Positions 1-64,000 of a DNA stretch of 64,000 nt are shown piece by piece. The translations under genes and the position numbers were made by a program. Source of the stretch: Promethearchaeota archaeon (GTDB lineage Archaea > Asgardarchaeota > Lokiarchaeia > Sigynarchaeales > SOKP01); assembly GCA_019894735.1 (NCBI GenBank), contig JAGXOB010000003.1, forward strand, positions 275 through 64,274. The letters run 5' to 3'. Positions within the stretch are counted from its first letter, which is position 1, and each line of letters starts with the position of its first letter. Under the pieces are notes generated by a model. The model was given only the letters and a program-made list of their open reading frames with translations, was not told the DNA's origin and made no database searches.

Positions 1-1077
1 AATTTCGCCTTTAATATCATTACTTAAGTCATATTGGCAATTTGGACATTTTTTTGAATCTGTTAAATCAATTTTTGTGAATGTGTAACCTCTCCTGCCT
101 AAAATTAAGTGATTGCAGTTTGGACAATAAGTATTTCCTCCTTTTTCGTGACTAATATTCCCTACATACACATAATTTATACCTTCCTTTTTGGCGATGT
201 TATACGCTCTGTCTAATGTTTCAAGTGGAGTTTTTTCCACAGATGGTTGTTTAAAGTCAGGATGATAAGCAGAGAAGTGAGTAGGTGTGTCATTTCCAAG
301 ATTCTTAATAATCCAATTACATAGCGATTCAATTTCAGCATCGCTATCGTTCAAATCAGGAATGATGAGGTTGGTTATTTCTACGTGAATCCCACCGTTT
401 TTAAATCTTTTTGCTGTTTCCAATACGGGTTGTACTGATTTTGCACTACAAATCGTCTTATAAAATTCATCTGACATAGATTTAATATCTATATTTGCAG
501 CGTCTATTCCGACTTCGATTAGCTCTTTAGTAGCTTCTGGGGTAGAATACCCGTTAGTTACTAAGATAGTCTTTATATCTTTTTTTTTAAGCAATCTAGT
601 GGTATCTATTATCCATTCGTGCCAAATAAGCGGTTCATTATAAGTATATGCTAGTGTTTCCGCACCACTTTTAATAACTCTTCTCATTAATTGCTCGGGT
701 GTCATTTCAACTAGCGACATCTCGCGATTCTCGTACCCTTTAAGATCATAAAAACCATTTTTTCCGTTATCAGTTGGGTTTGCTTGACTAATAGACCAGT
801 TTTGACAATTCTGACACTTAAAAGAACACCCAATTGATGCAATCGAATAAGCAGTAGAACCTGGCCAGAAATTATATAGAGGTTTCTTCTCAATTGGATC
901 TAAACTGCCAGATGATATCATTGAGCCATATATTAAAGAGTATAATTCTCCCTCAAAATTCTTTCGTGTTCTACATATCCCTACTTTATCGGGTAGGATA
1001 GTGCATTCATTAGCACATACATGACATCTAACCTTATCTTCGTCAAGTTTATCGAATAATCTTGCTTTTACTTTCAT
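1..1077 (-). CDS. amrS: AmmeMemoRadiSam-system radical SAM enzyme (AmrS-like), 3' end cut by window edge
   Basis: My translation from the ATG at 1077 runs open to base 1 (359 codons, no stop), so the C-terminus lies outside the window. The radical SAM cluster motif CSFKCQNCQNW (Cys84, Cys88, Cys91) is preceded by a small metal-binding cluster (Cys18, 21, 25, 35). Near the end there are two more CPNC pairs, a zinc-ribbon tail. This order of modules is that of the pyruvate formate-lyase-activating-enzyme-like protein of the AmmeMemoRadiSam (AMMECR1/Memo) system, which is common in archaea. Its true substrate is not established for the family. The usual AMMECR1 and Memo partners are not in this window. 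It is divergent from the next gene across about 120 bases that carry both promoters. The family call is firm; the reaction is unknown. Confidence 0.85.
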   Translation of the reverse strand, partial: MKVKARLFDKLDEDKVRCHVCANECTILPDKVGICRTRKNFEGELYSLIYGSMISSGSLDPIEKKPLYNFWPGSTAYSIASIGCSFKCQNCQNWSISQANPTDNGKNGFYDLKGYENREMSLVEMTPEQLMRRVIKSGAETLAYTYNEPLIWHEWIIDTTRLLKKKDIKTILVTNGYSTPEATKELIEVGIDAANIDIKSMSDEFYKTICSAKSVQPVLETAKRFKNGGIHVEITNLIIPDLNDSDAEIESLCNWIIKNLGNDTPTHFSAYHPDFKQPSVEKTPLETLDRAYNIAKKEGINYVYVGNISHEKGGNTYCPNCNHLILGRRGYTFTKIDLTDSKKCPNCQYDLSNDIKGEI

Positions 1078-1199
1078 ACAAAATACCAATGTTGAGACTT
1101 TGTTTGCGAAATCTATCTCTAAATATATAATAGATAAGAAATTTTATATTTCTTATAGATTTAAAATGCATTATTCATATCAAAATGTAGTTATTTAAA

Positions 1200-1634
1200 A
1201 TGTCAAGAATAGAAGAAGCTCTTTCAAATTTTAAAGACGATTTTAATTGTTGCCAATCAATATTTGGTACTTATGCAACTCATTATGGATTAGATCAGGA
1301 TAAAGCTTTGAAAATATCTACTGGATTTGGAGGTGGAATGGCAGGTAGTGGTGGAACTTGTGGTGCTGTGACTGGAGCTTATATGGTTATTGGACTAAAA
1401 GATGGTATGGGATTAAGCAAGAATACGGAAGCGAAAGAAAAAACATATCAAACTATAAAAGAATTCTCTAACCAATTTCAAGAAAAAAATGGTTCGTTGA
1501 TTTGCAAGGAACTTCTTGGTTGCGCTATAAACACTCCCGAAGGTAGGGATTATTTCAGTCAAAATAAATTATTTGAAAAAATATGTCTTCAATGTGTGAA
1601 GAACGCAGCAGAGATTTTAGAAGATTTGTTGTAG
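1200..1634 (+). CDS. C_GCAxxG_C_C family redox protein
   Basis: A 144-residue protein with the cysteine signature of the C_GCAxxG_C_C family: Cys17-Cys18, then a Gly-rich stretch leading to GTCGAVTGA (Cys54), then Cys102 and Cys108 in a CKELLGC motif, and a C-terminal CLQC pair (Cys129, Cys132). The family is thought to be redox-active or metal-binding and is often found in anaerobes beside electron-transfer genes; its reaction is unknown. There is no signal peptide, so it should be cytoplasmic. The ATG follows an AT-rich stretch with no clear Shine-Dalgarno site, so the message may be leaderless. It stands alone, ending 44 bases before a TPR gene. Confidence 0.85.
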   Translation: MSRIEEALSNFKDDFNCCQSIFGTYATHYGLDQDKALKISTGFGGGMAGSGGTCGAVTGAYMVIGLKDGMGLSKNTEAKEKTYQTIKEFSNQFQEKNGSLICKELLGCAINTPEGRDYFSQNKLFEKICLQCVKNAAEILEDLL

Positions 1635-1678
1635 CGTATTATATTTTAATTGAAATTAATTAGTTTTCCTTCTTATTT

Positions 1679-2599
1679 ATGACTGAAAATAAAGATGAGT
1701 ATACCCAAAAAGAATTAGAGGTCCTCTTAAAAGAAAAATTAATTAATTTAAAAGATTTGGAGCAAGTTGGTAAGGATTCCAATTATTTTCAAGAATTAAG
1801 TGTTATTGCCCTAATTCAGCTACAATTAGAACTATTTGAAGAATCCGAAAAGAACTATTTGCTGTGTTTAAAACATTTTCAATTGCTAAAAGATAGATTA
1901 GGACAAGCAGCTGTTTATGGTGTACTAGCCACGCTTTATGATAAAAAGGGTGACTTCCAGAAATCAATTGATTTCTACAAAAATGCATTCGAAATATACG
2001 ATGAATTAGAACAGATTGAAGAGCAAATCACTTGCCTAAAAGGAATAGGTAACAATTTCATCAAATTAAACCAATATGATGAGGCTTGCGATAAATTACT
2101 TGAATGTAGCGCTTTATGCTCCGATAACAACGATATTTACAATTTATTAGATTGTTTGGGTAATTTAATTCAAATCTATGAAAAACAAGAAAATTGGGAT
2201 ATTGTTTTTGAACTTTATAAAAAATCTCTTGAGGCTTTTCAAGGATTAGAAGATAACAAGGGTGTTATTGTTTCTTATTTTAATTTAGGTATTCTAAAAA
2301 AAAAGGAAAACGATTTTTATCAATCTCTTACATATTTTAAAAGAGGAACGAATAAAGCAATTGATTCAAATTATACAGAATTAATTCTGAAGGGATTGGG
2401 TTATGTTGGGGAGATTCTGGTTTATCAGGGTGAAATGAATGAAGCAAAAGAAACATACATTAAAGCTTTAAGCATTGCTGAAGAAGTAAAAGCAAATAAT
2501 TCAATATTGCAGATAAGAATCCTATTAAATTCAATAGGATTAAATGAGGATGAAATAAACAAAGAGTTAATGACTTACATAAACAGTAGAAAACACTAG
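1679..2599 (+). CDS. TPR-repeat protein
   Basis: A 306-residue, mostly helical protein. From about residue 40 to 280 it shows repeated 34-40-residue helical hairpins of tetratricopeptide type, for example the unit around AAVYGVLATLYDKKGDFQKS and later units with the same Gly/Tyr/Ala spacing (YFNLGILKKKENDF, LGYVGEILVYQGEMNEA). No catalytic domain, signal peptide or membrane helix is visible. TPR arrays are protein-binding scaffolds, so a role as an adaptor is an inference only. The next gene downstream is a second TPR protein, separated by about 110 AT-rich bases, so the two may be related in function but are probably transcribed separately. Confidence 0.8.
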   Translation: MTENKDEYTQKELEVLLKEKLINLKDLEQVGKDSNYFQELSVIALIQLQLELFEESEKNYLLCLKHFQLLKDRLGQAAVYGVLATLYDKKGDFQKSIDFYKNAFEIYDELEQIEEQITCLKGIGNNFIKLNQYDEACDKLLECSALCSDNNDIYNLLDCLGNLIQIYEKQENWDIVFELYKKSLEAFQGLEDNKGVIVSYFNLGILKKKENDFYQSLTYFKRGTNKAIDSNYTELILKGLGYVGEILVYQGEMNEAKETYIKALSIAEEVKANNSILQIRILLNSIGLNEDEINKELMTYINSRKH

Positions 2600-2711
2600 T
2601 AAAAACTATAAAATAAGATAGCCATCAAGTTTTAAATCAGTTTTTAAAAAATTTTAAATGAACGAATTTTCATTTTTAATTAAACGAGTATAAATAAAAC
2701 ATCGCTTTGTA

Positions 2712-4157
2712 ATGAATAATTGTCCATTCTGTAAGCAGCCAATAGAAAGTTACTGGACCTATTGCCGTAATTGTAATAAACCTTTAATTACTAATATAGA
2801 CGATGAACTTAGTAAAAGGTTATTTTCTCATTCTGATGGCGCTTCTTATCATTCAAACGGTTTCGAAGAAGAAGAAGAATACTACGATGTCAATGTTGTT
2901 GATGACGAATCTATCGAACTTGAACTAACTGAACTTGAAGCCCAACTGACTGAAAGCGAAAAATTAGGAAAAAACATGGGTAATCTTCTTTTAGCGAAAG
3001 CAAGTTTGTTTTATAAAAAGAGAGATTTTCCAGAAGCTTTAAAAAACTTAGAACTCGCATTGGAAAATTTTCTTGACGAAAAAGATTTCTTAAATGCAAT
3101 CGTATGTCACAACGAATTAGGTTTAATTCACGAGGAAACTGGATTCTTTGATCAGGCCATCTACCATTTTGATAGAGCTCTAAGTACCTTAGAAGGTCTT
3201 GACGATTACATAAAGAAAATCCAAGTTTTGAATAATTTGGGTAACGTATATTTTTTAATTAATGATTTAGAACACTCCTACAAATATTACCAAGATGCTT
3301 TAAATCTAGCTGAACAGGAAAGTTTGGAATTAGATACTATAAAAACATCTAGTAATTTAGTCGAAGTTTTGATTTCATTAAAAGACTTTGATCGTGTTAA
3401 GAAAATATTGAAGATAAACTTGGAATATTTTACGAAAATTAACGATGTTTATGGAATTATCCAAACTCGTATCAAGTATGGTAAATTATATTATCATCTT
3501 GGAGAAGACTATTATGATCAGTCATATAATTGCTTAACAGGTGTATTAACACTAATCGATACAATTAAAGACCACACCTCTCTTATTATTCAAAGAAAAT
3601 TGGAATGGGAGTGTTTTCTTTTCCTAGGACATCTATATTCTTTATGGGATAATGATTTAGAAGCAGAAGATTACTTTTTGAAAAGTTTAGAGGCAGTTAG
3701 AACATTTGAAGTTCAAGAAAATATTAAAGAAGGAATTGTCTTAGAAGCGATTGCTGAATTTTATTCTTTAAAAGGAGAGGATGGTAAAGCTATCGATTAT
3801 TATCGTTATTCAAAAGATATTTATCAAAAATTTGGGGACAAGTTAAAGATAGGTGAAATGAAATATCATGTCGCAACAATTTTTCAAAATTACATTCAAG
3901 ATGAACAAAAAGCAATACTATACTATGAAGAAGCTTTAGAAATATTTGAAAGCTTAAACAACACAAAGATGGCTGCAGAAATTTTAAACAAATTAGGAGA
4001 TGTTTATGTCTCAAAACAAATGTTTGAGCTAGCTTTAAGTAATTTTGAAAGAGCAAAAGAATTTTATGTTGAAAGTGAAGACGAATACAATAAGAACATT
4101 GTAACCGAAAAAATTAACTCCTTGAGTGATGATGGTGTTGATAATTCTAATCTTTAG
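2712..4157 (+). CDS. Zinc-ribbon TPR-repeat protein
   Basis: A 481-residue protein that starts with a short zinc ribbon (Cys4, Cys7, Cys18, Cys21; CPFC...CRNC). An acidic linker rich in Glu (about residues 55-80) follows, then a long TPR array from about residue 85 to 470. Repeats include AIVCHNELGLIHEETGFFDQ, VLNNLGNVYFLINDLEHSY and AAEILNKLGDVYVSKQMFEL. It has no enzyme domain or membrane helix. N-terminal zinc ribbons on TPR or membrane proteins are frequent in Asgard archaea and other archaea, and the partner is unknown. The 3' end overlaps the convergent membrane acyltransferase gene by 11 bases. Confidence 0.8.
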   Translation: MNNCPFCKQPIESYWTYCRNCNKPLITNIDDELSKRLFSHSDGASYHSNGFEEEEEYYDVNVVDDESIELELTELEAQLTESEKLGKNMGNLLLAKASLFYKKRDFPEALKNLELALENFLDEKDFLNAIVCHNELGLIHEETGFFDQAIYHFDRALSTLEGLDDYIKKIQVLNNLGNVYFLINDLEHSYKYYQDALNLAEQESLELDTIKTSSNLVEVLISLKDFDRVKKILKINLEYFTKINDVYGIIQTRIKYGKLYYHLGEDYYDQSYNCLTGVLTLIDTIKDHTSLIIQRKLEWECFLFLGHLYSLWDNDLEAEDYFLKSLEAVRTFEVQENIKEGIVLEAIAEFYSLKGEDGKAIDYYRYSKDIYQKFGDKLKIGEMKYHVATIFQNYIQDEQKAILYYEEALEIFESLNNTKMAAEILNKLGDVYVSKQMFELALSNFERAKEFYVESEDEYNKNIVTEKINSLSDDGVDNSNL

Positions 4158-5298
4158 TTTTCCCGCCTATTTTATCCAAAATCCAATCTATTGAAAGGAT
4201 TGATTTTCCATTATTCTGCCATAGAAAAAATAACACGCCTAAAATGGCGATATAGAGTATAAAGAATGGTAAAAACAAAATTAATGTTATTTTTTGATAT
4301 AAAATCAAGATGAATAAAAATTGAATGAAAAATATGGTAATTGAATGCCTTCCATAGGTAGTTAAAATACGACAAAGTTTGCCATTTTTATATAAAACAT
4401 CTGAATAATAATAAAAAATCGCAATAACTAGTAATGCCAATCCCATTATTATAAATAGATTAGAAGGAGTACCCCTTAATAAAAATAAAGGCAATCCGGG
4501 GATATATAATATAGTATGAGTTGCTAAAGTGGGAACTGTTTCTAGAAAGGGATACATCGATGGATTAAAATTATCTGCTCCTACTACTAAACCTATGTCA
4601 ATAAATGGAAGAAATAGCCCACAAATCAATAAAACTAAACTGTATTTTATAATGGATTGAGTTGAGTGCAGATTTGCCTTGTTTGAATTTAAAGCGATAG
4701 ATTCGAACATATATTCACCGAAAACAGTAGAAAAAAAAGGTATTGAAGCAAATGGCAACAGTGAAAAATTAGGAAAGGGAGAAACAAGAATAAAATGTAT
4801 TACTTCTAATATTAAATTTGTATCTTTTGCGATAAATAATAATTCACGAATTCCAGGAGTTAAAAAAATAAAGCTTAATCCGATTACAAGTCTTGCCCAT
4901 CTTACCAATTTATATGCTAAATAACATATAATTTGAGAGAAACCTAAAAAAACGAGGATGTTCCAACCCCATAGATTTAAGGGAAATCTTAAATTCGGAT
5001 TTATTATTATATTATATAAGCTTCCTAATAAAATTAGAAAAAGAGCTTGTTTTAGGATTTTATTTCTATATATTTTTTCTGGATAGGCTCCCATTTTTTT
5101 ATTTAAGGTAAAGGAAATTGAGAGAGACGCCACAAAAATATATAAAGATGGACCTATAACATCCAAAATAGTAATGATAAGACCATAGATCTCTTTTAAT
5201 CCGTCTCCGAAAACTAACCAGTATTTTATAGAATTTAAAGCAAGAATTATTAAAACTGAGAATCCTTTTATGATTTCTACACTTTTTAGTTTTACCGT
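4147..5298 (-). CDS. YeiB/DUF1624-like membrane acyltransferase (heparan-alpha-glucosaminide N-acetyltransferase family)
   Basis: A polytopic membrane protein with about ten hydrophobic segments. The family-typical opening (LKSVEIIKGFSVLIILALNS, like the R-x-x-x-x-D-x-x-R-G start of DUF1624/YeiB proteins) lies upstream of the first canonical start (TTG at 5166). The C-terminal part carries the YGRHSITIFFIQ motif of the YeiB (DUF418) end. The reading frame is open from a TAA just before 5326 to the stop at 4147. It contains no ATG or GTG before 5166, but an AGGTGG Shine-Dalgarno site (5306-5311) sits 7 bases before an in-frame ACG (5298), so I place the start there. Members move acyl groups across membranes onto sugars; the substrate here is unknown. 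If the TTG is used instead, the first membrane helix is lost. Confidence 0.65.
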   Translation of the reverse strand, partial: TVKLKSVEIIKGFSVLIILALNSIKYWLVFGDGLKEIYGLIITILDVIGPSLYIFVASLSISFTLNKKMGAYPEKIYRNKILKQALFLILLGSLYNIIINPNLRFPLNLWGWNILVFLGFSQIICYLAYKLVRWARLVIGLSFIFLTPGIRELLFIAKDTNLILEVIHFILVSPFPNFSLLPFASIPFFSTVFGEYMFESIALNSNKANLHSTQSIIKYSLVLLICGLFLPFIDIGLVVGADNFNPSMYPFLETVPTLATHTILYIPGLPLFLLRGTPSNLFIIMGLALLVIAIFYYYSDVLYKNGKLCRILTTYGRHSITIFFIQFLFILILYQKITLILFLPFFILYIAILGVLFFLWQNNGKSILSIDWILDKIGGKTKD

Positions 5299-5334
5299 TA
5301 AATTTCCACCTTTACTGATCTCAAATTAATATTT

Positions 5335-5979
5335 TTATGTGTCTGAATAAAAATCTTCACTTTTATATGTTTTTCTAGCATATTCTACGAATCCAATTGA
5401 TTTAATGAAATTAAATGAGACTTGATTATCTTTAAAAACTTCGCACCTCAGTTCTTTTACGCCTTTTTCTTTGAAATGATTCCACGCAGCCAATCCTATT
5501 ACTGTCCCAAGCCCCTTCCTTTGAAAACGAGGTATAACACCTAGTCCCGCAATTATTCCATATTCTTTATTTGGACCTTCATAATCAAGTATTACAAAAG
5601 CACCATCAGATCCGTATGCTTTAGCAATCAAAAATAATGTGTCTGGGTAATCGTAAATTATCTTTAAAGTTTCTTTTGTTATAGCTCTAAATGGAGTACT
5701 TGAAACTAGCCAACTTCTATTATATAAATACATAACGCTATCTAAATCTTCCAAATTTGCTTCCCTAATTTTCGCTTGGAGAAAATTATGTTCTACTTTT
5801 TTCTTTAATTTCTCCTCAACTTCAGGTGTTATACTTGAAACGGGAAGTTTCATCTGAATGTACTCCAACCCCGTTGTAAGTATATCGTTCTCTATCTCTT
5901 CTTCTGTTTTATCCTTTTTCTCAAATGCTAGAAAAAAGCTACGAATTTGCGCTCTTTTTAAATTTAATCTACTCTTCAT
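5335..5979 (-). CDS. GNAT-family N-acetyltransferase
   Basis: A 214-residue protein with a GNAT domain over about residues 73-210. It shows the acetyl-CoA-binding motif A as GLGVIPRFQRKGLGTVIG (V-x-P-x-x-Q-R-x-G-x-G pattern), followed by the motif B region NQVSFNFIKSIGF. The first 70 residues are a charged helical extension that is not part of the standard fold. The acceptor could be an N-terminal amine, a lysine, an antibiotic or a polyamine, and nothing here decides which. It lies just upstream (on the minus strand) of the YeiB-like gene, in the same direction and only about 40 bases away, so the two may be cotranscribed. Confidence 0.85.
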   Translation of the reverse strand: MKSRLNLKRAQIRSFFLAFEKKDKTEEEIENDILTTGLEYIQMKLPVSSITPEVEEKLKKKVEHNFLQAKIREANLEDLDSVMYLYNRSWLVSSTPFRAITKETLKIIYDYPDTLFLIAKAYGSDGAFVILDYEGPNKEYGIIAGLGVIPRFQRKGLGTVIGLAAWNHFKEKGVKELRCEVFKDNQVSFNFIKSIGFVEYARKTYKSEDFYSDT

Positions 5980-6170
5980 GATTTAAATCCTACAAACCAT
6001 AAAAATTACTAATTGTCTAAATATAGTAAGAGTTAGTCAGAAATAAATATTATATATAATCTCTTATTGTAATTTGCTAACTTCGCTCTATTCATTATCT
6101 TTTTCTATAAGGAAAAAATAATTTGGAACTTTTTTTTTCTCAGCTTCTTTTAAGGATCTTTGAAGGAAAA

Positions 6171-7808
6171 TTAGCGAGTTAATATAGAATCTAACTTACT
6201 TCTAATTTCATTTTCTATGTCGCCGTTTATAATTGCACTTCTTCTTAAAATTGAAATCCCTTGTTGAATTTTCTTATTTAAACTTGAATCTTCAAGAATA
6301 TTCCTATTCTCGCATGAAAATTCAAAATTCGATCTTAATGCCATATCTTCTTCAATTCTTTCAGTAACGATATGTTTTAAGTTAACCATAGCTCCAGAAA
6401 TTTCTTTATATCTGTTGTTTGGATCGCTTGTTACAAACCCGGGGAAAACTGAGACCATTTTTTCTTCCATCTTTTGCTCATTTTCAACAAACATAACATA
6501 TAATGGCATATAGATCCATACTATTGGTCGAGAAAACAATTCTGATTGATTATCAGCTAACGACCAAGATACTAAATCCTGGGCTTCATTAAGGCAATTT
6601 CCATTTTTAGTTTGGACAATAGATTTTATCTTTGAATATATATCTTCAATATTTTTTTGTAGTGCTCTAATTTCTGAAATTTTTGCTTGCTTTTCATCCT
6701 CAAAGGCAGACAAATCTTTATCTCTATCCTGAAGCTGCATATCTAATGAAGATTTGAGAACTTCCAGTTTTTTTTCTGCTTCAATGTTAATTTCAAAAGC
6801 GCTTTCCTTCAATTCCATGTATTTCTGAGTTAAAGATGTAATCGAATTTACAAAATTATTACCTTCGTCTATTAAATATTTAAAATGGTTTTCAAAAGGA
6901 TTAGTAAGATCACTAAAAACCTTACCTTTCAATATATCTGTCTGTGTAAAGCTTTTATTTTTTTTTATTATATCTTCCAACTGTCTTTCTGCAGTTTTAA
7001 ATAATACCGAGATATTTTCAATTACCCTTCTTTTCTCGTTAACTTGCCATTGGTCAATTTTGTCGCTTTCTAAAGCGATTTTATCTTTAATTTGGCCTGA
7101 ATCAATTAACTGGGATGTTTTCGTAATTTGAGAAGAAAAACGGGAATTTATGTCTTTTAATTGAACATTAACATCAATTAGCCATTTATCTACTTCTTTG
7201 CTAATTAATTCAATCTGAGTATTCCATCTTAGAGCATTACCTTTCATATAATCGATATAATTTCGATAATTATCTGCAATCTCTAAAGCTTGTTCCGTTG
7301 TAAAATTCGTTTCTAAAGGCATGTAATCTGCGACGGGTTTATATTCTGTAAAAGGTAATAACTTTACTAAAGTTTGAAGAAATTCGGGATTAACTAGGGA
7401 TTCAATTTTTAGCTTCTGAAATTCTGTTTCTTCGTTTTCTCCTAAAGATTCTGCTCCACTATCTTCATAATTCAAAACTTCGGTAATTTTCTTTAGTTGT
7501 TCGATCTGTGTTCGATTTTCTATATTTCTTAAAAGATGCCCGATTAAAGGTTGTCGAGGCGGATTAGAAAGTTTGCCTTTTTTCGAAAAAACATTTAACC
7601 CATCTAAGATTATATGTGTGCTAATAACACCTTGAACGCAGAGGAATGGCCATAATAATCTGGAAAATGATACAACTTTCTCATCGGGTTTTAAATCTTT
7701 TGTTAATAAATAAAATGCTAATGCTAATTCATCATACTCATTAATTTGAGGTATAGCCTGAGAGGTGTTAAATAAGGGTAAAATATATTGATTGCCATGT
7801 ATTGACAT
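6171..7808 (-). CDS. Large coiled-coil protein, unknown function
   Basis: I do not recognise this 545-residue protein. The N-terminal 100 residues look globular (segment SFSRLLWPFLCVQGVISTHI). Residues of about 180-410 are long charged helices typical of coiled coil, broken near 290-330. A second globular part (about 430-500) contains the hydrophobic segment RPIVWIYMPLYVMFVENEQK, which is too polar to be a clear membrane helix. There is no P-loop, so it is not an SMC-type ATPase. It is likely cytoplasmic or membrane-associated. It is flanked by AT-rich gaps on both sides and so looks monocistronic. Confidence 0.7.
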   Translation of the reverse strand: MSIHGNQYILPLFNTSQAIPQINEYDELALAFYLLTKDLKPDEKVVSFSRLLWPFLCVQGVISTHIILDGLNVFSKKGKLSNPPRQPLIGHLLRNIENRTQIEQLKKITEVLNYEDSGAESLGENEETEFQKLKIESLVNPEFLQTLVKLLPFTEYKPVADYMPLETNFTTEQALEIADNYRNYIDYMKGNALRWNTQIELISKEVDKWLIDVNVQLKDINSRFSSQITKTSQLIDSGQIKDKIALESDKIDQWQVNEKRRVIENISVLFKTAERQLEDIIKKNKSFTQTDILKGKVFSDLTNPFENHFKYLIDEGNNFVNSITSLTQKYMELKESAFEINIEAEKKLEVLKSSLDMQLQDRDKDLSAFEDEKQAKISEIRALQKNIEDIYSKIKSIVQTKNGNCLNEAQDLVSWSLADNQSELFSRPIVWIYMPLYVMFVENEQKMEEKMVSVFPGFVTSDPNNRYKEISGAMVNLKHIVTERIEEDMALRSNFEFSCENRNILEDSSLNKKIQQGISILRRSAIINGDIENEIRSKLDSILTR

Positions 7809-7931
7809 AAAATGAGCTCTTCTGATTTAAATTTATTTTATAATAGGGTTTAAAATAATCTAATTAATTAATACTAAAAATTTTATTTAAAATTATTTTT
7901 TAGAATAAAGGTTAAAAGAAAAATTAGAAAT

Positions 7932-8774
7932 TTATCTAAGTTGTTCGTAATTATTCGCAATTACGATTATGAGTAATGAGAGTAAGATTAATAGAGGGGG
8001 TAAAATAGCCTCAACATGAGGAAATCCAAGAGATTCAAGTAATCCTTGAGCTATTCTTCCAGAAAAATAGATAAAGAATCCTATCGCGTTCAAGGCATAA
8101 GATCGTCTTAGAACTCCATATGTTTTTAGTGCTAAATAGACGAAAAGGAATGGAATGACTAAAACCATTATAGGTAATAAAATAAAGTTAAGAACAAATC
8201 TGCCTGCGGGGTACCCAAATATTGGGACTATCTCAATAACTATGTTATAAGGAGTATCTTTAAAATCAGGATCCATAAACAGTGCATCTGGTAATGTTAA
8301 AGCGAGAATACTAATAATTACAGGTATTAGAATCAAACAAACTTTAAGTACTATTCTAACATTCTTATTTTCTAATAATCCTTTAATTTTTGACTTGTTA
8401 TCCGTCGTTTCTGAAACATCAGAAATAGGAGGAAAAATTAACGTCCCAAAAACGCCCATCAAACAAGCTATAGCCAACCAAGTAGAAAATGTGGCTAATC
8501 GGTAAAGAATCATAAGTAATCCAACTAATTCTATATTGCTCATCGTTCCTAAGAGTTCTGGGGCGTAAAAATAGTAAACAATAAAAAAGCCTCTCCCTGC
8601 GGCTAGAAATAAAAATAATATTGAAAAATAAAACCAATATAACTTTTTCGAAACTCTAAATCTCATTAGTAGAAAGTATGCAAATATTAGAAAATAAAAG
8701 CCTACAATTGCGTAATAAAGACCTGATTCGATACCATCCCATATGTCAAAATACAAAAAATCTTGAAAAATCAT
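7932..8774 (-). CDS. Multi-spanning membrane protein, unknown function
   Basis: A 280-residue protein with about seven hydrophobic segments spread over its length (for example LYYAIVGFYFLIFAYFLLMR, ILLPIMVLVIPFLFVYLALK and PLLILLSLLIIVIA). A charged cytoplasmic loop lies near residue 130. The arrangement resembles small seven-helix sensor-type membrane domains, but no signature motif is visible, so that is only a shape comparison. It starts at an ATG close to the divergent glycyl-tRNA synthetase promoter region, about 208 bases from that gene. It is not obviously in an operon with the coiled-coil gene downstream, which is 123 bases away. Confidence 0.7.
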   Translation of the reverse strand: MIFQDFLYFDIWDGIESGLYYAIVGFYFLIFAYFLLMRFRVSKKLYWFYFSILFLFLAAGRGFFIVYYFYAPELLGTMSNIELVGLLMILYRLATFSTWLAIACLMGVFGTLIFPPISDVSETTDNKSKIKGLLENKNVRIVLKVCLILIPVIISILALTLPDALFMDPDFKDTPYNIVIEIVPIFGYPAGRFVLNFILLPIMVLVIPFLFVYLALKTYGVLRRSYALNAIGFFIYFSGRIAQGLLESLGFPHVEAILPPLLILLSLLIIVIANNYEQLR

Positions 8775-8982
8775 AATAAATCATAGATTAATTTTATTTA
8801 CTAATTAATTTGAATTTAAAACTTAAAATTATAATTATAACTAATATCTTTTACACATATAAAAATTTACTTTATAAAATTTGAATAACATTATCGATTA
8901 CCACCTTTTATCTAATGTATAATCTTAAAATACAAATATCAGCAATAATTCTAATAACTATTAAAGAAAGGTTTCGATATGA

Positions 8983-10467
8983 ATGAAGATAGAGGATAAG
9001 ATTGATACTTTCAATTCATTATTACGCCGTCGCGGGTTTATTTGGGGCCCTTCTCCGGAGATTTATGGAGGATTAGCGGGATTTTATTCGTATGGTCCAG
9101 CGGGAAAGGCTTTGAAGAATAATATTATATCGACCTTCAGGCGTGAACTCAGAGCTTATGGGTTTAATGAAGTTGAATGTCCAGAAATATTACCCAAAAT
9201 AGTATGGGAAGCTTCAGGACATCTGGAAAGATTTACTGATCCCGTTTTTCGTTGTAAAAAATGCGAAACAATGGTAAGAGCGGATAAGTTTCTTCAAGAA
9301 CAACTACCAAATGAATCAATTGATGGCTTATCTTTTGAGGATATGGATAAATTATTACAGCAACATGGATTTGAATGTCCAAAATGTGATACTCCTTTTG
9401 GAAAAATTGAAGAATATAATCTAATGCTGCAAACTTCAGTTGGGAATGGCGTAACAGCTTTTTTACGTCCAGAGACTGCTACTACAACATACCTCTTGTT
9501 TAATCGTCTCAATCAAGATGCTCGAAGACAGTATCCTATAAAGGTTTTTCAATATGGGAAAGCTTTCAGAAATGAAATATCTCCAAGACAGCTAGTTCTT
9601 AGAATGAGGGCATTTGATCAATTTGAGATTCAACTATTTATTGGAAAGGAGCAAGAATTGAATTTTGAGGAATTTGATGAAATAAATCAGAACGAACTAC
9701 CACTATTAGACTGGAAATCTCAAGAAGTTCAAGTAAGTATCCCAAATAAAATCTCTCTTAAAGAAGCAGTAGATAAAGGGATTCTTAAAAAGCCCGCTTT
9801 TGCGTATTGCGTCTTTTTAGGATATCATCTAACCTCAAAATTAGGTTTTCCGGAAGAATCAATTAGATTAAGACAACACTCTCCTAAAGAAATGGCCCAT
9901 TATGCTGATGACGCCTGGGACTTAGAAATAAACACTGAACAATTTGGATGGGTTGAAATTTGTGGGATTCATGATAGAACAGACTACGATCTGAAACGAC
10001 ATCAGGAATATTCAAATCAAAACTTTAAAATTCCAATGGGAACAGATCCAAACTCAAAGGAAATTCCCCAAATACTTGAAATTGCGTTCGGTCCTGATAG
10101 AATCGTTTATACTCTTCTTGAAACTACTTTTAATGTGGAGGATGAACGAATAATACTAAACTTAAATCCCCAACTCGCTCCTAACCTTGTTGCAGTATTC
10201 CCATTAGTTAAAAATAAAGAAAAAATACTAAATTTAGCAAAAAAAGTGCATAAATTATTATTAGATCATAGAATAACTTCTTTTTTTGACTCTGCGGGAT
10301 CAATTGGAAAGAGATATAGAAGGCAAGACGAGTTAGGAACACCTTATTGCATTACAATAGATTATGATTCTTTAGATGATAACACTATTACTATTAGATA
10401 TAGAGACACAATGGAACAAAAGAGAGTATTAATTTCAGAAATTTTAGACCATATTGATGACAAATAA
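8983..10467 (+). CDS. glyS: Glycyl-tRNA synthetase, archaeal/eukaryotic class II type
   Basis: Charges tRNA-Gly with glycine in the cytoplasm. The 494-residue sequence opens with the family block GFIWGPSPEIYGGLAGFYSYGP. A zinc-type Cys quartet follows (Cys91, 94, 132, 135). Class II motif 2 is seen as KAFRNEISPRQ, and motif 3 as EIAFGPDRIVYTLLE. The C-terminal anticodon-binding domain starts near PNLVAVFPLVKN and includes IGKRYRRQDELGTPYC. It is somewhat shorter than many archaeal homologues (roughly 550-580), with a compact insertion region. The ATG used here directly overlaps an upstream out-of-frame ATG. It is a single gene between two AT-rich gaps. Confidence 0.96.
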   Translation: MKIEDKIDTFNSLLRRRGFIWGPSPEIYGGLAGFYSYGPAGKALKNNIISTFRRELRAYGFNEVECPEILPKIVWEASGHLERFTDPVFRCKKCETMVRADKFLQEQLPNESIDGLSFEDMDKLLQQHGFECPKCDTPFGKIEEYNLMLQTSVGNGVTAFLRPETATTTYLLFNRLNQDARRQYPIKVFQYGKAFRNEISPRQLVLRMRAFDQFEIQLFIGKEQELNFEEFDEINQNELPLLDWKSQEVQVSIPNKISLKEAVDKGILKKPAFAYCVFLGYHLTSKLGFPEESIRLRQHSPKEMAHYADDAWDLEINTEQFGWVEICGIHDRTDYDLKRHQEYSNQNFKIPMGTDPNSKEIPQILEIAFGPDRIVYTLLETTFNVEDERIILNLNPQLAPNLVAVFPLVKNKEKILNLAKKVHKLLLDHRITSFFDSAGSIGKRYRRQDELGTPYCITIDYDSLDDNTITIRYRDTMEQKRVLISEILDHIDDK

Positions 10468-10593
10468 TAAAAAATAAAGTCAAAATATCCTTTAACACCA
10501 GAGGTTTTCAGAAAAAAATTTTAAAGAGAAGAACATTTTTCTAAAAAATATAACGATAATTAAAAAATAATTTAAATCGGCTGTAGATTTATT

Positions 10594-13368
10594 ATGAATT
10601 TCAATAACAATTTTGCTTTAAGATTAAAAGGGAAAAGGAAAAATAAAAATACTAAAATTTTCTTTTGCACCTTCTTCCTACTCCTGTTTGTATTCAATGT
10701 TTTCTTTTTTAACGATAATTTATTTCAAGATAACAGCATTGGGAATGAATTTCTGACTCAAGATGACAACAATTTTGATATAACTGACATCGGTCTGGCA
10801 GCAGGCCCAGAAATTTTTATCGATCCTTTTAAAGTTAATTTTACCAAGAAATGGAATTTTTTTAAATTTAAATACGAATCCGAATTAGATATGGATGTAG
10901 AAACGTACTATCGAAAAGGTGATAATCTAGGGGTAGTTACTTATGATAAAGTATACTCTATTGACAACCTGCTGTTGTATAAAACTCTATTGAAGGATGA
11001 TACAGATGCATTTGATTCTTTTGATACATATTTAAAATTGAGAGATTCATTATTATGGTATCAAAACAGTGTTGATCAAAATGAGTATGGTTTCGTAAGG
11101 TCAGTTGATAACACTACAGATGAAATATTTGACGATACCCGTTACTTAATTGATAATATAATGCCAATATTTCTGTTAATTGATAATGTTGGAACAGAAA
11201 TTAACAGTTTTAGCATTAATAGTATCTACCCCAAAGACTCAATCGAAGAAGCGTTTCTTTTAATAAATTCTTCTCAATTTCGGGACGATACACACGAAGG
11301 ATTCTATGATCATAACTCAACGACCGACAAATACGCAGTAAGCAATATGTATGCGATGCTAGCTGCTCTTGAAGTTCGCCGGATTTACGATGAACTCAAT
11401 CTAGATAATACAATTAAGAATAGTGCCTACGAGATAGCCAATATGACTATAGATATACTATTAAGCGAGTTATGGGACAATACTGACGGTGGGTTTGAGT
11501 ATTATGGAAAAAACGACTGGTCTTCAGAACCAGGAAGCACATATAAATACTTAAAAACCAACGCATTGGGCATTATAACTCTATTAGAATATTGGATCGA
11601 TTCAGGAATGCAAAACGACTCTACATACCTTAAAAATGCTACATTACTATTTAACAAAATGGATGCATTATGGGATTCAGGAGAAAGTGCTTATGAACAA
11701 TTCCGAGATTCAAACTGGGTTGGTATTCCATTAGCTAATGCTACATACATAGACTTAGAAGCGAATTCTATCATGATGTCAGCTTGTTTAAAGCTTTTTG
11801 AATATACGGGTAATCTTACTTATTATGATCGGGCATGGGACTTATATAACACCTTTGAGAGTTCCTTTTACGATACTTCTGTTAATTCTTATAAAAAATC
11901 AATAGATCCAGTTGATAACGGCAAAGATCTGTATGCCAATCTTAGATTATGCGAAGCATATTTAGAAGCCTATGATATCTACAATGACACCCAGCTTAAT
12001 TCAATGTATAATGTATCAACTCAATTTCCAGATTATATCTTTAATCAAGATACTCTAAACATTACGAGCGTTTATTCTTACACTAAAACCGACAAGTATT
12101 ACAATATTTCAACACTACAATACGAAGAATTTACAGTTGAACACAAGATTGACGATGCTTCTATTAGTTACATTTTAAAAACCCCCGATCAAGTAATATT
12201 TGACACGATATCACAACCAATTACGGATACATCTTCAACACTATTGTATAGTATTACGGACGCCTTGGAATTAGGAACAAGGTATTACATTCAAATTTTT
12301 GCCAACTGTTCTAATTTTGGTATTTCTCATACTTTAAAGCAATTTAATGTGATTTCTGGGTTAGTGAATTCCTCTATTCTAGGGTTACCACAGACATTAT
12401 ATCAAGGACCTATAGTAAATATTACGATTCCTATTAACAACACTCGTTCTGAAGATATTAACCTAACTGTGTCAATGGAAGGACTCGATATAATCCCTGA
12501 TTATCAAAATATAACCTTTATCACTAATGTGTTAACAAACGTGACATTTAATCTAACCACGATTTTTGATGCTGCTATCGGCCCTCACAACATCAGCTTT
12601 AAATTTAAAGAAGGGGATATTACCTATTTAATTATAAAGAAAAGTATTATTATTGGACATTCCTTTGATTACTCAAGTTTTATGTATGAAACTGATATAG
12701 TAAATGGAGAAAGCGCCTTTGTTTCTATGATTTTAACTAATTTCTTGCCCAATAACACTCAAGTTTTTAATATCAGTTACTACCAAGACGATTCCGCAAT
12801 TTACCAGGAAGAAATATTTTTATTCGAAAAGGAAATCAAAGCTATGTATTTCGTGTTGAATTATACTTTTTTTTCCGAGGAGGATCGTTATAATATAACA
12901 ATGGTTATTTCAAAGGGTGAAACGGATTTCTACACTAAACAATTCTATGTTGATATAATTCCGAAGTATGAAATACTGAGCGTGACTTTTCCAGAAATTG
13001 TAGAGCAAGGAGTTGTAGCTCAATTTATTCTAACCATACAGAACAATCAAGATAAATCCGAAGCATTTGCACTCTATGTTAATGGTGAACGAGTAACGAC
13101 AAATCTCAACGGTTTTGGACCTGGAATCAATAGGGTTGTGTTTGAAGTACTTCCTAGCATAAACCCATATGAGTTTGGAAAAAAATATTATATATTCGAA
13201 TTAAGGGACGGTTCCAATAATCCTATTGCAAGATATTACTATGAAATCCAATTGGAACTATCCTCATTCAACTTAATTGTATTTTATATTCTTCCTGTAT
13301 TGATTCCAGTATGTATTGCTTTAATATATAAAAATAAAGAAATTAAACATAAACTATTAAGAAGATGA
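10594..13368 (+). CDS. Large surface protein with alpha/alpha-barrel-like domain and C-terminal membrane anchor
   Basis: A 924-residue predicted cell-surface protein. After a basic N-terminus there is one signal-type hydrophobic helix (about residues 24-40). Residues of about 140-480 contain repeated helical hairpins with Asp/Trp/Tyr-rich loops (for example SELWDNTDGGFEYYG and MDALWDSGESAYEQF) like the (alpha/alpha)6 toroids of six-hairpin glycosidases and related enzymes. This fold call is by pattern only. The second half is beta-rich and full of N-x-S/T sites, resembling stacked Ig-like domains. A C-terminal helix (about 897-915) and a short basic tail anchor it. Only 7 bases separate it from the next surface protein gene, so the two form an operon. 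Confidence 0.75.
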   Translation: MNFNNNFALRLKGKRKNKNTKIFFCTFFLLLFVFNVFFFNDNLFQDNSIGNEFLTQDDNNFDITDIGLAAGPEIFIDPFKVNFTKKWNFFKFKYESELDMDVETYYRKGDNLGVVTYDKVYSIDNLLLYKTLLKDDTDAFDSFDTYLKLRDSLLWYQNSVDQNEYGFVRSVDNTTDEIFDDTRYLIDNIMPIFLLIDNVGTEINSFSINSIYPKDSIEEAFLLINSSQFRDDTHEGFYDHNSTTDKYAVSNMYAMLAALEVRRIYDELNLDNTIKNSAYEIANMTIDILLSELWDNTDGGFEYYGKNDWSSEPGSTYKYLKTNALGIITLLEYWIDSGMQNDSTYLKNATLLFNKMDALWDSGESAYEQFRDSNWVGIPLANATYIDLEANSIMMSACLKLFEYTGNLTYYDRAWDLYNTFESSFYDTSVNSYKKSIDPVDNGKDLYANLRLCEAYLEAYDIYNDTQLNSMYNVSTQFPDYIFNQDTLNITSVYSYTKTDKYYNISTLQYEEFTVEHKIDDASISYILKTPDQVIFDTISQPITDTSSTLLYSITDALELGTRYYIQIFANCSNFGISHTLKQFNVISGLVNSSILGLPQTLYQGPIVNITIPINNTRSEDINLTVSMEGLDIIPDYQNITFITNVLTNVTFNLTTIFDAAIGPHNISFKFKEGDITYLIIKKSIIIGHSFDYSSFMYETDIVNGESAFVSMILTNFLPNNTQVFNISYYQDDSAIYQEEIFLFEKEIKAMYFVLNYTFFSEEDRYNITMVISKGETDFYTKQFYVDIIPKYEILSVTFPEIVEQGVVAQFILTIQNNQDKSEAFALYVNGERVTTNLNGFGPGINRVVFEVLPSINPYEFGKKYYIFELRDGSNNPIARYYYEIQLELSSFNLIVFYILPVLIPVCIALIYKNKEIKHKLLRR

Positions 13369-13375
13369 TTGAAAA

Positions 13376-15094
13376 ATGAGTAGAAAAAGATCACCAATTA
13401 GGTTATTTTTGATTGTATTTACTTTCACGACAATAGTATTATCTGCTTGGGCAGTTTCAATAAATTTTAACAATGATTTTGATTTATCTACTGAACAAGA
13501 AAACGCACTTTATGATTTTCAGAATAAAACTGATTTGAAAAGCTCCAATAATGGACTTCCTTTAAATTATTCATCTATACATCGAAATACAACAACTGTC
13601 TTTAGATTATTTGAATCTATTAAGTTTGACATTAACGCATCAGGATTTGTTAACCCGAATTATACCATTATGGCAATTCAGTATTTTAATAAAGATGTAG
13701 AAGACTTTAACATGGATTATGTGTCAGGTACGGATACTAATTTTACATACACTTATACTCCGAGATACTATGACCATACAGGATTTTCAAATGTGAGTTT
13801 CTTAGTATACAATATAACTAATGATCTTCTTAGTTCTACAATCCCAATTACTAATTTTACTATTAGATCAAATTATTTGCTACGTTTTACCCGCCCAGAA
13901 CCAGAATACCATTTAAACGAAACTCTCTATGCGGAATTAATTGTTAATGACGAACCTCTACCTTACGACTTTAATTGGAATGTAACTATAGTTGATGGTG
14001 ATAACGAAACTCTTCAAAGCAATTTATTTGATGTGGGTAATAATCTAGAGCAGTTTTCTTTCGTCCTCGATGATAGGTTTAATTTTACAAACGATTTTTA
14101 TTACATAAAGATCAACATTTCGGACGCTTCTAGAGATACTACAGAAGCCGCGTACTATCCCTTCAAAGTGTTAAATTCTTTACCAGAAATCGTTGAATCT
14201 ACGGTTGAGTTTTCGGTATCTTCATTGAAGAGAACAGAAGATTGTACCCTTAATTTAAATGTTACAGATAATGATACTTACACTAAACCAGAAAATCTAA
14301 CGGTTTCTCTAACAATTCAAGATTCTACTGGTATTCAAGAAGTTCCGATTCAATTAACCAATAATGATGATTGGACTTTTACCACGACTTTTGCAATAGA
14401 TATTAATAAACCTTTAGGAAGATATCAAATGCATATAGTAGCTGAAGACCAATATAGTGGAAAAGACAATTTTACAACGGCTATTATAGTTCTAAATAAC
14501 CCTCCTGAAATCGATGGGTACTTTGTTAATGGATTTAACATGAATCAGAGTATATCGGTAAACTATGGAGAAGATTTAATTTTTACATTTGATGTTAGTG
14601 ATATTGAAGAGAGTATTGATTATATAACGGTTTCTCTTTTAGATGCAGAAAATAATTGGTACAATATATCAAAAAAATACAAAAGCGGTCTGCAAATTAT
14701 AATCAGAACGGAAGAATTAATAACGGGAATTTGGTACGTTTATATTTCTGTGACTGATGTAGATGGCGCTACTACCCGTCTTTCATCAGACTATGATTTA
14801 GCTCCTCAAGAAATAAATGTAATCCCCGATTTACTAAAGCCACTTCTTCCATGGATTGCATTTTTAATTGGAATGCTAATTGGTATTTTAGCTGGCGTAG
14901 GAATTCTATATAAGAAATATAAAAATAAATACGTCGAACCAAAAGAAATGCAACCAAAGAAATCATCGAAAGCACCGAAAACCGCTCCATCTAAAAAGAG
15001 TAATGCGAAAGTAGAGCCTGAAAAAACTGAAGCTAAAGAGCGAGACGAAATCCCAAAAGAACCTCAGAGAAAGATAAAAAGAAAATTAAAATAA
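13376..15094 (+). CDS. Surface protein with Ig-like domains, one membrane anchor and basic cytoplasmic tail
   Basis: A 572-residue type I-like membrane protein. It has a signal-type helix near residues 9-28. An extracellular part follows, rich in Asn/Thr and made of beta-sandwich-like repeats; the blocks around SLPEIVESTVEFSV and NNPPEIDGYFVNGF look like the starts of successive cadherin/Ig-like units. A strong membrane helix lies near 489-512 (WIAFLIGMLIGILAGVGILY). The last 55 residues are a Lys/Pro/Glu-rich cytoplasmic tail. It is cotranscribed with the preceding 924-residue surface protein and probably partners it. No catalytic motif is visible. The tail would suit contact with a cytoskeleton or membrane lipids, which is inference. 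Confidence 0.75.
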   Translation: MSRKRSPIRLFLIVFTFTTIVLSAWAVSINFNNDFDLSTEQENALYDFQNKTDLKSSNNGLPLNYSSIHRNTTTVFRLFESIKFDINASGFVNPNYTIMAIQYFNKDVEDFNMDYVSGTDTNFTYTYTPRYYDHTGFSNVSFLVYNITNDLLSSTIPITNFTIRSNYLLRFTRPEPEYHLNETLYAELIVNDEPLPYDFNWNVTIVDGDNETLQSNLFDVGNNLEQFSFVLDDRFNFTNDFYYIKINISDASRDTTEAAYYPFKVLNSLPEIVESTVEFSVSSLKRTEDCTLNLNVTDNDTYTKPENLTVSLTIQDSTGIQEVPIQLTNNDDWTFTTTFAIDINKPLGRYQMHIVAEDQYSGKDNFTTAIIVLNNPPEIDGYFVNGFNMNQSISVNYGEDLIFTFDVSDIEESIDYITVSLLDAENNWYNISKKYKSGLQIIIRTEELITGIWYVYISVTDVDGATTRLSSDYDLAPQEINVIPDLLKPLLPWIAFLIGMLIGILAGVGILYKKYKNKYVEPKEMQPKKSSKAPKTAPSKKSNAKVEPEKTEAKERDEIPKEPQRKIKRKLK

Positions 15095-15133
15095 ATTTTT
15101 CCTTTTTAAAAATAAAAACTTTTTTTTAATTGG
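15095..15133. terminator. T/A tract between convergent genes, likely bidirectional terminator
   Basis: The short gap between the convergent surface-protein operon and ftr contains a run of eight T and several shorter T and A tracts. Archaeal RNA polymerase terminates on such oligo-T runs, and A runs serve the opposite strand. Confidence 0.4.
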
Positions 15134-16045
15134 TTAAGTTAACACATCGTATAGTCGATATTGGAACTTTCCAAGTTTGCCACCATAATTACCAGCACTG
15201 ATTTTATTAACACCCGGAATTTGAACAGCTGCTTGAATTCCTAACTTCATTGCTTTTTTGATGACATCTTCGGTAGCACCATCTAGAATTACTTCATATA
15301 CACAATTATCCTTCTCTCCTAATAATGAACCTTCAATTTTATTACGGATAGTAGGGCAGAGAGGATCGTTTGTTGATGCGTTTAAAAAACTATATTGCGA
15401 TCCCACTTTAGAACCAGATCGGGCAATTCCCCCCGGGAAAGGGGTAATCACATTCTCTACATCTTTAATGGCGTCTATTGCTTTTTCAGCTGCTTCTAAA
15501 GCGGCTTCTTGTGTTTCACCAAATATTAAAAAATTTCCTCCTGCGATTCCTTTTCCAACTTTAAAATTACTTTGAACTATGAATTCCCCATCCATAACTG
15601 GAATTTTCCACGCTTCAAAATTATAGCGTCCTTCCACTTTTTCTTCAAATTTATCGCCAAAGAATTTAAGTTTATACCCTGTTTTTATTTCAAACTCTTT
15701 TTCAGGGTCGAGAGAACTATTTAATGCGTCAAAACAAGCAGTAGTAGGACAAGTTAATACACATTGCCCAATTCTATTTAATAATACTTGATCCATTTTA
15801 TCTTTTTTAGTTTTAAAAAACATCAACACAGCTCCCGGACGTTTATCGGGAGTCTCATTTTCAGAGACGACTATATCCACACCAGCTTCTGAATCACAGT
15901 GGATTGTCGAAGTACCATAACCCGTTGCGATTTGACTAGCAATTTTAACCCATTTTTCATTTATTGCAGTCACTAAAATTCTTGTAAAAACAGCTCCAAA
16001 GGCTTCACAGAAAGTATCCTCAATTTCTACTCCATTTAATTCCAT
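15134..16045 (-). CDS. ftr: Formylmethanofuran--tetrahydromethanopterin formyltransferase
   Basis: Transfers the formyl group from formylmethanofuran to tetrahydromethanopterin, the second step of the archaeal methyl branch of the Wood-Ljungdahl pathway, in the cytoplasm. The 303 residues match the family's usual length (about 297-305) and opening (MELNGVEIEDTFCEAFGAVF). The conserved C-terminal-lobe block GGIARSGSKVGSQYSF-LNAS and the CPTIR segment are present. It is divergent from mtd, which acts two steps later, across 174 bases containing an 11-bp inverted repeat. No formylmethanofuran dehydrogenase gene is in the window. Confidence 0.97.
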   Translation of the reverse strand: MELNGVEIEDTFCEAFGAVFTRILVTAINEKWVKIASQIATGYGTSTIHCDSEAGVDIVVSENETPDKRPGAVLMFFKTKKDKMDQVLLNRIGQCVLTCPTTACFDALNSSLDPEKEFEIKTGYKLKFFGDKFEEKVEGRYNFEAWKIPVMDGEFIVQSNFKVGKGIAGGNFLIFGETQEAALEAAEKAIDAIKDVENVITPFPGGIARSGSKVGSQYSFLNASTNDPLCPTIRNKIEGSLLGEKDNCVYEVILDGATEDVIKKAMKLGIQAAVQIPGVNKISAGNYGGKLGKFQYRLYDVLT

Positions 16046-16119
16046 TTTTTATCAATATTTCTATTTTGTAATTCAAATCCTAATATTTATTATAAATTTT
16101 AATAGAACGCAATAATATA

Positions 16120-16151
16120 TAAAATTTTTACGAAAAAAACTAAAAATTTTA
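16120..16151. promoter_or_regulatory. 11-bp perfect inverted repeat between divergent ftr and mtd
   Basis: Arms TAAAATTTTTA (16120-16130) and TAAAAATTTTA (16141-16151) are exact reverse complements around a 10-base spacer, midway in the ftr-mtd intergenic region. A TATA-like string overlaps the left arm. A regulator site shared by two genes of one pathway is plausible, but base composition is very AT-rich, so chance cannot be excluded. Confidence 0.4.
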
Positions 16152-16219
16152 ATTAATTAGCAATTTAAAAAATTCATAGTAGATCTCTTTGATTTTTAGT
16201 AAATTTAAAGTTGTCAAAA

Positions 16220-17059
16220 ATGAGTGAAGAAAAATTTTTAAAGATTGGCATTCTAAAAAACGGAACGATTGGTTCCTCGTTATTACTTGCTTTTTTATTG
16301 GATGAAAGGGCTGAAGCTACTCGAATTAAAGTGCGAGAAGTCACCTCGGGAGCGAAGATGAACCCCCCAGAGGAATGCGTAGAAACTATGAAAAAATTGT
16401 TGGAATTTGAACCGGAGTTAATATTAATGTCCAGCCCAAACGCGGCATTAAAAGGACCGAAAGCAGCAAGAGAATTAGCAGGAAATATTCCTACAATTGT
16501 AATCTCTGATGCTCCAGCAAAAAAGGCCATCGAAGAATTTAAGGAAAAAAATATGGGTTATATTATCGTAGGCTGTGATTCTATGATAGGAGCAAGACGT
16601 CCATTTCTAGACACTATTGAGATGAGTTATTTCAATTCTGATCTGTTAAAAGTTCTTTCGATTACTGGTGTGTTTAATATAATAACTAATGAATTAAATA
16701 ATGTCATAATAGATATGTTAGATGGTAAGACTCCTATTTTACCTCAAATTGAAATTAATGCCACTAACGCTACGGAGGCAGCAGGTTTTTCAAACCCTTA
16801 CGCCCAAGCTAAAGCTATTGCAGCTTTCGAATTAGCAGCTTCAGTATCTAAGATTACGGGAAGAGCGTGCTTTGTTTTAAAAGATAGAGCCGATTATATG
16901 CCTTTATTAGCTGCATCTCACGAAATGATGAAAACTGCTGCTGAATTATGCATACAAGCTAGAGAAATAGAAAAATCTAACGATACAGTATTGAGAACAC
17001 CTCATCATGCTAAGCAACATCTTTTAACCAAGAGAAAACTCCACGAAAAAGAAGTTTAA
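16220..17059 (+). CDS. mtd: F420-dependent methylenetetrahydromethanopterin dehydrogenase
   Basis: Reversibly reduces methenyl- to methylene-H4MPT with reduced F420, in the cytoplasm. The sequence carries the Mtd opening KIGILKNGTIGSSLLLAFLL and the EVTSGAKMNPPE block. The region AKAIAAFELAASVSKITGRA and the C-terminal PHHAKQHLLTKRKLHEKEV also fit. From the ATG it is 279 residues, the normal length; an in-frame TTG three codons earlier (16211) is an alternative start. It stands alone, with ftr divergent upstream and T tracts after the stop. With the MtdA/B-like gene at 19767-20780, the window encodes two enzymes for the same C1 step with different electron carriers. Confidence 0.96.
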   Translation: MSEEKFLKIGILKNGTIGSSLLLAFLLDERAEATRIKVREVTSGAKMNPPEECVETMKKLLEFEPELILMSSPNAALKGPKAARELAGNIPTIVISDAPAKKAIEEFKEKNMGYIIVGCDSMIGARRPFLDTIEMSYFNSDLLKVLSITGVFNIITNELNNVIIDMLDGKTPILPQIEINATNATEAAGFSNPYAQAKAIAAFELAASVSKITGRACFVLKDRADYMPLLAASHEMMKTAAELCIQAREIEKSNDTVLRTPHHAKQHLLTKRKLHEKEV

Positions 17060-17073
17060 TTATTATTAAAATA

Positions 17074-17102
17074 TATTTTTTAAAAAATTCTTATTTTTTT
17101 AA
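17074..17102 (+). terminator. Oligo-T tracts after mtd
   Basis: Runs of six and seven T follow within 45 bases of the mtd stop and precede a convergent small gene. They are consistent with factor-independent archaeal termination. Confidence 0.4.
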
Positions 17103-17150
17103 TTTCTTAAAATAGGCAAAAAAAGTACTAAAAAAATTAAGGGAATCCTC

Positions 17151-17402
17151 TCAAAACATTTTTTGGATTCTCTTTATCTCAGATTTTAATAAAAATATCA
17201 AGGTTTCTATATATTGTCTATTAAATGAGTCGTTCTCACGAATAGCATTATACGCATTTAAATATTCATTTAATTGCGTTTCTTTTTCAATTAATTCCGC
17301 TTCAAAGTAACCTCGAGCAAATTCAGATGTAAATTCACTTTTAGATGATAAAATGATTTTATCTCCAAAACTATTTACTTCATTAACCAAACATATCACC
17401 AT
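17151..17402 (-). CDS. Small hypothetical protein
   Basis: An 83-residue protein from the ATG at 17402. A Shine-Dalgarno AAAGGTG (17409-17415) lies 6 bases before this ATG, which makes it a better start than the GTG at 17411 that lies inside that site. The first 30 residues look beta-rich (MVICLVNEVNSFGDKIILSS) and the rest is one charged helix or helical pair ending in IKRIQKMF. I do not recognise the family. It is the last gene of the leftward run containing cdc48, only 33 bases behind that stop, so it is probably cotranscribed with it. Confidence 0.6.
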   Translation of the reverse strand: MVICLVNEVNSFGDKIILSSKSEFTSEFARGYFEAELIEKETQLNEYLNAYNAIRENDSFNRQYIETLIFLLKSEIKRIQKMF

Positions 17403-17435
17403 TGTGTACACCTTTTAATTTTTAATTAATTTTTT

Positions 17436-19709
17436 TTATCTGTAAATATCTTCGACTGTTTCTTTAATAGTTTCTTTATAAGCCATTTTAGCATTATTAG
17501 CGCTTAATTGTACTTTCTCTATTGCTTTTTCAAAATCAGCTTGAGAAATTCTAACCTTTTTATATGAATCAGGATTTTGAGTATCTATATTTTCGTCAAT
17601 AACACCTCTGCGAATGGCCAAAAGTGTGGCTTCTTCGCAGATTGCTTTTATATCCGCTCCTGTATTTCCTTCTAACCTTTCTGCTAGTTTTTCAATATCA
17701 ATATTATTATCTATCGGACGATTAGTTAAGTGTATTTTAAATATCTTAATTCGAGAGATTAGATTTGGCAATGGAACTTCTATATGCCTTCCGAATCTTC
17801 CTGAACGCAGAATGGCAGGATCGAGAATATCGGGTCTATTTGTAGCTGCTATTAAAATGACATCGATTAGTTCTTCTAAACCATCCATTTCTGTTAAAAA
17901 TTGCGCTACAACTTGTTCATTAACCCTTGAACTTGAAGATATAGACCTTCTTGCTGCGATAGCATCAATTTCGTCAAAAAAAATAATACAAGGAGCAGCC
18001 ATTCTTGCTTTTCGAAATATTTCTCTTACAGCTTTAGCACTTTCACCAACCCATTTTGATAGAAATTCAGGACCCTTTACTGAAATAAAATTTATTTCTG
18101 TTTCATGGGCAAGCGCTTTAGCCATTAACGTTTTACCCGTCCCAGGAAGACCAAATACTAAAATTCCATTAGGGGGTCTTGATTTCATATGCTTATAGAA
18201 TCCCGAGTACTTAAATGGCCATTCAACAACTTCTCTTAATTGTTGCTTTGCGTCTTCTAATCCCCCAATATCTTCCCAAGTTTCAGTTGGTTGCGTAATG
18301 AATACTTCTCTTAATGCAGATGGCTCAATACTATTTAATGCTGTAATAAAATGTGTCATTTTGATTATTAATTTATTTAAAATTTCTTCCGGTATAGGTT
18401 TAGCTAAGTCAATATTAGGTATTATCTCTCTTATCGCAAGCATAGCTGCCTCTTTGCATAATGCTTTTATATCCGCACCGACAAAACCATGAGTTTTTTC
18501 AGCAATAAGATTTAGATCAATATCCACATTTAGAGGCATTCCTCGAGTATGGATCAATAAAACTTCATAACGGCCTTTAGTATTAGGTACTTTTATTTCA
18601 ATTTCTCTGTCAAAGCGCCCTGGTCTTCTTAGTGCTATATCAATATCATTTACTTTATTCGTTGCACCAATGACTACGACTTCACCTCTCCCTTTTAAAC
18701 CATCCATAAGAGATAAAAGTTGAGCGACAACTCTTGATTCTACATGATCTTTATTTTCATCCCTTTTATGAGCAATTGCATCTAATTCATCGAGAAAAAT
18801 AATAGAGGGGGCATTAATTTTTGCTTCTTCAAATCTTTTTCGAAGATTTTCTTCACTTTGACCAAAAAATTTGCTCATTATTTCAGGTCCACTTATGTTT
18901 ATAAAATAAGCATCAGTCTCATTAGCAACTGCTTTTGCTAGTAATGTTTTACCTGTACCTGGAGCCCCATAGAGTAGAACTCCTTTTGGAGGATCAATTC
19001 CAATTCTTTTAAAAAGTTCAGGATGTCTAATAGGTAGTTCAATCATTTCTCTAATCTTTTGAATCGTATCCTCTAAACCCCCTATATCCTCGTACGCTAT
19101 TTTTCCCTGAATTTTTTGTAATCTCTGTTCTAAATCACTAATTCCTTCATATATTATTTCTTTTTTTTTAATTTCATTAATTTCTTGAGTTGATTTTTCA
19201 CTAAATAATATTTTTGTATCAAGTCGAATTTTAACCGCTTCAGCATTAGGAGTGTAATTAACGACTACAAGGTCAATTCTGCGTGCCATAGCGTAAAAAA
19301 TTAAGCTATCTCCTTTTGTTATAGCCCGATTTTCTAATTTTCTAGCTAAACCTTGAGGATCTCGTGGGATCAATGAATTGTCTAACCCTGTAAAGGTTAT
19401 TGTATTGGCAATATCTACACTAATTTTTTTAATTTCAACAAGGTCATCAATTGAGGCTCCTAAATTTCGTCTTAGGGAGGGATCCATACGAATAATCTTT
19501 TTTCCTTTATCTTCATTTTTTCCTGTTGACAAAGAAGCAACAGTTTTTTTATTTACTACAGGATGGATGATTTTAATTACATCACCTACCTTAAGATTTA
19601 AATTTGAAACTATCTCTGGGTCTATTCTTACAATACCTCTCCCTGCGTCTTCTTTGAATGCGTCTTTAATCCTTACTTTCCTCACAATCACATCAATATT
19701 CTCAACCAT
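17436..19709 (-). CDS. cdc48: Cdc48/VAT-type AAA+ ATPase (p97 homologue)
   Basis: A hexameric unfoldase that extracts and unfolds proteins, typically upstream of the proteasome. The 757 residues contain the N-domain (about 1-190, double-psi barrel VRKVRIKDAFKEDAGRGIVR). D1 has Walker A GAPGTGKT at 248-255 and Walker B IIFLDELDAIAH. D2 has Walker A GLPGTGKT near 520 and Walker B IIFFDEIDAIAARR. Second-region-of-homology arginines follow (ATNRPDILDPAILRSGRFGR). The length fits archaeal VAT. An AGGGG Shine-Dalgarno site precedes the ATG. It follows the MtdA/B-like gene by 57 bases on the same strand, so it may be in one transcript with C1 genes. Confidence 0.97.
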   Translation of the reverse strand: MVENIDVIVRKVRIKDAFKEDAGRGIVRIDPEIVSNLNLKVGDVIKIIHPVVNKKTVASLSTGKNEDKGKKIIRMDPSLRRNLGASIDDLVEIKKISVDIANTITFTGLDNSLIPRDPQGLARKLENRAITKGDSLIFYAMARRIDLVVVNYTPNAEAVKIRLDTKILFSEKSTQEINEIKKKEIIYEGISDLEQRLQKIQGKIAYEDIGGLEDTIQKIREMIELPIRHPELFKRIGIDPPKGVLLYGAPGTGKTLLAKAVANETDAYFINISGPEIMSKFFGQSEENLRKRFEEAKINAPSIIFLDELDAIAHKRDENKDHVESRVVAQLLSLMDGLKGRGEVVVIGATNKVNDIDIALRRPGRFDREIEIKVPNTKGRYEVLLIHTRGMPLNVDIDLNLIAEKTHGFVGADIKALCKEAAMLAIREIIPNIDLAKPIPEEILNKLIIKMTHFITALNSIEPSALREVFITQPTETWEDIGGLEDAKQQLREVVEWPFKYSGFYKHMKSRPPNGILVFGLPGTGKTLMAKALAHETEINFISVKGPEFLSKWVGESAKAVREIFRKARMAAPCIIFFDEIDAIAARRSISSSSRVNEQVVAQFLTEMDGLEELIDVILIAATNRPDILDPAILRSGRFGRHIEVPLPNLISRIKIFKIHLTNRPIDNNIDIEKLAERLEGNTGADIKAICEEATLLAIRRGVIDENIDTQNPDSYKKVRISQADFEKAIEKVQLSANNAKMAYKETIKETVEDIYR

Positions 19710-19766
19710 TTTATTCCCCTCTAAACTAACTAATAAATCAATAAAAAAAATTAAAAATTTAAGAAT

Positions 19767-20780
19767 TTACATCTTAGATAACAATTTTTTAGCAACTTCG
19801 AACGCATAGTTATAATCAAATACCTTTGTACCTTTAGTTTTTGTTGCTTCTTTTAATATTTCTCCCTCCGAATTTGCTTTTAAACGCCCTAATGCTAATG
19901 CTCCGATTCCAAAAATTCCTGAATAAATTTCTTCATTATCGTGTTTTGGTCTTAGTCCTTCAATTCCATAAGGGGGAACTAAATTGATATCTACTACAAT
20001 TTTCTTACCTTCCAACCTTTCCATTAGATCGCTTGATAAAATTTCAACACCAGCAGCAGCTAGAGACCAGATAATATACGCGTCTTTAGCAACATCATAT
20101 CTTTGTTGTTTTCCAGGCGCAAAAATCCCTTTAATCTCGGTTGCATCCTCTCCAGCTTCTTCGGTTAATTCTTTAGCAAGATTTTTTATAAATTCTTCGT
20201 TCGATTTATCCCATGTTTCAACTAAAAATGTATTCAACCCTTCTCTTGCTGCTAATATGGCAGCAATTCTAGCAACTGGGCCTGCCCCGTAGATTACGAC
20301 TTTTTCTCCTTTTAAATCACTAATATTATATATATTTTTAGCATCGTATAAAGTCTTAGCTACAACTGCAGAAGCAGTAGTATGAGAACCCCTTGGATCT
20401 ATTATTACGGGACATTCAAATGGAGGTACTAAGGATTTAATAACTTTCTTAGCGATTTTTTCACCTTCCGCTACATTAGATCCACCAATAAAAAATGTTG
20501 TAGGTGCTTTAGGTTTACGTGAAAATATAGCATCTTGGACAAGTTTAGGAACTTGATCCGCCGTCATTCTACTTATTGGCACAACAATATCAAAACCAGC
20601 GTCGTAAGCCATGTTAATGTCAAACGGAGAAGCGTTATCATCCGTGTCAAAAAAATAACAAATCTTATCTGAGGTTTCCTTTTTCTTTATTTTAATTGGC
20701 GTCAATTCTATTATTGATTTTTTACCAAGAATACTTTCAATTTTATTTCCAATTTCATTATTTTGAGTAATTTTTCTCAT
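19767..20780 (-). CDS. MtdA/MtdB-like NAD(P)-dependent methylene-tetrahydromethanopterin dehydrogenase
   Basis: Predicted to interconvert methylene- and methenyl-H4MPT (or H4F) with NAD(P)+. The 337 residues include the substrate-side block DINMAYDAGFDIVVPISRMT and the conserved DPRGSHTTASAVVAK segment. A Rossmann motif follows (GEKVVIYGAGPVARIAAIL). The C-terminal block IFGIGALALGRLK is also typical. This family was defined in methylotrophic bacteria. It lies in a leftward run with two unknown paralogues upstream and cdc48 downstream. It is unrelated in fold to the F420-dependent Mtd encoded 3 kb away. The family is clear; the choice of NADP or NAD and of pterin cannot be read here. Confidence 0.88.
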   Translation of the reverse strand: MRKITQNNEIGNKIESILGKKSIIELTPIKIKKKETSDKICYFFDTDDNASPFDINMAYDAGFDIVVPISRMTADQVPKLVQDAIFSRKPKAPTTFFIGGSNVAEGEKIAKKVIKSLVPPFECPVIIDPRGSHTTASAVVAKTLYDAKNIYNISDLKGEKVVIYGAGPVARIAAILAAREGLNTFLVETWDKSNEEFIKNLAKELTEEAGEDATEIKGIFAPGKQQRYDVAKDAYIIWSLAAAGVEILSSDLMERLEGKKIVVDINLVPPYGIEGLRPKHDNEEIYSGIFGIGALALGRLKANSEGEILKEATKTKGTKVFDYNYAFEVAKKLLSKM

Positions 20781-20832
20781 CTCACATCATTAATTAAATT
20801 ATAAAATTCAAAGAAATTATTACCAAAAAAAA

Positions 20833-21564
20833 TTATTTAGATATCTCAACTTCTACCTCTTCTTCATACTCTTTTTCGATTTCTGCGTTTTTAATAGTTC
20901 TTTTGATTTTAATCTGTTCTGTATCGATGCCTAAATCGTTTGCTAACTTATCAAGGCCTTCAAAGTGCCTTAAATCGCAAATAAATAACCCCTTTAATCT
21001 TTTCCCTTTAATCTCCTTGGCAAGGTTTAAAATATTCATCATCATCCAAGCCTCTCTAACTTTATATCGAATTTCATCTTCTTGTGAGTCATAATCTTGT
21101 TTGAGATATTCCTTCCATAAAGCTAATTGTTGAAAAAGTTCATCCTCGGAAGGAACACCACCGTTTTCTATAATTATCTCTTTAATTCGCTCTTCAAGTG
21201 TTTGTAGCATATTTCTGTGTTCATCCAATGCGGCAGAAAGATAAAATTCCGCATTTTCAGAGATATCAGCATGTTTAAATCGAATTCCTTTCTTTTTGAA
21301 TAAGGTTTTTAGGGGATCGTTAGGGTTTAATGGGTCATTCCAAAAATTAGGTTTTTCTTCCAAAGCAAAATCAGGTGAATATTTATCTATTAAATTATCG
21401 ATGAGCTGAAGATATTCTTTACTAATAAGATGTAAAGACCATAGCAAATCTTCTTTTTTTTCTTTAGGAACTTCGAACCACCAATCTATTGGAAACTCAC
21501 TTTCTACCATGATAAGCTTTAGATGCTTATCTTTTAATGGCTTTAATTCTAACACTTCTGGCAT
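20833..21564 (-). CDS. Unknown protein, relative of the next gene upstream
   Basis: A 243-residue protein that I do not recognise. It starts at an ATG with a good GGAGTG Shine-Dalgarno site. Visible blocks are VLELKPLKDKHLKLIMVES at the start, DPLKTLFKKKGIRFKHADIS near residue 80, a charged helical middle, and REAWMMMNILNLAKEIKG...GLFICDLRHFEGLDKLANDLGI near the end. Each block has a counterpart in the same order in the product of 21588-22205, so the two look like old duplicates. No membrane helix, P-loop or metal cluster is seen. The alternating hydrophobic strands and helices suggest an alpha/beta fold. It sits directly before the MtdA/B-like gene (52 bases), suggesting a role near C1 metabolism. 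Confidence 0.7.
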   Translation of the reverse strand: MPEVLELKPLKDKHLKLIMVESEFPIDWWFEVPKEKKEDLLWSLHLISKEYLQLIDNLIDKYSPDFALEEKPNFWNDPLNPNDPLKTLFKKKGIRFKHADISENAEFYLSAALDEHRNMLQTLEERIKEIIIENGGVPSEDELFQQLALWKEYLKQDYDSQEDEIRYKVREAWMMMNILNLAKEIKGKRLKGLFICDLRHFEGLDKLANDLGIDTEQIKIKRTIKNAEIEKEYEEEVEVEISK

Positions 21565-21587
21565 ATTTTCTCACTCCTTTTTTTTAA

Positions 21588-22205
21588 TTAAAATATAAGA
21601 TTTTGAATTGTATGTTTTTTAGTATAGGAAATTACTTTTACTCCCAAATCTCTTAAATTCGTTACGACTTGAGGGCAAATATCCTCGCAAATATCCTCTT
21701 GAACAAAATGTACAAAAGAAACAACTTCATTTTCAAAATGATTTGCAAAATCTAACATTTTTTTTACAATCCACTGTGGTCTTAGCTTTAAGCTTAAAAA
21801 AATCTCTTTTTCTTGAATTTCTTCGCTTAACATGTCAATCCAATTTTTTAGACTTTGTCCTTTATAAGATTCTTTATCACTCATACTGTCGTATTCTTCA
21901 AATAATTCATTTTGAAGTCCTTGTTTTTCAACAATTTCTTCGTAAAGATATCCCATTGCATAATCTGGAATATCTACTTGAATATATGGTATTCCAAGTT
22001 TATCTAATGTTTGTGCAAAAGGTGTTTTCTCAAATTCCTTCATAATTACTTGAAAATCTACGGTAACAAAATTAACATCTTTCTTTTTAAGAAAATCGGT
22101 TAATCTTGATGTATCTGTATTTTGAAAATACCTACCATTTTCTTTTGAGGACATATACGCTATTATTTTTTTATTTTTTACTGATTTTAAATCCAAAACT
22201 TCCAT
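21588..22205 (-). CDS. Unknown protein, diverged paralogue of its neighbour
   Basis: A 205-residue protein from the ATG at 22205. A GAGGTG site (22215-22220) 9 bases upstream supports this start over the GTG that lies within the site. It parallels the downstream neighbour: MEVLDLKSVKNKKIIAYMSS at the start, FAQTLDKLGIPYIQVDIPDY in the middle, and QWIVKKMLDFANHF...NLRDLGVKVISY at the end. Two Cys in EDICEDICP (near residue 175) are not shared. It is the first gene of a run of five (both paralogues, MtdA/B-like, cdc48 and a small protein), with 23 bases to the next gene. It is divergent from the hydrogenase operon across 323 bases. Function unknown. Confidence 0.7.
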   Translation of the reverse strand: MEVLDLKSVKNKKIIAYMSSKENGRYFQNTDTSRLTDFLKKKDVNFVTVDFQVIMKEFEKTPFAQTLDKLGIPYIQVDIPDYAMGYLYEEIVEKQGLQNELFEEYDSMSDKESYKGQSLKNWIDMLSEEIQEKEIFLSLKLRPQWIVKKMLDFANHFENEVVSFVHFVQEDICEDICPQVVTNLRDLGVKVISYTKKHTIQNLIF

Positions 22206-22312
22206 ATAATAATACACCTCTTGTATTTCAACTTTTTAAAAAAAATTCTTACCTAATTGAATTGTCATAAGCTTATAATATAAAGAATTTGACAAGAAAA
22301 TTTTTTAACATA

Positions 22313-22332
22313 TTGATAAGGAATATTATCAA
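22313..22332. promoter_or_regulatory. Perfect 7-bp inverted repeat upstream of the wHTH-HdrA gene
   Basis: TTGATAA (22313-22319) and TTATCAA (22326-22332) are exact reverse complements around 6 bases. It lies in the 323-base gap between the two divergent operons. It could be a regulator site or a small hairpin. Confidence 0.35.
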
Positions 22333-22395
22333 AATTTTTTTCTAAACAATTTTTTTGTTAATTGAAAATCGTCATTTTTATTGATGGAATTCGTT

Positions 22396-22407
22396 GATCA
22401 TATGATC
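22396..22407. promoter_or_regulatory. 12-bp perfect palindrome GATCATATGATC, candidate operator
   Basis: A fully symmetric 12-base site ends about 13 bases before the likely TATA box of the hydrogenase operon, a common place for archaeal operators. Winged-helix dimers bind such sites, and the first gene of the operon encodes a winged-helix domain. Autoregulation is therefore a reasonable but untested inference. Confidence 0.45.
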
Positions 22408-22419
22408 GATTTCAAACAC

Positions 22420-22430
22420 ATTTATATATT
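22420..22430 (+). promoter_or_regulatory. Likely TATA box of the hydrogenase operon
   Basis: The string TTTATATATTT fits an archaeal TATA box. Transcription would then begin around 22447-22450, leaving a leader of about 80 bases before the ATG at 22529. The rest of the gap holds only AT-rich sequence and the two palindromes listed separately. Confidence 0.4.
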
Positions 22431-22528
22431 TTCACAACATATAATGTCATGAAGAAAAAATAATTTGTCAAAAAATAGATTTTAACAAAATAAATTTAGA
22501 ATTAAAAATTCAATAGGAAAGCTCAAAA

Positions 22529-25075
22529 ATGGATATTTATTCAATTTTAGCCCATCCGATAAGAAGAAAACTCTTATACATTCTCGAAGAAGAAGGTTTT
22601 ATCCCATATACAGAATTAATGATGAAATTAGGTGTAGTACAAACAGGACAATTAAATTTTCATTTGAAAAAGCTTAATAATTTAGTAAGTAAAGACAAAA
22701 AATCGTATTATTTAACTGATGATGGTAAAAGAGTTTTAAGGATAATAGGATTAAATAAAAGAATTTTATCTGGAGAAGAAATAGACTATTTGAAATCAAA
22801 AAGGAGTGAAATAAACAGAATAGGGGTTATTATCTGTAATTGTAATACAGAAGTTTCAAAAGTGCTTAACATTAACTCCTTAGAAAACTATGTAAGTAAA
22901 ATAAATAATGTAGTCTCAGTTAAAATCCTTGATAATTTATGTCAAGAAAAAAACCAAGATAAAATTAATAATTGGATTACTGATAACTTCATAAATAAAA
23001 TTGTTATCGCTGCTTGTTCTCCTAAAACACATCAGCACATATTTGAACGCCTTTTTCAAAAAATAATTGATCATACAAATATTGAGATTGCAAATATAAG
23101 AGAACAATGTTGTTGGGTACATTATTCAAGTAAAAAGCATGTTGATAGTCTTTTAACTCTGAAAAAAGCGCAATTACTTATAGAAGCCTCAGTTAATCGA
23201 GTAAGTCTTCAAAAACCAATTAAAATAAAAAGAGTTGAAGTTGAAAAAAGTTGCGCTATTGTTGGAGGTGGGATTGCGGGTATGAAAATAGCGTTAAACT
23301 TATCAAGGGCAGGTATCAAGTGTTACCTAATTGAAAAGTCTCCTACATTAGGTGGAAAAGTAGCAAGATGGCAAAAAGTTTCTAATATGGGAGATTGTTC
23401 TGCTTGTTTCGTCTCTGAAATAATTGGGGAAATTGTAAAAGAAAAAAAAATCGAGATCTTGACAAATACGGAAATAATAAGTGTATCGGGAGAAGTTGGT
23501 AATTTTACTATAGGTTTAATTAAAAATCCTCGCTATATTGATGAGAGTAAATGTACAGGTTGTAAGCAATGTATTGATGTGTGTGCACGAGAGAAAGTTA
23601 ATATGTATGAATTCGGATTAATAAATAGAAAAATAATTAACTTTCCTTTTCAATACTGTTATCCTTACATCCCAGTTATTGATGATGAAGATATTATTAA
23701 CTGCCTTGAATGTGGAGTATGTGAACGAGCTTGTGCAAATAAAGCAATAAATTTAATAGAAAAGCCTAAGGAATTAAAAATTAAAGTAGGCGCAAAAGTT
23801 ATAGCTATTGGTTCAGATCTTTATTCAAATTTAAAAGAATATAATTACAATCCACGAAATAATATTCTAACTTCGGCAGAATTTGAACGAATATTATCTT
23901 CAGATGGCCTAACCGATGGAAAGATCGTAAAATTGTCTGATGGGAAACAAGTGAAAACAATATCAATTATTCAAGAAGTAGGATCTTCAAACTATCTATG
24001 TGAATATTCGGATATTTTAGCCCTAAAATATATAGATGATATCAAAGTAAAGAACCCAGATTGTGAAGTTAATGTTTTTTACGATTTAAGTAAAATAAAA
24101 GAAAAAGACGAGATAATACTAAAATCAACTCATCCTAGATTTCTTTACGCTAATAAAGTATTATTTGAGACAAGAGAGAATATTAATTATGTAGTTGCGG
24201 ATTCTATTGAGTTTCAGAGTGATTTGATTGTTTTAAATCTTAAATTAATTCCAAATAAGGATCTGAAATCTCTAAGAAAGATTATGGACTTCACTTTAAA
24301 TGACTATGGTTTTATGAGTGAAGAAACTTTAGCTTCTGGTATTTATGGTGTTGGAACAATATTTGGGCCATTAAATTATCACTCCACTATTGCAACCACC
24401 AATAGCATAGCGTTAAAAGTAATATCACTTCTTTCAAATGATTATTTAATAGCAGAATATACGGGAATAGAGATTAATGAAGACAAATGTGGATTGTGCA
24501 ACCTCTGCGTTAATTCTTGCCCTTACAATGCAATAAGCATAAACTCCGAAAAAATTACTGTTGACAAGTTTAAATGTAAAGCTTGTGGTATGTGTGTTAG
24601 TGTTTGTCCTACTAATGCCATCGAAATGAATATAAATACATCAGAAAAGATTTTAAAAACGATCGAAATTTTCTCAAAATTCAATAAAAAACCAAAAATC
24701 ATCGCTTTTTGTTGCCAATCGTGCGGTTACGCTGCCGCTGACGATGCAGGATTAAAAAAATTGTTATATCGACCTAATGTTTTTATAATCTCTGTTCCTT
24801 GTACTGGACGTATTGATACTGAATTCATTATTAAATCTTTTGAAATGGGGTTTGATGGAGTTATGATTATCGGCTGTAGAAAGGATTCTTGTAGATTTAT
24901 TGATGGGATTGAAAAATTAAAAAAAAGAGTTGGGCTTTTAAAAAAGATTCTAGGACCCAAATTAAACAGACGGATAATAGTGATGGGTGTAAACGGAGTA
25001 GAAGGACAAAAATTTGCTGAAATCTCTAATAAATTCTATAATTTATTAAAGGAGGAGATTAAAAGTGAAGCTTAA
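22529..25075 (+). CDS. hdrA-mvhD: Winged-helix / HdrA / MvhD fusion protein
   Basis: An 848-residue three-part protein. Residues 1-80 form an ArsR-like winged helix (SILAHPIRRKLLYILEEEG, then GQLNFHLKKLNNLV and a YYLTDDGKRVL wing). Residues 95-700 are HdrA, the flavin-containing electron-bifurcating subunit of heterodisulfide reductase. It has the family's CNCN motif, FAD loop VGGGIAG (245-251), MGDCSAC, two ferredoxin-like clusters (342-352 and 392-401) and two more (about 654-665 and 683-693). Residues 720-848 are MvhD, which links HdrA to the hydrogenase (CCQSC at 728-732, then PCTGRID and GCRKDSC). mvhG and mvhA follow in the same operon. No HdrB or HdrC is nearby. The enzyme parts are secure; the DNA-binding role is inferred. 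Confidence 0.9.
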   Translation: MDIYSILAHPIRRKLLYILEEEGFIPYTELMMKLGVVQTGQLNFHLKKLNNLVSKDKKSYYLTDDGKRVLRIIGLNKRILSGEEIDYLKSKRSEINRIGVIICNCNTEVSKVLNINSLENYVSKINNVVSVKILDNLCQEKNQDKINNWITDNFINKIVIAACSPKTHQHIFERLFQKIIDHTNIEIANIREQCCWVHYSSKKHVDSLLTLKKAQLLIEASVNRVSLQKPIKIKRVEVEKSCAIVGGGIAGMKIALNLSRAGIKCYLIEKSPTLGGKVARWQKVSNMGDCSACFVSEIIGEIVKEKKIEILTNTEIISVSGEVGNFTIGLIKNPRYIDESKCTGCKQCIDVCAREKVNMYEFGLINRKIINFPFQYCYPYIPVIDDEDIINCLECGVCERACANKAINLIEKPKELKIKVGAKVIAIGSDLYSNLKEYNYNPRNNILTSAEFERILSSDGLTDGKIVKLSDGKQVKTISIIQEVGSSNYLCEYSDILALKYIDDIKVKNPDCEVNVFYDLSKIKEKDEIILKSTHPRFLYANKVLFETRENINYVVADSIEFQSDLIVLNLKLIPNKDLKSLRKIMDFTLNDYGFMSEETLASGIYGVGTIFGPLNYHSTIATTNSIALKVISLLSNDYLIAEYTGIEINEDKCGLCNLCVNSCPYNAISINSEKITVDKFKCKACGMCVSVCPTNAIEMNINTSEKILKTIEIFSKFNKKPKIIAFCCQSCGYAAADDAGLKKLLYRPNVFIISVPCTGRIDTEFIIKSFEMGFDGVMIIGCRKDSCRFIDGIEKLKKRVGLLKKILGPKLNRRIIVMGVNGVEGQKFAEISNKFYNLLKEEIKSEA

Positions 25076-25829
25076 ATTTTTAATTACCTCTTTAACATCT
25101 TGTACTGGATGTATAACAGCATTAATATCGCTAGATATATTTCCACAATTTCTTGAGAGAACGAAAATCGAATATTTTCCATTTATATCTGGCAATTTAG
25201 AGATCAAAGAATGTGATGTAGCGCTAGTAGAGGGGTGTGTATCCGAAAAGAATCAAATCGAAGATCTTCAAGAAATACGAAAAAATGCAAAAAAACTATA
25301 TGCATTAGGTACATGCTCAGCATTTGGGGGGATTCTTAGTCTCTCAAATAAAAAAGAATCGTATCCTATTTCAACGTTTGTAGAAGTTGATGGTATTATA
25401 CCTGGATGTCCTCCTCCGTCCATACTTTTAGGAAATTGTTTATTGAGGTTAGTTGAGAACAAAAAAATCAAGCTAAGTTTAAAAAATATGTGTTCTACTT
25501 GTCCTTCAAGCAACCACGCAAAATTAGATTTACCATTAACAATAGTAAAGATTTTTCCAAGAAACGATGAAATTCGTTTTCCGGAAGAAAATTTATCGTG
25601 TTTTTTGAACGATGGGATTTTATGTTTAGGTCCTGTTACTCGAGATGGCTGTAATCATCTCTGCATTAATCAAGGATTACCTTGTGAAGGATGTTTAGGC
25701 ACGGTTTCAAAGGGGTTTACATCGAATTTAATCAATTTCTTAAGTCTTTTTAACCTTTCTAAAGATTTAAGAAAATATAAAGGGATATATTATAGGTTCT
25801 CAAAATCACCTATAGGAGGGAAGGTTTGA
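25065..25829 (+). CDS. mvhG: [NiFe] hydrogenase small subunit, MvhG type
   Basis: The iron-sulfur electron-transfer subunit of a group 3c-like cytoplasmic hydrogenase. The 254 residues carry the proximal-cluster motif SCTGC at the N-terminus, then EGCVSE, LGTCSAFGG and PGCPPP. The C-terminal ferredoxin-type cysteines follow (CLGPVTRDGCNHLCINQGLPCEGCLG). There is no Tat signal, as expected for a group 3 enzyme. The start is a GTG with an AGGAGG site, and the gene overlaps the end of the HdrA fusion by 11 bases, so translation is coupled. It passes electrons from MvhA to the MvhD part of the fusion. Confidence 0.95.
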   Translation: MKLKFLITSLTSCTGCITALISLDIFPQFLERTKIEYFPFISGNLEIKECDVALVEGCVSEKNQIEDLQEIRKNAKKLYALGTCSAFGGILSLSNKKESYPISTFVEVDGIIPGCPPPSILLGNCLLRLVENKKIKLSLKNMCSTCPSSNHAKLDLPLTIVKIFPRNDEIRFPEENLSCFLNDGILCLGPVTRDGCNHLCINQGLPCEGCLGTVSKGFTSNLINFLSLFNLSKDLRKYKGIYYRFSKSPIGGKV

Positions 25830-27130
25830 TGGATAAAGTTGTAGAAGCATGCACAAGGGTTGAAGGTCATGGAAATTTAAACATTTATTTAAAAAATAAT
25901 GAAATATATGAAACTGAATTGAACTTTTCAGTATTTAGAGGATTTGAAAATATTTTAGTAGGCAAAAAGTTATTAGATATTCCAAAAATTGTATCTAGAA
26001 TCTGTGGACTGTGCTACGCATCTCAAACAATTGCAAGTTGCAAAGCAATAGAAGATATATACGGAATAGAACCATCACACCAATCAATTTTGCTTAGAAG
26101 ACTTTTATTATCCGGAGAATTAATAAAATCCCATATTATGCATTATTTTTTCCAGTCCTTTCCAGATTTATTAAAAATATTTAAAAATAATACTATAATT
26201 AACGAATATTATAATTTAATTAATTATAATCCTCATTTAACGACAAATTTTTTTAATTTAATAAAAATTGGTACAGAAATAAATACGTTAATAGGAGGAA
26301 GGGTGCTACATCCAATTACTCCTTTTCCTGGAGGATTAATATTCAATCCTACTCGAAAGAATTTAATTCTTATAGAGAAATATCTAAAAAAGGGAATTTA
26401 CTATATAGAAGCTATAATTGAAAATTTTATAGATTTATTTTCTGCTTTTGATCCTCCTACAGAATTTAATCTTTCTAATCCTATATATTTCGGCTTAAAA
26501 AATAATATGGAGTTTGATAGGTATGAAGGAGACCTCAGAATTGAACAAAATGAAACAACTTATGAAGATTTTCAAGCGAAAAATTATTCAAAATATTTTG
26601 ATAAAGACCCTAATCTTTATGGGATTATGTTTAAGTCGAATTCGAGAAATAAAATTTTAACAGGACCATTAGCGCGCTATAAGTTAACTCAAAATTATGG
26701 GATAGATAAAATATCCGAATATATAAACAATTTTGGAAAAAAATGGAAAAGCAATTTATTATTTTTAAACTTTCTACAATTAATTGAATGTTATTACGAA
26801 ATTCAAAAAAGTGTTGAAATATTAGATACTACTTCACTAAAAAGTAAAACAAAACTTAAACAACTAAAATCAATAAAAAAATCAAATGGAATAGGGGTTA
26901 TCGAAGCACCAAGAGGTATACTAATGCACCATTATCATTTAAATAAAGCTAAAATCGTTGATCAAGTGAAACTTTTCATTGCAACCGAAATAAATTTGCC
27001 TATTCTTAACAAAATGATCACTGAATATGCTAAAAAGCTATATGAAAAAGAAGATATCGATTCTGTTAAAGAAAAAATTCAAATTATGATAAGAGCATTT
27101 GATCCTTGCATATCGTGCGCTTCTCATTAA
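25829..27130 (+). CDS. mvhA: [NiFe] hydrogenase large subunit, MvhA type, without C-terminal extension
   Basis: The catalytic subunit that oxidises or forms H2. It has 433 residues from the ATG, which overlaps the mvhG stop by one base and follows a GGAGG site. The N-terminal motif TRVEGHGNLNI is present. Ni-binding motif L1 reads RICGLCYASQ, so the usual His three residues after the second Cys is Gln. Motif L2 reads DPCISCASH. The stop codon comes immediately after that His, so no peptide remains for a maturation protease to remove. The four Cys ligands are all present, so the enzyme should hold the NiFe site. It is the last gene of the operon. Confidence 0.93.
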   Translation: MDKVVEACTRVEGHGNLNIYLKNNEIYETELNFSVFRGFENILVGKKLLDIPKIVSRICGLCYASQTIASCKAIEDIYGIEPSHQSILLRRLLLSGELIKSHIMHYFFQSFPDLLKIFKNNTIINEYYNLINYNPHLTTNFFNLIKIGTEINTLIGGRVLHPITPFPGGLIFNPTRKNLILIEKYLKKGIYYIEAIIENFIDLFSAFDPPTEFNLSNPIYFGLKNNMEFDRYEGDLRIEQNETTYEDFQAKNYSKYFDKDPNLYGIMFKSNSRNKILTGPLARYKLTQNYGIDKISEYINNFGKKWKSNLLFLNFLQLIECYYEIQKSVEILDTTSLKSKTKLKQLKSIKKSNGIGVIEAPRGILMHHYHLNKAKIVDQVKLFIATEINLPILNKMITEYAKKLYEKEDIDSVKEKIQIMIRAFDPCISCASH

Positions 27131-27188
27131 CATTAAAAATCACAAAAAATAAATATAATTGATTTAATGAAGAAGAAGATGATTTAAA

Positions 27189-27906
27189 TTGAAAGAAAAT
27201 CTCTTAAATAACGCCAATACAGAGCTTCCATTTAGAGAATTGTGTGAGACTCTTTTATTTTATTTTGATGAGACTATAGGTCATGTCCCACTTCTTATTT
27301 GTCCAGAAAATGCGCTAGATGATGATTCAGGAAAAACGCGTCTTATAAGATACCATCCAATTTGGTTTTTAGAACTTAAAGATAAAACTACAATTAACCG
27401 AATCGATTTAGAATGCTGTAATCAAATGTATTTTGCGAAGAAATTTATTATTTAAAGGAATCCATATTGACCACATTGTTATAAACGCTCAAAAAAAATC
27501 GTTTTCTAAAATTCGATTATTTGATTATGATAGAGTTGTTCAACAAAAATTTGGGATTAAAGATCAATTTAAAATAACGAATATAAATATTATTAACAAT
27601 TTTCAGGAAATAGAATTTATAGTAAAGAATAACAGCAATAAGGAATTCAACGATCTCATTGTCCGAATTACTCACATTAAAGAATTTTTTAAAACAGAGG
27701 GACTAAACGAAAAAGTTGAAAAATGCCTTCCCGAAGAAGAATTATTGTTTATAACGCCTGTAATTAGAAATACAAACAATTATTTGTTTTCCATTATTGA
27801 AGAACATTCTAATAGAACAATATTTTCTAATAAAATTGATTTAGAATTAATAAAAATCATTTTTATTAAGGAAATTTTTCAGATTTTTAAAATCTTCTCT
27901 GTTTAA
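27189..27906 (+). pseudogene. Unknown gene split by a one-base frameshift
   Basis: Two overlapping frames look like one protein. The first (27189-27455, TTG start) ends ...NQMYFAKKFII. The second (to 27906) continues from about 27445 as LFKGIHIDHIVINAQ. Restoring one T in the stretch ATTATTTAAAGG near 27450-27460 joins them into about 235 residues. The first part has the block RLIRYHPIWFLELKDKTT, and the second is beta-rich and charged. I do not recognise the family. The 3' end overlaps the convergent Rag GTPase by 60 bases, an unusually long overlap that may point to further decay. A real mutation, a sequencing error or frameshifting are all possible. It follows mvhA by 58 bases. Confidence 0.5.
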
Positions 27907-28803
27907 GGAGTTTATGACAGTATTAAATGTTTCCTCATTTTTATTTTTAGTAACTATCATCAATACGGATCCATTACTGACTTCTCTAACTAAAATATAG
28001 TTATTATCGCTTTCATACATAACTGTAGATAATTCCAAAGGAGAAATCACAGAATCAGATAGGTTCATAATCTTAGTAAATATCTGATAAATGTTAGAAT
28101 CCAAGGTTCCTATCTCGAATTTCATAAATTGGAGAGGTTTATGCTCAAATTTACCTAAAGTTGAAGCTATTAATAGGCCATCTGGTTGATTGAATAAAAA
28201 ATACTCTGAAAGCGTTGTTAACTTCATCTGATCTAACATATGCCGTATTTTTCCCAGTTTTTGTAACGCTAATGTATTTTGCTGAATTTTGTAATCAAGA
28301 ATTTCGATCAACCTATGTTGGGCACTCCCTTCTTTTACCGATACCGGAGTAAAAACGATTTTGCTTTTCAAATCATCTGTTAACCCTTTAATTAATAATT
28401 CATAAATTTCGTCTTCTTTTGACTCCTGAAGATCAATCTTATTTAGTAAAACATACGCTTTTTCAACTCCAGGACTATATTCAAAGATATATTTCATAAA
28501 ATTATCAAAAATTTCTTTTAACTTAGGTTCCTCTACCGCTGAATCAACCATGAATACTGCTGTCATCACTTCAGAAAAAACAAGTTCTCGCTTTTTTTCT
28601 GAAAAATAACTGTCCATGTAGAGTTGTTGGCCTCCTAGGTCCCAGATGGATAATTCCATAATCCCTCTAAATATAAAATTCTCGCGACTTACTCCCTTTG
28701 TAGGCTGCAAATTGAGAACCTTCATGAAGTTATATCCTAAGCAAGTAGTCCTCATTAAAGATGTTTTACCTGCACCACCCGGTCCAAACAGAAGTACCTT
28801 TAT
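27847..28803 (-). CDS. Rag/Gtr-type GTPase with C-terminal roadblock-like domain
   Basis: A full-length Rag-family architecture. The P-loop VLLFGPGGAGKTSL is followed by switch II WDLGGQQLYMDSYF and the Rag-like stretch SYFSEKKRELVFSEVMTAVF. G4 reads LLNKIDL. A beta/alpha domain (about residues 200-300) then matches the position and pattern of the Rag C-terminal roadblock domain. The first ATG (28755) lies after the P-loop. The frame is open back to 28809 but has no ATG, GTG or TTG there. A GGTG site (28811-28814) is 7 bases before an in-frame ATA (28803), which I take as the likely start (318 residues). In eukaryotes Rag GTPases signal amino-acid state on membranes; the role here is unknown. 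Confidence 0.85.
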   Translation of the reverse strand: MKVLLFGPGGAGKTSLMRTTCLGYNFMKVLNLQPTKGVSRENFIFRGIMELSIWDLGGQQLYMDSYFSEKKRELVFSEVMTAVFMVDSAVEEPKLKEIFDNFMKYIFEYSPGVEKAYVLLNKIDLQESKEDEIYELLIKGLTDDLKSKIVFTPVSVKEGSAQHRLIEILDYKIQQNTLALQKLGKIRHMLDQMKLTTLSEYFLFNQPDGLLIASTLGKFEHKPLQFMKFEIGTLDSNIYQIFTKIMNLSDSVISPLELSTVMYESDNNYILVREVSNGSVLMIVTKNKNEETFNTVINSLNREDFKNLKNFLNKNDFY

Positions 28804-29003
28804 TTTATTTCACCGTCACTCTTTTATTGTATTATTTGAAGAGATAATTGAATTTATATTATTTAATAAAATCGTATATATTTTTTATAAATTAATGATT
28901 ATTTAATCTTTTTCTAATTATGATACGATTTATGAGATTTTAAATGATTGGACGATTGAGTTAAATATAATTTTAAATTAACATAATTAATTTACTAGAT
29001 ATA

Positions 29004-29013
29004 TTTATAAAAA
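29004..29013 (+). promoter_or_regulatory. Likely TATA box of apt
   Basis: TTTATAAAAA is centred about 22 bases before the apt ATG, so the transcript would be leaderless or nearly so. A GGAG at 29019-29022 could instead serve as a Shine-Dalgarno site if transcription starts earlier. Confidence 0.35.
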
Positions 29014-29029
29014 AGATTGGAGAAATGAA

Positions 29030-29557
29030 ATGGATTTACTGAAAGAAATTAGAAACGTACCTGATTGGCCAAAACCAGGTGTTCAATTTAAAGATATAAC
29101 TACTTTAGCGAAAAATCCAGCAGCTTTCAAAGAATCATGTGACCTCATAATTAAAAAATATAAGAAAAAAAATATTGATGAAGTTGCAGCAATTGAGGCT
29201 AGAGGTTATGTTTGGGGTGGAGTTTTGGCTTATCAACTAGGAACAGGTTTTATATTAATTCGAAAGCCAGGTAAATTACCCGCAGAAACAATCGTTGAAG
29301 AATACGAATTAGAATATGGAACAGACAAGATTGAGATGCATGTTGATGCCATAAAGAAAGATGAAAGAGTATTATTATTTGACGATTTATTAGCCACTGG
29401 AGGGACAGCAAAAGCAGCCTGTAATCTGATTGAAAAGGCAGGTGGTGTTGTTGCTGGAATAGCATTTGTGATAGAGCTTACAGGTAGTTTACATGGCCGT
29501 GATAAATTAGAAGGATATGACATTCTTAGCCTTCTCGAAATACCGGTTGAAGAGTAA
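29030..29557 (+). CDS. apt: Adenine phosphoribosyltransferase
   Basis: Purine salvage: adenine plus PRPP gives AMP. The 175 residues match the family from the start (IRNVPDWPKPGVQFKDITTL). The GYVWGG...RKPGKLP segment follows, and then the PRPP-binding loop VLLFDDLLATGGTA. The length is normal for Apt. It could favour another 6-aminopurine or hypoxanthine, as in some archaea, but the sequence is close to the bacterial/eukaryotic Apt pattern. It is a single gene ending in two oligo-T runs. Confidence 0.92.
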   Translation: MDLLKEIRNVPDWPKPGVQFKDITTLAKNPAAFKESCDLIIKKYKKKNIDEVAAIEARGYVWGGVLAYQLGTGFILIRKPGKLPAETIVEEYELEYGTDKIEMHVDAIKKDERVLLFDDLLATGGTAKAACNLIEKAGGVVAGIAFVIELTGSLHGRDKLEGYDILSLLEIPVEE

Positions 29558-29586
29558 CCGAAATTTCTTATTCACATAGCTACCCA

Positions 29587-29615
29587 TTTTTTTCCCTTAA
29601 TTCTCTCTTTTTTTT
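29587..29615 (+). terminator. Two oligo-T runs after apt
   Basis: Runs of seven T (29587-29593) and eight T (29608-29615) lie 30-58 bases after the apt stop and before the gcv operon. This is the clearest terminator-like sequence in the window. Confidence 0.5.
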
Positions 29616-29682
29616 AGTCTGAAAACTTAAATAATTCTCTGTACTTTATACTCACAATATTAAAATAAACACATTATTAGGT

Positions 29683-30777
29683 GTGGATTTGATTACGGAT
29701 CTAAAAAAAACTCCTTTCTACGACATCCATGTAAAATTAGGAGCAAGAATGGTAGATTTTGCTGGTTTTAGCATGCCCGTTCAATATGAAAGTATTATTA
29801 AAGAACACGAAACAGTTCGATCTAAAGCAGGGATATTTGATGTTTCTCATATGGGCGAATTTCTGTTAGAGGGAAGTGAAGTAATAGATTTTCTTCAATA
29901 TATTATGATTAACGATTTGAACTTACTCGAACCGTCAAAAGGTCAATATTCGTGCATGTGTTATGAAAATGGGACGGTTGTTGACGATCTTGTGTATTAT
30001 GAGGAAGCATTTGATCGATTTAGAATGATTGTCAATGCTGGTAATATTGAAAAAGATTTTCAATGGTTAAACGAGCATATTAGCGGTAAGGATGTTAAAA
30101 TAACTAATCTATCCTCAAAACGATGTCGTTTAGCGTTTCAAGGACCTAAATCTGACGAATACCTTCAACCTTTAGTGGATATCGACTTATCAACGATAAA
30201 AAGATTTTTTTTTGCTCACTGTAAGTTAAATGGGATGCCGATTTTTATAGCTAGAACTGGATATACCGGTGAACGCGGATTTGAAATATCATTTGATAAT
30301 GAGTATGCTGAAAATATCTGGGGTGAGCTGATAAAAGCGGGAGCATCACCCGCGGGATTAGGTGCTCGAGATTCGTTAAGACTTGAGGCAACATATTCTT
30401 TATATGGTCACGAAATAAACGATTCTATAACGCCTGTTGAAGCGGGATTATTTTGGCTCGTGAAACCTAAAGAGGGCCTTGAATATATTGGTAAAAATGT
30501 TTTGATAAAGCAAAAAACAGAAGGGACCGATCGAACCATAGTTGGATTAAATTTGATGGATAGGGGTATTATAAGAGATGGTTTTAAAATTTCAAAAAAT
30601 GGTAACGAAATAGGATATGTAACTTCAGGCGGTTATTCCCCAACCCTTAAAAAGACAATAGGTTTAGGTTTAATTAAAAAACAGTATAAAGAAGAAGGAA
30701 CAGAACTTGAAATTGAAGTCAGGAATAAACTTCTAAAAGGAGTCGTCGTATCCACACCGTTTTATCGTAATGTTTGA
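29683..30777 (+). CDS. gcvT: Glycine cleavage system T protein (aminomethyltransferase)
   Basis: Moves the methylene group from the aminomethyl-lipoyl H protein to a tetrahydropterin and releases ammonia. The 364 residues contain the GcvT opening MVDFAGFSMPVQYESIIKEH and the SHMGEF block. Further family blocks are RTGYTGERGFEIS, GLGARDSLRLEA and the C-terminal VTSGGYSPTLKKTIGLG. The GTG start at 29683 overlaps a GGTG site; a TTG at 29689 is an alternative. It heads the gcvT-H-PA-PB operon (21 bases to gcvH). In an organism with H4MPT enzymes, the pterin acceptor may be H4MPT or H4F; the sequence does not decide. Confidence 0.96.
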   Translation: MDLITDLKKTPFYDIHVKLGARMVDFAGFSMPVQYESIIKEHETVRSKAGIFDVSHMGEFLLEGSEVIDFLQYIMINDLNLLEPSKGQYSCMCYENGTVVDDLVYYEEAFDRFRMIVNAGNIEKDFQWLNEHISGKDVKITNLSSKRCRLAFQGPKSDEYLQPLVDIDLSTIKRFFFAHCKLNGMPIFIARTGYTGERGFEISFDNEYAENIWGELIKAGASPAGLGARDSLRLEATYSLYGHEINDSITPVEAGLFWLVKPKEGLEYIGKNVLIKQKTEGTDRTIVGLNLMDRGIIRDGFKISKNGNEIGYVTSGGYSPTLKKTIGLGLIKKQYKEEGTELEIEVRNKLLKGVVVSTPFYRNV

Positions 30778-30798
30778 ATTAAAATAAGTAAAATGTAA

Positions 30799-31206
30799 AT
30801 GGTGAATATTATAGAACAAGAATTTCCTAACGAGCTAAAATATCTCCAAACGCACGAATGGGTTCGCATCCAAGATAATATTGCAACTGTAGGGATCACA
30901 GATTTTGCTCAACACCAATTAGGTGATATAGTTTATGTAGAACTTCCTGAAATCGGGATTACCTTTGATAAAGGGAGTAATGTAGCTGAAATTGAATCCG
31001 TCAAGGCTGTAGGTGAATTAGTAATGCCTTTATCTGGAAAAATCCTCGAGGTTAATACTGATCTTGCTGATAATCCAGAATCGGTAAATTCTTCTCCTTA
31101 TGGAACTGGTTGGATGGTAAAAATAGAGTTTTCAAACAAAAGCGAAATTGACGAACTGTTAACTGTAGAAGCATACAAAGAAATAGTAGAAGCTGAGAAA
31201 GAATAA
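30799..31206 (+). CDS. gcvH: Glycine cleavage system H protein
   Basis: The lipoyl-carrying shuttle protein of glycine cleavage. The 135 residues have the lipoylation motif EIESVKAVGEL with Lys69 as the attachment site. The family block HEWVRIQDNIATVGITDFAQ precedes it, and the NSSPYGTGWM block follows. No lipoate ligase, octanoyltransferase or L protein (dihydrolipoyl dehydrogenase) is encoded in the window, so those must come from elsewhere. It is second in the operon. Confidence 0.97.
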   Translation: MVNIIEQEFPNELKYLQTHEWVRIQDNIATVGITDFAQHQLGDIVYVELPEIGITFDKGSNVAEIESVKAVGELVMPLSGKILEVNTDLADNPESVNSSPYGTGWMVKIEFSNKSEIDELLTVEAYKEIVEAEKE

Positions 31207-31264
31207 AGATTTAATCCAATTTATAATTTTATTCCTTATATTTTTGAAATTTGAGTTGTTTAGT

Positions 31265-32605
31265 ATGGATTTTATACCTCACGACGATAAAACTATTGCT
31301 GAAATGCTTAACATTATTGGTGTTGCCAAAATTGAAGATTTATTTAAGGATGTTCCTAAAGATTTGATCATCAACGGTTTAAAACTTCCAGAAGGTTTGT
31401 CAGAACCAGATGTTTTGAAGAATTTACAGGAATTAGGTAAAAAAAATAAGGTATATTCTAATTCTTTTTTAGGAGCGGGATGCTATTTTCATTACATTCC
31501 TACTTTAGTGGATTTTGTAATTAGTCGATCCGAATTTTATACTTCCTATACACCATATCAAGCAGAAGCTAGCCAAGGATATTTACAAGCAATTTACGAG
31601 TATCAAAGTATAATTTCTCGGCTTACCCAAATGGATGTCGCCAACGCGAGTATGTATGACGGTTCTACTGCTCTTGCAGAAGCAGCTATCATGGCGTCTA
31701 TTATCACAAGGAAAAACCAAGTTATCGTTTTAGAAGGTGTTCACCCCGAATACATAGAAGTTGTTAAAACCTATTGTTGGGGTCAAAAAATAGAACTTAA
31801 GATTGTTCCTGAAGAGAAATTAGAAGAAGAACTAACCCAAGAAGTTGCAGCTGTTTTATTTCAAAGCCCTAATTTTTTTGGTGATATAGAAGATGTACTA
31901 GTTCTGGCAAATAAAATTAAAGAAAATGCTTCAAATTGTTTAGTAATCCAATGTATGACTGATCCAACCTGTTTAGGTGTTCTGAAGCCACCTGGAGAAA
32001 CAGAGGTAGATATTTTTGTTGCAGAAGGACAGTCGTTTGGAATAAGTCCCTCGTTTGGAGGACCTGGATTGGGTATTTTTGCCACACGGAAGAAATTTCT
32101 GAGAAAAATACCTGGAAGATTAGTGGGAAAAACAAAAGAGATCGATGGCGAACGTGAAGGTTTTTTATTAACATTACAAGCACGAGAACAGCATATAAGA
32201 AGAGAAAAAGCAAGCTCAAACATTTGCACTAATCAAGCATTATGTTCATTATCTGCTTTAGTTTATCTTGTTTCCTTAGGGAAAACAGGACTACGTGAAA
32301 TTGCCACTCAAAACATTCAAAAAGCTCATTATGTTAAAAATAAAATTAAACTAATACCGGGGTATGAAATCTTAAACACAAGACCTACATATAACGAATT
32401 CATCGTAAAATGCCCTAACATAGACTCTTTAATTGAAGAGTGTAAGAAATTTAATTTACTTCCACCCCTTCCTCTTTCAAAATACTACCATGAAATGAAA
32501 GATGTAGCTCTTGTTTGTGTTACAGAATCGAATTCCCGGGAATCTATTGAAAAGTTTATCAAAGCCTTAGAACTTGCTAATAACAATAAGGAGGGGAAGA
32601 TGTAA
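31265..32605 (+). CDS. gcvPA: Glycine dehydrogenase (decarboxylating) subunit 1
   Basis: The N-terminal half of P protein, which decarboxylates glycine on PLP together with GcvPB. From the ATG at 31265 it has 446 residues and begins MDFIPHDDKTIAEMLNIIG, the usual GcvPA opening; an in-frame TTG seven codons earlier is less likely. Other family blocks are SFLGAGCYFHYIPTLVD, YTPYQAEASQGYLQAIYEYQ, MYDGSTALAEAA and the C-terminal-half REQHIRREKASSNICTNQAL. The gene overlaps gcvPB by one base (TAATG) behind a GGAGGGG site, so translation of the two subunits is coupled. Confidence 0.96.
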   Translation: MDFIPHDDKTIAEMLNIIGVAKIEDLFKDVPKDLIINGLKLPEGLSEPDVLKNLQELGKKNKVYSNSFLGAGCYFHYIPTLVDFVISRSEFYTSYTPYQAEASQGYLQAIYEYQSIISRLTQMDVANASMYDGSTALAEAAIMASIITRKNQVIVLEGVHPEYIEVVKTYCWGQKIELKIVPEEKLEEELTQEVAAVLFQSPNFFGDIEDVLVLANKIKENASNCLVIQCMTDPTCLGVLKPPGETEVDIFVAEGQSFGISPSFGGPGLGIFATRKKFLRKIPGRLVGKTKEIDGEREGFLLTLQAREQHIRREKASSNICTNQALCSLSALVYLVSLGKTGLREIATQNIQKAHYVKNKIKLIPGYEILNTRPTYNEFIVKCPNIDSLIEECKKFNLLPPLPLSKYYHEMKDVALVCVTESNSRESIEKFIKALELANNNKEGKM

Positions 32606-34041
32606 TGGATGAAAAAGATTCTTTGATCTTTGACAAAGGAATTAATAAAGCTCAGACCAATTTTATTCCATCGTTAGATGTTGAATGTGATGCTCTCAAA
32701 AATATTATTCCTAGTAATTTAATTCGAGAAGAGGTTCAAATTCCAGACATCCCTGAAGTGGAGATTGTTCGCCACTTTGTTAAATTAAGTAAGATTAATT
32801 ACGGTGTAGATACGGGTATTTACCCATTAGGCTCTTGTACGATGAAATATAATCCTAAAATAAACGAACATATCGCTCGAATAACTGAATTTTCTCAAAT
32901 CCATCCTCTCCAAGAAGAAAACGAAGGTGCTTTACGTCTAATACACCATATATCAAACATATTAGGTGAAATAACAGGTATGGAGGGGTTTACTTTACAA
33001 CCTGCAGCCGGAGCTCACGGAGAACTCGTCGGATTGTTAATAATGAAAAAATTCTTTGAAACTAAAGGAGTACTAAAGAATAAAATTATTGTTCCTGATT
33101 CTGCTCATGGAACTAATCCCGCATCTGCTAAAATGGCAGGATTTTCGATAATTGAATTACAATCAAATGAAAACGGAGAAGTTCCGTTAGATCATCTTGA
33201 ATTTGCTATGCAACAAGGAGATGTAGCGGGAATTATGCTTACAAATCCTAATACTTTAGGTGTGTTCGATAGACAAATTAAAGATATAACTGAAATCGTC
33301 CATAAGTACGGTGGATTATGTTATTACGATGGAGCAAACTTAAATCCCATGTTAGGAATTTGTCGCCCAAAAGATATGGGTTTTGATATAGTTCATTTAA
33401 ATTTGCATAAAACTTTTTCAACTCCTCATGGGGGAGGAGGTCCGGGTTCAGGACCCGTAGGAGTTACAAAGGAATTGATCCCATTTCTACCTATACCTTG
33501 CATTATTTCAACTGAAAAAGGCATCGTGTGCGCTGATGAGAATTCTCGTTCAATAGGGAGAATAAAAGCTTTTTGGGGTAATTTTGGGATAATCCTACGC
33601 GCTTATGTATATCTTCTTTCATTAGGCGCTGAAGGATTGAAGAGAGTTGGCCAAGTAGCTGTATTAAATGCAAATTATCTTAGAATTCAGTTACAAAAAA
33701 GATATAATCTTCCATATAACCGAACTTGCCAGCACGAATTTGTTTTATCAGATAAAGATATGCCGAATGAGGTTACTGCTGAAGATATTGCTAAAAGATT
33801 ACTAGATTACGGCTTTTACGCACCAACAATTTACTTCCCATTAATCGTAAGTGGAGCGCTGATGATTGAACCAACTGAAACTGAATCCAAAAATTCGTTA
33901 GATAATTTTATTGAAGTCATGAATAAGATTTACAATGAGGCGGTAAACGAGCCAGAAATCTTGAAAAAAGCACCACATAATACCCCTGTTGGACGATTAG
34001 ACGCAGTATCTGCCGCAAGAAATCCAGTGTTAAAAGACTAG
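32605..34041 (+). CDS. gcvPB: Glycine dehydrogenase (decarboxylating) subunit 2
   Basis: The PLP-carrying half of the two-subunit P protein. The 478 residues include GIYPLGSCTMKYNPKIN, FTLQPAAGAHGEL and PDSAHGTNPASA. The PLP lysine is in HLNLHKTFSTPHGGGGPGSG. The C-terminal block PTETESKNSLDNFIE is typical of the family. It is the last gene of the gcv operon; the MTA-phosphorylase-like gene beyond it is convergent, with 31 bases between stops. Confidence 0.97.
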   Translation: MDEKDSLIFDKGINKAQTNFIPSLDVECDALKNIIPSNLIREEVQIPDIPEVEIVRHFVKLSKINYGVDTGIYPLGSCTMKYNPKINEHIARITEFSQIHPLQEENEGALRLIHHISNILGEITGMEGFTLQPAAGAHGELVGLLIMKKFFETKGVLKNKIIVPDSAHGTNPASAKMAGFSIIELQSNENGEVPLDHLEFAMQQGDVAGIMLTNPNTLGVFDRQIKDITEIVHKYGGLCYYDGANLNPMLGICRPKDMGFDIVHLNLHKTFSTPHGGGGPGSGPVGVTKELIPFLPIPCIISTEKGIVCADENSRSIGRIKAFWGNFGIILRAYVYLLSLGAEGLKRVGQVAVLNANYLRIQLQKRYNLPYNRTCQHEFVLSDKDMPNEVTAEDIAKRLLDYGFYAPTIYFPLIVSGALMIEPTETESKNSLDNFIEVMNKIYNEAVNEPEILKKAPHNTPVGRLDAVSAARNPVLKD

Positions 34042-34072
34042 TACGAATAAAAAGGAGTTTATCTTACTATTT

Positions 34073-34936
34073 TTATAATAGAGCGTCTCTGAGAGAGTGA
34101 AGACAAGAACAATCTCTTTCAATATCGAGTTTCTGAATAGTTTCTTCAAGTAATTTATTCAGATTTTCAGCATTTTTTACCATCGTCTCTAAAACTTCTG
34201 GTACATTAACAGATAGCTTATTAACGGTTCCACCACAATTTCCACATTTTTGAGCAAACTCAACAATACCACATTCTGAGCATTCACCCGCCCAAACATC
34301 CAAATCAGTCACCATTGCAATACAGCAATAACAAATTTCTTTTTCTGCTGAAAGAACGACTTCGGGATAAGTTGTCATTCCTACTACATCCCCCCCCCAT
34401 TGGCGAAACATTTTTGATTCCGCTCTTGTCGAGAATCTTGGACCCTCAATACATATATAAACTCCTCCTTTTTGAATATCTAAACTTAAATTTTTTCCTG
34501 ATTCAAAGAAAAGCCTATTTAAATATTTACAATAAGGATCTGCTTGCCCGATATGACATAATTGACCTCCATCATAAAAGGTTTCAGTTCTTTTTTTCGT
34601 TCTATCAATATATTGATCTATTAGGATAAGTTTCCCTTTATTATGCATTTCTTTCAACGATCCAACCGCTGATGGAGAGATAATGAATTTCGTACCTAAT
34701 TTTTTTAAAGCCCAAATGTTTGCTCTAAAATTTATTTTATGAGGAGGAATTGAATGGTCTAACCCATGCCGAGGAAGAAATGCAACTTTTTTTCCTTTAA
34801 AATCACCTACAGTTATTGTTGCTGAGGTACTGCCAAAAGGAGTATAAATCTTTATTTTTTCTGCATTTTCAAGAGAGAAATCAGTACCTGTTCCCCCTAT
34901 TATTGCCAAATCAACTATCCGTTCTTTACCTTTCAT
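34073..34936 (-). CDS. MTA/MTI phosphorylase-family protein with zinc-ribbon insert
   Basis: A purine nucleoside phosphorylase of the methylthioadenosine phosphorylase family, which cleaves MTA, methylthioinosine or a related nucleoside with phosphate. The 287 residues (ATG at 34936) contain LAIIGGTGTDF, the LPRHGLDHSIPPHKINFRAN block, and CIEGPRFSTRAESKMFRQWG. The base-site block VTDLDVWAG differs from the TDYDCW of the paralogue at 35033. Immediately after it comes an inserted Cys quartet (Cys219, 222, 231, 234; CSEC...CGNC), a small zinc ribbon not found in the usual MTAP, and a Cys-rich tail. The two paralogues are divergent and probably differ in substrate. Confidence 0.85.
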   Translation of the reverse strand: MKGKERIVDLAIIGGTGTDFSLENAEKIKIYTPFGSTSATITVGDFKGKKVAFLPRHGLDHSIPPHKINFRANIWALKKLGTKFIISPSAVGSLKEMHNKGKLILIDQYIDRTKKRTETFYDGGQLCHIGQADPYCKYLNRLFFESGKNLSLDIQKGGVYICIEGPRFSTRAESKMFRQWGGDVVGMTTYPEVVLSAEKEICYCCIAMVTDLDVWAGECSECGIVEFAQKCGNCGGTVNKLSVNVPEVLETMVKNAENLNKLLEETIQKLDIERDCSCLHSLRDALL

Positions 34937-35000
34937 AATCAATTCACATTGTTTTTATATTATTAAAACAAAATAAAATAAAATTTGAGCAATTTTAAAT

Positions 35001-35010
35001 ATATATAAAA
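35001..35010 (+). promoter_or_regulatory. Likely TATA box of the MTA phosphorylase gene
   Basis: ATATATAAAA is centred about 27 bases before the GTG at 35033, so the message probably starts at or a few bases before that codon and is leaderless. Confidence 0.4.
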
Positions 35011-35032
35011 TATAATTTAAGAACTTCGTATA

Positions 35033-35791
35033 GTGAGTAAAATGGTTAAAATCGGAATAATAGGTGGTTCTGGATTAGATAATCCAGACATTTTAAAAGA
35101 TGTAAAAGAAATAAAAGTTAGTACACCATATGGAAAACCAACTTCACCTCTAAGATCAGGGAAGATTAATGATGTTGAAATTGTTCTCATAGCAAGACAT
35201 GGGCGAGACCACACCATTCCTCCAACGCAGGTAAATTACAGAGCTAATATTCAAGCATTGAAAGATCAAAGATGCACTCATATCTTAGCTACAACAGCTT
35301 GCGGTAGTCTGAGAGAAGAAATTGGAAGAGGCGATTTCATAATTCTGGATCAGTTTATTGATTTTACAAGGTTGAGGAAAATAAGTTTTTTTGATGAATT
35401 TCCACCCGGTGATGCTAAACATACCGCAATGGCTTATCCTTTTTCAGAAGATTTAAGAAAAATTCTTATTGAAACTGCAAAAGAACTTAATCTCAAATAT
35501 CATGAGAAAGGAACTGTTATTACAATTGAGGGGCCTAGATTTTCGACAAGAGCAGAATCTGAAATGTTTAGGATCTGGGGTGCTGATGTGATAAATATGA
35601 GCATAGCACCTGAAACAATTTTAGCAAACGAAGCAGGAATTCCATATGCTGCCGTAGCTATGTCTACTGATTATGACTGCTGGAAAGACGATGAAGCTCC
35701 TGTAACTTGGGATGAGATCTTAGAAATTTTTGGTAAAAATGTTAATAATGTTATCGCTTTATTGACAAATACGATAAAAAAAATAAGATAA
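35033..35791 (+). CDS. mtnP: S-methyl-5'-thioadenosine phosphorylase
   Basis: Phosphorolysis of methylthioadenosine to adenine and methylthioribose-1-phosphate, part of polyamine/methionine salvage; the adenine could feed Apt, encoded 5 kb away. The 252 residues have IGIIGGSGLDNPD and ARHGRDHTIPPTQVNYRAN. They also have ATTACGSLREEIGRGDFIILDQFIDF, the EGPRFSTRAESEMFRIWGAD block, and the MTAP-type base-site motif STDYDCW. The start is GTG at 35033 or ATG at 35042. It is divergent from its zinc-ribbon paralogue. Confidence 0.92.
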   Translation: MSKMVKIGIIGGSGLDNPDILKDVKEIKVSTPYGKPTSPLRSGKINDVEIVLIARHGRDHTIPPTQVNYRANIQALKDQRCTHILATTACGSLREEIGRGDFIILDQFIDFTRLRKISFFDEFPPGDAKHTAMAYPFSEDLRKILIETAKELNLKYHEKGTVITIEGPRFSTRAESEMFRIWGADVINMSIAPETILANEAGIPYAAVAMSTDYDCWKDDEAPVTWDEILEIFGKNVNNVIALLTNTIKKIR

Positions 35792-35906
35792 CAATATTAT
35801 TTTTTTTTAATAATCATAAGATTGAAATTTTTTGAAGTTTTATCCAATTTAATCTCTTTGAAAGAGATATTACATTCTATTTTATTTAATATTAAAAAAG
35901 ATATCA

Positions 35907-37211
35907 ATGACACTTATAAAATTCCTTGGTGGATGCAGAGAAGTAGGATGTTCAGCAGTTCTAATCGAATCCAATAATGGAGCACAGTGTGTTCTAGACT
36001 ATGGTGTACGATTTAAAAGTGAGGAAAGGCTACCTTCCAACGGGGAGATTACTAATCTTAAAGCTATTGCGTTATCTCATTGTCACATTGATCACTCGGG
36101 AGGTATACCGTTTTTATATAAAAATAAAGATATTCCTTTGTTTACTAATCCGTTGACACTAAGAATTTCAGAATTACTACTAGAAGATATGATAAGAATC
36201 TCTAACTTTCCGTATCCGTTCGGATATAGAGAATTACAAAAGACTAGAAAAAATGCATTTTTTTTAAAAAATAAAGTGCGTCAGAAGATTGATGAGAATT
36301 TCTTCATAACATTTTTTGACGCAGGACACATCCCTGGGAGCGTGTCTATTTTAGTAGAAGTAGATGATAAAAGAATTCTCTATACAGGTGACATTAACAC
36401 TCAAGAAACGAACTTAATTTCTCCCGCTAATCCTATTGAATTACCTGAAATTGATATCTTAATTACAGAATCTACATACTCTTCAAAAGAACATCCTTTA
36501 AGATCCGATCTTGAAAAATCTTTTATTGATGATACTCTAAATGTTATCGAAAACGGTGGAAATGTTCTCGTTCCTGCTTTTGGTGTTGCCCGTTCACAAG
36601 AGATACTAATGATTTTAGAGAAATATAATTTCAAAAGCGATATATTCATTGATGGATTAGCTAGAAAAATCTTAACTGAATATACTCAATTCCCGGATTC
36701 AATTAAAGATTTTACAAGTTATAAGTCGGCTATGAGAAAAGCTAAATTAGTCTCTAAAGAATGGAGACGTAAACTTAAAAAAGGGACAAAAGGTTTAATT
36801 ATATCCCCTTCAGGTATGTTAAAAGGAGGAGCTGCTCTTGAATACATTCCAACTTTTTTAAACGATCCTAGCTCTGCTGTATTTCTCGTAGGATATCAAG
36901 TTGAAGGGACTCCTGGAAGAAAATTAATAGATGAAAGAATTTTCGAATTTAAAGAAGAGAAAGAACGAAAATACGTATCTTATGACCTATCAATCAAAGC
37001 AAAGTGTAAAATAGATTACTATGATTTTTCGAGTCACGCAGATAAAATTCACTTAAACAAATACATAAATGATATAACATTTCGAAACGAGGATAAATTT
37101 ATTTTTTGTATACATGGCGATGAAAAATCAACAACTTCATTTGCTCACGCTTTAACAAAAAGAGATTTTAATTCGGTAGCACCTGAAACTGGAGAAGTTT
37201 ACAAGATATAA
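35907..37211 (+). CDS. Metallo-beta-lactamase / beta-CASP ribonuclease
   Basis: A two-zinc nuclease of the CPSF73-like beta-CASP family, acting on RNA in the cytoplasm. The 434 residues show motif 2 SHCHIDHSGG, motif 3 DAGHIPGS and motif 4 YTGDIN. The beta-CASP segment includes ITESTYSSKEHP, SPSGMLKGGAA, SSHADK and CIHGDE. It lacks the N-terminal KH domains of archaeal aCPSF1, so it is a shorter aCPSF2-like protein. It may be a 5'-3' exonuclease or an endonuclease; the sequence does not decide. It is convergent with the DHH-family gene, with 24 bases between stops. Confidence 0.92.
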   Translation: MTLIKFLGGCREVGCSAVLIESNNGAQCVLDYGVRFKSEERLPSNGEITNLKAIALSHCHIDHSGGIPFLYKNKDIPLFTNPLTLRISELLLEDMIRISNFPYPFGYRELQKTRKNAFFLKNKVRQKIDENFFITFFDAGHIPGSVSILVEVDDKRILYTGDINTQETNLISPANPIELPEIDILITESTYSSKEHPLRSDLEKSFIDDTLNVIENGGNVLVPAFGVARSQEILMILEKYNFKSDIFIDGLARKILTEYTQFPDSIKDFTSYKSAMRKAKLVSKEWRRKLKKGTKGLIISPSGMLKGGAALEYIPTFLNDPSSAVFLVGYQVEGTPGRKLIDERIFEFKEEKERKYVSYDLSIKAKCKIDYYDFSSHADKIHLNKYINDITFRNEDKFIFCIHGDEKSTTSFAHALTKRDFNSVAPETGEVYKI

Positions 37212-37235
37212 AAAATCAAGGTTGAAGTAATAAAT

Positions 37236-38753
37236 CTATTGAATTCCTAATTGTTTTTTAATTACGATATTGCAATTTTCTAAAAAGATATCAATTTTGT
37301 CAAGGGGTATTTTTGTACCCGCAGCTGGAGGGTGTCCTCCTCCTAACGCCTTAAGATTTGAAAGCTCTAATGCCTCTCTAATTGCCTCTGAAAGATTTAC
37401 ACCTTTTTTTACGATACTTTCATGGGCTCTCCCAGATATTTTATAAACTTCTTCGTCGTTTCTTTTTGCGCACCCAAAAATAGGTTTTGATAGATCAATA
37501 TCTCCGCTTTTGCTAAATATTAACATTGAAGCAATTGTTCCGATTATATTCTCCGGGATAATATCTTCTCCAAAAAAGAATTGTATGTAATCTTTATACT
37601 GGATTTTATTTTTATCTTGTAACCACGATAATGCTTCAGCTAAGGATTTTCTATAATTTATTAAATGGTCTTTAGCTTTATTGTAAGCAATTCTTCTATC
37701 CCCCATTGCAATAGCAATTCCTAACGACCCATTATTACTCCTTCCACATGAGTTTAAGAGATAAGCAAATTCTTTTAAATCATGTAATTGAGATCCGAAA
37801 TTTTCATTTCTCATGATATACCTATTAATTATGAGTTTTTTTATAATTTCCGAAGGCTCAATGTCAAGCTTAAGAGAGACATATTCAATAATAGCAGAAG
37901 AAACCTTTTGTTTCTCGTCTTGATTAAGATCATTTAACGTTTTTATACTTCCATCTGAATTTTCCATCAAAATTCCTAATGATTGTAAAAACTTCAGCAT
38001 TTTACTAGAATTATCACTCAATCCTGGGAGTTTAATTTCACTCGAATATGAAATTGCTTCATTTAAAGGCTTAATAGGAGAAAAGTTCAAGTCGTTTATC
38101 ACTTCGACTAAATTATTTTTGATAGCTTCATCTAAAATAGTCGAATTTAATCCGGTAAAAGAATTATTAGGGCCTTTACTTTGAATGTCGCCAGTGGCTC
38201 CTACAAGAGCAATTGGAGATAAATCTTTATTTCTCTCATTTAACATTTTAGCAAAGAAATAACTTAATCCTGCTCCGGAGATTTCGGTACTGCCATCAAC
38301 ATCGTAAAAATAGGGGTTAATATGCCAAGGTCTTGAATTCGCGTATATTTCTTTAATTTTAGCATCAAGTTTATTTGGTATATTTTGCGGTAAATGGTGG
38401 TCCAAAATCATAAAAGATGTTTCCATATTTTTAGCATTCAGTTTTTCGATAAGTTCTAAATATTGTCCACTTCCGAAATCAGAAAAAATCAGGAAGTTTT
38501 CAGTATCTTGATTTCTGTTTGCAATTTTTGAGATTTCCTCTCTTTCTAACTGCCTTAAAACAGAAATTTGAAAAGGAATGTTTTCTCGATATAAAGCTTT
38601 TCCAATAATTGCCCCAGATGATAAACCATCTGCATCTAGATGAGTATAAATATGAATGGAGGTTTTAATTTCTTGTATCTGGTCTAAAAACCATTTCGTT
38701 GTCTCACTTAAATCAGAATTTAATAGTTTAAGGTTATTATTTGCTTTGCTCAT
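37236..38753 (-). CDS. RecJ-like DHH-family phosphoesterase (archaeal RecJ/GAN type)
   Basis: A predicted single-strand nuclease of the archaeal RecJ/GAN group, which in some archaea joins the GINS-MCM replication complex. The 505 residues contain DHH motif I IYTHLDADGLSSG, motif II FSDFGSG, motif III LDHHLPQ and motif IV VGATGDIQ. The DHHA1 C-terminal motif is ALGGGHPPAAG. All metal ligands appear present, so it should be catalytically active, unlike Cdc45 or GINS-bound inactive forms. It is divergent from mch. Confidence 0.9.
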   Translation of the reverse strand: MSKANNNLKLLNSDLSETTKWFLDQIQEIKTSIHIYTHLDADGLSSGAIIGKALYRENIPFQISVLRQLEREEISKIANRNQDTENFLIFSDFGSGQYLELIEKLNAKNMETSFMILDHHLPQNIPNKLDAKIKEIYANSRPWHINPYFYDVDGSTEISGAGLSYFFAKMLNERNKDLSPIALVGATGDIQSKGPNNSFTGLNSTILDEAIKNNLVEVINDLNFSPIKPLNEAISYSSEIKLPGLSDNSSKMLKFLQSLGILMENSDGSIKTLNDLNQDEKQKVSSAIIEYVSLKLDIEPSEIIKKLIINRYIMRNENFGSQLHDLKEFAYLLNSCGRSNNGSLGIAIAMGDRRIAYNKAKDHLINYRKSLAEALSWLQDKNKIQYKDYIQFFFGEDIIPENIIGTIASMLIFSKSGDIDLSKPIFGCAKRNDEEVYKISGRAHESIVKKGVNLSEAIREALELSNLKALGGGHPPAAGTKIPLDKIDIFLENCNIVIKKQLGIQ

Positions 38754-38836
38754 TTTTTAAAAAATTTTAATATAAACTTATATAATTATATTAAAGTAAG
38801 AATTTAATATTAAATACTCAATTAAAAAAAATACGC

Positions 38837-39844
38837 GTGAAAAATTTGGCACATCATATTAAAATAAACGATTTAACTTTAAAAATTGTTCAAAAGATAA
38901 TGGAGAGAAAAGATTACTATAAAGCTGAAGTAATTGAATACGATAATGGAGCAACTGTCTTAGATATGACAAACGCATCGTGGAGAGGAGGTAAATTAGT
39001 AGGTGAAATTTGTATGGGTGGATTAGGGACAGTCGATTTTACTTCTTATAACTTAGATGGTCATTTCTTACCTAGCGTTAATGTTTATACTTCACATCCT
39101 TTAATCTCTTGCATGGCATCCCAACTTGCGGGATGGAGCGTGAAATTAAAAAAAGAAATTGAAAAGGACGGTGTAATGAAAAAGAAGAAGGTTTTTGAGT
39201 CCTTAGGCTCAGGACCTGCTAGAGCTAAAAGTAAAGTTGAGAAATTATTCGACGAACTTGACTATAATGATGATTCTGATTGTGCTGTTATCGTTTTTGA
39301 GACCGCTGAATTACCTAATGAAGAAGTGATGACCTTAGTATCTGAAAAATGTGGAGTGGAGCCAGACAAAACCTATGCTGTATGTGCACCAACTGCATGC
39401 TTAACTGGGTCTATTCAAGTTGCGGCACGAATTGTTGAAACAGGTATTCATAAGTTACAGGAAATAAAATTTCCGTTAGGAGTTATCAAAGATGGATTTG
39501 GTACCGCTACTATTGCCCCTATTGCTAAAGACGATTTAGGTGCAATGGGTCGAACAAATGACTCGATTAGCGCTGCAGGTATGACATATTACACTATCGA
39601 AGTCGAAAAAGACAAACAAGACGAAGTTTTTGATCTATTGAAAAAAGCTCCAGCAAATACTTCTTCTAGTTATGGCAGACCTTTCATAGAAACATTTAAA
39701 GCAGCTAATTATGATTTTTATGCAATAGATCCAGGATTATTTGCCCCAGCTGTATATACAGTGACGAATGTAAAAACAGGAAAAAGTGTTACTGTTGGAG
39801 AAATCAACCATACACTACTAAAAGAATCTTACAAGCTAAATTAA
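38837..39844 (+). CDS. mch: Methenyltetrahydromethanopterin cyclohydrolase
   Basis: Interconverts formyl- and methenyl-H4MPT, the step between Ftr and Mtd. The 335 residues (GTG start) have the family blocks GATVLDMTNASWRGGKLVGE, ICMGGLGTVDF and SCMASQLAGWSV. Further blocks are GSGPARA, APTACLTGSIQVAARIVE and RTNDSISAAGMTYYTIE. The length is close to the family's usual 310-325, with a short N-terminal and C-terminal extension. It is not linked to ftr and mtd, which lie more than 20 kb away, but completes the formyl-to-methylene part of the pathway in this window. Confidence 0.96.
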   Translation: MKNLAHHIKINDLTLKIVQKIMERKDYYKAEVIEYDNGATVLDMTNASWRGGKLVGEICMGGLGTVDFTSYNLDGHFLPSVNVYTSHPLISCMASQLAGWSVKLKKEIEKDGVMKKKKVFESLGSGPARAKSKVEKLFDELDYNDDSDCAVIVFETAELPNEEVMTLVSEKCGVEPDKTYAVCAPTACLTGSIQVAARIVETGIHKLQEIKFPLGVIKDGFGTATIAPIAKDDLGAMGRTNDSISAAGMTYYTIEVEKDKQDEVFDLLKKAPANTSSSYGRPFIETFKAANYDFYAIDPGLFAPAVYTVTNVKTGKSVTVGEINHTLLKESYKLN

Positions 39845-39898
39845 ATGTTATCAATTCTTGTTATCTTATGGATCTTTTCTTAAAAACGATGTTACGCT

Positions 39899-41062
39899 TT
39901 AAAAATTAGTCAATTCGTCTTGATATTTGAGAATTTCTGCATCAGAAATATCTCTATCAACTATAATTTGTTTTTTGATACCTAAATAAGCACAAGCGAT
40001 TTTTGCAGCTGCTGCAATTTCTGCTTTTTTTAATGTTAGAGAATATTCATCAACTGATTGTACTGATCCACTGTTTAGCGAATCATCATGCCTTAAATTA
40101 TTATAATTTTGTTTATCCGATAATTGAGAAGATCTTTCAGATTTCATTTTAAACAATAAAGAACCCATTTTATCAGAAACATTAAAGGGTAAATTGTTTT
40201 TATCTATTAATCTGATTATATTATTGATGTCAAAATAATTTAAAGTGTCATACTTAACCCTTAAAAAACTTTTAAGGTTGTCAGAATTTGATTGACATTC
40301 AATCTCGGTCCAATCGTGAATAGCTAATCTTCTTCTAAAAAAGATTAATTCCCAATCAATTCCTAACTCTTTTATAAACCTTAGTAACTTATCATCATTT
40401 GGTTTTCTTGATTCTACTATTATGAATAATTGTAAACCATAGTATTTGTGTTCTTGTTGAAGAAAATAACCTCGTTGTTGCATCGAAGCAAGTATTACTA
40501 TTTTAACTGAATATATATTATCAGAGACATCTCTTTTCTCGCACTTTAAATAGATTACATTTCCTTCTTCGCTTATATACTCACTATCTAGAAAACCTAA
40601 GATGCTATCACTATTTTCTTTGATAAAATCTCTCAAACCGCTTAAAGTAGGTTTTACATCAAATTTTATTAAATCTTTTTCTCTAATGGTAACATAATCA
40701 CTATTGCTTCCACCGACAGCGAGTTTAATGGAACGCAACTTTAACTCTTTTTCCATTCCAAAAGTGTTTTTAAAAGCATCTATCAAAGGGAAGATTTCTA
40801 CTTCTAATATATTAAGACTAGCCATGGAACTTTCAAAAGGTTGAGGATTTTCTAATAATGTATTTAATACCGGCGCTTCTGAAGAATCTACTTCAATTTC
40901 ATAATTTTTAGCTAAATTCTTACGGATTACGCAGATCGATCTCCTTTTTTCATTATACATAGAAAGAGATGTAGAATTGTCTATAACCGCACGAAATTCT
41001 TCATTGAATCTCTCATCAGAAATTTTAGATTTAAGCTTTCTTTTTCCCATAAACTTAGTCAA
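39899..41062 (-). CDS. Hypothetical protein
   Basis: A 387-residue protein I do not recognise. The first 150 residues are mixed helix and strand. A beta-rich middle (about 170-260) contains GNVIYLKCEKRDVSDNIYSV and ESRKPNDDKLLRFIKELGIDW. A polar, probably disordered stretch follows near 310-345, and a C-terminal helix (LTLKKAEIAAAAKIACAYLG) ends it. No signal peptide, membrane helix or catalytic motif is visible. It is convergent with mch and followed upstream by about 250 AT-rich bases in which I see no gene. Confidence 0.65.
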   Translation of the reverse strand: MTKFMGKRKLKSKISDERFNEEFRAVIDNSTSLSMYNEKRRSICVIRKNLAKNYEIEVDSSEAPVLNTLLENPQPFESSMASLNILEVEIFPLIDAFKNTFGMEKELKLRSIKLAVGGSNSDYVTIREKDLIKFDVKPTLSGLRDFIKENSDSILGFLDSEYISEEGNVIYLKCEKRDVSDNIYSVKIVILASMQQRGYFLQQEHKYYGLQLFIIVESRKPNDDKLLRFIKELGIDWELIFFRRRLAIHDWTEIECQSNSDNLKSFLRVKYDTLNYFDINNIIRLIDKNNLPFNVSDKMGSLLFKMKSERSSQLSDKQNYNNLRHDDSLNSGSVQSVDEYSLTLKKAEIAAAAKIACAYLGIKKQIIVDRDISDAEILKYQDELTNF

Positions 41063-41309
41063 TATTTTATACTTTCTCTGTTGAAATAAAAATATAATAA
41101 TCTTATAATTTTATGTCTTTTAGATTATATTTTTCAATTAATAAACATTTAATATCTACTTATTAAAATTAAAGTAGAGCCCTAATTTATCGTTTCCTTA
41201 AAGTTAAAATCGAATTTAATTCAAATTCCAATTAATCACCACTTACATTCGATTTAAAATGAAAATATTATAATGACAACACAACTTAGTATCAATAAAG
41301 ATTATAATA

Positions 41310-41489
41310 TTAATCTAATTCTGTATCTAGGTAATAATTATCTTTCTTTTTGTGATATATTACTGTAGAGCCAAAATTGTTACGTACTGTATATTTATCT
41401 CCTTCTACATCTAATAATTCAATCGAATAAGGCAACCTTCTATTTAGTAAAATTTCTTCAACGATTCTTTTTTCTTCAATAGGATCCAT
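41310..41489 (-). CDS. Small conserved-looking ORF, 59 residues
   Basis: Read by hand on the minus strand: an ATG at 41489 to a TAA ending at 41310. The protein begins MDPIEEKRIVEEILLNRRLP and continues with alternating strand-like residues (YSIELLDVEGDKYTVRNNFG), ending in an acidic tail. Its composition resembles a real small basic/acidic protein, and it fills an otherwise empty 500-base gap. No Shine-Dalgarno site is clear, so expression would be leaderless. It could be a small DNA- or protein-binding beta-barrel; that is a guess from pattern alone. Confidence 0.45.
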   Translation of the reverse strand: MDPIEEKRIVEEILLNRRLPYSIELLDVEGDKYTVRNNFGSTVIYHKKKDNYYLDTELD

Positions 41490-41561
41490 ATAATTAATTT
41501 AGCAAGCAAATAAAAAAAATTTTATGATTCTATGAATTTCGATTATATTTTTATAAAACTT

Positions 41562-42044
41562 CTATTCTGATGCTTTCCCTGTAATCTTTTTAATATCCAA
41601 TCTCATAATACATGTGTCCCCATAAGATTGTTCATTCTTAAAAAATCTTTTTTTCATTTTACTTGGGTTTGCTTCTAAATGGTTTAAAAGTACATCAAAA
41701 CCGTGCTTTTTCTCTTCTAAATCCTTTATCAGTATCATTTCTCCCCAAAATACAATAGAACGATATTTATGTGAACAAGCACCTATATTATAACCTAAAT
41801 CTTCTATAAGCGTACCACATACATTAGGATTTTTCTTTAGAATATCAAGTTTTAGCCCCAAATTCGCGCTGTGAAAGTATAAAGCATTATTGCCTTTATC
41901 AAAACCATAGCTTAGAGTAGTAATATAAGGTTCGTCCTTCTCACACATCGAAATTGTTACATACTTGCCTCTCTTCAAAATCCGTTCTATTCTATTTCTG
42001 TCTGTTATTTCTCTTTCTTTTTTCTGCATATGGTAACTCTGCAT
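41562..42044 (-). CDS. Pyridoxamine 5'-phosphate oxidase-like flavin-binding protein
   Basis: A 160-residue split-barrel protein. The ATG at 42044 is supported by a GGTGG site 8 bases upstream; TTG and GTG codons a little earlier lie at or before that site. Family features are the opening RIERILKRGKYVTISMCEKDEPYITTLSYGF. The substrate-side block YFHSANLGLKLDILKKNPNV and the SIVFWGEMILI strand follow. This pattern is that of the NimA/PNPOx-like group, which binds FMN, F420 or heme. The cofactor and substrate are unknown. It is divergent from the glycosyltransferase gene. Confidence 0.85.
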   Translation of the reverse strand: MQSYHMQKKEREITDRNRIERILKRGKYVTISMCEKDEPYITTLSYGFDKGNNALYFHSANLGLKLDILKKNPNVCGTLIEDLGYNIGACSHKYRSIVFWGEMILIKDLEEKKHGFDVLLNHLEANPSKMKKRFFKNEQSYGDTCIMRLDIKKITGKASE

Positions 42045-42255
42045 AAAATTTTCCACCAATATACTTAATGCAAATATCCAAATTAACTATGACTAAAAGT
42101 GTGTATTTATGGTAATTCCTCTGGATATTACTTCAAAATTTAAAAAAATAAAATTAATTCAAAAATATACCATTTAAAATTAACGGTTTTAACGATTTTA
42201 TTAAGAAACCGTGAAAAATTTAATAAAAGAAACAGTTTAAAAACCTAGATATATG

Positions 42256-42265
42256 TTTATATATA
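42256..42265 (+). promoter_or_regulatory. Likely TATA box of the GT4 gene
   Basis: TTTATATATA is centred about 44 bases before the ATG at 42305. Transcription would start near 42287, giving a leader of about 18 bases that includes a GGGGA stretch. Confidence 0.4.
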
Positions 42266-42304
42266 CATAATACTATTATTAATATTTATTTGGGGATACC
42301 AACT

Positions 42305-43552
42305 ATGGCTAAACAAGTGATGGATATTGGATTTTTTAGCACTATGTACAGCCAGATCAACGGAACTGCTCATGCTGTTAGATTTCTTTCGGAAGCAATT
42401 GCAAACCTTGGCCACAATGTCCATGTATTTGCACCTCGAATTCAGAATGGGTATAAAATACCAAATACTTTGCACTTTCACGAAATTGGAGGTGCAATTA
42501 TTGGGAACAATACAGGATTCGTATTAAGTGCCCCTGTCCATAAAATCTTCTTTTGCCAACATGATTATTTAGATATTACTCATATCCATACACACGCAGT
42601 AGTTGGGTCTATGGCTATCAATTGGGCAAAATACTTAGGAATACCTATGATAGGGACTCATAATAGTCCTATGCAATATTATACGGCTCAATATGTGCCT
42701 GTAATTGGCAAACTTTTGACGAAAGGAGATCTCATTTGGAGATACGAACGACATATTGTCGATAAATATGATTTTGTTCATGTAGCCACTAAATCTAAGA
42801 AAGATTTATTAAGAGATTACCGGTTTAAAGAACCAATTGTATGCATGACTAATGGCATAAGAGATTTATATTATACGAATTTAAAAGAGAACGGAATACG
42901 CGAAAAGTATGGTTTAGAGGGTAAAAAGATTTTACTGTATGCTTCTCGATTATCCCCAGAAAAACACCCAATAGATATTATTAAAACCTTCAAAAGAGTA
43001 CATGATGAAGTTCCCGATGCACACTTGTTGTTAGTGGGTAGCGATGGCCCGTCAAAAGATCATGTGAAACGAATGATAAAGAAGAAACAATATAAAGATT
43101 TTGTGACATATGCTGGCAGAGTGCCTTTTCCAGACTTGCTGAAATTATATAATGCGGCAGATTTAACCTGTCTATGGTCATGGATTGAAGCTGAAGGACT
43201 AGTTTTACTTGAAGCAATGGCTCAAGGAACTCCTAATGTAGGATCAAATGCCTGCGGTATTAGTAATATAATACGCCATGGTGAGACAGGATATTTAGCA
43301 AATAATCTTGATCAATTTAAGGATTATGTTGTAAAACTGTTAAAAGACGACGATCTCAGAGCAGAATTCGGAAAAAATGCTAAAGAGGTAGCTCAACATT
43401 ATAGAGTGAGTGAGATAGCGAAAACTTGGATGAAGCTATACAAATTTACGATTGAGGAACTCTATCCATTACGATATAATAGAGAAGATAGAAAAGTTCG
43501 AGTTGATCTCATAAAAGAATTCATTCAAGACTTACCTAATGTGACATTTTAA
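42305..43552 (+). CDS. GT4-family glycosyltransferase
   Basis: A retaining glycosyltransferase of the GT-B fold, using a nucleotide sugar to build glycolipid or another glycan. From the ATG at 42305 it has 415 residues. The N-domain has DIGFFSTMYSQINGTAHAVR and the acceptor-side GTHNSPMQYY. The C-domain has ILLYASRLSPEKHPIDII and the donor-site motif EAEGLVLLEAMAQGTPNVG (E-x7-E). The pattern is close to 1,2-diacylglycerol 3-glucosyltransferases and other lipid GT4 enzymes, so a glycolipid role is likely but not proven. It ends 4 bases inside the convergent archaemetzincin gene. Confidence 0.9.
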   Translation: MAKQVMDIGFFSTMYSQINGTAHAVRFLSEAIANLGHNVHVFAPRIQNGYKIPNTLHFHEIGGAIIGNNTGFVLSAPVHKIFFCQHDYLDITHIHTHAVVGSMAINWAKYLGIPMIGTHNSPMQYYTAQYVPVIGKLLTKGDLIWRYERHIVDKYDFVHVATKSKKDLLRDYRFKEPIVCMTNGIRDLYYTNLKENGIREKYGLEGKKILLYASRLSPEKHPIDIIKTFKRVHDEVPDAHLLLVGSDGPSKDHVKRMIKKKQYKDFVTYAGRVPFPDLLKLYNAADLTCLWSWIEAEGLVLLEAMAQGTPNVGSNACGISNIIRHGETGYLANNLDQFKDYVVKLLKDDDLRAEFGKNAKEVAQHYRVSEIAKTWMKLYKFTIEELYPLRYNREDRKVRVDLIKEFIQDLPNVTF

Positions 43553-44235
43553 AAATTATTAATTATTCTTATTTCTTCTAATTCTAATCTACACTTCTCA
43601 CATAATTTATTCGATTTTCTATCAATTTCTTTAACATTTGCAGAAAACCACATAACACAACTATCATTCATACAATGTTCAAGACCTAATATTAAGTGCC
43701 CAATCTCGTGGATCCCTTCCTTTATTATCCTATTTTCAGCAGTTTCACTTTTATGTAATTCCTTTAAATTATGAGTTGAAACTATAGCACAATTATGTTT
43801 AAGATTGGCTTCCCCAAAGAGGAAAAGTAACCTTTCATCACTACTAGAATAAATTGGAAGGTTTGTCAAACCTAAACCAATCGCTAAATTATTTTCTGGC
43901 ATTTGGTTTTTAATAGTTGAATAGAACACATTAGTTGGATACAGAACTACTTTTGTTAAAGATCTATCTAAAAAGTTAAATTCCTCCTTCGCGTCTGAAT
44001 TTTGTATGCAACCTGTTAATTTCTTCTCGCCAATAAATGTGATATCAAAAAAAAAGGAATCAAATACAAATTCTATTTGAAATTTTAGTTTTTCTAAAAT
44101 TGATGGAGATATCTTACTACTAAAAAAAATTCCTAAGTTACAAGGATAGATGTTTTTATTATAGATTTTTTTGTTTAAGGGTAAACCTAAAGATTGTTTA
44201 ACTAAAGGGTTTTGTTCATTTCGATATTTTGACAT
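43549..44235 (-). CDS. amzA: Archaemetzincin-like zinc metalloprotease (M54)
   Basis: The 228 residues end in the archaemetzincin signature: HEIGHLILGLEHC (His176, Glu177, His180, His186, Cys188), then CVM (Cys193) and CEKC (Cys212, Cys215). The first part supplies the catalytic zinc site and the four Cys bind a second, structural zinc. A Met-turn follows at CVMWFSAN. The protein has no signal peptide and should be cytoplasmic. Archaeal members have uncertain substrates, and several look self-inhibited in structures. It overlaps the convergent glycosyltransferase by 4 bases. Confidence 0.93.
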   Translation of the reverse strand: MSKYRNEQNPLVKQSLGLPLNKKIYNKNIYPCNLGIFFSSKISPSILEKLKFQIEFVFDSFFFDITFIGEKKLTGCIQNSDAKEEFNFLDRSLTKVVLYPTNVFYSTIKNQMPENNLAIGLGLTNLPIYSSSDERLLFLFGEANLKHNCAIVSTHNLKELHKSETAENRIIKEGIHEIGHLILGLEHCMNDSCVMWFSANVKEIDRKSNKLCEKCRLELEEIRIINNF

Positions 44236-44344
44236 AATAGAAGTATTTTATCATCCGAATATACTATTTTATAATTCATTATTATTATATATTTAAGTTA
44301 TTATTAATTTTATAATTTTAAATATAATCTTTTACATTATCATT

Positions 44345-45409
44345 ATGTCAAATAACCCTGATACATTAGATAAATTAGATGATGACCAGAAGGATTCTGA
44401 ACTAAATTTAACAAGTACTAAAGATCAAAAAGATATAATAGAAAAGGATTTCATCCCTCATTTTCTTCCTACATATAGGGTTAAATCGTCCCTGTATCCT
44501 TTACCTATTATCATAGCTATTGTAATTGCAGGGATATTAGCCTATCTTACATTTTTTGTCGCTGGCGTCGAAGTAGAGGAAAGCTATTTCCCTGAAGACG
44601 AATTTGGAGCCTTAGGCGTTGTATTGAATGGAGTCATATTCACAGTAATTGCTGCAATATCCGCGTTTACAATAGTCTTTTTAATGCGAAAGTTGGGAGT
44701 GGGTGTGTTAAAATATATTTTTGGATTAAGCTTCGCTTTTGTCAGTTTCTTCATCACATTGATGTTTTTAGATGTTATAATTTATCTAATATTTGTTCAA
44801 TTTCCGGAAACTACCGGTTTGCTCAAGCTTTATTTTTTATTTACGAACATCTATATCCCGGTTTTAACGGGAATTTCAGTATTTCTACTCATTTACAACT
44901 ATTTTACCTCAAAATCTATCAAAACGAAAAATTTTATTGTATTATACATTAGTTTATTAGTTAGTGCTTCGATGAGTATAATATTACCCTTTTGGAGCAC
45001 ACTTGCTATTTTAATAGGCATTTCAATGTGGGATATCTTTGGAGTCCTCTATAAGCGTGGACCTATTAAAGCTATGATTGATATCATATCCGATAATGAC
45101 AGTGAGGGCGGTCCGAGTGAAGCTGAGGTAGATAAAAAAATTAAAAGCGGTGAAAGCGTTTACGATACTTCAAAATTAGAGATAGGTATTGGAGACTTGG
45201 CTTTTTATAGCTTACTTACATCTTCCGTCCTTCTTTTTACAAATAATATAATTATTGTAATTTTAACCACAATTGCGATACTGGTTGGAACGGGAATTAC
45301 GATATCGGGATTAAAACGAAATAGAATTTTACCTGGACTTCCAATTTCGATATTCATGGGTATAGGTACTTTTGCAATTTATCAATTGATAGTAACTTTT
45401 TTTATATGA
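44345..45409 (+). CDS. Presenilin/signal-peptide-peptidase-type intramembrane aspartyl protease
   Basis: A membrane protein of 354 residues with about nine hydrophobic segments after a polar 45-residue N-terminus. The catalytic aspartates fit the presenilin pattern: Asp230 in SMWDIFGV (TM6; usual YD) and Asp284 in LEIGIGDLAFYS (the G-x-G-D motif, TM7). A PGLP sequence (330-333) follows at the place of the PAL motif. The loop between them (about 236-275) is polar, as expected. Archaeal homologues cleave membrane proteins within the bilayer. It stands alone, 76 bases before the hydroxyacyl-CoA dehydrogenase gene. The substrate is unknown. Confidence 0.85.
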   Translation: MSNNPDTLDKLDDDQKDSELNLTSTKDQKDIIEKDFIPHFLPTYRVKSSLYPLPIIIAIVIAGILAYLTFFVAGVEVEESYFPEDEFGALGVVLNGVIFTVIAAISAFTIVFLMRKLGVGVLKYIFGLSFAFVSFFITLMFLDVIIYLIFVQFPETTGLLKLYFLFTNIYIPVLTGISVFLLIYNYFTSKSIKTKNFIVLYISLLVSASMSIILPFWSTLAILIGISMWDIFGVLYKRGPIKAMIDIISDNDSEGGPSEAEVDKKIKSGESVYDTSKLEIGIGDLAFYSLLTSSVLLFTNNIIIVILTTIAILVGTGITISGLKRNRILPGLPISIFMGIGTFAIYQLIVTFFI

Positions 45410-45485
45410 TTTTTAATTTCTAATTATAAAAACAGATTTTCCACATTTATTTTATTATAAGAAATTCTTATGGTTGAGCGTATAA

Positions 45486-46682
45486 ATGGTAGATACAAGT
45501 CGCGTTAAGACATTTGTTGTTATTGGGGCGGGGACAATGGGCAGGGAAATAGCACAAGTCGCCTTAATGTCGAATATGTTTGAAAAGGTTATTTTAAACG
45601 ATGTTAATGATAATGTTCTTAACACAGCAATAAGTTATATCGTAAAAGGCCTTGAGAAAATTGAATCAAAAGGAAAGTTGAGTCAAGATTTAACGACCGA
45701 TTTATTGATGAAAAAACTCATTACCTCGAAAAACCTAATAACATCTGTCAAAGAAGCTGATTTTATCGTAGAAGCTATACCAGAAGTAATGGAATTAAAG
45801 CAAGAATTATTCAAAGAATTGGGGGAATATGCTCCAGAACACGCTATTTTAGCAACCAATACTTCAACTATGAGCATAACCGATATTGCCGAAGCATCTA
45901 ACAGACCAGAAAAAGTAATTGGCATGCATTTCTTTACCCCTATTCCTTTACTTAGATTAATTGAATTAATAAAAGGGGAAAAAACGTCACAAGAAGCGTT
46001 TGACATGGGAGTGGCAGTTGGAAAAAAATTACCTGCACTCAAAGGTAAAAGATATATAGCTAAGATAGAAAAGGAGAGTCCAGGATTCATAGTAAATCGT
46101 CTAACAGTTGCAACAACTCTCTTTTTTAATTGGATATTAGATATGGCAACAGAAAAGCAGATATCATACGAGCTTATAGATAACGATTTTGTAAATCCAC
46201 CTGAAATGGGACCCTTCGCAAAATGGGATTATCTCGGACTTGATATTATTCATGATGTGATGAGTTATTTTGTTGAAAAAATATCGCCTGAATTTGCCCC
46301 CGGTAAAACACTCACGAACCTCCTTAAGGAAGGAAATCTGGGAAGAAAAACAGGAAAAGGTATTTACGAATGGGTTGAAGGAAAACAGCATATTAAAACT
46401 AGTGAAAAAGCTGGGCTATTCAAGGAAGGAAGAGAACAATATTACGCAATCCAATTAAATGAAGGATGTAAGTTATTGGAAGAAGGAATAGTCTCTGGTT
46501 ACAAAGTTATTGATGATACGATGTTAGCAGGTATGGACATGCCTGGGCCATTTGGAGCTGGTAAAAACAATTACGAAAAATGGTCTTTAATGCTAGAAGA
46601 ACTCGTTGAAACTACTCAAATAAACTATTTAAAACCTTGTGAAATGATGAAATCTGGAGCTTTTCTTAAACTTAAAAAGTAA
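45486..46682 (+). CDS. 3-hydroxyacyl-CoA dehydrogenase
   Basis: Oxidises 3-hydroxyacyl-CoA to 3-oxoacyl-CoA with NAD+. The 398 residues carry the NAD-binding motif FVVIGAGTMGREIAQVAL. The catalytic-region block NTSTMSITDIAEASNRPEKV is followed by IGMHFFTPIPLLRLIELI (catalytic His). The KESPGFIVNRL motif starts the C-terminal dimer domain. A second C-terminal domain-like repeat is present, so the protein is longer than the 280-residue bacterial HBD form. No enoyl-CoA hydratase or thiolase gene is nearby, so the pathway (fatty-acid oxidation or butyrate-type) cannot be told. A short AT-rich gap separates it from the small HTH gene. Confidence 0.93.
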   Translation: MVDTSRVKTFVVIGAGTMGREIAQVALMSNMFEKVILNDVNDNVLNTAISYIVKGLEKIESKGKLSQDLTTDLLMKKLITSKNLITSVKEADFIVEAIPEVMELKQELFKELGEYAPEHAILATNTSTMSITDIAEASNRPEKVIGMHFFTPIPLLRLIELIKGEKTSQEAFDMGVAVGKKLPALKGKRYIAKIEKESPGFIVNRLTVATTLFFNWILDMATEKQISYELIDNDFVNPPEMGPFAKWDYLGLDIIHDVMSYFVEKISPEFAPGKTLTNLLKEGNLGRKTGKGIYEWVEGKQHIKTSEKAGLFKEGREQYYAIQLNEGCKLLEEGIVSGYKVIDDTMLAGMDMPGPFGAGKNNYEKWSLMLEELVETTQINYLKPCEMMKSGAFLKLKK

Positions 46683-46795
46683 TTGCCAATTAAAGTTGAA
46701 AAATGCCCTAGAAGCAATAATAAAACTATGGTAAGAGTCTTATATATTCAAAATCTTTATGTAAAGTATATAAAAATTAGTTTCTATATACCATT

Positions 46796-47086
46796 TTGAC
46801 CGATAAAAATTCATCCCCTAAGTCAGGATTCAATAAAATTATAGATTTCTTCAACGAAAATTTAGAGTTGAATCGTCCTATAGCTATAGCAGAAGTAGTG
46901 GAAAGGACAGGGTTTTCGTGGAGTTTTGTGAAAAAAACAGTGTCTAAAATAAAAGAGGGCTATGACGGATTTTACTTCGAAAAATCGGGCAGTACTTGGA
47001 TTATATGGAAAGATCGGGATCATATTATTAAGAAATTAGATGAGACTTGTTCCCGATTTTTAATGGACGACGACGACGAATGCTAA
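46796..47086 (+). CDS. Small winged-helix-like protein
   Basis: A 96-residue protein with a TTG start. The central block PIAIAEVVERTGFSWSFVKKTVSKI fits a helix-turn-helix (turn around TGFS), followed by a wing-like pair of strands (FYFEKSGSTWIIWKDRD). A charged C-terminus ends in DDDDEC. The fold suggests DNA binding, perhaps as a local regulator, but the target is unknown. It ends 9 bases before the convergent radical SAM gene stop. Confidence 0.65.
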   Translation: MTDKNSSPKSGFNKIIDFFNENLELNRPIAIAEVVERTGFSWSFVKKTVSKIKEGYDGFYFEKSGSTWIIWKDRDHIIKKLDETCSRFLMDDDDEC

Positions 47087-47094
47087 ATTCAAGG

Positions 47095-48204
47095 TTATAT
47101 TTTAGACAACGCTAGTTTTCTAAACCTTTTACCAGATAAGTATAATATACAACAACCAGAACAAACTGGTAGTAAGTTATTTCGACTAAAACAATTACGA
47201 AATTTCTGAAAATTTTCTCCATTCCATATCTCAGATATCGTGTTATTATTTAAATTGCCAAGAACAAGGTCGTAAAAGATATGACAAGGTGCAATATCAC
47301 CAGAAGCTGTAATATCAATCGAAGTCCATGGACTTAAACAAGTTTTATAAACATCCGTCATTTCATCCCATTTTGCCCTTAGATAAGCTTTAATATTACC
47401 AGCAGAGAATGTTGGCGGTAACAATAAATAATTCTTATGCCTAGAGTCTAATTTTGCAATAGTGTTCTTAACTTGACGGGACAATACTTCAGTATCTATA
47501 TCAGCAAAATCTTCTGGTGATCGAACCATGGCCTTCCAATACTTATCTGAAGTTATACCAAACTCTGACTTTAAAAGGTTAGCGTATGATTCACCCATAC
47601 TCTCAGTTAAAAAATTCTGCATCTGAATCGTTACCCAATCTATTTTGGAGAGGTCAAGTTCTTCAAGGAATAACTTTTCGATTGAGGTGTAATTGTCGTT
47701 AGTGATCGTATAAATTAAACTGATTGTTGGATTTTTTTTACCTGCTTTTTTTCTTTCATTATACAGCGTTTCAATACCTTTAATAGCTTTTGCATAGCTC
47801 CACTTCCCCCGTTGGATGTCGTTAGCGTCTTGTGGGCCATCTAGTGAAACTCTTATCGAATCAAATCCAGTTCGCACCAACATTGAAGCATTTTTAGCTA
47901 AGAGAGTTCCATTTGTAGGAGTGTCAACAACAGAGCCTGCATTTTTAATCCCAATTATTAACTCTTCTAAGTGTGGATATGTTAAAGGTTCTCCACCAAA
48001 TAAACTGTAAAAGGGTTTTACTGAACTTAATTCTGAAATAATTTTTTTTGTTAACCTGTAATCCATAACGTTTAGTTTCTTTCCTGATGGATCATTCGAG
48101 GAGGTTCCTGTTTCCCCCCAAAAATAGCACATTTTGCAACGAAGATTACAATTCTCGGTTAAATGGAGCGTTACACTACTCGGTAAAGAAGCAAGTTTAG
48201 GCAT
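47095..48204 (-). CDS. Radical SAM protein with SPASM-type C-terminal cluster
   Basis: The 369 residues begin with a short leader, then CNLRCKMCYFW (Cys-x3-Cys-x2-Cys). The SAM-binding strand FSLFGGEPLTYPHLEEL and DTPTNGTLLAKNA follow. A C-terminal SPASM-like region has CLSPWTSIDITASGDIAPCH and VCSGCC. SPASM enzymes modify peptides, proteins or cofactors, or act on tungsto- and molybdopterin systems. No precursor-peptide-like ORF is seen beside it, so the substrate is unknown. It is monocistronic; 100 bases separate it from the roadblock gene, which runs in the same direction upstream. Confidence 0.88.
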   Translation of the reverse strand: MPKLASLPSSVTLHLTENCNLRCKMCYFWGETGTSSNDPSGKKLNVMDYRLTKKIISELSSVKPFYSLFGGEPLTYPHLEELIIGIKNAGSVVDTPTNGTLLAKNASMLVRTGFDSIRVSLDGPQDANDIQRGKWSYAKAIKGIETLYNERKKAGKKNPTISLIYTITNDNYTSIEKLFLEELDLSKIDWVTIQMQNFLTESMGESYANLLKSEFGITSDKYWKAMVRSPEDFADIDTEVLSRQVKNTIAKLDSRHKNYLLLPPTFSAGNIKAYLRAKWDEMTDVYKTCLSPWTSIDITASGDIAPCHIFYDLVLGNLNNNTISEIWNGENFQKFRNCFSRNNLLPVCSGCCILYLSGKRFRKLALSKI

Positions 48205-48304
48205 TGCAAACCAAATAAATAAATCGATAACTAATTTTAAAAAATAAAATCATCTGTGTAATAAAAACTAATGCGTTTGATATTGTAAGCTTCTACTAGT
48301 TAAT

Positions 48305-48685
48305 CTACAATGCTACTAGCTGATCTTGGTGACTAGAAAAATAAGTCTGAATAGAAGGAATATCAAGTTCACTTAAAGCTGCAGCATTTTTACATGAAGC
48401 TACTAAAATTCCTTCTTGATTAGGCAGCGGTTGGATTAGAATTACTCCATCAGTGCAATCGACTAACATGCGTTTTAAACTACTTTTAATGGTTTCTTGA
48501 ATAAGTTCTTTACCGATACATTTTAGAGCTGTACACATTCCAGATATGAGCGTTTGATCAGTAAATTTCGTGATGGAAGAAGCATGAGCAATTGGCAAGC
48601 CTTCGTTACTCACGATAATAAGACCAGATAGGTCATCATTTTCATTACACAAATATTCTAAATATTCTGCTAGATCAGAATCCAA
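48305..48685 (-). CDS. Roadblock/LC7-domain protein
   Basis: A single-domain roadblock protein of 126 residues. It has the LC7 pattern of a strand GLIIVSNEGLPIAHA, a helix, and then GVILIQPLPNQEGILVASC. The TTG start is supported by a GAGGT site 7 bases upstream. Roadblock proteins bind small GTPases or form the lobes of Ragulator-like scaffolds; the window encodes a Rag-type GTPase at 27.8 kb and a Ras-like GTPase about 1.3 kb away, which are plausible partners. The 311 bases upstream (48686-48996) hold no gene, only AT-rich sequence and the divergent promoters. Confidence 0.88.
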   Translation of the reverse strand: MDSDLAEYLEYLCNENDDLSGLIIVSNEGLPIAHASSITKFTDQTLISGMCTALKCIGKELIQETIKSSLKRMLVDCTDGVILIQPLPNQEGILVASCKNAAALSELDIPSIQTYFSSHQDQLVAL

Positions 48686-48996
48686 TATTATTACCTCGGT
48701 TTGGTTTTCGCGTAAAAAAGTTTAACCAGAGTATGTTAAGAAACTCAGATATATATGTCTTTGTGTCGATAATGATCCTTAAAATTGACGCAACAATGAG
48801 TCGTCTTTTGAAGTTAATTAGAGTAAATAATCCCATTCTGTATAAAGTATAGTAATTTTTTATGTTTTATCGTCTCATTCTCATTACATGCAGAGTGTGA
48901 AATTTCGTTTAATATTTAAATGGTATGAATTATTTTACAACTCAATAAATAAAGATTAAAAAATGATATTTTAATTTAAAGAAGTGAATTTATACT

Positions 48997-49935
48997 ATGA
49001 AGATTGAAAAATCTAGTCAAGATCTTGAAAATGAAGTTATCTTTGGCGAATTATGCATTCACTGCGGAAGTTGTAACGCTTTTTGTCCACACATGGATTT
49101 TGATAAAGAAACTGGAATAGCTTATGTAGTTGATGAATGTGCTGAAACTGTAGGACTTTGTTATAACGCATGCCCAAGAAGTTTTTTACCCGTCTCTGAA
49201 ATTGAGCAAAAAATGTTCGGACAAACCAGAGTCGATCTCGCAGTAGGAGTGTATAAAGATATAATTCAGGTTAAATCTAAAAATAAGGACAATACTTTGT
49301 ACAATTTAGTCTTAGCTGCGTTTGACGCTGGAGTAACAAAGCATTTTGTTTTGAGTAAACCTCAAGAAAAGAAACTCGGTGCCGCATTTCCGGTCGTAGT
49401 CGATAGTGCTAAGGATGCAAAACAATATATTCCCACCCACCCTAATCAAAATGGGGGACCTTTAGTAACTGGAATTGGCCAAGCGTACATGGATAAGAAA
49501 CGAGACATTGGGATAATCGCTAATCCATGTCATCTTCAGGGACTCGCGAAGATACTCACAAGCGACTTTAATACGGGAGCCGAAAGAACTTCCTTAAAGA
49601 TAGGCTTTGCTTGTTCATCTGGTGGAATGAAGGGTTGTATATATTGTACTGATTATTCCGGAGAATTTTCTGATATAACTTATAGCCCATATGGTGGTCC
49701 ATCTAAAGAAGAAGCATTTTTGATTATCAGGACTGATGTAGGTCAGAAAGTCGTTGATCATGCAATAAAAAATAAGTTGATCGAAGTTACAAATGAACAA
49801 CCAGACCTTAGCAAAATGAAGGAGTTTCTAAATAAGAAGAGGAAAAAGAACATTCTAAAATTACTGGGTAAAGATTTGGTCACAGCAAAATATCTAAAAC
49901 TTACAGTAGACGAGTTTAAAGATTTACTAGAATAA
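48997..49935 (+). CDS. FrhB-like F420-reducing iron-sulfur flavoprotein
   Basis: A homologue of the beta subunit of F420-reducing hydrogenase, a family that passes electrons between FAD, Fe-S clusters and coenzyme F420. The 312 residues start with CIHCGSCNAFCPHM and the block GLCYNACPR. The middle carries the FrhB core (LYNLVLAAFDAGVTKHFVLS and GIGQAYMDKKRDIGIIANPCHLQG), then CSSGGMKGCIYCTDYSGEFSDI. Its partner enzyme is not adjacent, so it may serve another oxidoreductase. With F420-dependent Mtd in the same window, an F420 pool is supported. Confidence 0.85.
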   Translation: MKIEKSSQDLENEVIFGELCIHCGSCNAFCPHMDFDKETGIAYVVDECAETVGLCYNACPRSFLPVSEIEQKMFGQTRVDLAVGVYKDIIQVKSKNKDNTLYNLVLAAFDAGVTKHFVLSKPQEKKLGAAFPVVVDSAKDAKQYIPTHPNQNGGPLVTGIGQAYMDKKRDIGIIANPCHLQGLAKILTSDFNTGAERTSLKIGFACSSGGMKGCIYCTDYSGEFSDITYSPYGGPSKEEAFLIIRTDVGQKVVDHAIKNKLIEVTNEQPDLSKMKEFLNKKRKKNILKLLGKDLVTAKYLKLTVDEFKDLLE

Positions 49936-49949
49936 AAATTTTACACAAA

Positions 49950-50495
49950 TTATATTAATTCTCTTTTTTTCAATATTGCTTCCGTGAGCAATTCGAATAC
50001 ATTTTTATTGTTCTCCCCAGTTTTTGAGCTCGATTCGATAAAGTAAGGAATATCGAATTCTTTTTGAAATTCCTCGGCGTCTTTTCGTTCAACTGTCCGT
50101 CTGTAAGATGCAAGGTCTGTTTTTCCACCTACAAGGACAAATACAGTGTCAGTATTAGTGCTCTCATTTACAATATCATACCATTCTTTGAGATTTTGAA
50201 AGCTGGTATATCTGGTAATATCATAACAAAGTATGCAACCTTGGGCGCCCCTTGCATAGTTAGGCAAGAAAAATCGAAAACGACGCTCACCAGCGAAATC
50301 CCATATCTGTAACTTCACGGAAATGTTTTCAAAATTCATATCGTATGATGCCAAGTCAGTACCAATTGTAATCTTCATCGGTACAAAGTGTCCCGTGATT
50401 AATCGCTGTATCATTGTGCTTTTTCCGACACCACCGTCTCCTACGACAACAATCTTAAACAAATATTGATGTTTTTGATTCGTTTGTTGCGACAT
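49950..50495 (-). CDS. Ras-superfamily small GTPase (Rab/Ras-like) with altered switch motifs
   Basis: A 181-residue G domain. G1 reads GDGGVGKS (19-26), and G2 has Thr in KITIGTD. G3 reads WDFAGERRF (65-73), so the catalytic Gln is replaced by Glu. G4 reads GGKTDL (123-128) with Gly at the usual Asn, and G5 is SSSKTG. There is no C-terminal Cys for prenylation. The domain order matches eukaryote-like small GTPases abundant in Asgard archaea. The loss of the Gln predicts slow intrinsic hydrolysis. It is divergent from nothing close; the membrane-protein gene lies 67 bases upstream in the same direction. Confidence 0.93.
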   Translation of the reverse strand: MSQQTNQKHQYLFKIVVVGDGGVGKSTMIQRLITGHFVPMKITIGTDLASYDMNFENISVKLQIWDFAGERRFRFFLPNYARGAQGCILCYDITRYTSFQNLKEWYDIVNESTNTDTVFVLVGGKTDLASYRRTVERKDAEEFQKEFDIPYFIESSSKTGENNKNVFELLTEAILKKRELI

Positions 50496-50562
50496 CTCGA
50501 TGAATTTATTTAAATTTTATATTTATAATAAATTAAGTTTTAATAAACTTTTTTTCAATAAT

Positions 50563-51450
50563 TTATTCATTATTTAAATCTCGGTTATACTTCCTATTTA
50601 TTTTTCCAAAATTGCGAATTATGAGATTTCGAATTTCTTCAGGTAATTCTTCATAGGAATTGATGATTTTAGTAGGTATTATGTTGTTTAAATCTTTATA
50701 GATGGTAAGGAGTAATAGACTAGTTACAAAAGGAGAAATCCAAATAACAATAAACGGCAGAATTGAAATTTTTAATGGCAATGAATTTTCGATTCCTGTA
50801 CCTGGTAAATCATACGGAAATCCTAATATTGTATTATTATCTAAAAGTAATACAAAACTAATATTTAACACGTTTAAGAGCATAAATGTAATCAAATTAA
50901 CAATCGATATCAAATTGAAATGTTTTTGGTTTAGACAAGATATTGTTTTATCTGCATTATCATTCTTAACTTTGATACTTATTTTTGCATATTTCCAGAT
51001 ATCGATTAGAATCCAATAAAACCCAAAAGTGAAAAAAAAGATGAAAAACAAGTTAAAAAATAAGTCATAAATTTGAATGAGCTGAGGATGATAATACGAT
51101 TCAGCTCCAATCCAAAACAGTAAAACTAACTGGAGTAATGCTGTAAAATTCAACCGGTTTGCGTGCTTTTTTTCTAACCCGAGAGGGTTATAAGTAATTA
51201 GGTTACTTTCTAAATCCAAAATTATTCTATATTTATTTGAATTAATAACTCTAAAAAATAAAGAAAAGCCAAAAGTAATGATCGGAAATAGTAATAAGAA
51301 GAAGTTAGCCCAAGACTGAGATAGAATAAATAAATACAATATAATAAATACAAACACATCCCTAAGAAGTGTTTCATTAAGTAATTCTCTTGCCTTCAAA
51401 AAACCTTTATTAGAATTATTTTCACTCATTTTTTTATTAAAAGAACGCAT
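50563..51450 (-). CDS. Multi-spanning membrane protein, unknown function
   Basis: A 295-residue protein with about six hydrophobic segments (for example DVFVFIILYLFILSQSW, LFFNLFFIFFFTFGFYWILI and LPFIVIWISPFVTSLLLLTI), a polar N-terminus and a charged C-terminal tail. No conserved motif is recognised. The next gene in the same direction is the Ras-like GTPase, 67 bases downstream, so the two may share a transcript. A second possible start is the ATG seven codons in. Confidence 0.65.
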   Translation of the reverse strand: MRSFNKKMSENNSNKGFLKARELLNETLLRDVFVFIILYLFILSQSWANFFLLLFPIITFGFSLFFRVINSNKYRIILDLESNLITYNPLGLEKKHANRLNFTALLQLVLLFWIGAESYYHPQLIQIYDLFFNLFFIFFFTFGFYWILIDIWKYAKISIKVKNDNADKTISCLNQKHFNLISIVNLITFMLLNVLNISFVLLLDNNTILGFPYDLPGTGIENSLPLKISILPFIVIWISPFVTSLLLLTIYKDLNNIIPTKIINSYEELPEEIRNLIIRNFGKINRKYNRDLNNE

Positions 51451-51531
51451 TAATAAATAAACTTATATGGTCCTTACAAATATAAATTCTAAATTAAACT
51501 TATACCTATAAGAAAACTCACGATTTTTGCT

Positions 51532-53505
51532 ATGGATTATTCAAATTTCTTCCCATATGAACAATATAGGCAAGACCAAGAGAGTATTATTGTCCAAATT
51601 GAACGAGCTTCAGAAGATAAAAAGAATTCTTTATTAGCAGCTCCAAATGGTACGGGAAAGACCATAATTGCTTTAAGTGCGCTGTTGCCATTAGCTATAA
51701 AAAAAAAGTTAAAGATTATCTACCTATGCCGAACTCATGCTCAAAATACAAGAATAATAAAAGAACTTACGAAGATTTCGAATTATTTATCTGATAACAA
51801 TCTTAATATCAAAGTAAACGGTCTTTCCATTAGGGGAAGGAACGAGATGTGTCTTAATGAAATCCTCTTATCTTTAAAGCTTAATCCCCGTGAATCGATG
51901 GCAGTTTGCGGAGACTTACGGAAAAATAAGAGCTGTAAGTATTTTCTTAATTTATTAAAGAAAAAAGATATGCACGATAATCTGATTAATATAGCTCCAG
52001 ATTTACTAAATAAACCCGTTGATGCTGAAGAACTAATTCATTTCTGTAAGGATCAAATGTTATGCCCGTACTTCCTAAGTAAGTTCCTTTTAAAAGAGAT
52101 GAAGTTAATTATATGTAATTATCAATGGATTTTCAACCCATTTATTCGTCAAAATTTCTTACAATTTATAGATAAAGAGCTTCGTGATTGTATATTAGTT
52201 CTTGACGAATGCCATAATGTAATTGATATGGCGACAGAAGTTAATTCTGATAGAATAACACCCTATTCACTTAGATTGTGTTTGAAGGATTTAGAGATGT
52301 ATCGTTCAACAAACGATATGCAGAGATTTGTGAAGTCACTTTTAAACCATTTAGACAAGAAGAAAAAAACCTTAAAGGATTTCGAAAAAGAAATAGATGC
52401 AGCGAAACTGCTAACTCAAGTTTATACTATGATGCGTTTTTCAACTTTGAACGAATTTGCAAATTTTATTACAAACCTCCAAGATTTTAGCGTGTCTGTT
52501 CACGAAGAAAAATTAGCCAATGGGGAAATTTCAAGAGATTTCTTAGGATCTCTTGCGGAATTCTGGTTGAAATGGATGAAATGTTATTTATTGGAAAATT
52601 ATTTCTTCTGCTATAATATTAAACAGATCAAGGGTAAATCTGCTATATCAATGGAAATCGTTGCTTTAGATCCCAGAGAAATCGCGATTCCTATACTAAG
52701 GGAGTGTTATACTAGTGTTCATCTCTCAGGAACTGTAAACCCTTTCGTTTATAACAACCTAATGGGGTTACAAAATAGTGGTAAAGGTTACAAGGGTATT
52801 GTCGCAGATTCACCTTTTCTCAAGAAGAACATAAAAGCAGTAATTACAGAAGGAGTAGATACCCGTGGGAAGAATAGAAATGCCCCAATGTTTAAAAAGA
52901 TGCTCTCTAAAATAAATGAAGTTCTGTATTGTACACCCGCGAATGTTGGAATTTTTTGTGCTTCCTATAAAATTCTCAACGAATTAGTTAAAAATGGTAT
53001 TGAATCAATAGCCATTAAGAATAACAAACAGTTATTTGTTGAGGAACCTGGGCTTTCAGCTTCAGAAAATGCCTATCTTGTAAACGATTTCAAATCAATG
53101 GCGTCTTCCAATCGAAATGGAGCTATTTTATTAGGTGTGTGTGGAGGAAGAAATTCAGAAGGAGAAGATTATCCTGGTGATCATATGAATTCAGTGATAA
53201 TTGCGGGATTTCCTTATCATTTACCCACCCCTCGAGTAGAAGCAAAAATTGAATATTACGATAAAGTTTTTAATAACCAAGGGTGGAATTTTGCCTATTT
53301 GTACCCTGCGATTCAGAGAGCAAATCAAGCTTCGGGGCGTCCTATAAGAAAAATAAAAGATAAAGGCGCTATAATTTTTATGGATTGGCGATTTGAACAA
53401 AAAGCTAAATGGATATCAGAATGGATTAGAAAAGAAATAGAAATTATTCCAGATAAACCTAACGCTCTCCTTCAGAATTTAAATTCATTTTGGAAAACGG
53501 TATAA
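51532..53505 (+). CDS. XPD/Rad3-like DEAD_2 helicase with Fe-S cluster
   Basis: An SF2 5'-3' DNA helicase of the XPD type, for repair or transcription. The 657 residues have Walker A APNGTGKT (38-45). Four cysteines for a 4Fe-4S cluster follow (MCLNE, VCGDLRKNKSC, LCPYF region). The DEAH-box variant is LDECHN and the helicase C-terminal motif is ANQASGRPIRKI. Motif Ia reads LCRTHAQ. The family's arch domain is in the middle. No strong operon partner is nearby; the next gene is convergent. Confidence 0.92.
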   Translation: MDYSNFFPYEQYRQDQESIIVQIERASEDKKNSLLAAPNGTGKTIIALSALLPLAIKKKLKIIYLCRTHAQNTRIIKELTKISNYLSDNNLNIKVNGLSIRGRNEMCLNEILLSLKLNPRESMAVCGDLRKNKSCKYFLNLLKKKDMHDNLINIAPDLLNKPVDAEELIHFCKDQMLCPYFLSKFLLKEMKLIICNYQWIFNPFIRQNFLQFIDKELRDCILVLDECHNVIDMATEVNSDRITPYSLRLCLKDLEMYRSTNDMQRFVKSLLNHLDKKKKTLKDFEKEIDAAKLLTQVYTMMRFSTLNEFANFITNLQDFSVSVHEEKLANGEISRDFLGSLAEFWLKWMKCYLLENYFFCYNIKQIKGKSAISMEIVALDPREIAIPILRECYTSVHLSGTVNPFVYNNLMGLQNSGKGYKGIVADSPFLKKNIKAVITEGVDTRGKNRNAPMFKKMLSKINEVLYCTPANVGIFCASYKILNELVKNGIESIAIKNNKQLFVEEPGLSASENAYLVNDFKSMASSNRNGAILLGVCGGRNSEGEDYPGDHMNSVIIAGFPYHLPTPRVEAKIEYYDKVFNNQGWNFAYLYPAIQRANQASGRPIRKIKDKGAIIFMDWRFEQKAKWISEWIRKEIEIIPDKPNALLQNLNSFWKTV

Positions 53506-53541
53506 ATTTCTTTACTTAAGAAATAACTATTACTATTTTAA

Positions 53542-55347
53542 TTAATTACGATATAACTGAGCTAATTTCCTCGAAACTATGCTCCACGTGAAATTTTCCT
53601 TCACTCTTTTGTAGCAATTTTCTTTAATCGTAAAAAAGTAATTTGGGTTTAGAAGAACATGGGCTTTAACAACTTCGTCTGGAATTTGATTTGCTATATT
53701 TAGAGTGTGTACATCATAAATTGTATGATTCTCAGATGTTTTGACTATTTGAGCAACTTCTGAGGATTTTAAGATTGAAATTAATGTTTTAACAAACTGA
53801 AAGGAATTATCTTTTTCAATAAGAAAGCCTGTACCTATTTTTGGATATAACGAAGCATCAATTATAGTTTCTTGCAAACCACCTACCTTGGTTGCTACGA
53901 TAGGGATTTTGCATGCCATGGCTTCTAAAGCCATAATTCCGAACGGTTCCCATCTAGATAAGGCACAATATACATCTGCACAAATATGCGCTAAATAAAA
54001 AATTTCTGAGGCTACTCCAAAAACTATTCTTACATTTTCGGGATACTGTTTTACGTAATCAGAATAGATTCGTATCTCATTTAAACTATAATCTGTGGGT
54101 AATATTAGAAAAAGGAATTTTGCATTTGGGATGGCTTTCAAGACCTCTGGGATTGCTTTAAAAATGATATCAAAGCCTTTTTGAGGTGAGATTCTTCCTG
54201 TTGTGAGAATTAACGGTCCCGAATCTGTGAATGCTTTAATATTTCCGTTTTTAATAAACGGATTTCCATTTGAAATTTCGTTTATTGCATTTAGAACGTT
54301 TTGAGAATTAATTAATGGGCTTTGATTAAGATTTCCTAGTTTATATTTTAAAAGAAATTCCTTCATATATACTTCATTAATCTCATTCCAATAAGAGAGT
54401 TTTAAAATTTCAAGAATTTCTGATCCATGTATCTCTATTATTTTATCAAAAATATCGAAATAATCCCAATCACACCCATCCCAAACAAAATCGGCTTTAA
54501 ATTTTATTAACTCATTACCACAATAAGGAATAATATCTGACATTAAGTAGGATTGGCTTACCGTGGTTACTACATCTGAGATAATTGCTCCAATTTTTTC
54601 AACTGTAGGTATACCATGATCTGTTGGGTCTCCGTTGTTTTCTTGAGATATTAGAAATATCTCCCTTAAATTCAACATTTTGAACCCATCATTCATCAAA
54701 ATCCTAATAGGTGTATCATCTACACCACATAATTTGTAAAATTCGTATTCAAATCTCGGCCAAGTTAATAAGTGTATGGTTAAAATTGAGGTAATTTCTA
54801 AGCCTTTTTTAATTAAAGCTTGTTTCATTCCTAAATAACCCAAAACTACGTGATAATCGTGAAGATGCACAATTTCGGGTAAATCTTCCCTATAATTCTC
54901 TAGGAAATGATTTGCTAAACACCTAATTCCTAAACTGAATAACGCAATTTTTCCTCTTATTGTTGCAGGATTGTAAACTGTTCTATCATCCAAATATTTA
55001 GATGTGAAAGAATTTTCTCCAGAAAGCAATATAATATTCACGTTTTCTATACAAAGTTTATGAAAAGTGATCACACAATTCGCTTCGGTTTGCTCCAAGC
55101 CAAATAATGAAGGATTAATTTGACCAACACACTTAAAAGGTAACTTTTCCAATTTATGTTCATTTTTTAAACTTTCAAGTTGACCATGAGAGGGCATAAA
55201 TACAGTAATGTCAAACTCTTCGGCTAAGTGTTTAGCCTGATTAGCAGGCACTTCACCTAAACCTCCTACTTTAGCTACACCAGCATACTCAAATGAGAAA
55301 ATCCACACTTTTTTCTTATTATTCACCAAGATAGGTCCTTTTTGCAT
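53542..55347 (-). CDS. Glycogen/starch synthase-like GT5 glycosyltransferase
   Basis: A GT-B fold enzyme adding glucose from ADP- or UDP-glucose to an alpha-glucan. The 601 residues show the N-terminal donor-loop block SFEYAGVAKVGGLGEV (family K-x-G-G-L). The C-terminal donor-site block EPFGIMALEAMACKIPIVATKVGG is present. It is longer than bacterial GlgA (about 480) because of insertions in the N-domain. No branching enzyme or debranching enzyme is near. Its substrate could be glycogen or another glucan. It is convergent with the helicase gene. Confidence 0.88.
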   Translation of the reverse strand: MQKGPILVNNKKKVWIFSFEYAGVAKVGGLGEVPANQAKHLAEEFDITVFMPSHGQLESLKNEHKLEKLPFKCVGQINPSLFGLEQTEANCVITFHKLCIENVNIILLSGENSFTSKYLDDRTVYNPATIRGKIALFSLGIRCLANHFLENYREDLPEIVHLHDYHVVLGYLGMKQALIKKGLEITSILTIHLLTWPRFEYEFYKLCGVDDTPIRILMNDGFKMLNLREIFLISQENNGDPTDHGIPTVEKIGAIISDVVTTVSQSYLMSDIIPYCGNELIKFKADFVWDGCDWDYFDIFDKIIEIHGSEILEILKLSYWNEINEVYMKEFLLKYKLGNLNQSPLINSQNVLNAINEISNGNPFIKNGNIKAFTDSGPLILTTGRISPQKGFDIIFKAIPEVLKAIPNAKFLFLILPTDYSLNEIRIYSDYVKQYPENVRIVFGVASEIFYLAHICADVYCALSRWEPFGIMALEAMACKIPIVATKVGGLQETIIDASLYPKIGTGFLIEKDNSFQFVKTLISILKSSEVAQIVKTSENHTIYDVHTLNIANQIPDEVVKAHVLLNPNYFFTIKENCYKRVKENFTWSIVSRKLAQLYRN

Positions 55348-55582
55348 CTAACTATATTTGTAAAGAAGAAGCTTAAGATATAATTTATTATTATAATCTA
55401 TTTAAAGACATAAAATATTACGTTTATTAAAGGTTATTTAAAACAATCTAAGTGAAATTCAATAGCAGCAAATATTAATAATATTTAAGGATTTATTTTA
55501 AGAATTATTAAATTATACAATGAAAATTAATTAGTTTTATACGAAATTAAATAAAAAGAACTATTTTGTCTGAGGAAGTAAA

Positions 55583-56791
55583 ATGTGCGATACATTAGTA
55601 GCATTAGGCAATTCAACTGAAGACAGAAATGTAATTTTTGGAAAAAATAGTGATAGACCTCAAGCTGAAGCTCAATTAATAACTTATAATCCTAGAACAC
55701 AGTATCAAAAAGGAGAAAAAGTTAGTTGTACTTACATAACTATTCCACAAGTAATTGAAACTGCAGCAGTGTATATGAGCCAGCCTTTTTGGATGTTTGG
55801 TTGTGAAATGGGTTCCAATGAATATGGTGTAGCTATAGGGAATGAAGCAGTGTATTCGAAAGAAAAATATCACGAATCCGGGCTATTAGGGATGGATTTG
55901 CTCCGATTAGGTCTAGAACGAGGAAAATCTGCAAAAGAAGCCCTAAGTGTAATTACTGATCTATTAGAAAAATATGGGCAAGGTGGTAGTTGCGCTTATG
56001 ATCAACAAGGTTGGATTTATCACAATTCCTATTTAATTGCAGATAACAGTGAAGCTTATGTATTGGAAACAGCCGATAGATGGTGGATAGTTGAAATGGT
56101 TAAAGAAATAAGATCAATTTCTAACAATTTATCCATTAGAGGTAAGGGAGATATGAGACGTAAAGGTATTATTGAACACGCAATCGATAAAGGATATTGT
56201 AAAGACGATGATGATTTTGATTTTGCGATTATTTTTTCAGATCCACAGATTCCGAACAGCTTCCCTTCAAATTCACGAGATGGTTGTACTTCTTTTATGT
56301 TAAAAGAAAATAAAAATAAAATAAACCCTTCTAAAATGATGACATTTTTACGAGAACACGATGTAGGAATTTGTATGCACGGCTCATTTCAATCAACAAG
56401 CTCTCAAGTGTCACACCTTAAAAAAGACTCTACTAAATCTGTGCACTGGTTTACGGGAGGATCTCTTCCATGTTTAAATATCTTCAAACCATACTCTTTT
56501 CCGTTTGATCAACAAAAATTTACAGTGTTAAAACCTGGACCTTATGCCGAACAAGATCCAAAATGGTTTTGGTCAAGACATAAAGATTTTATAAGACCAT
56601 ATAAAAAACGCTCAACTAAGCCTGAGAAACAAGTTTATCTCGACCGTCTAAAGGAAACTGAGAAAATTTTGATAGCAGAAGAGAAAGAAATTAGTACCCA
56701 AGCACCTTCTCTTTCAGAAAATGAGTATATGAAAAAATATCTTGATCTTAATAGAAAATCATGGGATTTAGCAGAAGAATTGATTAAATAA
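55583..56791 (+). CDS. C69-family peptidase (secernin/dipeptidase-like)
   Basis: An N-terminal nucleophile hydrolase of 402 residues. Cys2, exposed after removal of Met1, would be the nucleophile in MCDTLVALGNSTEDRNVIFGKNSDR. The block NEYGVAIGNEAVYS follows, and a later block is SNNLSIRGKGD. The secernin/dipeptidase branch of C69 cleaves small peptides or amides. There is no signal peptide, so it acts in the cytoplasm. It is divergent from the GT5 gene across 235 AT-rich bases. Confidence 0.88.
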   Translation: MCDTLVALGNSTEDRNVIFGKNSDRPQAEAQLITYNPRTQYQKGEKVSCTYITIPQVIETAAVYMSQPFWMFGCEMGSNEYGVAIGNEAVYSKEKYHESGLLGMDLLRLGLERGKSAKEALSVITDLLEKYGQGGSCAYDQQGWIYHNSYLIADNSEAYVLETADRWWIVEMVKEIRSISNNLSIRGKGDMRRKGIIEHAIDKGYCKDDDDFDFAIIFSDPQIPNSFPSNSRDGCTSFMLKENKNKINPSKMMTFLREHDVGICMHGSFQSTSSQVSHLKKDSTKSVHWFTGGSLPCLNIFKPYSFPFDQQKFTVLKPGPYAEQDPKWFWSRHKDFIRPYKKRSTKPEKQVYLDRLKETEKILIAEEKEISTQAPSLSENEYMKKYLDLNRKSWDLAEELIK

Positions 56792-56816
56792 GAATTTTTA
56801 TAACAACATTAAATTT

Positions 56817-58196
56817 CTATTTTATTTCATTTAGAAATTTTTTTGTGCCAACCTCTATATAGGAACCCCCTAGAGGACTAAAACACATAAAAGGTTCATA
56901 CCCTCCCTCATTGATGTAAATTTCTAAGGGAAATAAGTAACCTATCCAATCTTGAGAATTTTGGAAAATAAGTGTATTCTCCTCTGAAGTTGGGGCTTTT
57001 TGTATTATATTTCTCCCAATTACCTCAAATAATTCTCCTGGAATCGTAATTATACCGTAACTATTACCATTACTAACCGTTAATTTTATAAATTGAACTA
57101 TAGTCTTTCCGTAATTCTTTAAATGTTTCCGTTCTATTGTGAAGAAAGGGAAATTAACGTATTTATTCTCAAACTTCGCAAGCTTAAACAAGAAATATTT
57201 TTTTATCACCCACTTTGCTTTATTTGAAAACCACACTTTCGAGTAATATTTAGCATCTTTTTGAGGTATTGAAAATCTCTTTGTATACACATCAATATCA
57301 ACATTTAAAGAGTATTGTTCCCCGGGTATAGAATTTGCTAATTTTAAGGCTTCTTTACCAATTGTATACCCAATTTTTTTTGTATGTTCATAAGTTCCCA
57401 ACTGGTCATAAGTAAGGTTTTTATCCTTATTTATTTTTTCCAAATTTGTTCCCGATGTTGTTATAGGATTCAAATCTCCTGAGGGACCATTGAAATAAAT
57501 TGATTTGATTTTACTATTTGTTAAATCGTCAATTTTCTGAATTATACGGCCAGGGAAATCGGCGGATAATTTATTATTCTTGTAAGATAATGTAGTAGGG
57601 TGGCAAGCGTAATTTATTAAAAAACCTAATAATTCATTTTTTTCTATACTTTTAAAAGCAATTATTCCTAAATGCGGAAAAGTCTTTCTAGAGGGGTGTC
57701 TTCTATTAAGCACTATATCAGGATTAAATTTTTCCTTTTTCCAAGCGATTTTACACGGCTCTAAATCTTCAAATAATGTCCCAACCATTCTTTCTATTCT
57801 ATTAGTCATCCAAACAATAAAATCGTCGTTTTTATTATCAGCAAATATAACTCCTTTTATAAAAGCCAATGTTCCACCTGGGTAATAGAATTCACCCGTA
57901 AGATCAAAAGAAGAGTGGGTATGAGTAGCGTGTATAATTATCGCATCTGATTTTAAAAGCTTAAATTTTGAAATTAGCTTATTTTTTATATACTCTACTA
58001 TTGAAAATGGTAATTTCAAAATATCAACTGAAATCAAAAGCAAGTTAGACTTTTTATTATCATGAGTTATTAATACACCATACGCATGAATATCGTCTAA
58101 CTTTCCTAAACATGGGTCTTTACGAGCATAACCCGCCATAGGTTTACCTATGTAATCCTTTGGTGTAATACTTATTTTATCAAACGCAACATACAT
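56817..58196 (-). CDS. Neutral/alkaline ceramidase-like hydrolase
   Basis: The 459 residues follow the N-terminal domain of neutral ceramidases: an opening ISITPKDYIGKPMAGYARK, then the zinc-site block IHATHTHSSFD and NYACHPTTLS. A following GPSGDLNP motif fits the family's catalytic-serine region (N-G-x-x-G-D). It lacks the signal peptide and C-terminal Ig-like domain of the secreted enzymes, so it is likely cytoplasmic. Archaea are not known to make ceramide, so the natural substrate is probably another amide. It is convergent with the C69 gene, with 25 bases between stops. Confidence 0.85.
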   Translation of the reverse strand: MYVAFDKISITPKDYIGKPMAGYARKDPCLGKLDDIHAYGVLITHDNKKSNLLLISVDILKLPFSIVEYIKNKLISKFKLLKSDAIIIHATHTHSSFDLTGEFYYPGGTLAFIKGVIFADNKNDDFIVWMTNRIERMVGTLFEDLEPCKIAWKKEKFNPDIVLNRRHPSRKTFPHLGIIAFKSIEKNELLGFLINYACHPTTLSYKNNKLSADFPGRIIQKIDDLTNSKIKSIYFNGPSGDLNPITTSGTNLEKINKDKNLTYDQLGTYEHTKKIGYTIGKEALKLANSIPGEQYSLNVDIDVYTKRFSIPQKDAKYYSKVWFSNKAKWVIKKYFLFKLAKFENKYVNFPFFTIERKHLKNYGKTIVQFIKLTVSNGNSYGIITIPGELFEVIGRNIIQKAPTSEENTLIFQNSQDWIGYLFPLEIYINEGGYEPFMCFSPLGGSYIEVGTKKFLNEIK

Positions 58197-58347
58197 TAAC
58201 CTATATTAAAGCAAAAAATATCAAAAATGTTTTCTTTTTTTAAAATATATAATTTCACATGCTCCTTTTAGGAAAACTTTTATTTTTTTATGTATTTACT
58301 ATTATAATTCCTCAAGTTTAAATAGAATTTGATAAGAGTTAATCCCG

Positions 58348-58641
58348 ATGGCACTGAACAAATTAGATATATTAGGTATGGAAGGCACGATTTCCAATTA
58401 TAAGCAAGGACGTCACACTTTACACCCCAAGCATTGTATAATCGTATTTCCCAATATTAAGAATAGAAAAGACGCAAACAAATTAATCGGAAGAACAGTA
58501 GTATGGATAAGTTCTACGGGAAAAGAATTGAAAGGAACAATAACGCGTGCTCATGGCAACAGTGGTGCCATTAGAGCCCATTTTAAAAAAGCTGGTGTAC
58601 CGGGTCAAGCGCTAGGAACTAAAGTTAAAATTATTAAATAA
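58348..58641 (+). CDS. rpl35ae: Ribosomal protein eL33 (L35Ae)
   Basis: A 97-residue large-subunit protein found in eukaryotes and some archaea. It shows the family blocks EGTISNYKQGRHTLHPKHCI and the C-terminal ITRAHGNSGAIRAHFKKAGVPGQALG. It is single and monocistronic. The TATA-like stretch TTTAAATAG about 25-30 bases before the ATG suggests a leaderless mRNA. Confidence 0.93.
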   Translation: MALNKLDILGMEGTISNYKQGRHTLHPKHCIIVFPNIKNRKDANKLIGRTVVWISSTGKELKGTITRAHGNSGAIRAHFKKAGVPGQALGTKVKIIK

Positions 58642-58799
58642 TTAATTTTAATGTGTTCTTCTTGCTGTTTTTAAGGACTTTTTTTGTAATATTTCAATAA
58701 CATACCTAAATTAATACTATCTTTTCATCTATTTTTGTTGATAAAGCGATCAAAAATTGTTCTTTTTTAATTTTAATTAAATCGGGTTAAAATGTAAAT

Positions 58800-60866
58800 A
58801 TGTCGGAGCAGCAATTCCAAATCTGTCGGTTCTGTCAACGAAATGTTAAGTTGGCTTATTATTGTGAGGATTGTGGAACTAGTTGTTGTTCTGATTGTTT
58901 ACATGAAGAAAAAATTGATTCTTATCTTTGTCAAGCTTGTAATTCTAAAAATATTTTCGTCCCAGAATCTGGTAATAAGAAAGCTTGCAAAGATTGCGGG
59001 GCAGATAATATAGTCAGAACCAACCAGCTCTTAAAATCTTGCCCTAAGTGTCACTCTCATCAAATAATTAACATCTATGAGAAAAAGGAAGATTTAGAAA
59101 AAAACTTCATGGAATTAATTAAAGATTCACGCTCATTTATAGATCCCTTAAGAGATTTAGTAAACGCTCTCTATGCATTAAAACAGAAGATTCTGGACGC
59201 AAGAGCCCCACCTGTTAAATGCTTTCATTATCCTACTATGGAATTAGATTTATTAGCACTCTTTAAGTTATTTATATACGCAAAGGAAACTCTTATTGAG
59301 AAGATTCGCAATTTTATCCAGCATCTTTCGATCAATAAAGAATATTTTTTCGATATTTACACTCAGCAGAATTCCAATATACGAATTATCGAAGACATTC
59401 TTGAGAATTTGAACAGAAGTTATAATTCGATAACGGATTTTATCGAGAATAATGTAATAACTATTAATGCTAGTATTGTAAATCTTTCAAAGAATTTAGT
59501 ATTCATCGATAAGATTACCTTTTATTTCAAAAATTATATTAAATTTCTAAATTTGGCAGAAGAGGAAAAACCGGTTTATGCAATATACGCTAAATTAGCC
59601 AATGGACTTAATACGCATGACAAATACAAAAAAAATCAAGGAATTCTTTTTATGACCAATTTTGACCTGTCATTTGTTCATGAACACGGAAAGCGGAAAA
59701 AAAGGCAAGAAGGTATTTTTAAAGCGCCTGTAAAGGATTTAACTAAAGTTCAAATAAGAGGGAAACTGTTTAAAAAGCTTTACATTGAATTCCCCTATGG
59801 GAGATATGAATTTACACTTCCCCCAAATTCTATATCGAGGGTATTAGATTATCTCTTACTCGCCAGAAGTTTTGACGAGACTGTTATTTATGACAAATTG
59901 GCCGCTAAAAAACTATATAACATCGAAATCGATTTGAGTGACATTTCAAACTATATTGAAGAAGCTATAAATTCTTTCTTTAGCTTAAAATGCCAATATA
60001 ATAATATTAGTTCAAATAATAAAGTCTCTGAATATAATGTAGAATCATCAATATTCAACCAAAACCCTAATATTATGACTATTAGATCTCCATTCCAACA
60101 CCAAAACCAAGTTACGAATCAATACAATAATAATTATCCTTATCCCCCTTATCAAAATAACAATAGAAATACTAATCAAAGGATGGGACAAATTCAAACT
60201 CCTGAGGATTTAAACTACTACGGCAACTCAATGAGACATTATTTGCCTCCCAATTATAATCAAAATGAGTTTTTCTTACAAAGCTTCTACGACACCAACA
60301 GGATACAGAATTATGAGCCTAAACAATTTAATAGAGGTTTTGATAATGTTGTCTCTGATATTGATCAAAAAAACCTTTTGATGAGAAAATTAGAACAGCT
60401 ACAGAAATATGAGAGATCCTTCCCTACTCGAAACGGAATTCATAACTATAATGATTTTTTTAATGATACCGCTAATTATAATTTAGATCGAAAAGCTAGA
60501 AATATGCCACAGTATCAAGAATTTTCAAGAAATCACCTTTCAGATTTGTTTAATCGTGACTCTAGTTCAAATCATCCAGGTGAAAGCTCTAGCTTTCATT
60601 CACGGAAACAGAATAAAACAATGCACAAGAAAATGTTTGACTATGAGAAAGAGAAATATAGCCTCGAAGAAACTTTAAAAGCTTTAGACTCTAAATTTGA
60701 ATCTGGAGATATTTCTGAAATTGATTATTTTAAAAATTTTAAGAATTTACAAAAGGAAATATACATAATTGGAAAAAATATTGAAGCATTAGACTCTGAC
60801 ATGGAAGATGAAGAATTATTAAGAGGTCCAGCTAAAGAATTTAATAGAAAAAGTTATTATACTTAA
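58800..60866 (+). CDS. Zinc-finger protein with PH/GRAM-like domain and Asn/Gln-rich region
   Basis: A 688-residue multi-domain protein. The first 90 residues hold Cys-rich modules: a B-box-like block (CRFCQRNVKLAYYCEDC...CCSDC...CQAC), then a zinc ribbon (CKDC...CPKCHSH). Residues of about 110-250 are helical. Residues of about 255-370 form a beta-rich domain resembling a GRAM/PH lipid-binding fold (GILFMTNFDLSFVHEHGKRK then KDLTKVQIRGKLFKKLYIEF). Residues of about 410-600 are disordered, rich in Asn, Gln, Tyr and Pro. A charged helical tail ends it. I do not recognise the family. It is convergent with the ESCRT-III gene, with 34 bases between stops. Confidence 0.75.
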   Translation: MSEQQFQICRFCQRNVKLAYYCEDCGTSCCSDCLHEEKIDSYLCQACNSKNIFVPESGNKKACKDCGADNIVRTNQLLKSCPKCHSHQIINIYEKKEDLEKNFMELIKDSRSFIDPLRDLVNALYALKQKILDARAPPVKCFHYPTMELDLLALFKLFIYAKETLIEKIRNFIQHLSINKEYFFDIYTQQNSNIRIIEDILENLNRSYNSITDFIENNVITINASIVNLSKNLVFIDKITFYFKNYIKFLNLAEEEKPVYAIYAKLANGLNTHDKYKKNQGILFMTNFDLSFVHEHGKRKKRQEGIFKAPVKDLTKVQIRGKLFKKLYIEFPYGRYEFTLPPNSISRVLDYLLLARSFDETVIYDKLAAKKLYNIEIDLSDISNYIEEAINSFFSLKCQYNNISSNNKVSEYNVESSIFNQNPNIMTIRSPFQHQNQVTNQYNNNYPYPPYQNNNRNTNQRMGQIQTPEDLNYYGNSMRHYLPPNYNQNEFFLQSFYDTNRIQNYEPKQFNRGFDNVVSDIDQKNLLMRKLEQLQKYERSFPTRNGIHNYNDFFNDTANYNLDRKARNMPQYQEFSRNHLSDLFNRDSSSNHPGESSSFHSRKQNKTMHKKMFDYEKEKYSLEETLKALDSKFESGDISEIDYFKNFKNLQKEIYIIGKNIEALDSDMEDEELLRGPAKEFNRKSYYT

Positions 60867-60900
60867 AACTTCTCTATACAGTTTATTAAGTCTGAAAGAA

Positions 60901-61560
60901 TTAACTCCCTTCTAATTCTTTTCTAAGCTTATCAATTTCGTCTTCTAATTTTGCTTTTGTTCTAATTTCAGGTTCTTCTTCTATATCGTCAAACTCTGAA
61001 ATGTAAGCAAGTTCATCGTCTGGTACTTCAGGCATTTGTCCGCCTTGTTCTAAGAGCATTTCCGTTTCAAGTTGATTTAATTCGTCAGTGACATCAATTG
61101 CTAAATCAATCTCAGGATCACCAGCAAGAATTTCGGCAGATTCTTCTATTTCTGATACATATAATTCAGAGTCCTCTGCGATTTCGGCGATCTTTTCGGG
61201 GGCCACATGAGATGCAATACCTTGTAGCTCGTCTCTAATTCCACCCATTAAGTCACCTGTCATGGATATCATAGATCCCTCTTGAATAGCTTCGAGCTGA
61301 CGTTCTATCTTAGCCCGAATATTGTTTGCGCGGTCCACCTTCATCTGATACTGTTTGTGCTGAATTAGATAGTTTTTAGCCCTATTTCTCTCTCCCCTCT
61401 TTATTGCAATCTTAGCGTTCTTTCTCGCAATCTCTGCTCTTTTGTTATAAGTTTTATTTGCTAACGCGATTTTTCTAATATGAGCTTTTGCTTTAATTAC
61501 GAGGTCATCGTTTTCTTTCTTTTTTCTAGGAAATAATTTTCCTTTTAATTTCGCACACAC
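60901..61560 (-). CDS. ESCRT-III (Snf7/CHMP-like) protein
   Basis: A membrane-remodelling filament protein. The 219 residues have the family's basic N-terminal helical hairpin (KLKGKLFPRKKKENDD, then KKTYNKRAEIARKNAKIAIKRGERNRAKN split over helices 1-2). The hinge SMISMTGDLMGGIRDE is followed by an acidic C-terminal half, with a last helix LEDEIDKLRKELEG. The net charge switch from basic N-terminus to acidic C-terminus is typical of ESCRT-III. The GTG start is supported by a GAGTGAT site 6 bases upstream. Vps4 and the other ESCRT genes, clustered in many Asgard genomes, are not in this window. Confidence 0.85.
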   Translation of the reverse strand: MCAKLKGKLFPRKKKENDDLVIKAKAHIRKIALANKTYNKRAEIARKNAKIAIKRGERNRAKNYLIQHKQYQMKVDRANNIRAKIERQLEAIQEGSMISMTGDLMGGIRDELQGIASHVAPEKIAEIAEDSELYVSEIEESAEILAGDPEIDLAIDVTDELNQLETEMLLEQGGQMPEVPDDELAYISEFDDIEEEPEIRTKAKLEDEIDKLRKELEGS

Positions 61561-61699
61561 TTTCTAATCACTCGAAATTTAATGGTGTTTCTTTTATAAT
61601 TATTATGATTTTATTTACTTAAAAATTTGATAGAATTTAATTTAGTATAATGATTCTTATCCATAAAACTTTCATAGACCAAACTTTGATGATTCTAAA

Positions 61700-62803
61700 A
61701 TGAAAAAAATCATATTAAATTTCGAGAAAAAAACAAATAATTTTAAAGCTTTAATACAAGAAGCTTTGAACATGAATCTCCTTAATATTTTGGTCTCTAA
61801 AGAGACTCGTTCTGAATTAAAACAAGTTGAGCGTATTAATACTTTTTCTAAAGATACCGAACTACCCGTTAAAAATTTAATATTTAAAAATCTTGAACAC
61901 CTCAAAAGCAGTAAAAAATTAGAAGCAAATAGAGGTATTATTTTGGAGTTAACCATTAAAGCGGATGAACAAAAAGTGATAGAGCTTTCAAAAATAAATG
62001 AAGTTGATTTTATAATTGTTTCTGCAAAAGATTGGAAAATAATACCCTTTGAGAATCTTATTGCAAAAATGCATACAAATGATACAGAACTAATTGCCTC
62101 AGTTGAGAACTTAAAAGAAGCAGAATTAATGCTAAAAACCCTTGAAATCGGCACAGATGGAATATTAATTACTCCAAAAAAAATCGATGACATCATAGAA
62201 TTGAAAAAATTACTAATAAGCGAACATGATATTGAATTAGTAAGAGCAAAAGTTATCAATTTACAAAATATTCCCGAAAGCGAAAGAGTGTGTGTTGATA
62301 CTACTTCTTTATTAAGCTCTGGTGAGGGGATGCTTGTTGGAAGCACTGCGAAAGGATTTGCTTTAGTGCATGCTGAAGTATTCGAAACGCAATTTGTTTC
62401 CTCAAGACCTTTCAGAGTAAATGCGGGGGATGTTTCAGCATATATTTTAGTTCCAAGCGATAATAAAGACGAAGAATATCAAACGAAATATTTAAGTGAA
62501 TTAAAGGGAGGAGATCGTGTTATTGCTGTAAAAAATAACGGTGAGGTAAGAATCATCACAGTAGGTAGAGTTAAAATTGAAACACGCCCTATGTTAAGAT
62601 TAGAATTAGAAATTGACAAGCAAGGTAAAAAGATAAAGATAAATTATATTGGGCAAAATGCAGAAACGATTCGATTAGTTAAAGCTGATGGTGATCCAGT
62701 TTCAATTGTAGATATTAAAGTTGGAGACGAAGTTTTAGTTCATATTGGTCCTGGTGCAACTCATTTTGGTACAAAAATTAAAGAAACTATTGTTGAAAAA
62801 TAG
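61700..62803 (+). CDS. aroB': 3-dehydroquinate synthase II (archaeal type)
   Basis: Second step of the archaeal shikimate pathway, making 3-dehydroquinate from 2-amino-3,7-dideoxy-D-threo-hept-6-ulosonate with NAD+. The 367 residues carry the family blocks VDTTSLLSSGEGMLVGSTAKG, SSRPFRVNAGDVSAYILVP and QNAETIRLVKADGDP. The end is IGPGATHFGTKIKETIVEK. This enzyme is unrelated to bacterial AroB. The partner aldolase (AroA') is not in the window. It starts divergent from the ESCRT-III gene and is convergent with the QueD gene. Confidence 0.95.
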   Translation: MKKIILNFEKKTNNFKALIQEALNMNLLNILVSKETRSELKQVERINTFSKDTELPVKNLIFKNLEHLKSSKKLEANRGIILELTIKADEQKVIELSKINEVDFIIVSAKDWKIIPFENLIAKMHTNDTELIASVENLKEAELMLKTLEIGTDGILITPKKIDDIIELKKLLISEHDIELVRAKVINLQNIPESERVCVDTTSLLSSGEGMLVGSTAKGFALVHAEVFETQFVSSRPFRVNAGDVSAYILVPSDNKDEEYQTKYLSELKGGDRVIAVKNNGEVRIITVGRVKIETRPMLRLELEIDKQGKKIKINYIGQNAETIRLVKADGDPVSIVDIKVGDEVLVHIGPGATHFGTKIKETIVEK

Positions 62804-62818
62804 AAATTATTAAAATTT

Positions 62819-63280
62819 CTAATTACCTTTATAAACCGCAATAGTACTCTTGGATTCTTCTAGTTTTACTGTAATTTTCTTATCTGAATATATCTCTTTT
62901 AATTTATCGTGAACAAATTTTGCTAAAAGTTCACTAGTTGTTGCTGGTAAAGGCAATAGCATCACATCCGTTTTAGGAAAAACATATCGCTTATTGGTAT
63001 TAGTTACAATTTCAATCGATTCTGAGGTTTCAGATATTGTGTGATCTTTCGACAATTCGGGAACTAAAACGCGATGATCTAAAGGTTTTACTATCCCTTT
63101 TATTTTTTCCTTTAATTCAATAAAATCTACGACGAAATAATTCTCGTTTAACGGTGCTTCTACTTCTACAGATACGTAATAATTGTGCCCATGTAGTTTT
63201 GAGCATTGATGTGGTTCCTTTAAAAAGTGGGAAGCACTGAACTTTATTCGAGTTGCACTAACTATAACCTTATAACTCAT
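62819..63280 (-). CDS. queD: 6-carboxytetrahydropterin synthase (QueD) / PTPS-family protein
   Basis: A T-fold pterin enzyme of 153 residues. The zinc ligands are in SASHF and HGHNY, and the catalytic Cys lies in CSKLHGH just before them. The second half has the Asp-His block PLDHRVL and ends with the pterin-binding Glu in LEESKSTIAVYKG. QueD makes 6-carboxytetrahydropterin for 7-deazaguanine (archaeosine) synthesis; related archaeal PTPS proteins serve other pterins. No queC or queE is close, so the exact role is not certain. Confidence 0.9.
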   Translation of the reverse strand: MSYKVIVSATRIKFSASHFLKEPHQCSKLHGHNYYVSVEVEAPLNENYFVVDFIELKEKIKGIVKPLDHRVLVPELSKDHTISETSESIEIVTNTNKRYVFPKTDVMLLPLPATTSELLAKFVHDKLKEIYSDKKITVKLEESKSTIAVYKGN

Positions 63281-63419
63281 AGAACTCTGCTTTCATCTTT
63301 TTTTTAAAATTTATATATTTTTCCCTTTAAAATCATAACACTTGTACAGTAGATCGTTAACTACTTTTTAATTTATACACTCTAAATATAAATTTACTCC
63401 AGAAATAAATATCAAAGAG

Positions 63420-64000
63420 ATGACGATAAAAAAAAAAATTGCAATTACTGGTGCAAATGGATATTTAGGAATGCAAACAATCGCAGCAGCGTTAGAGAGA
63501 AATATTATGATACACGCCGTTATCCGAAGGAGTGAAGTAATTGAATCAATTAAAAAGGATGGAAATGAAGTTTTTTTAGTTAAAAACTTTGAAAAAAACG
63601 CCTTAGAAGCTGCTTTCAAAGGATGTGAATCAGTAATTCATTTTGCTAACATTGTTTGCGGAAGCAAGGAGCTGTTTGAAGCTGTAAATATTGAAGGGTT
63701 AAAAAATATTATTACAGCAGCAGAAAATGTAGGCATTTCGAGAATTGTTTATTCATCAGGCCTTGGGGTTGATCAATTTGGTGAAAAAGACTGGGCGAAT
63801 AATAATTACTTCTATTCTAAAAAAAAAGCAGAAGAATTATTAATTAAAAGTAATATTGCTTATGTCATTTTTCGACCATCATATATTCTAGGTTCAAATG
63901 ATGAGTTAATACCAGATCTCATTGAACAAATATACGAAGGAAAAGTGTACATTGCAGGAAACGGGGAAGTACCAATGCAACCTATCTATGTAGGAGACGC
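63420..64000 (+). CDS. NAD-dependent epimerase/dehydratase (SDR), 3' end cut by window edge
   Basis: Translated by hand from the ATG at 63420 and open to the window end (193 codons). The Rossmann motif AITGANGYLGMQTI is followed by FEKNALEAAFKGCESVIHFA. The catalytic YxxxK is in NNNYFYSKKKAEELL. A conserved RPSYILG block follows. This is an extended SDR acting on nucleotide sugars or a related substrate; the specificity region is mostly outside the window. Confidence 0.88.
   Translation, partial: MTIKKKIAITGANGYLGMQTIAAALERNIMIHAVIRRSEVIESIKKDGNEVFLVKNFEKNALEAAFKGCESVIHFANIVCGSKELFEAVNIEGLKNIITAAENVGISRIVYSSGLGVDQFGEKDWANNNYFYSKKKAEELLIKSNIAYVIFRPSYILGSNDELIPDLIEQIYEGKVYIAGNGEVPMQPIYVGD

Follow-up and report, generated by a model that had tools for sequence, protein, structure and literature searches.

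In the 64-kb stretch of DNA analysed here (the window), the gene of a protein in which a winged helix (WH) is fused to HdrA and MvhD is preceded by a 20-bp palindrome, TTGAYAA-N6-TTRTCAW. On sequence comparison, the palindrome is a new candidate operator with a predicted two-operon regulon. We consider it probable that WH-HdrA-MvhD serves as an enzyme subunit and also exerts autogenous control over two operons, its own and that of mtdB, in a PutA-like manner.

The fusion is a single ORF of 848 aa (22529..25075, + strand). It consists of a DUF7347 winged-helix domain (residues 1-80, 22529..22768, +), a linker (residues 81-96, 22769..22816, +) with pLDDT below 50 at residues 82-93, an HdrA part (residues 97-713, 22817..24667, +) and an MvhD (FlpD) part (residues 721-842, 24689..25054, +). 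The full protein scores 40.6 bits against PF24038 (DUF7347; gathering cut-off 27.6) and residues 724-841 match PF02662 (MvhD/FlpD) with an E value of 2.8e-33, which places it in both families. HdrA sequence and fold, the flavin-binding region and the cluster-binding cysteines indicate that it is also a member of the HdrA family. The initial annotation was thus right in describing a winged helix, a complete HdrA and an MvhD in one ORF with hydrogenase genes downstream. The winged helix, which it described as ArsR-like, is a DUF7347 domain and does not fall in the ArsR family, as residues 1-100 score 12.5 bits against HTH_5 (PF01022), below the cut-off of 22. A distant homologue, L047, passes the HTH_5 cut-off with 26.9 bits.

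In the predicted model, residues 1-80 adopt a winged-helix fold with a wing and a recognition helix, the feature on which the initial annotation had staked its reading of the N-terminus, and the nearest structures are DNA-binding regulators. The predicted recognition helix (residues 39-52, 22643..22684, +) is the most conserved part of the winged helix, with a mean conservation of 0.89 vs 0.76 for the whole domain and with 9 of 14 columns conserved at 90% or more in alignment A2. Position 41 varies, being N in L047, I or K in L041-L043 and R in L046.

The hdrA gene is followed by genes for an MvhG-like hydrogenase small subunit (25065..25829, +), whose best solved match is MvhG (5odc_E), and for an MvhA-like [NiFe]-hydrogenase large subunit (25826..27130, +), whose nearest solved chains are 7t2r_D and MvhA (5odc_F). 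The large subunit has the four Ni-Fe site cysteines (RxCGxC, DPCxxC) of the MvhAG-type (group 3c-like), here in RICGLC and DPCISC. Its L1 motif carries Gln in place of the His usual in [NiFe]-hydrogenases (RICGLCYASQ vs RxCGxCxxxH); the Gln is common to most Lokiarchaeota relatives examined and to L042, and His is kept in L038, L047, L131, L134 and L137. Farther downstream, two small ORFs of the window (27189-27906) match residues 1-88 (85% identity) and 206-342 (86%) of a 346-aa ORF in L001, and the stretch between residues 88 and 206 is missing or broken in the window counterpart. Divergent to hdrA runs an operon on the - strand, composed of a 209-aa gene without Pfam or NCBIfam match (21588..22217), which is the predicted co-target, a 243-aa gene without Pfam match above the cut-off (20833..21564), and the gene of an MtdB-like methylene-tetrahydromethanopterin dehydrogenase (19767..20780; Mpt_N, PF09176, E 1e-25). 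The MtdB ORF is ~220 aa longer at its N-terminus in many relatives, perhaps through fusion with the 209-aa or 243-aa protein. In the window and many relatives, hdrA-mvhG-mvhA stands opposite this 209-aa/243-aa/MtdB operon, which is followed by a cdc48-type gene; in other relatives the hdrA and mtdB operons are separated. An FrhB-like gene (72-79% identity among relatives) lies immediately ahead of hdrA in eight loci (L014, L016, L019-L022, L037 and L040).

The fusion is widespread. A homologue search returned 2721 proteins at E 0.001, 7996 candidates were scored, and PF24038 was present in all 120 homologues among the matches listed. The initial annotation had pointed to other Asgard genomes as the place to look for the same fusion, and 227 genomes of the phylum were scanned with the winged-helix alignment. 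At a threshold of E 2e-25, 55 of them have the domain in a long ORF (525-911 aa), with HdrA identity checked for part of these ORFs. The class of a Bathyarchaeota relative has a fusion-type long ORF in at least 2 of 250 genomes, and L238, from the second of these, is an HdrA by translation. No relative of the fusion was found in the viral contigs searched, nor in the plasmids, which were searched with the winged helix only. When the winged helix was excluded and a tree was built from the HdrA-MvhD part, 21 carriers grouped in a single clade, separate from 24 WH-less HdrA proteins (100/100). The tree does not include L215, L228 and L229, which have stops within their frames, and the tree program flags the long branches of L223, L047, L224 and L238. 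Judged from these sequences, the fusion is therefore old and has been kept. A start-site artefact was rejected because the winged helix occurs in all of the listed homologues and is conserved, with dN/dS values of 0.06-0.29 against ten relatives. A recent local fusion or an assembly chimera was likewise rejected, since the HdrA-MvhD part by itself already unites the carriers in one clade. Many frames of the WH-less HdrA paralogues contain an in-frame TGA (e.g. G004:C1:1502307-1504229), the pattern expected of selenoproteins. A DUF7347 winged helix shares an ORF with an RDD membrane domain in other archaea (L054, L055 and L056), the DUF7347 score of L055 being marginally below the cut-off.

The sole strict copy of the palindrome within the window, TTGATAA-GGAATA-TTATCAA (22313..22332), lies between the hdrA and mtdB promoters. 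About 100 bp downstream of it, a degenerate copy with two mismatches (22431..22450) starts 2 bp past TTTATATA (22421..22428, +), the TATA-type box of the hdrA promoter as assigned by consensus only. Two more degenerate copies, also with two mismatches each, are found at 22452..22471, with an intact half-site TTGTCAA at 22465, and at 22289..22308, with one half-site TTGACAA intact. The initial annotation had read a DNA-binding role from the fold and proposed 22290-22450 as the region for a binding assay; the presence of a conserved palindrome in this region lends that reading independent support.

The pattern TTGAYAA-N6-TTRTCAW was first seen by eye in the upstream regions of divergent relatives. 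A dyad test was then applied to 30 non-redundant upstream regions of 320 bp, in which all 4-mer dyads with gaps of 2-16 were compared with 200 dinucleotide shuffles. The top six dyads by excess over the shuffles were all parts of this one palindrome: ACAA-N6-TTGT occurred in 12 of the 30 regions vs 0.36 expected, and GACA-N8-TGTC in 5 vs 0.04 expected. The evidence is this excess over expectation and not the raw count, as the most frequent dyad of a shuffled set reached a raw count of 12.7 on average and of 18 at most.

Forty-nine loci (794.7 kb, window included) contain 46 strict sites, with A or T allowed at both ends. The 350 bp ahead of hdrA contain 26 of them, and another 2 lie at -364; the FrhB-like gene is preceded by 12 and a gene of the mtdB operon by 4, and 2 are found elsewhere (L008, L013), which puts 44 of the 46 at hdrA, FrhB-hdrA or mtdB-operon promoters. 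The same loci hold no copy of the reversed motif, none with a 7-base spacer and two with a 5-base spacer. When the best site within 400 bp before hdrA was taken in 56 loci, it had no mismatch in 28, one in 10, two in 5 and more in 13; in 7 of these 13 a strict copy is found farther out, at -1301 to -1509, ahead of the FrhB-like gene. A strict upstream copy therefore belongs to 35 of the 56 WH-HdrA genes or operons, and a copy with at most one mismatch to 45, in a set that includes many close relatives and one contig counted twice (L046 and L136). Among 30 non-redundant loci the corresponding numbers are 17 and 23.

Sites precede the FrhB-like gene in 7/7 loci that have the region on the contig (the contig of L014 starts within the gene and is outside this count). 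The nearer copy ends 71-73 bp before the FrhB-like start in six loci, and the nearer copy of L022 has one mismatch. The region immediately upstream of hdrA is without a site in the L020 and L022 genomes, so the pattern located the shifted promoter unaided. At mtdB, a strict site is found 37-86 bp before a gene of the operon in L019, L021 and L037 (mtdB separated) and in L024 (1.1 kb between).

Strict sites are rare in control sequences. Random 400-bp windows gave 0 strict sites and 18 with one mismatch among 843, and overlapping AT-rich windows gave 4 and 40 among 541; because of the latter number, one-mismatch sites alone are weak evidence. Six whole genomes of 2.3-5.0 Mb (22.4 Mb together) contain 14 distinct strict sites, of which 5 lie within 2 kb upstream of a WH-HdrA gene (P for 5 or more, 9e-14); two of the five come from loci that had defined the pattern (L006 and L036 genomes) and three do not (L020 and L022 genomes). 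Of the remaining strict sites of these genomes, those inspected occur within or close to unrelated genes and resemble chance matches. Among 18 listed proximal strict sites, 8 start 2 bp past a TTATATA-type box and four more follow a T-rich TTTTTATT stretch. This placement, together with the strict sites in the AT-rich controls, would suit a palindrome that is a promoter element or an RNA-level signal of AT-rich genomes and has no regulator at all. Such an element is hardly credible to us, given that the six genomes contain only the 14 strict sites and the window one, and that the 6-base spacer is fixed.

The site also reaches the deep branches of the family, where further copies were seen after the pattern had been fixed. 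The L131-L133 clade, at 37-38% identity to the window protein, has strict sites in 3/3 loci, with 38-43 bp between the site and the aligned start codon; being closely related, the three amount to one event. The core ACAA-N6-TTGT occurs in L041 (2), L042 (2) and L043 (1), and it also precedes both fusions from the class of the Bathyarchaeota relative, taking the form GAAACAA-N6-TTGTTTC in L047. As the core has a frequency of ~1 per 20 kb in the loci examined, single cases are no more than suggestive. A site or its core is retained on the branches that split off deepest in the tree (L131-L133 with L238, then L047), so the palindrome probably dates back to the fusion.

Exceptions are found on both sides of this association, and MAG incompleteness weakens every absence. 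No site within one mismatch was found in L032, L041-L043, L046/L136, L047, L134, L135 and L137; L041-L043 and L047 retain the core only, and upstream of WH-HdrA in L032, L046/L136, L134, L135 and L137 no convincing palindrome was found. Conversely, 140 of the 227 genomes scanned in the phylum contain the strict pattern. Many of them lack the fusion, and a minority of the sites was inspected, so the presence of the pattern alone proves nothing for a single genome. Among 20 mtdB loci, namely 19 from genomes without a WH-HdrA match and L170 from one that has WH-HdrA (G177), one (L163) has a strict site. The 19 cover all but one (G090) of the 20 genomes with mtdB and no WH-HdrA match, and the sequence upstream of mtdB is short in some, with less than 120 bp in L151, L153 and L165 and less than 350 bp in L159 and L160, so that these five carry little weight. 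The mtdB promoters of L161, L162 and L164, from genomes without WH-HdrA, have no palindrome; by eye, they share a different conserved element, approximately AACATAATATGAT..GGAAAATCTACAA. A strict palindrome also lies between a paralogue of the 209-aa protein and an NfnA-like gene in L171 (G003) and L193 (G149). NfnA, a bifurcating transhydrogenase, was rejected as a conserved third target, as the strict site occurs in 2 of 30 NfnA loci.

The site of L163 precedes the mtdB operon although no WH-HdrA was found in that genome, and other proteins of the same genomes carry DUF7347, in ORFs of 100-550 aa in many Asgard genomes. Both observations would fit a palindrome that is a true operator bound by a separate, standalone winged-helix regulator, with the fused domain left as a relic or a docking part. 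We regard this as unlikely. The site tracks the WH-HdrA clade down to its deep branches, a strict site is absent at 27/27 WH-less HdrA or HdrA-MvhD loci, and conservation within the domain is highest in the recognition helix, for which a relic would have no use. A second alternative makes the winged helix a protein-protein docking domain of the complex and the palindrome unrelated to it. Winged helices do serve protein docking, in ESCRT-II and elsewhere, and HdrA complexes have many partners, so the conserved recognition helix could equally serve protein contact. Docking is in our judgement very unlikely to be the explanation, as it gives no account of a palindrome that marks the operons of one HdrA clade together with mtdB. 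It also leaves L167 unexplained, a locus from a genome in which no fusion was detected. Here mtdB is directly preceded by a standalone winged-helix gene of 90 aa (38% identity), and the sole ACAA-N6-TTGT core of the 11.2-kb locus lies at -195.

We therefore return to the fused winged helix as the DNA-binding part. In the proposed mechanism, an MvhAG-type [NiFe]-hydrogenase complex would have this protein as its HdrA-MvhD subunit, and the same protein would regulate transcription of its own operon. The DUF7347 winged helix would dimerise by itself or via the HdrA dimer; HdrA is dimeric in the methanogen complex, and such a dimer offers two winged helices to a two-fold site. From the shared occurrence of domain and site, we infer that this winged helix binds the palindrome adjoining the TATA box in the hdrA-mvhG-mvhA promoter; it would also bind the palindrome of the mtdB-operon promoter. 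Autogenous control is the simplest reading, because the hdrA-mvhGA and mtdB promoters share the site and in the loci examined the winged helix tied to both is that of WH-HdrA. The bound protein would most likely repress both operons. In archaeal promoters, a protein bound between the TATA box and the start site blocks the polymerase, and repression is favoured since the palindrome sits just past a TATA-type box in the 8 cases above. By analogy with PutA, release would probably come about through assembly with MvhGA or through the redox state of the flavin and Fe-S clusters, and the supply of hydrogenase and C1 oxidoreductase would thereby follow demand. The initial annotation had suggested that hydrogen or ferredoxin redox state could be coupled to transcription in this way, with docking as the alternative. 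More tentatively, it is possible that the complex, as an electron-bifurcating hydrogenase, reads its own flavin/Fe-S redox state and switches, via the fused winged helix, between a working enzyme and a DNA-bound form that represses its own operon and the mtdB (C1) operon. This redox loop might be as old as the fusion and kept in several Asgard lineages and in some of the Bathyarchaeota relative's class, with the standalone winged helix of L167 as a split or pre-fusion form.

The trifunctional flavoenzyme PutA, as described in the text of PMC5293562, represses putA and its partner gene putP through an N-terminal DNA-binding domain. WH-HdrA-MvhD is similarly an enzyme polypeptide that carries a domain of DNA-binding type, and the palindrome in its own control region, present in the 35 loci above, is a candidate operator. 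The protein is not a member of the PutA family: PutA joins a ribbon-helix-helix to proline-oxidising domains and switches to the membrane (PMC5293562), whereas here a winged helix is joined to HdrA-MvhD. Redox and ligand regulators such as RosR, YodB and those of the MarR type are small proteins, whereas this winged helix forms a single domain within an enzyme subunit of 848 aa. The protein resembles the HdrA of methanogen MvhAGD-HdrABC (5odc and relatives) in fold and sequence over residues 91-713 and in its MvhD, MvhG and MvhA partners, and differs in its N-terminal winged helix and in the fusion of MvhD to HdrA. Immediately downstream in the window, neither an HdrB nor an HdrC gene was recognised.

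Parts of this system are already known. HdrA-MvhD fusions have been described as common in Archaea (PMC11237513), in a paper whose main text does not contain the word "winged". A Helarchaeota cluster of HydB/Nqo4-like, Oxidored_q6 and disulfide reductase-FlpD genes was proposed as an undiscovered redox complex (PMC6478937); it is the same gene cluster, and its contig NODE_147_length_7209 is our locus L033. That study states that it sought transcription factors and binding motifs, for which it points to its Supplementary Methods, and its passages on the cluster do not mention a winged helix (PMC6478937). In the open-licence literature searched we found neither DUF7347 nor a winged helix on HdrA, the palindrome or the two-operon regulon.

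Few enzymes control their own genes via a fused DNA-binding domain, and PutA is the standard case. The DNA-binding type domain on HdrA is now linked to a concrete 20-bp candidate site and a predicted two-operon regulon. Asgard archaea, among known organisms the nearest kin of the eukaryotic host lineage, are thought to live by hydrogen-linked syntrophy. The finding bears on how hydrogen metabolism is controlled in these archaea and, if the proposal is true, their hydrogen and ferredoxin balance would act on gene expression directly, with no separate sensor involved.
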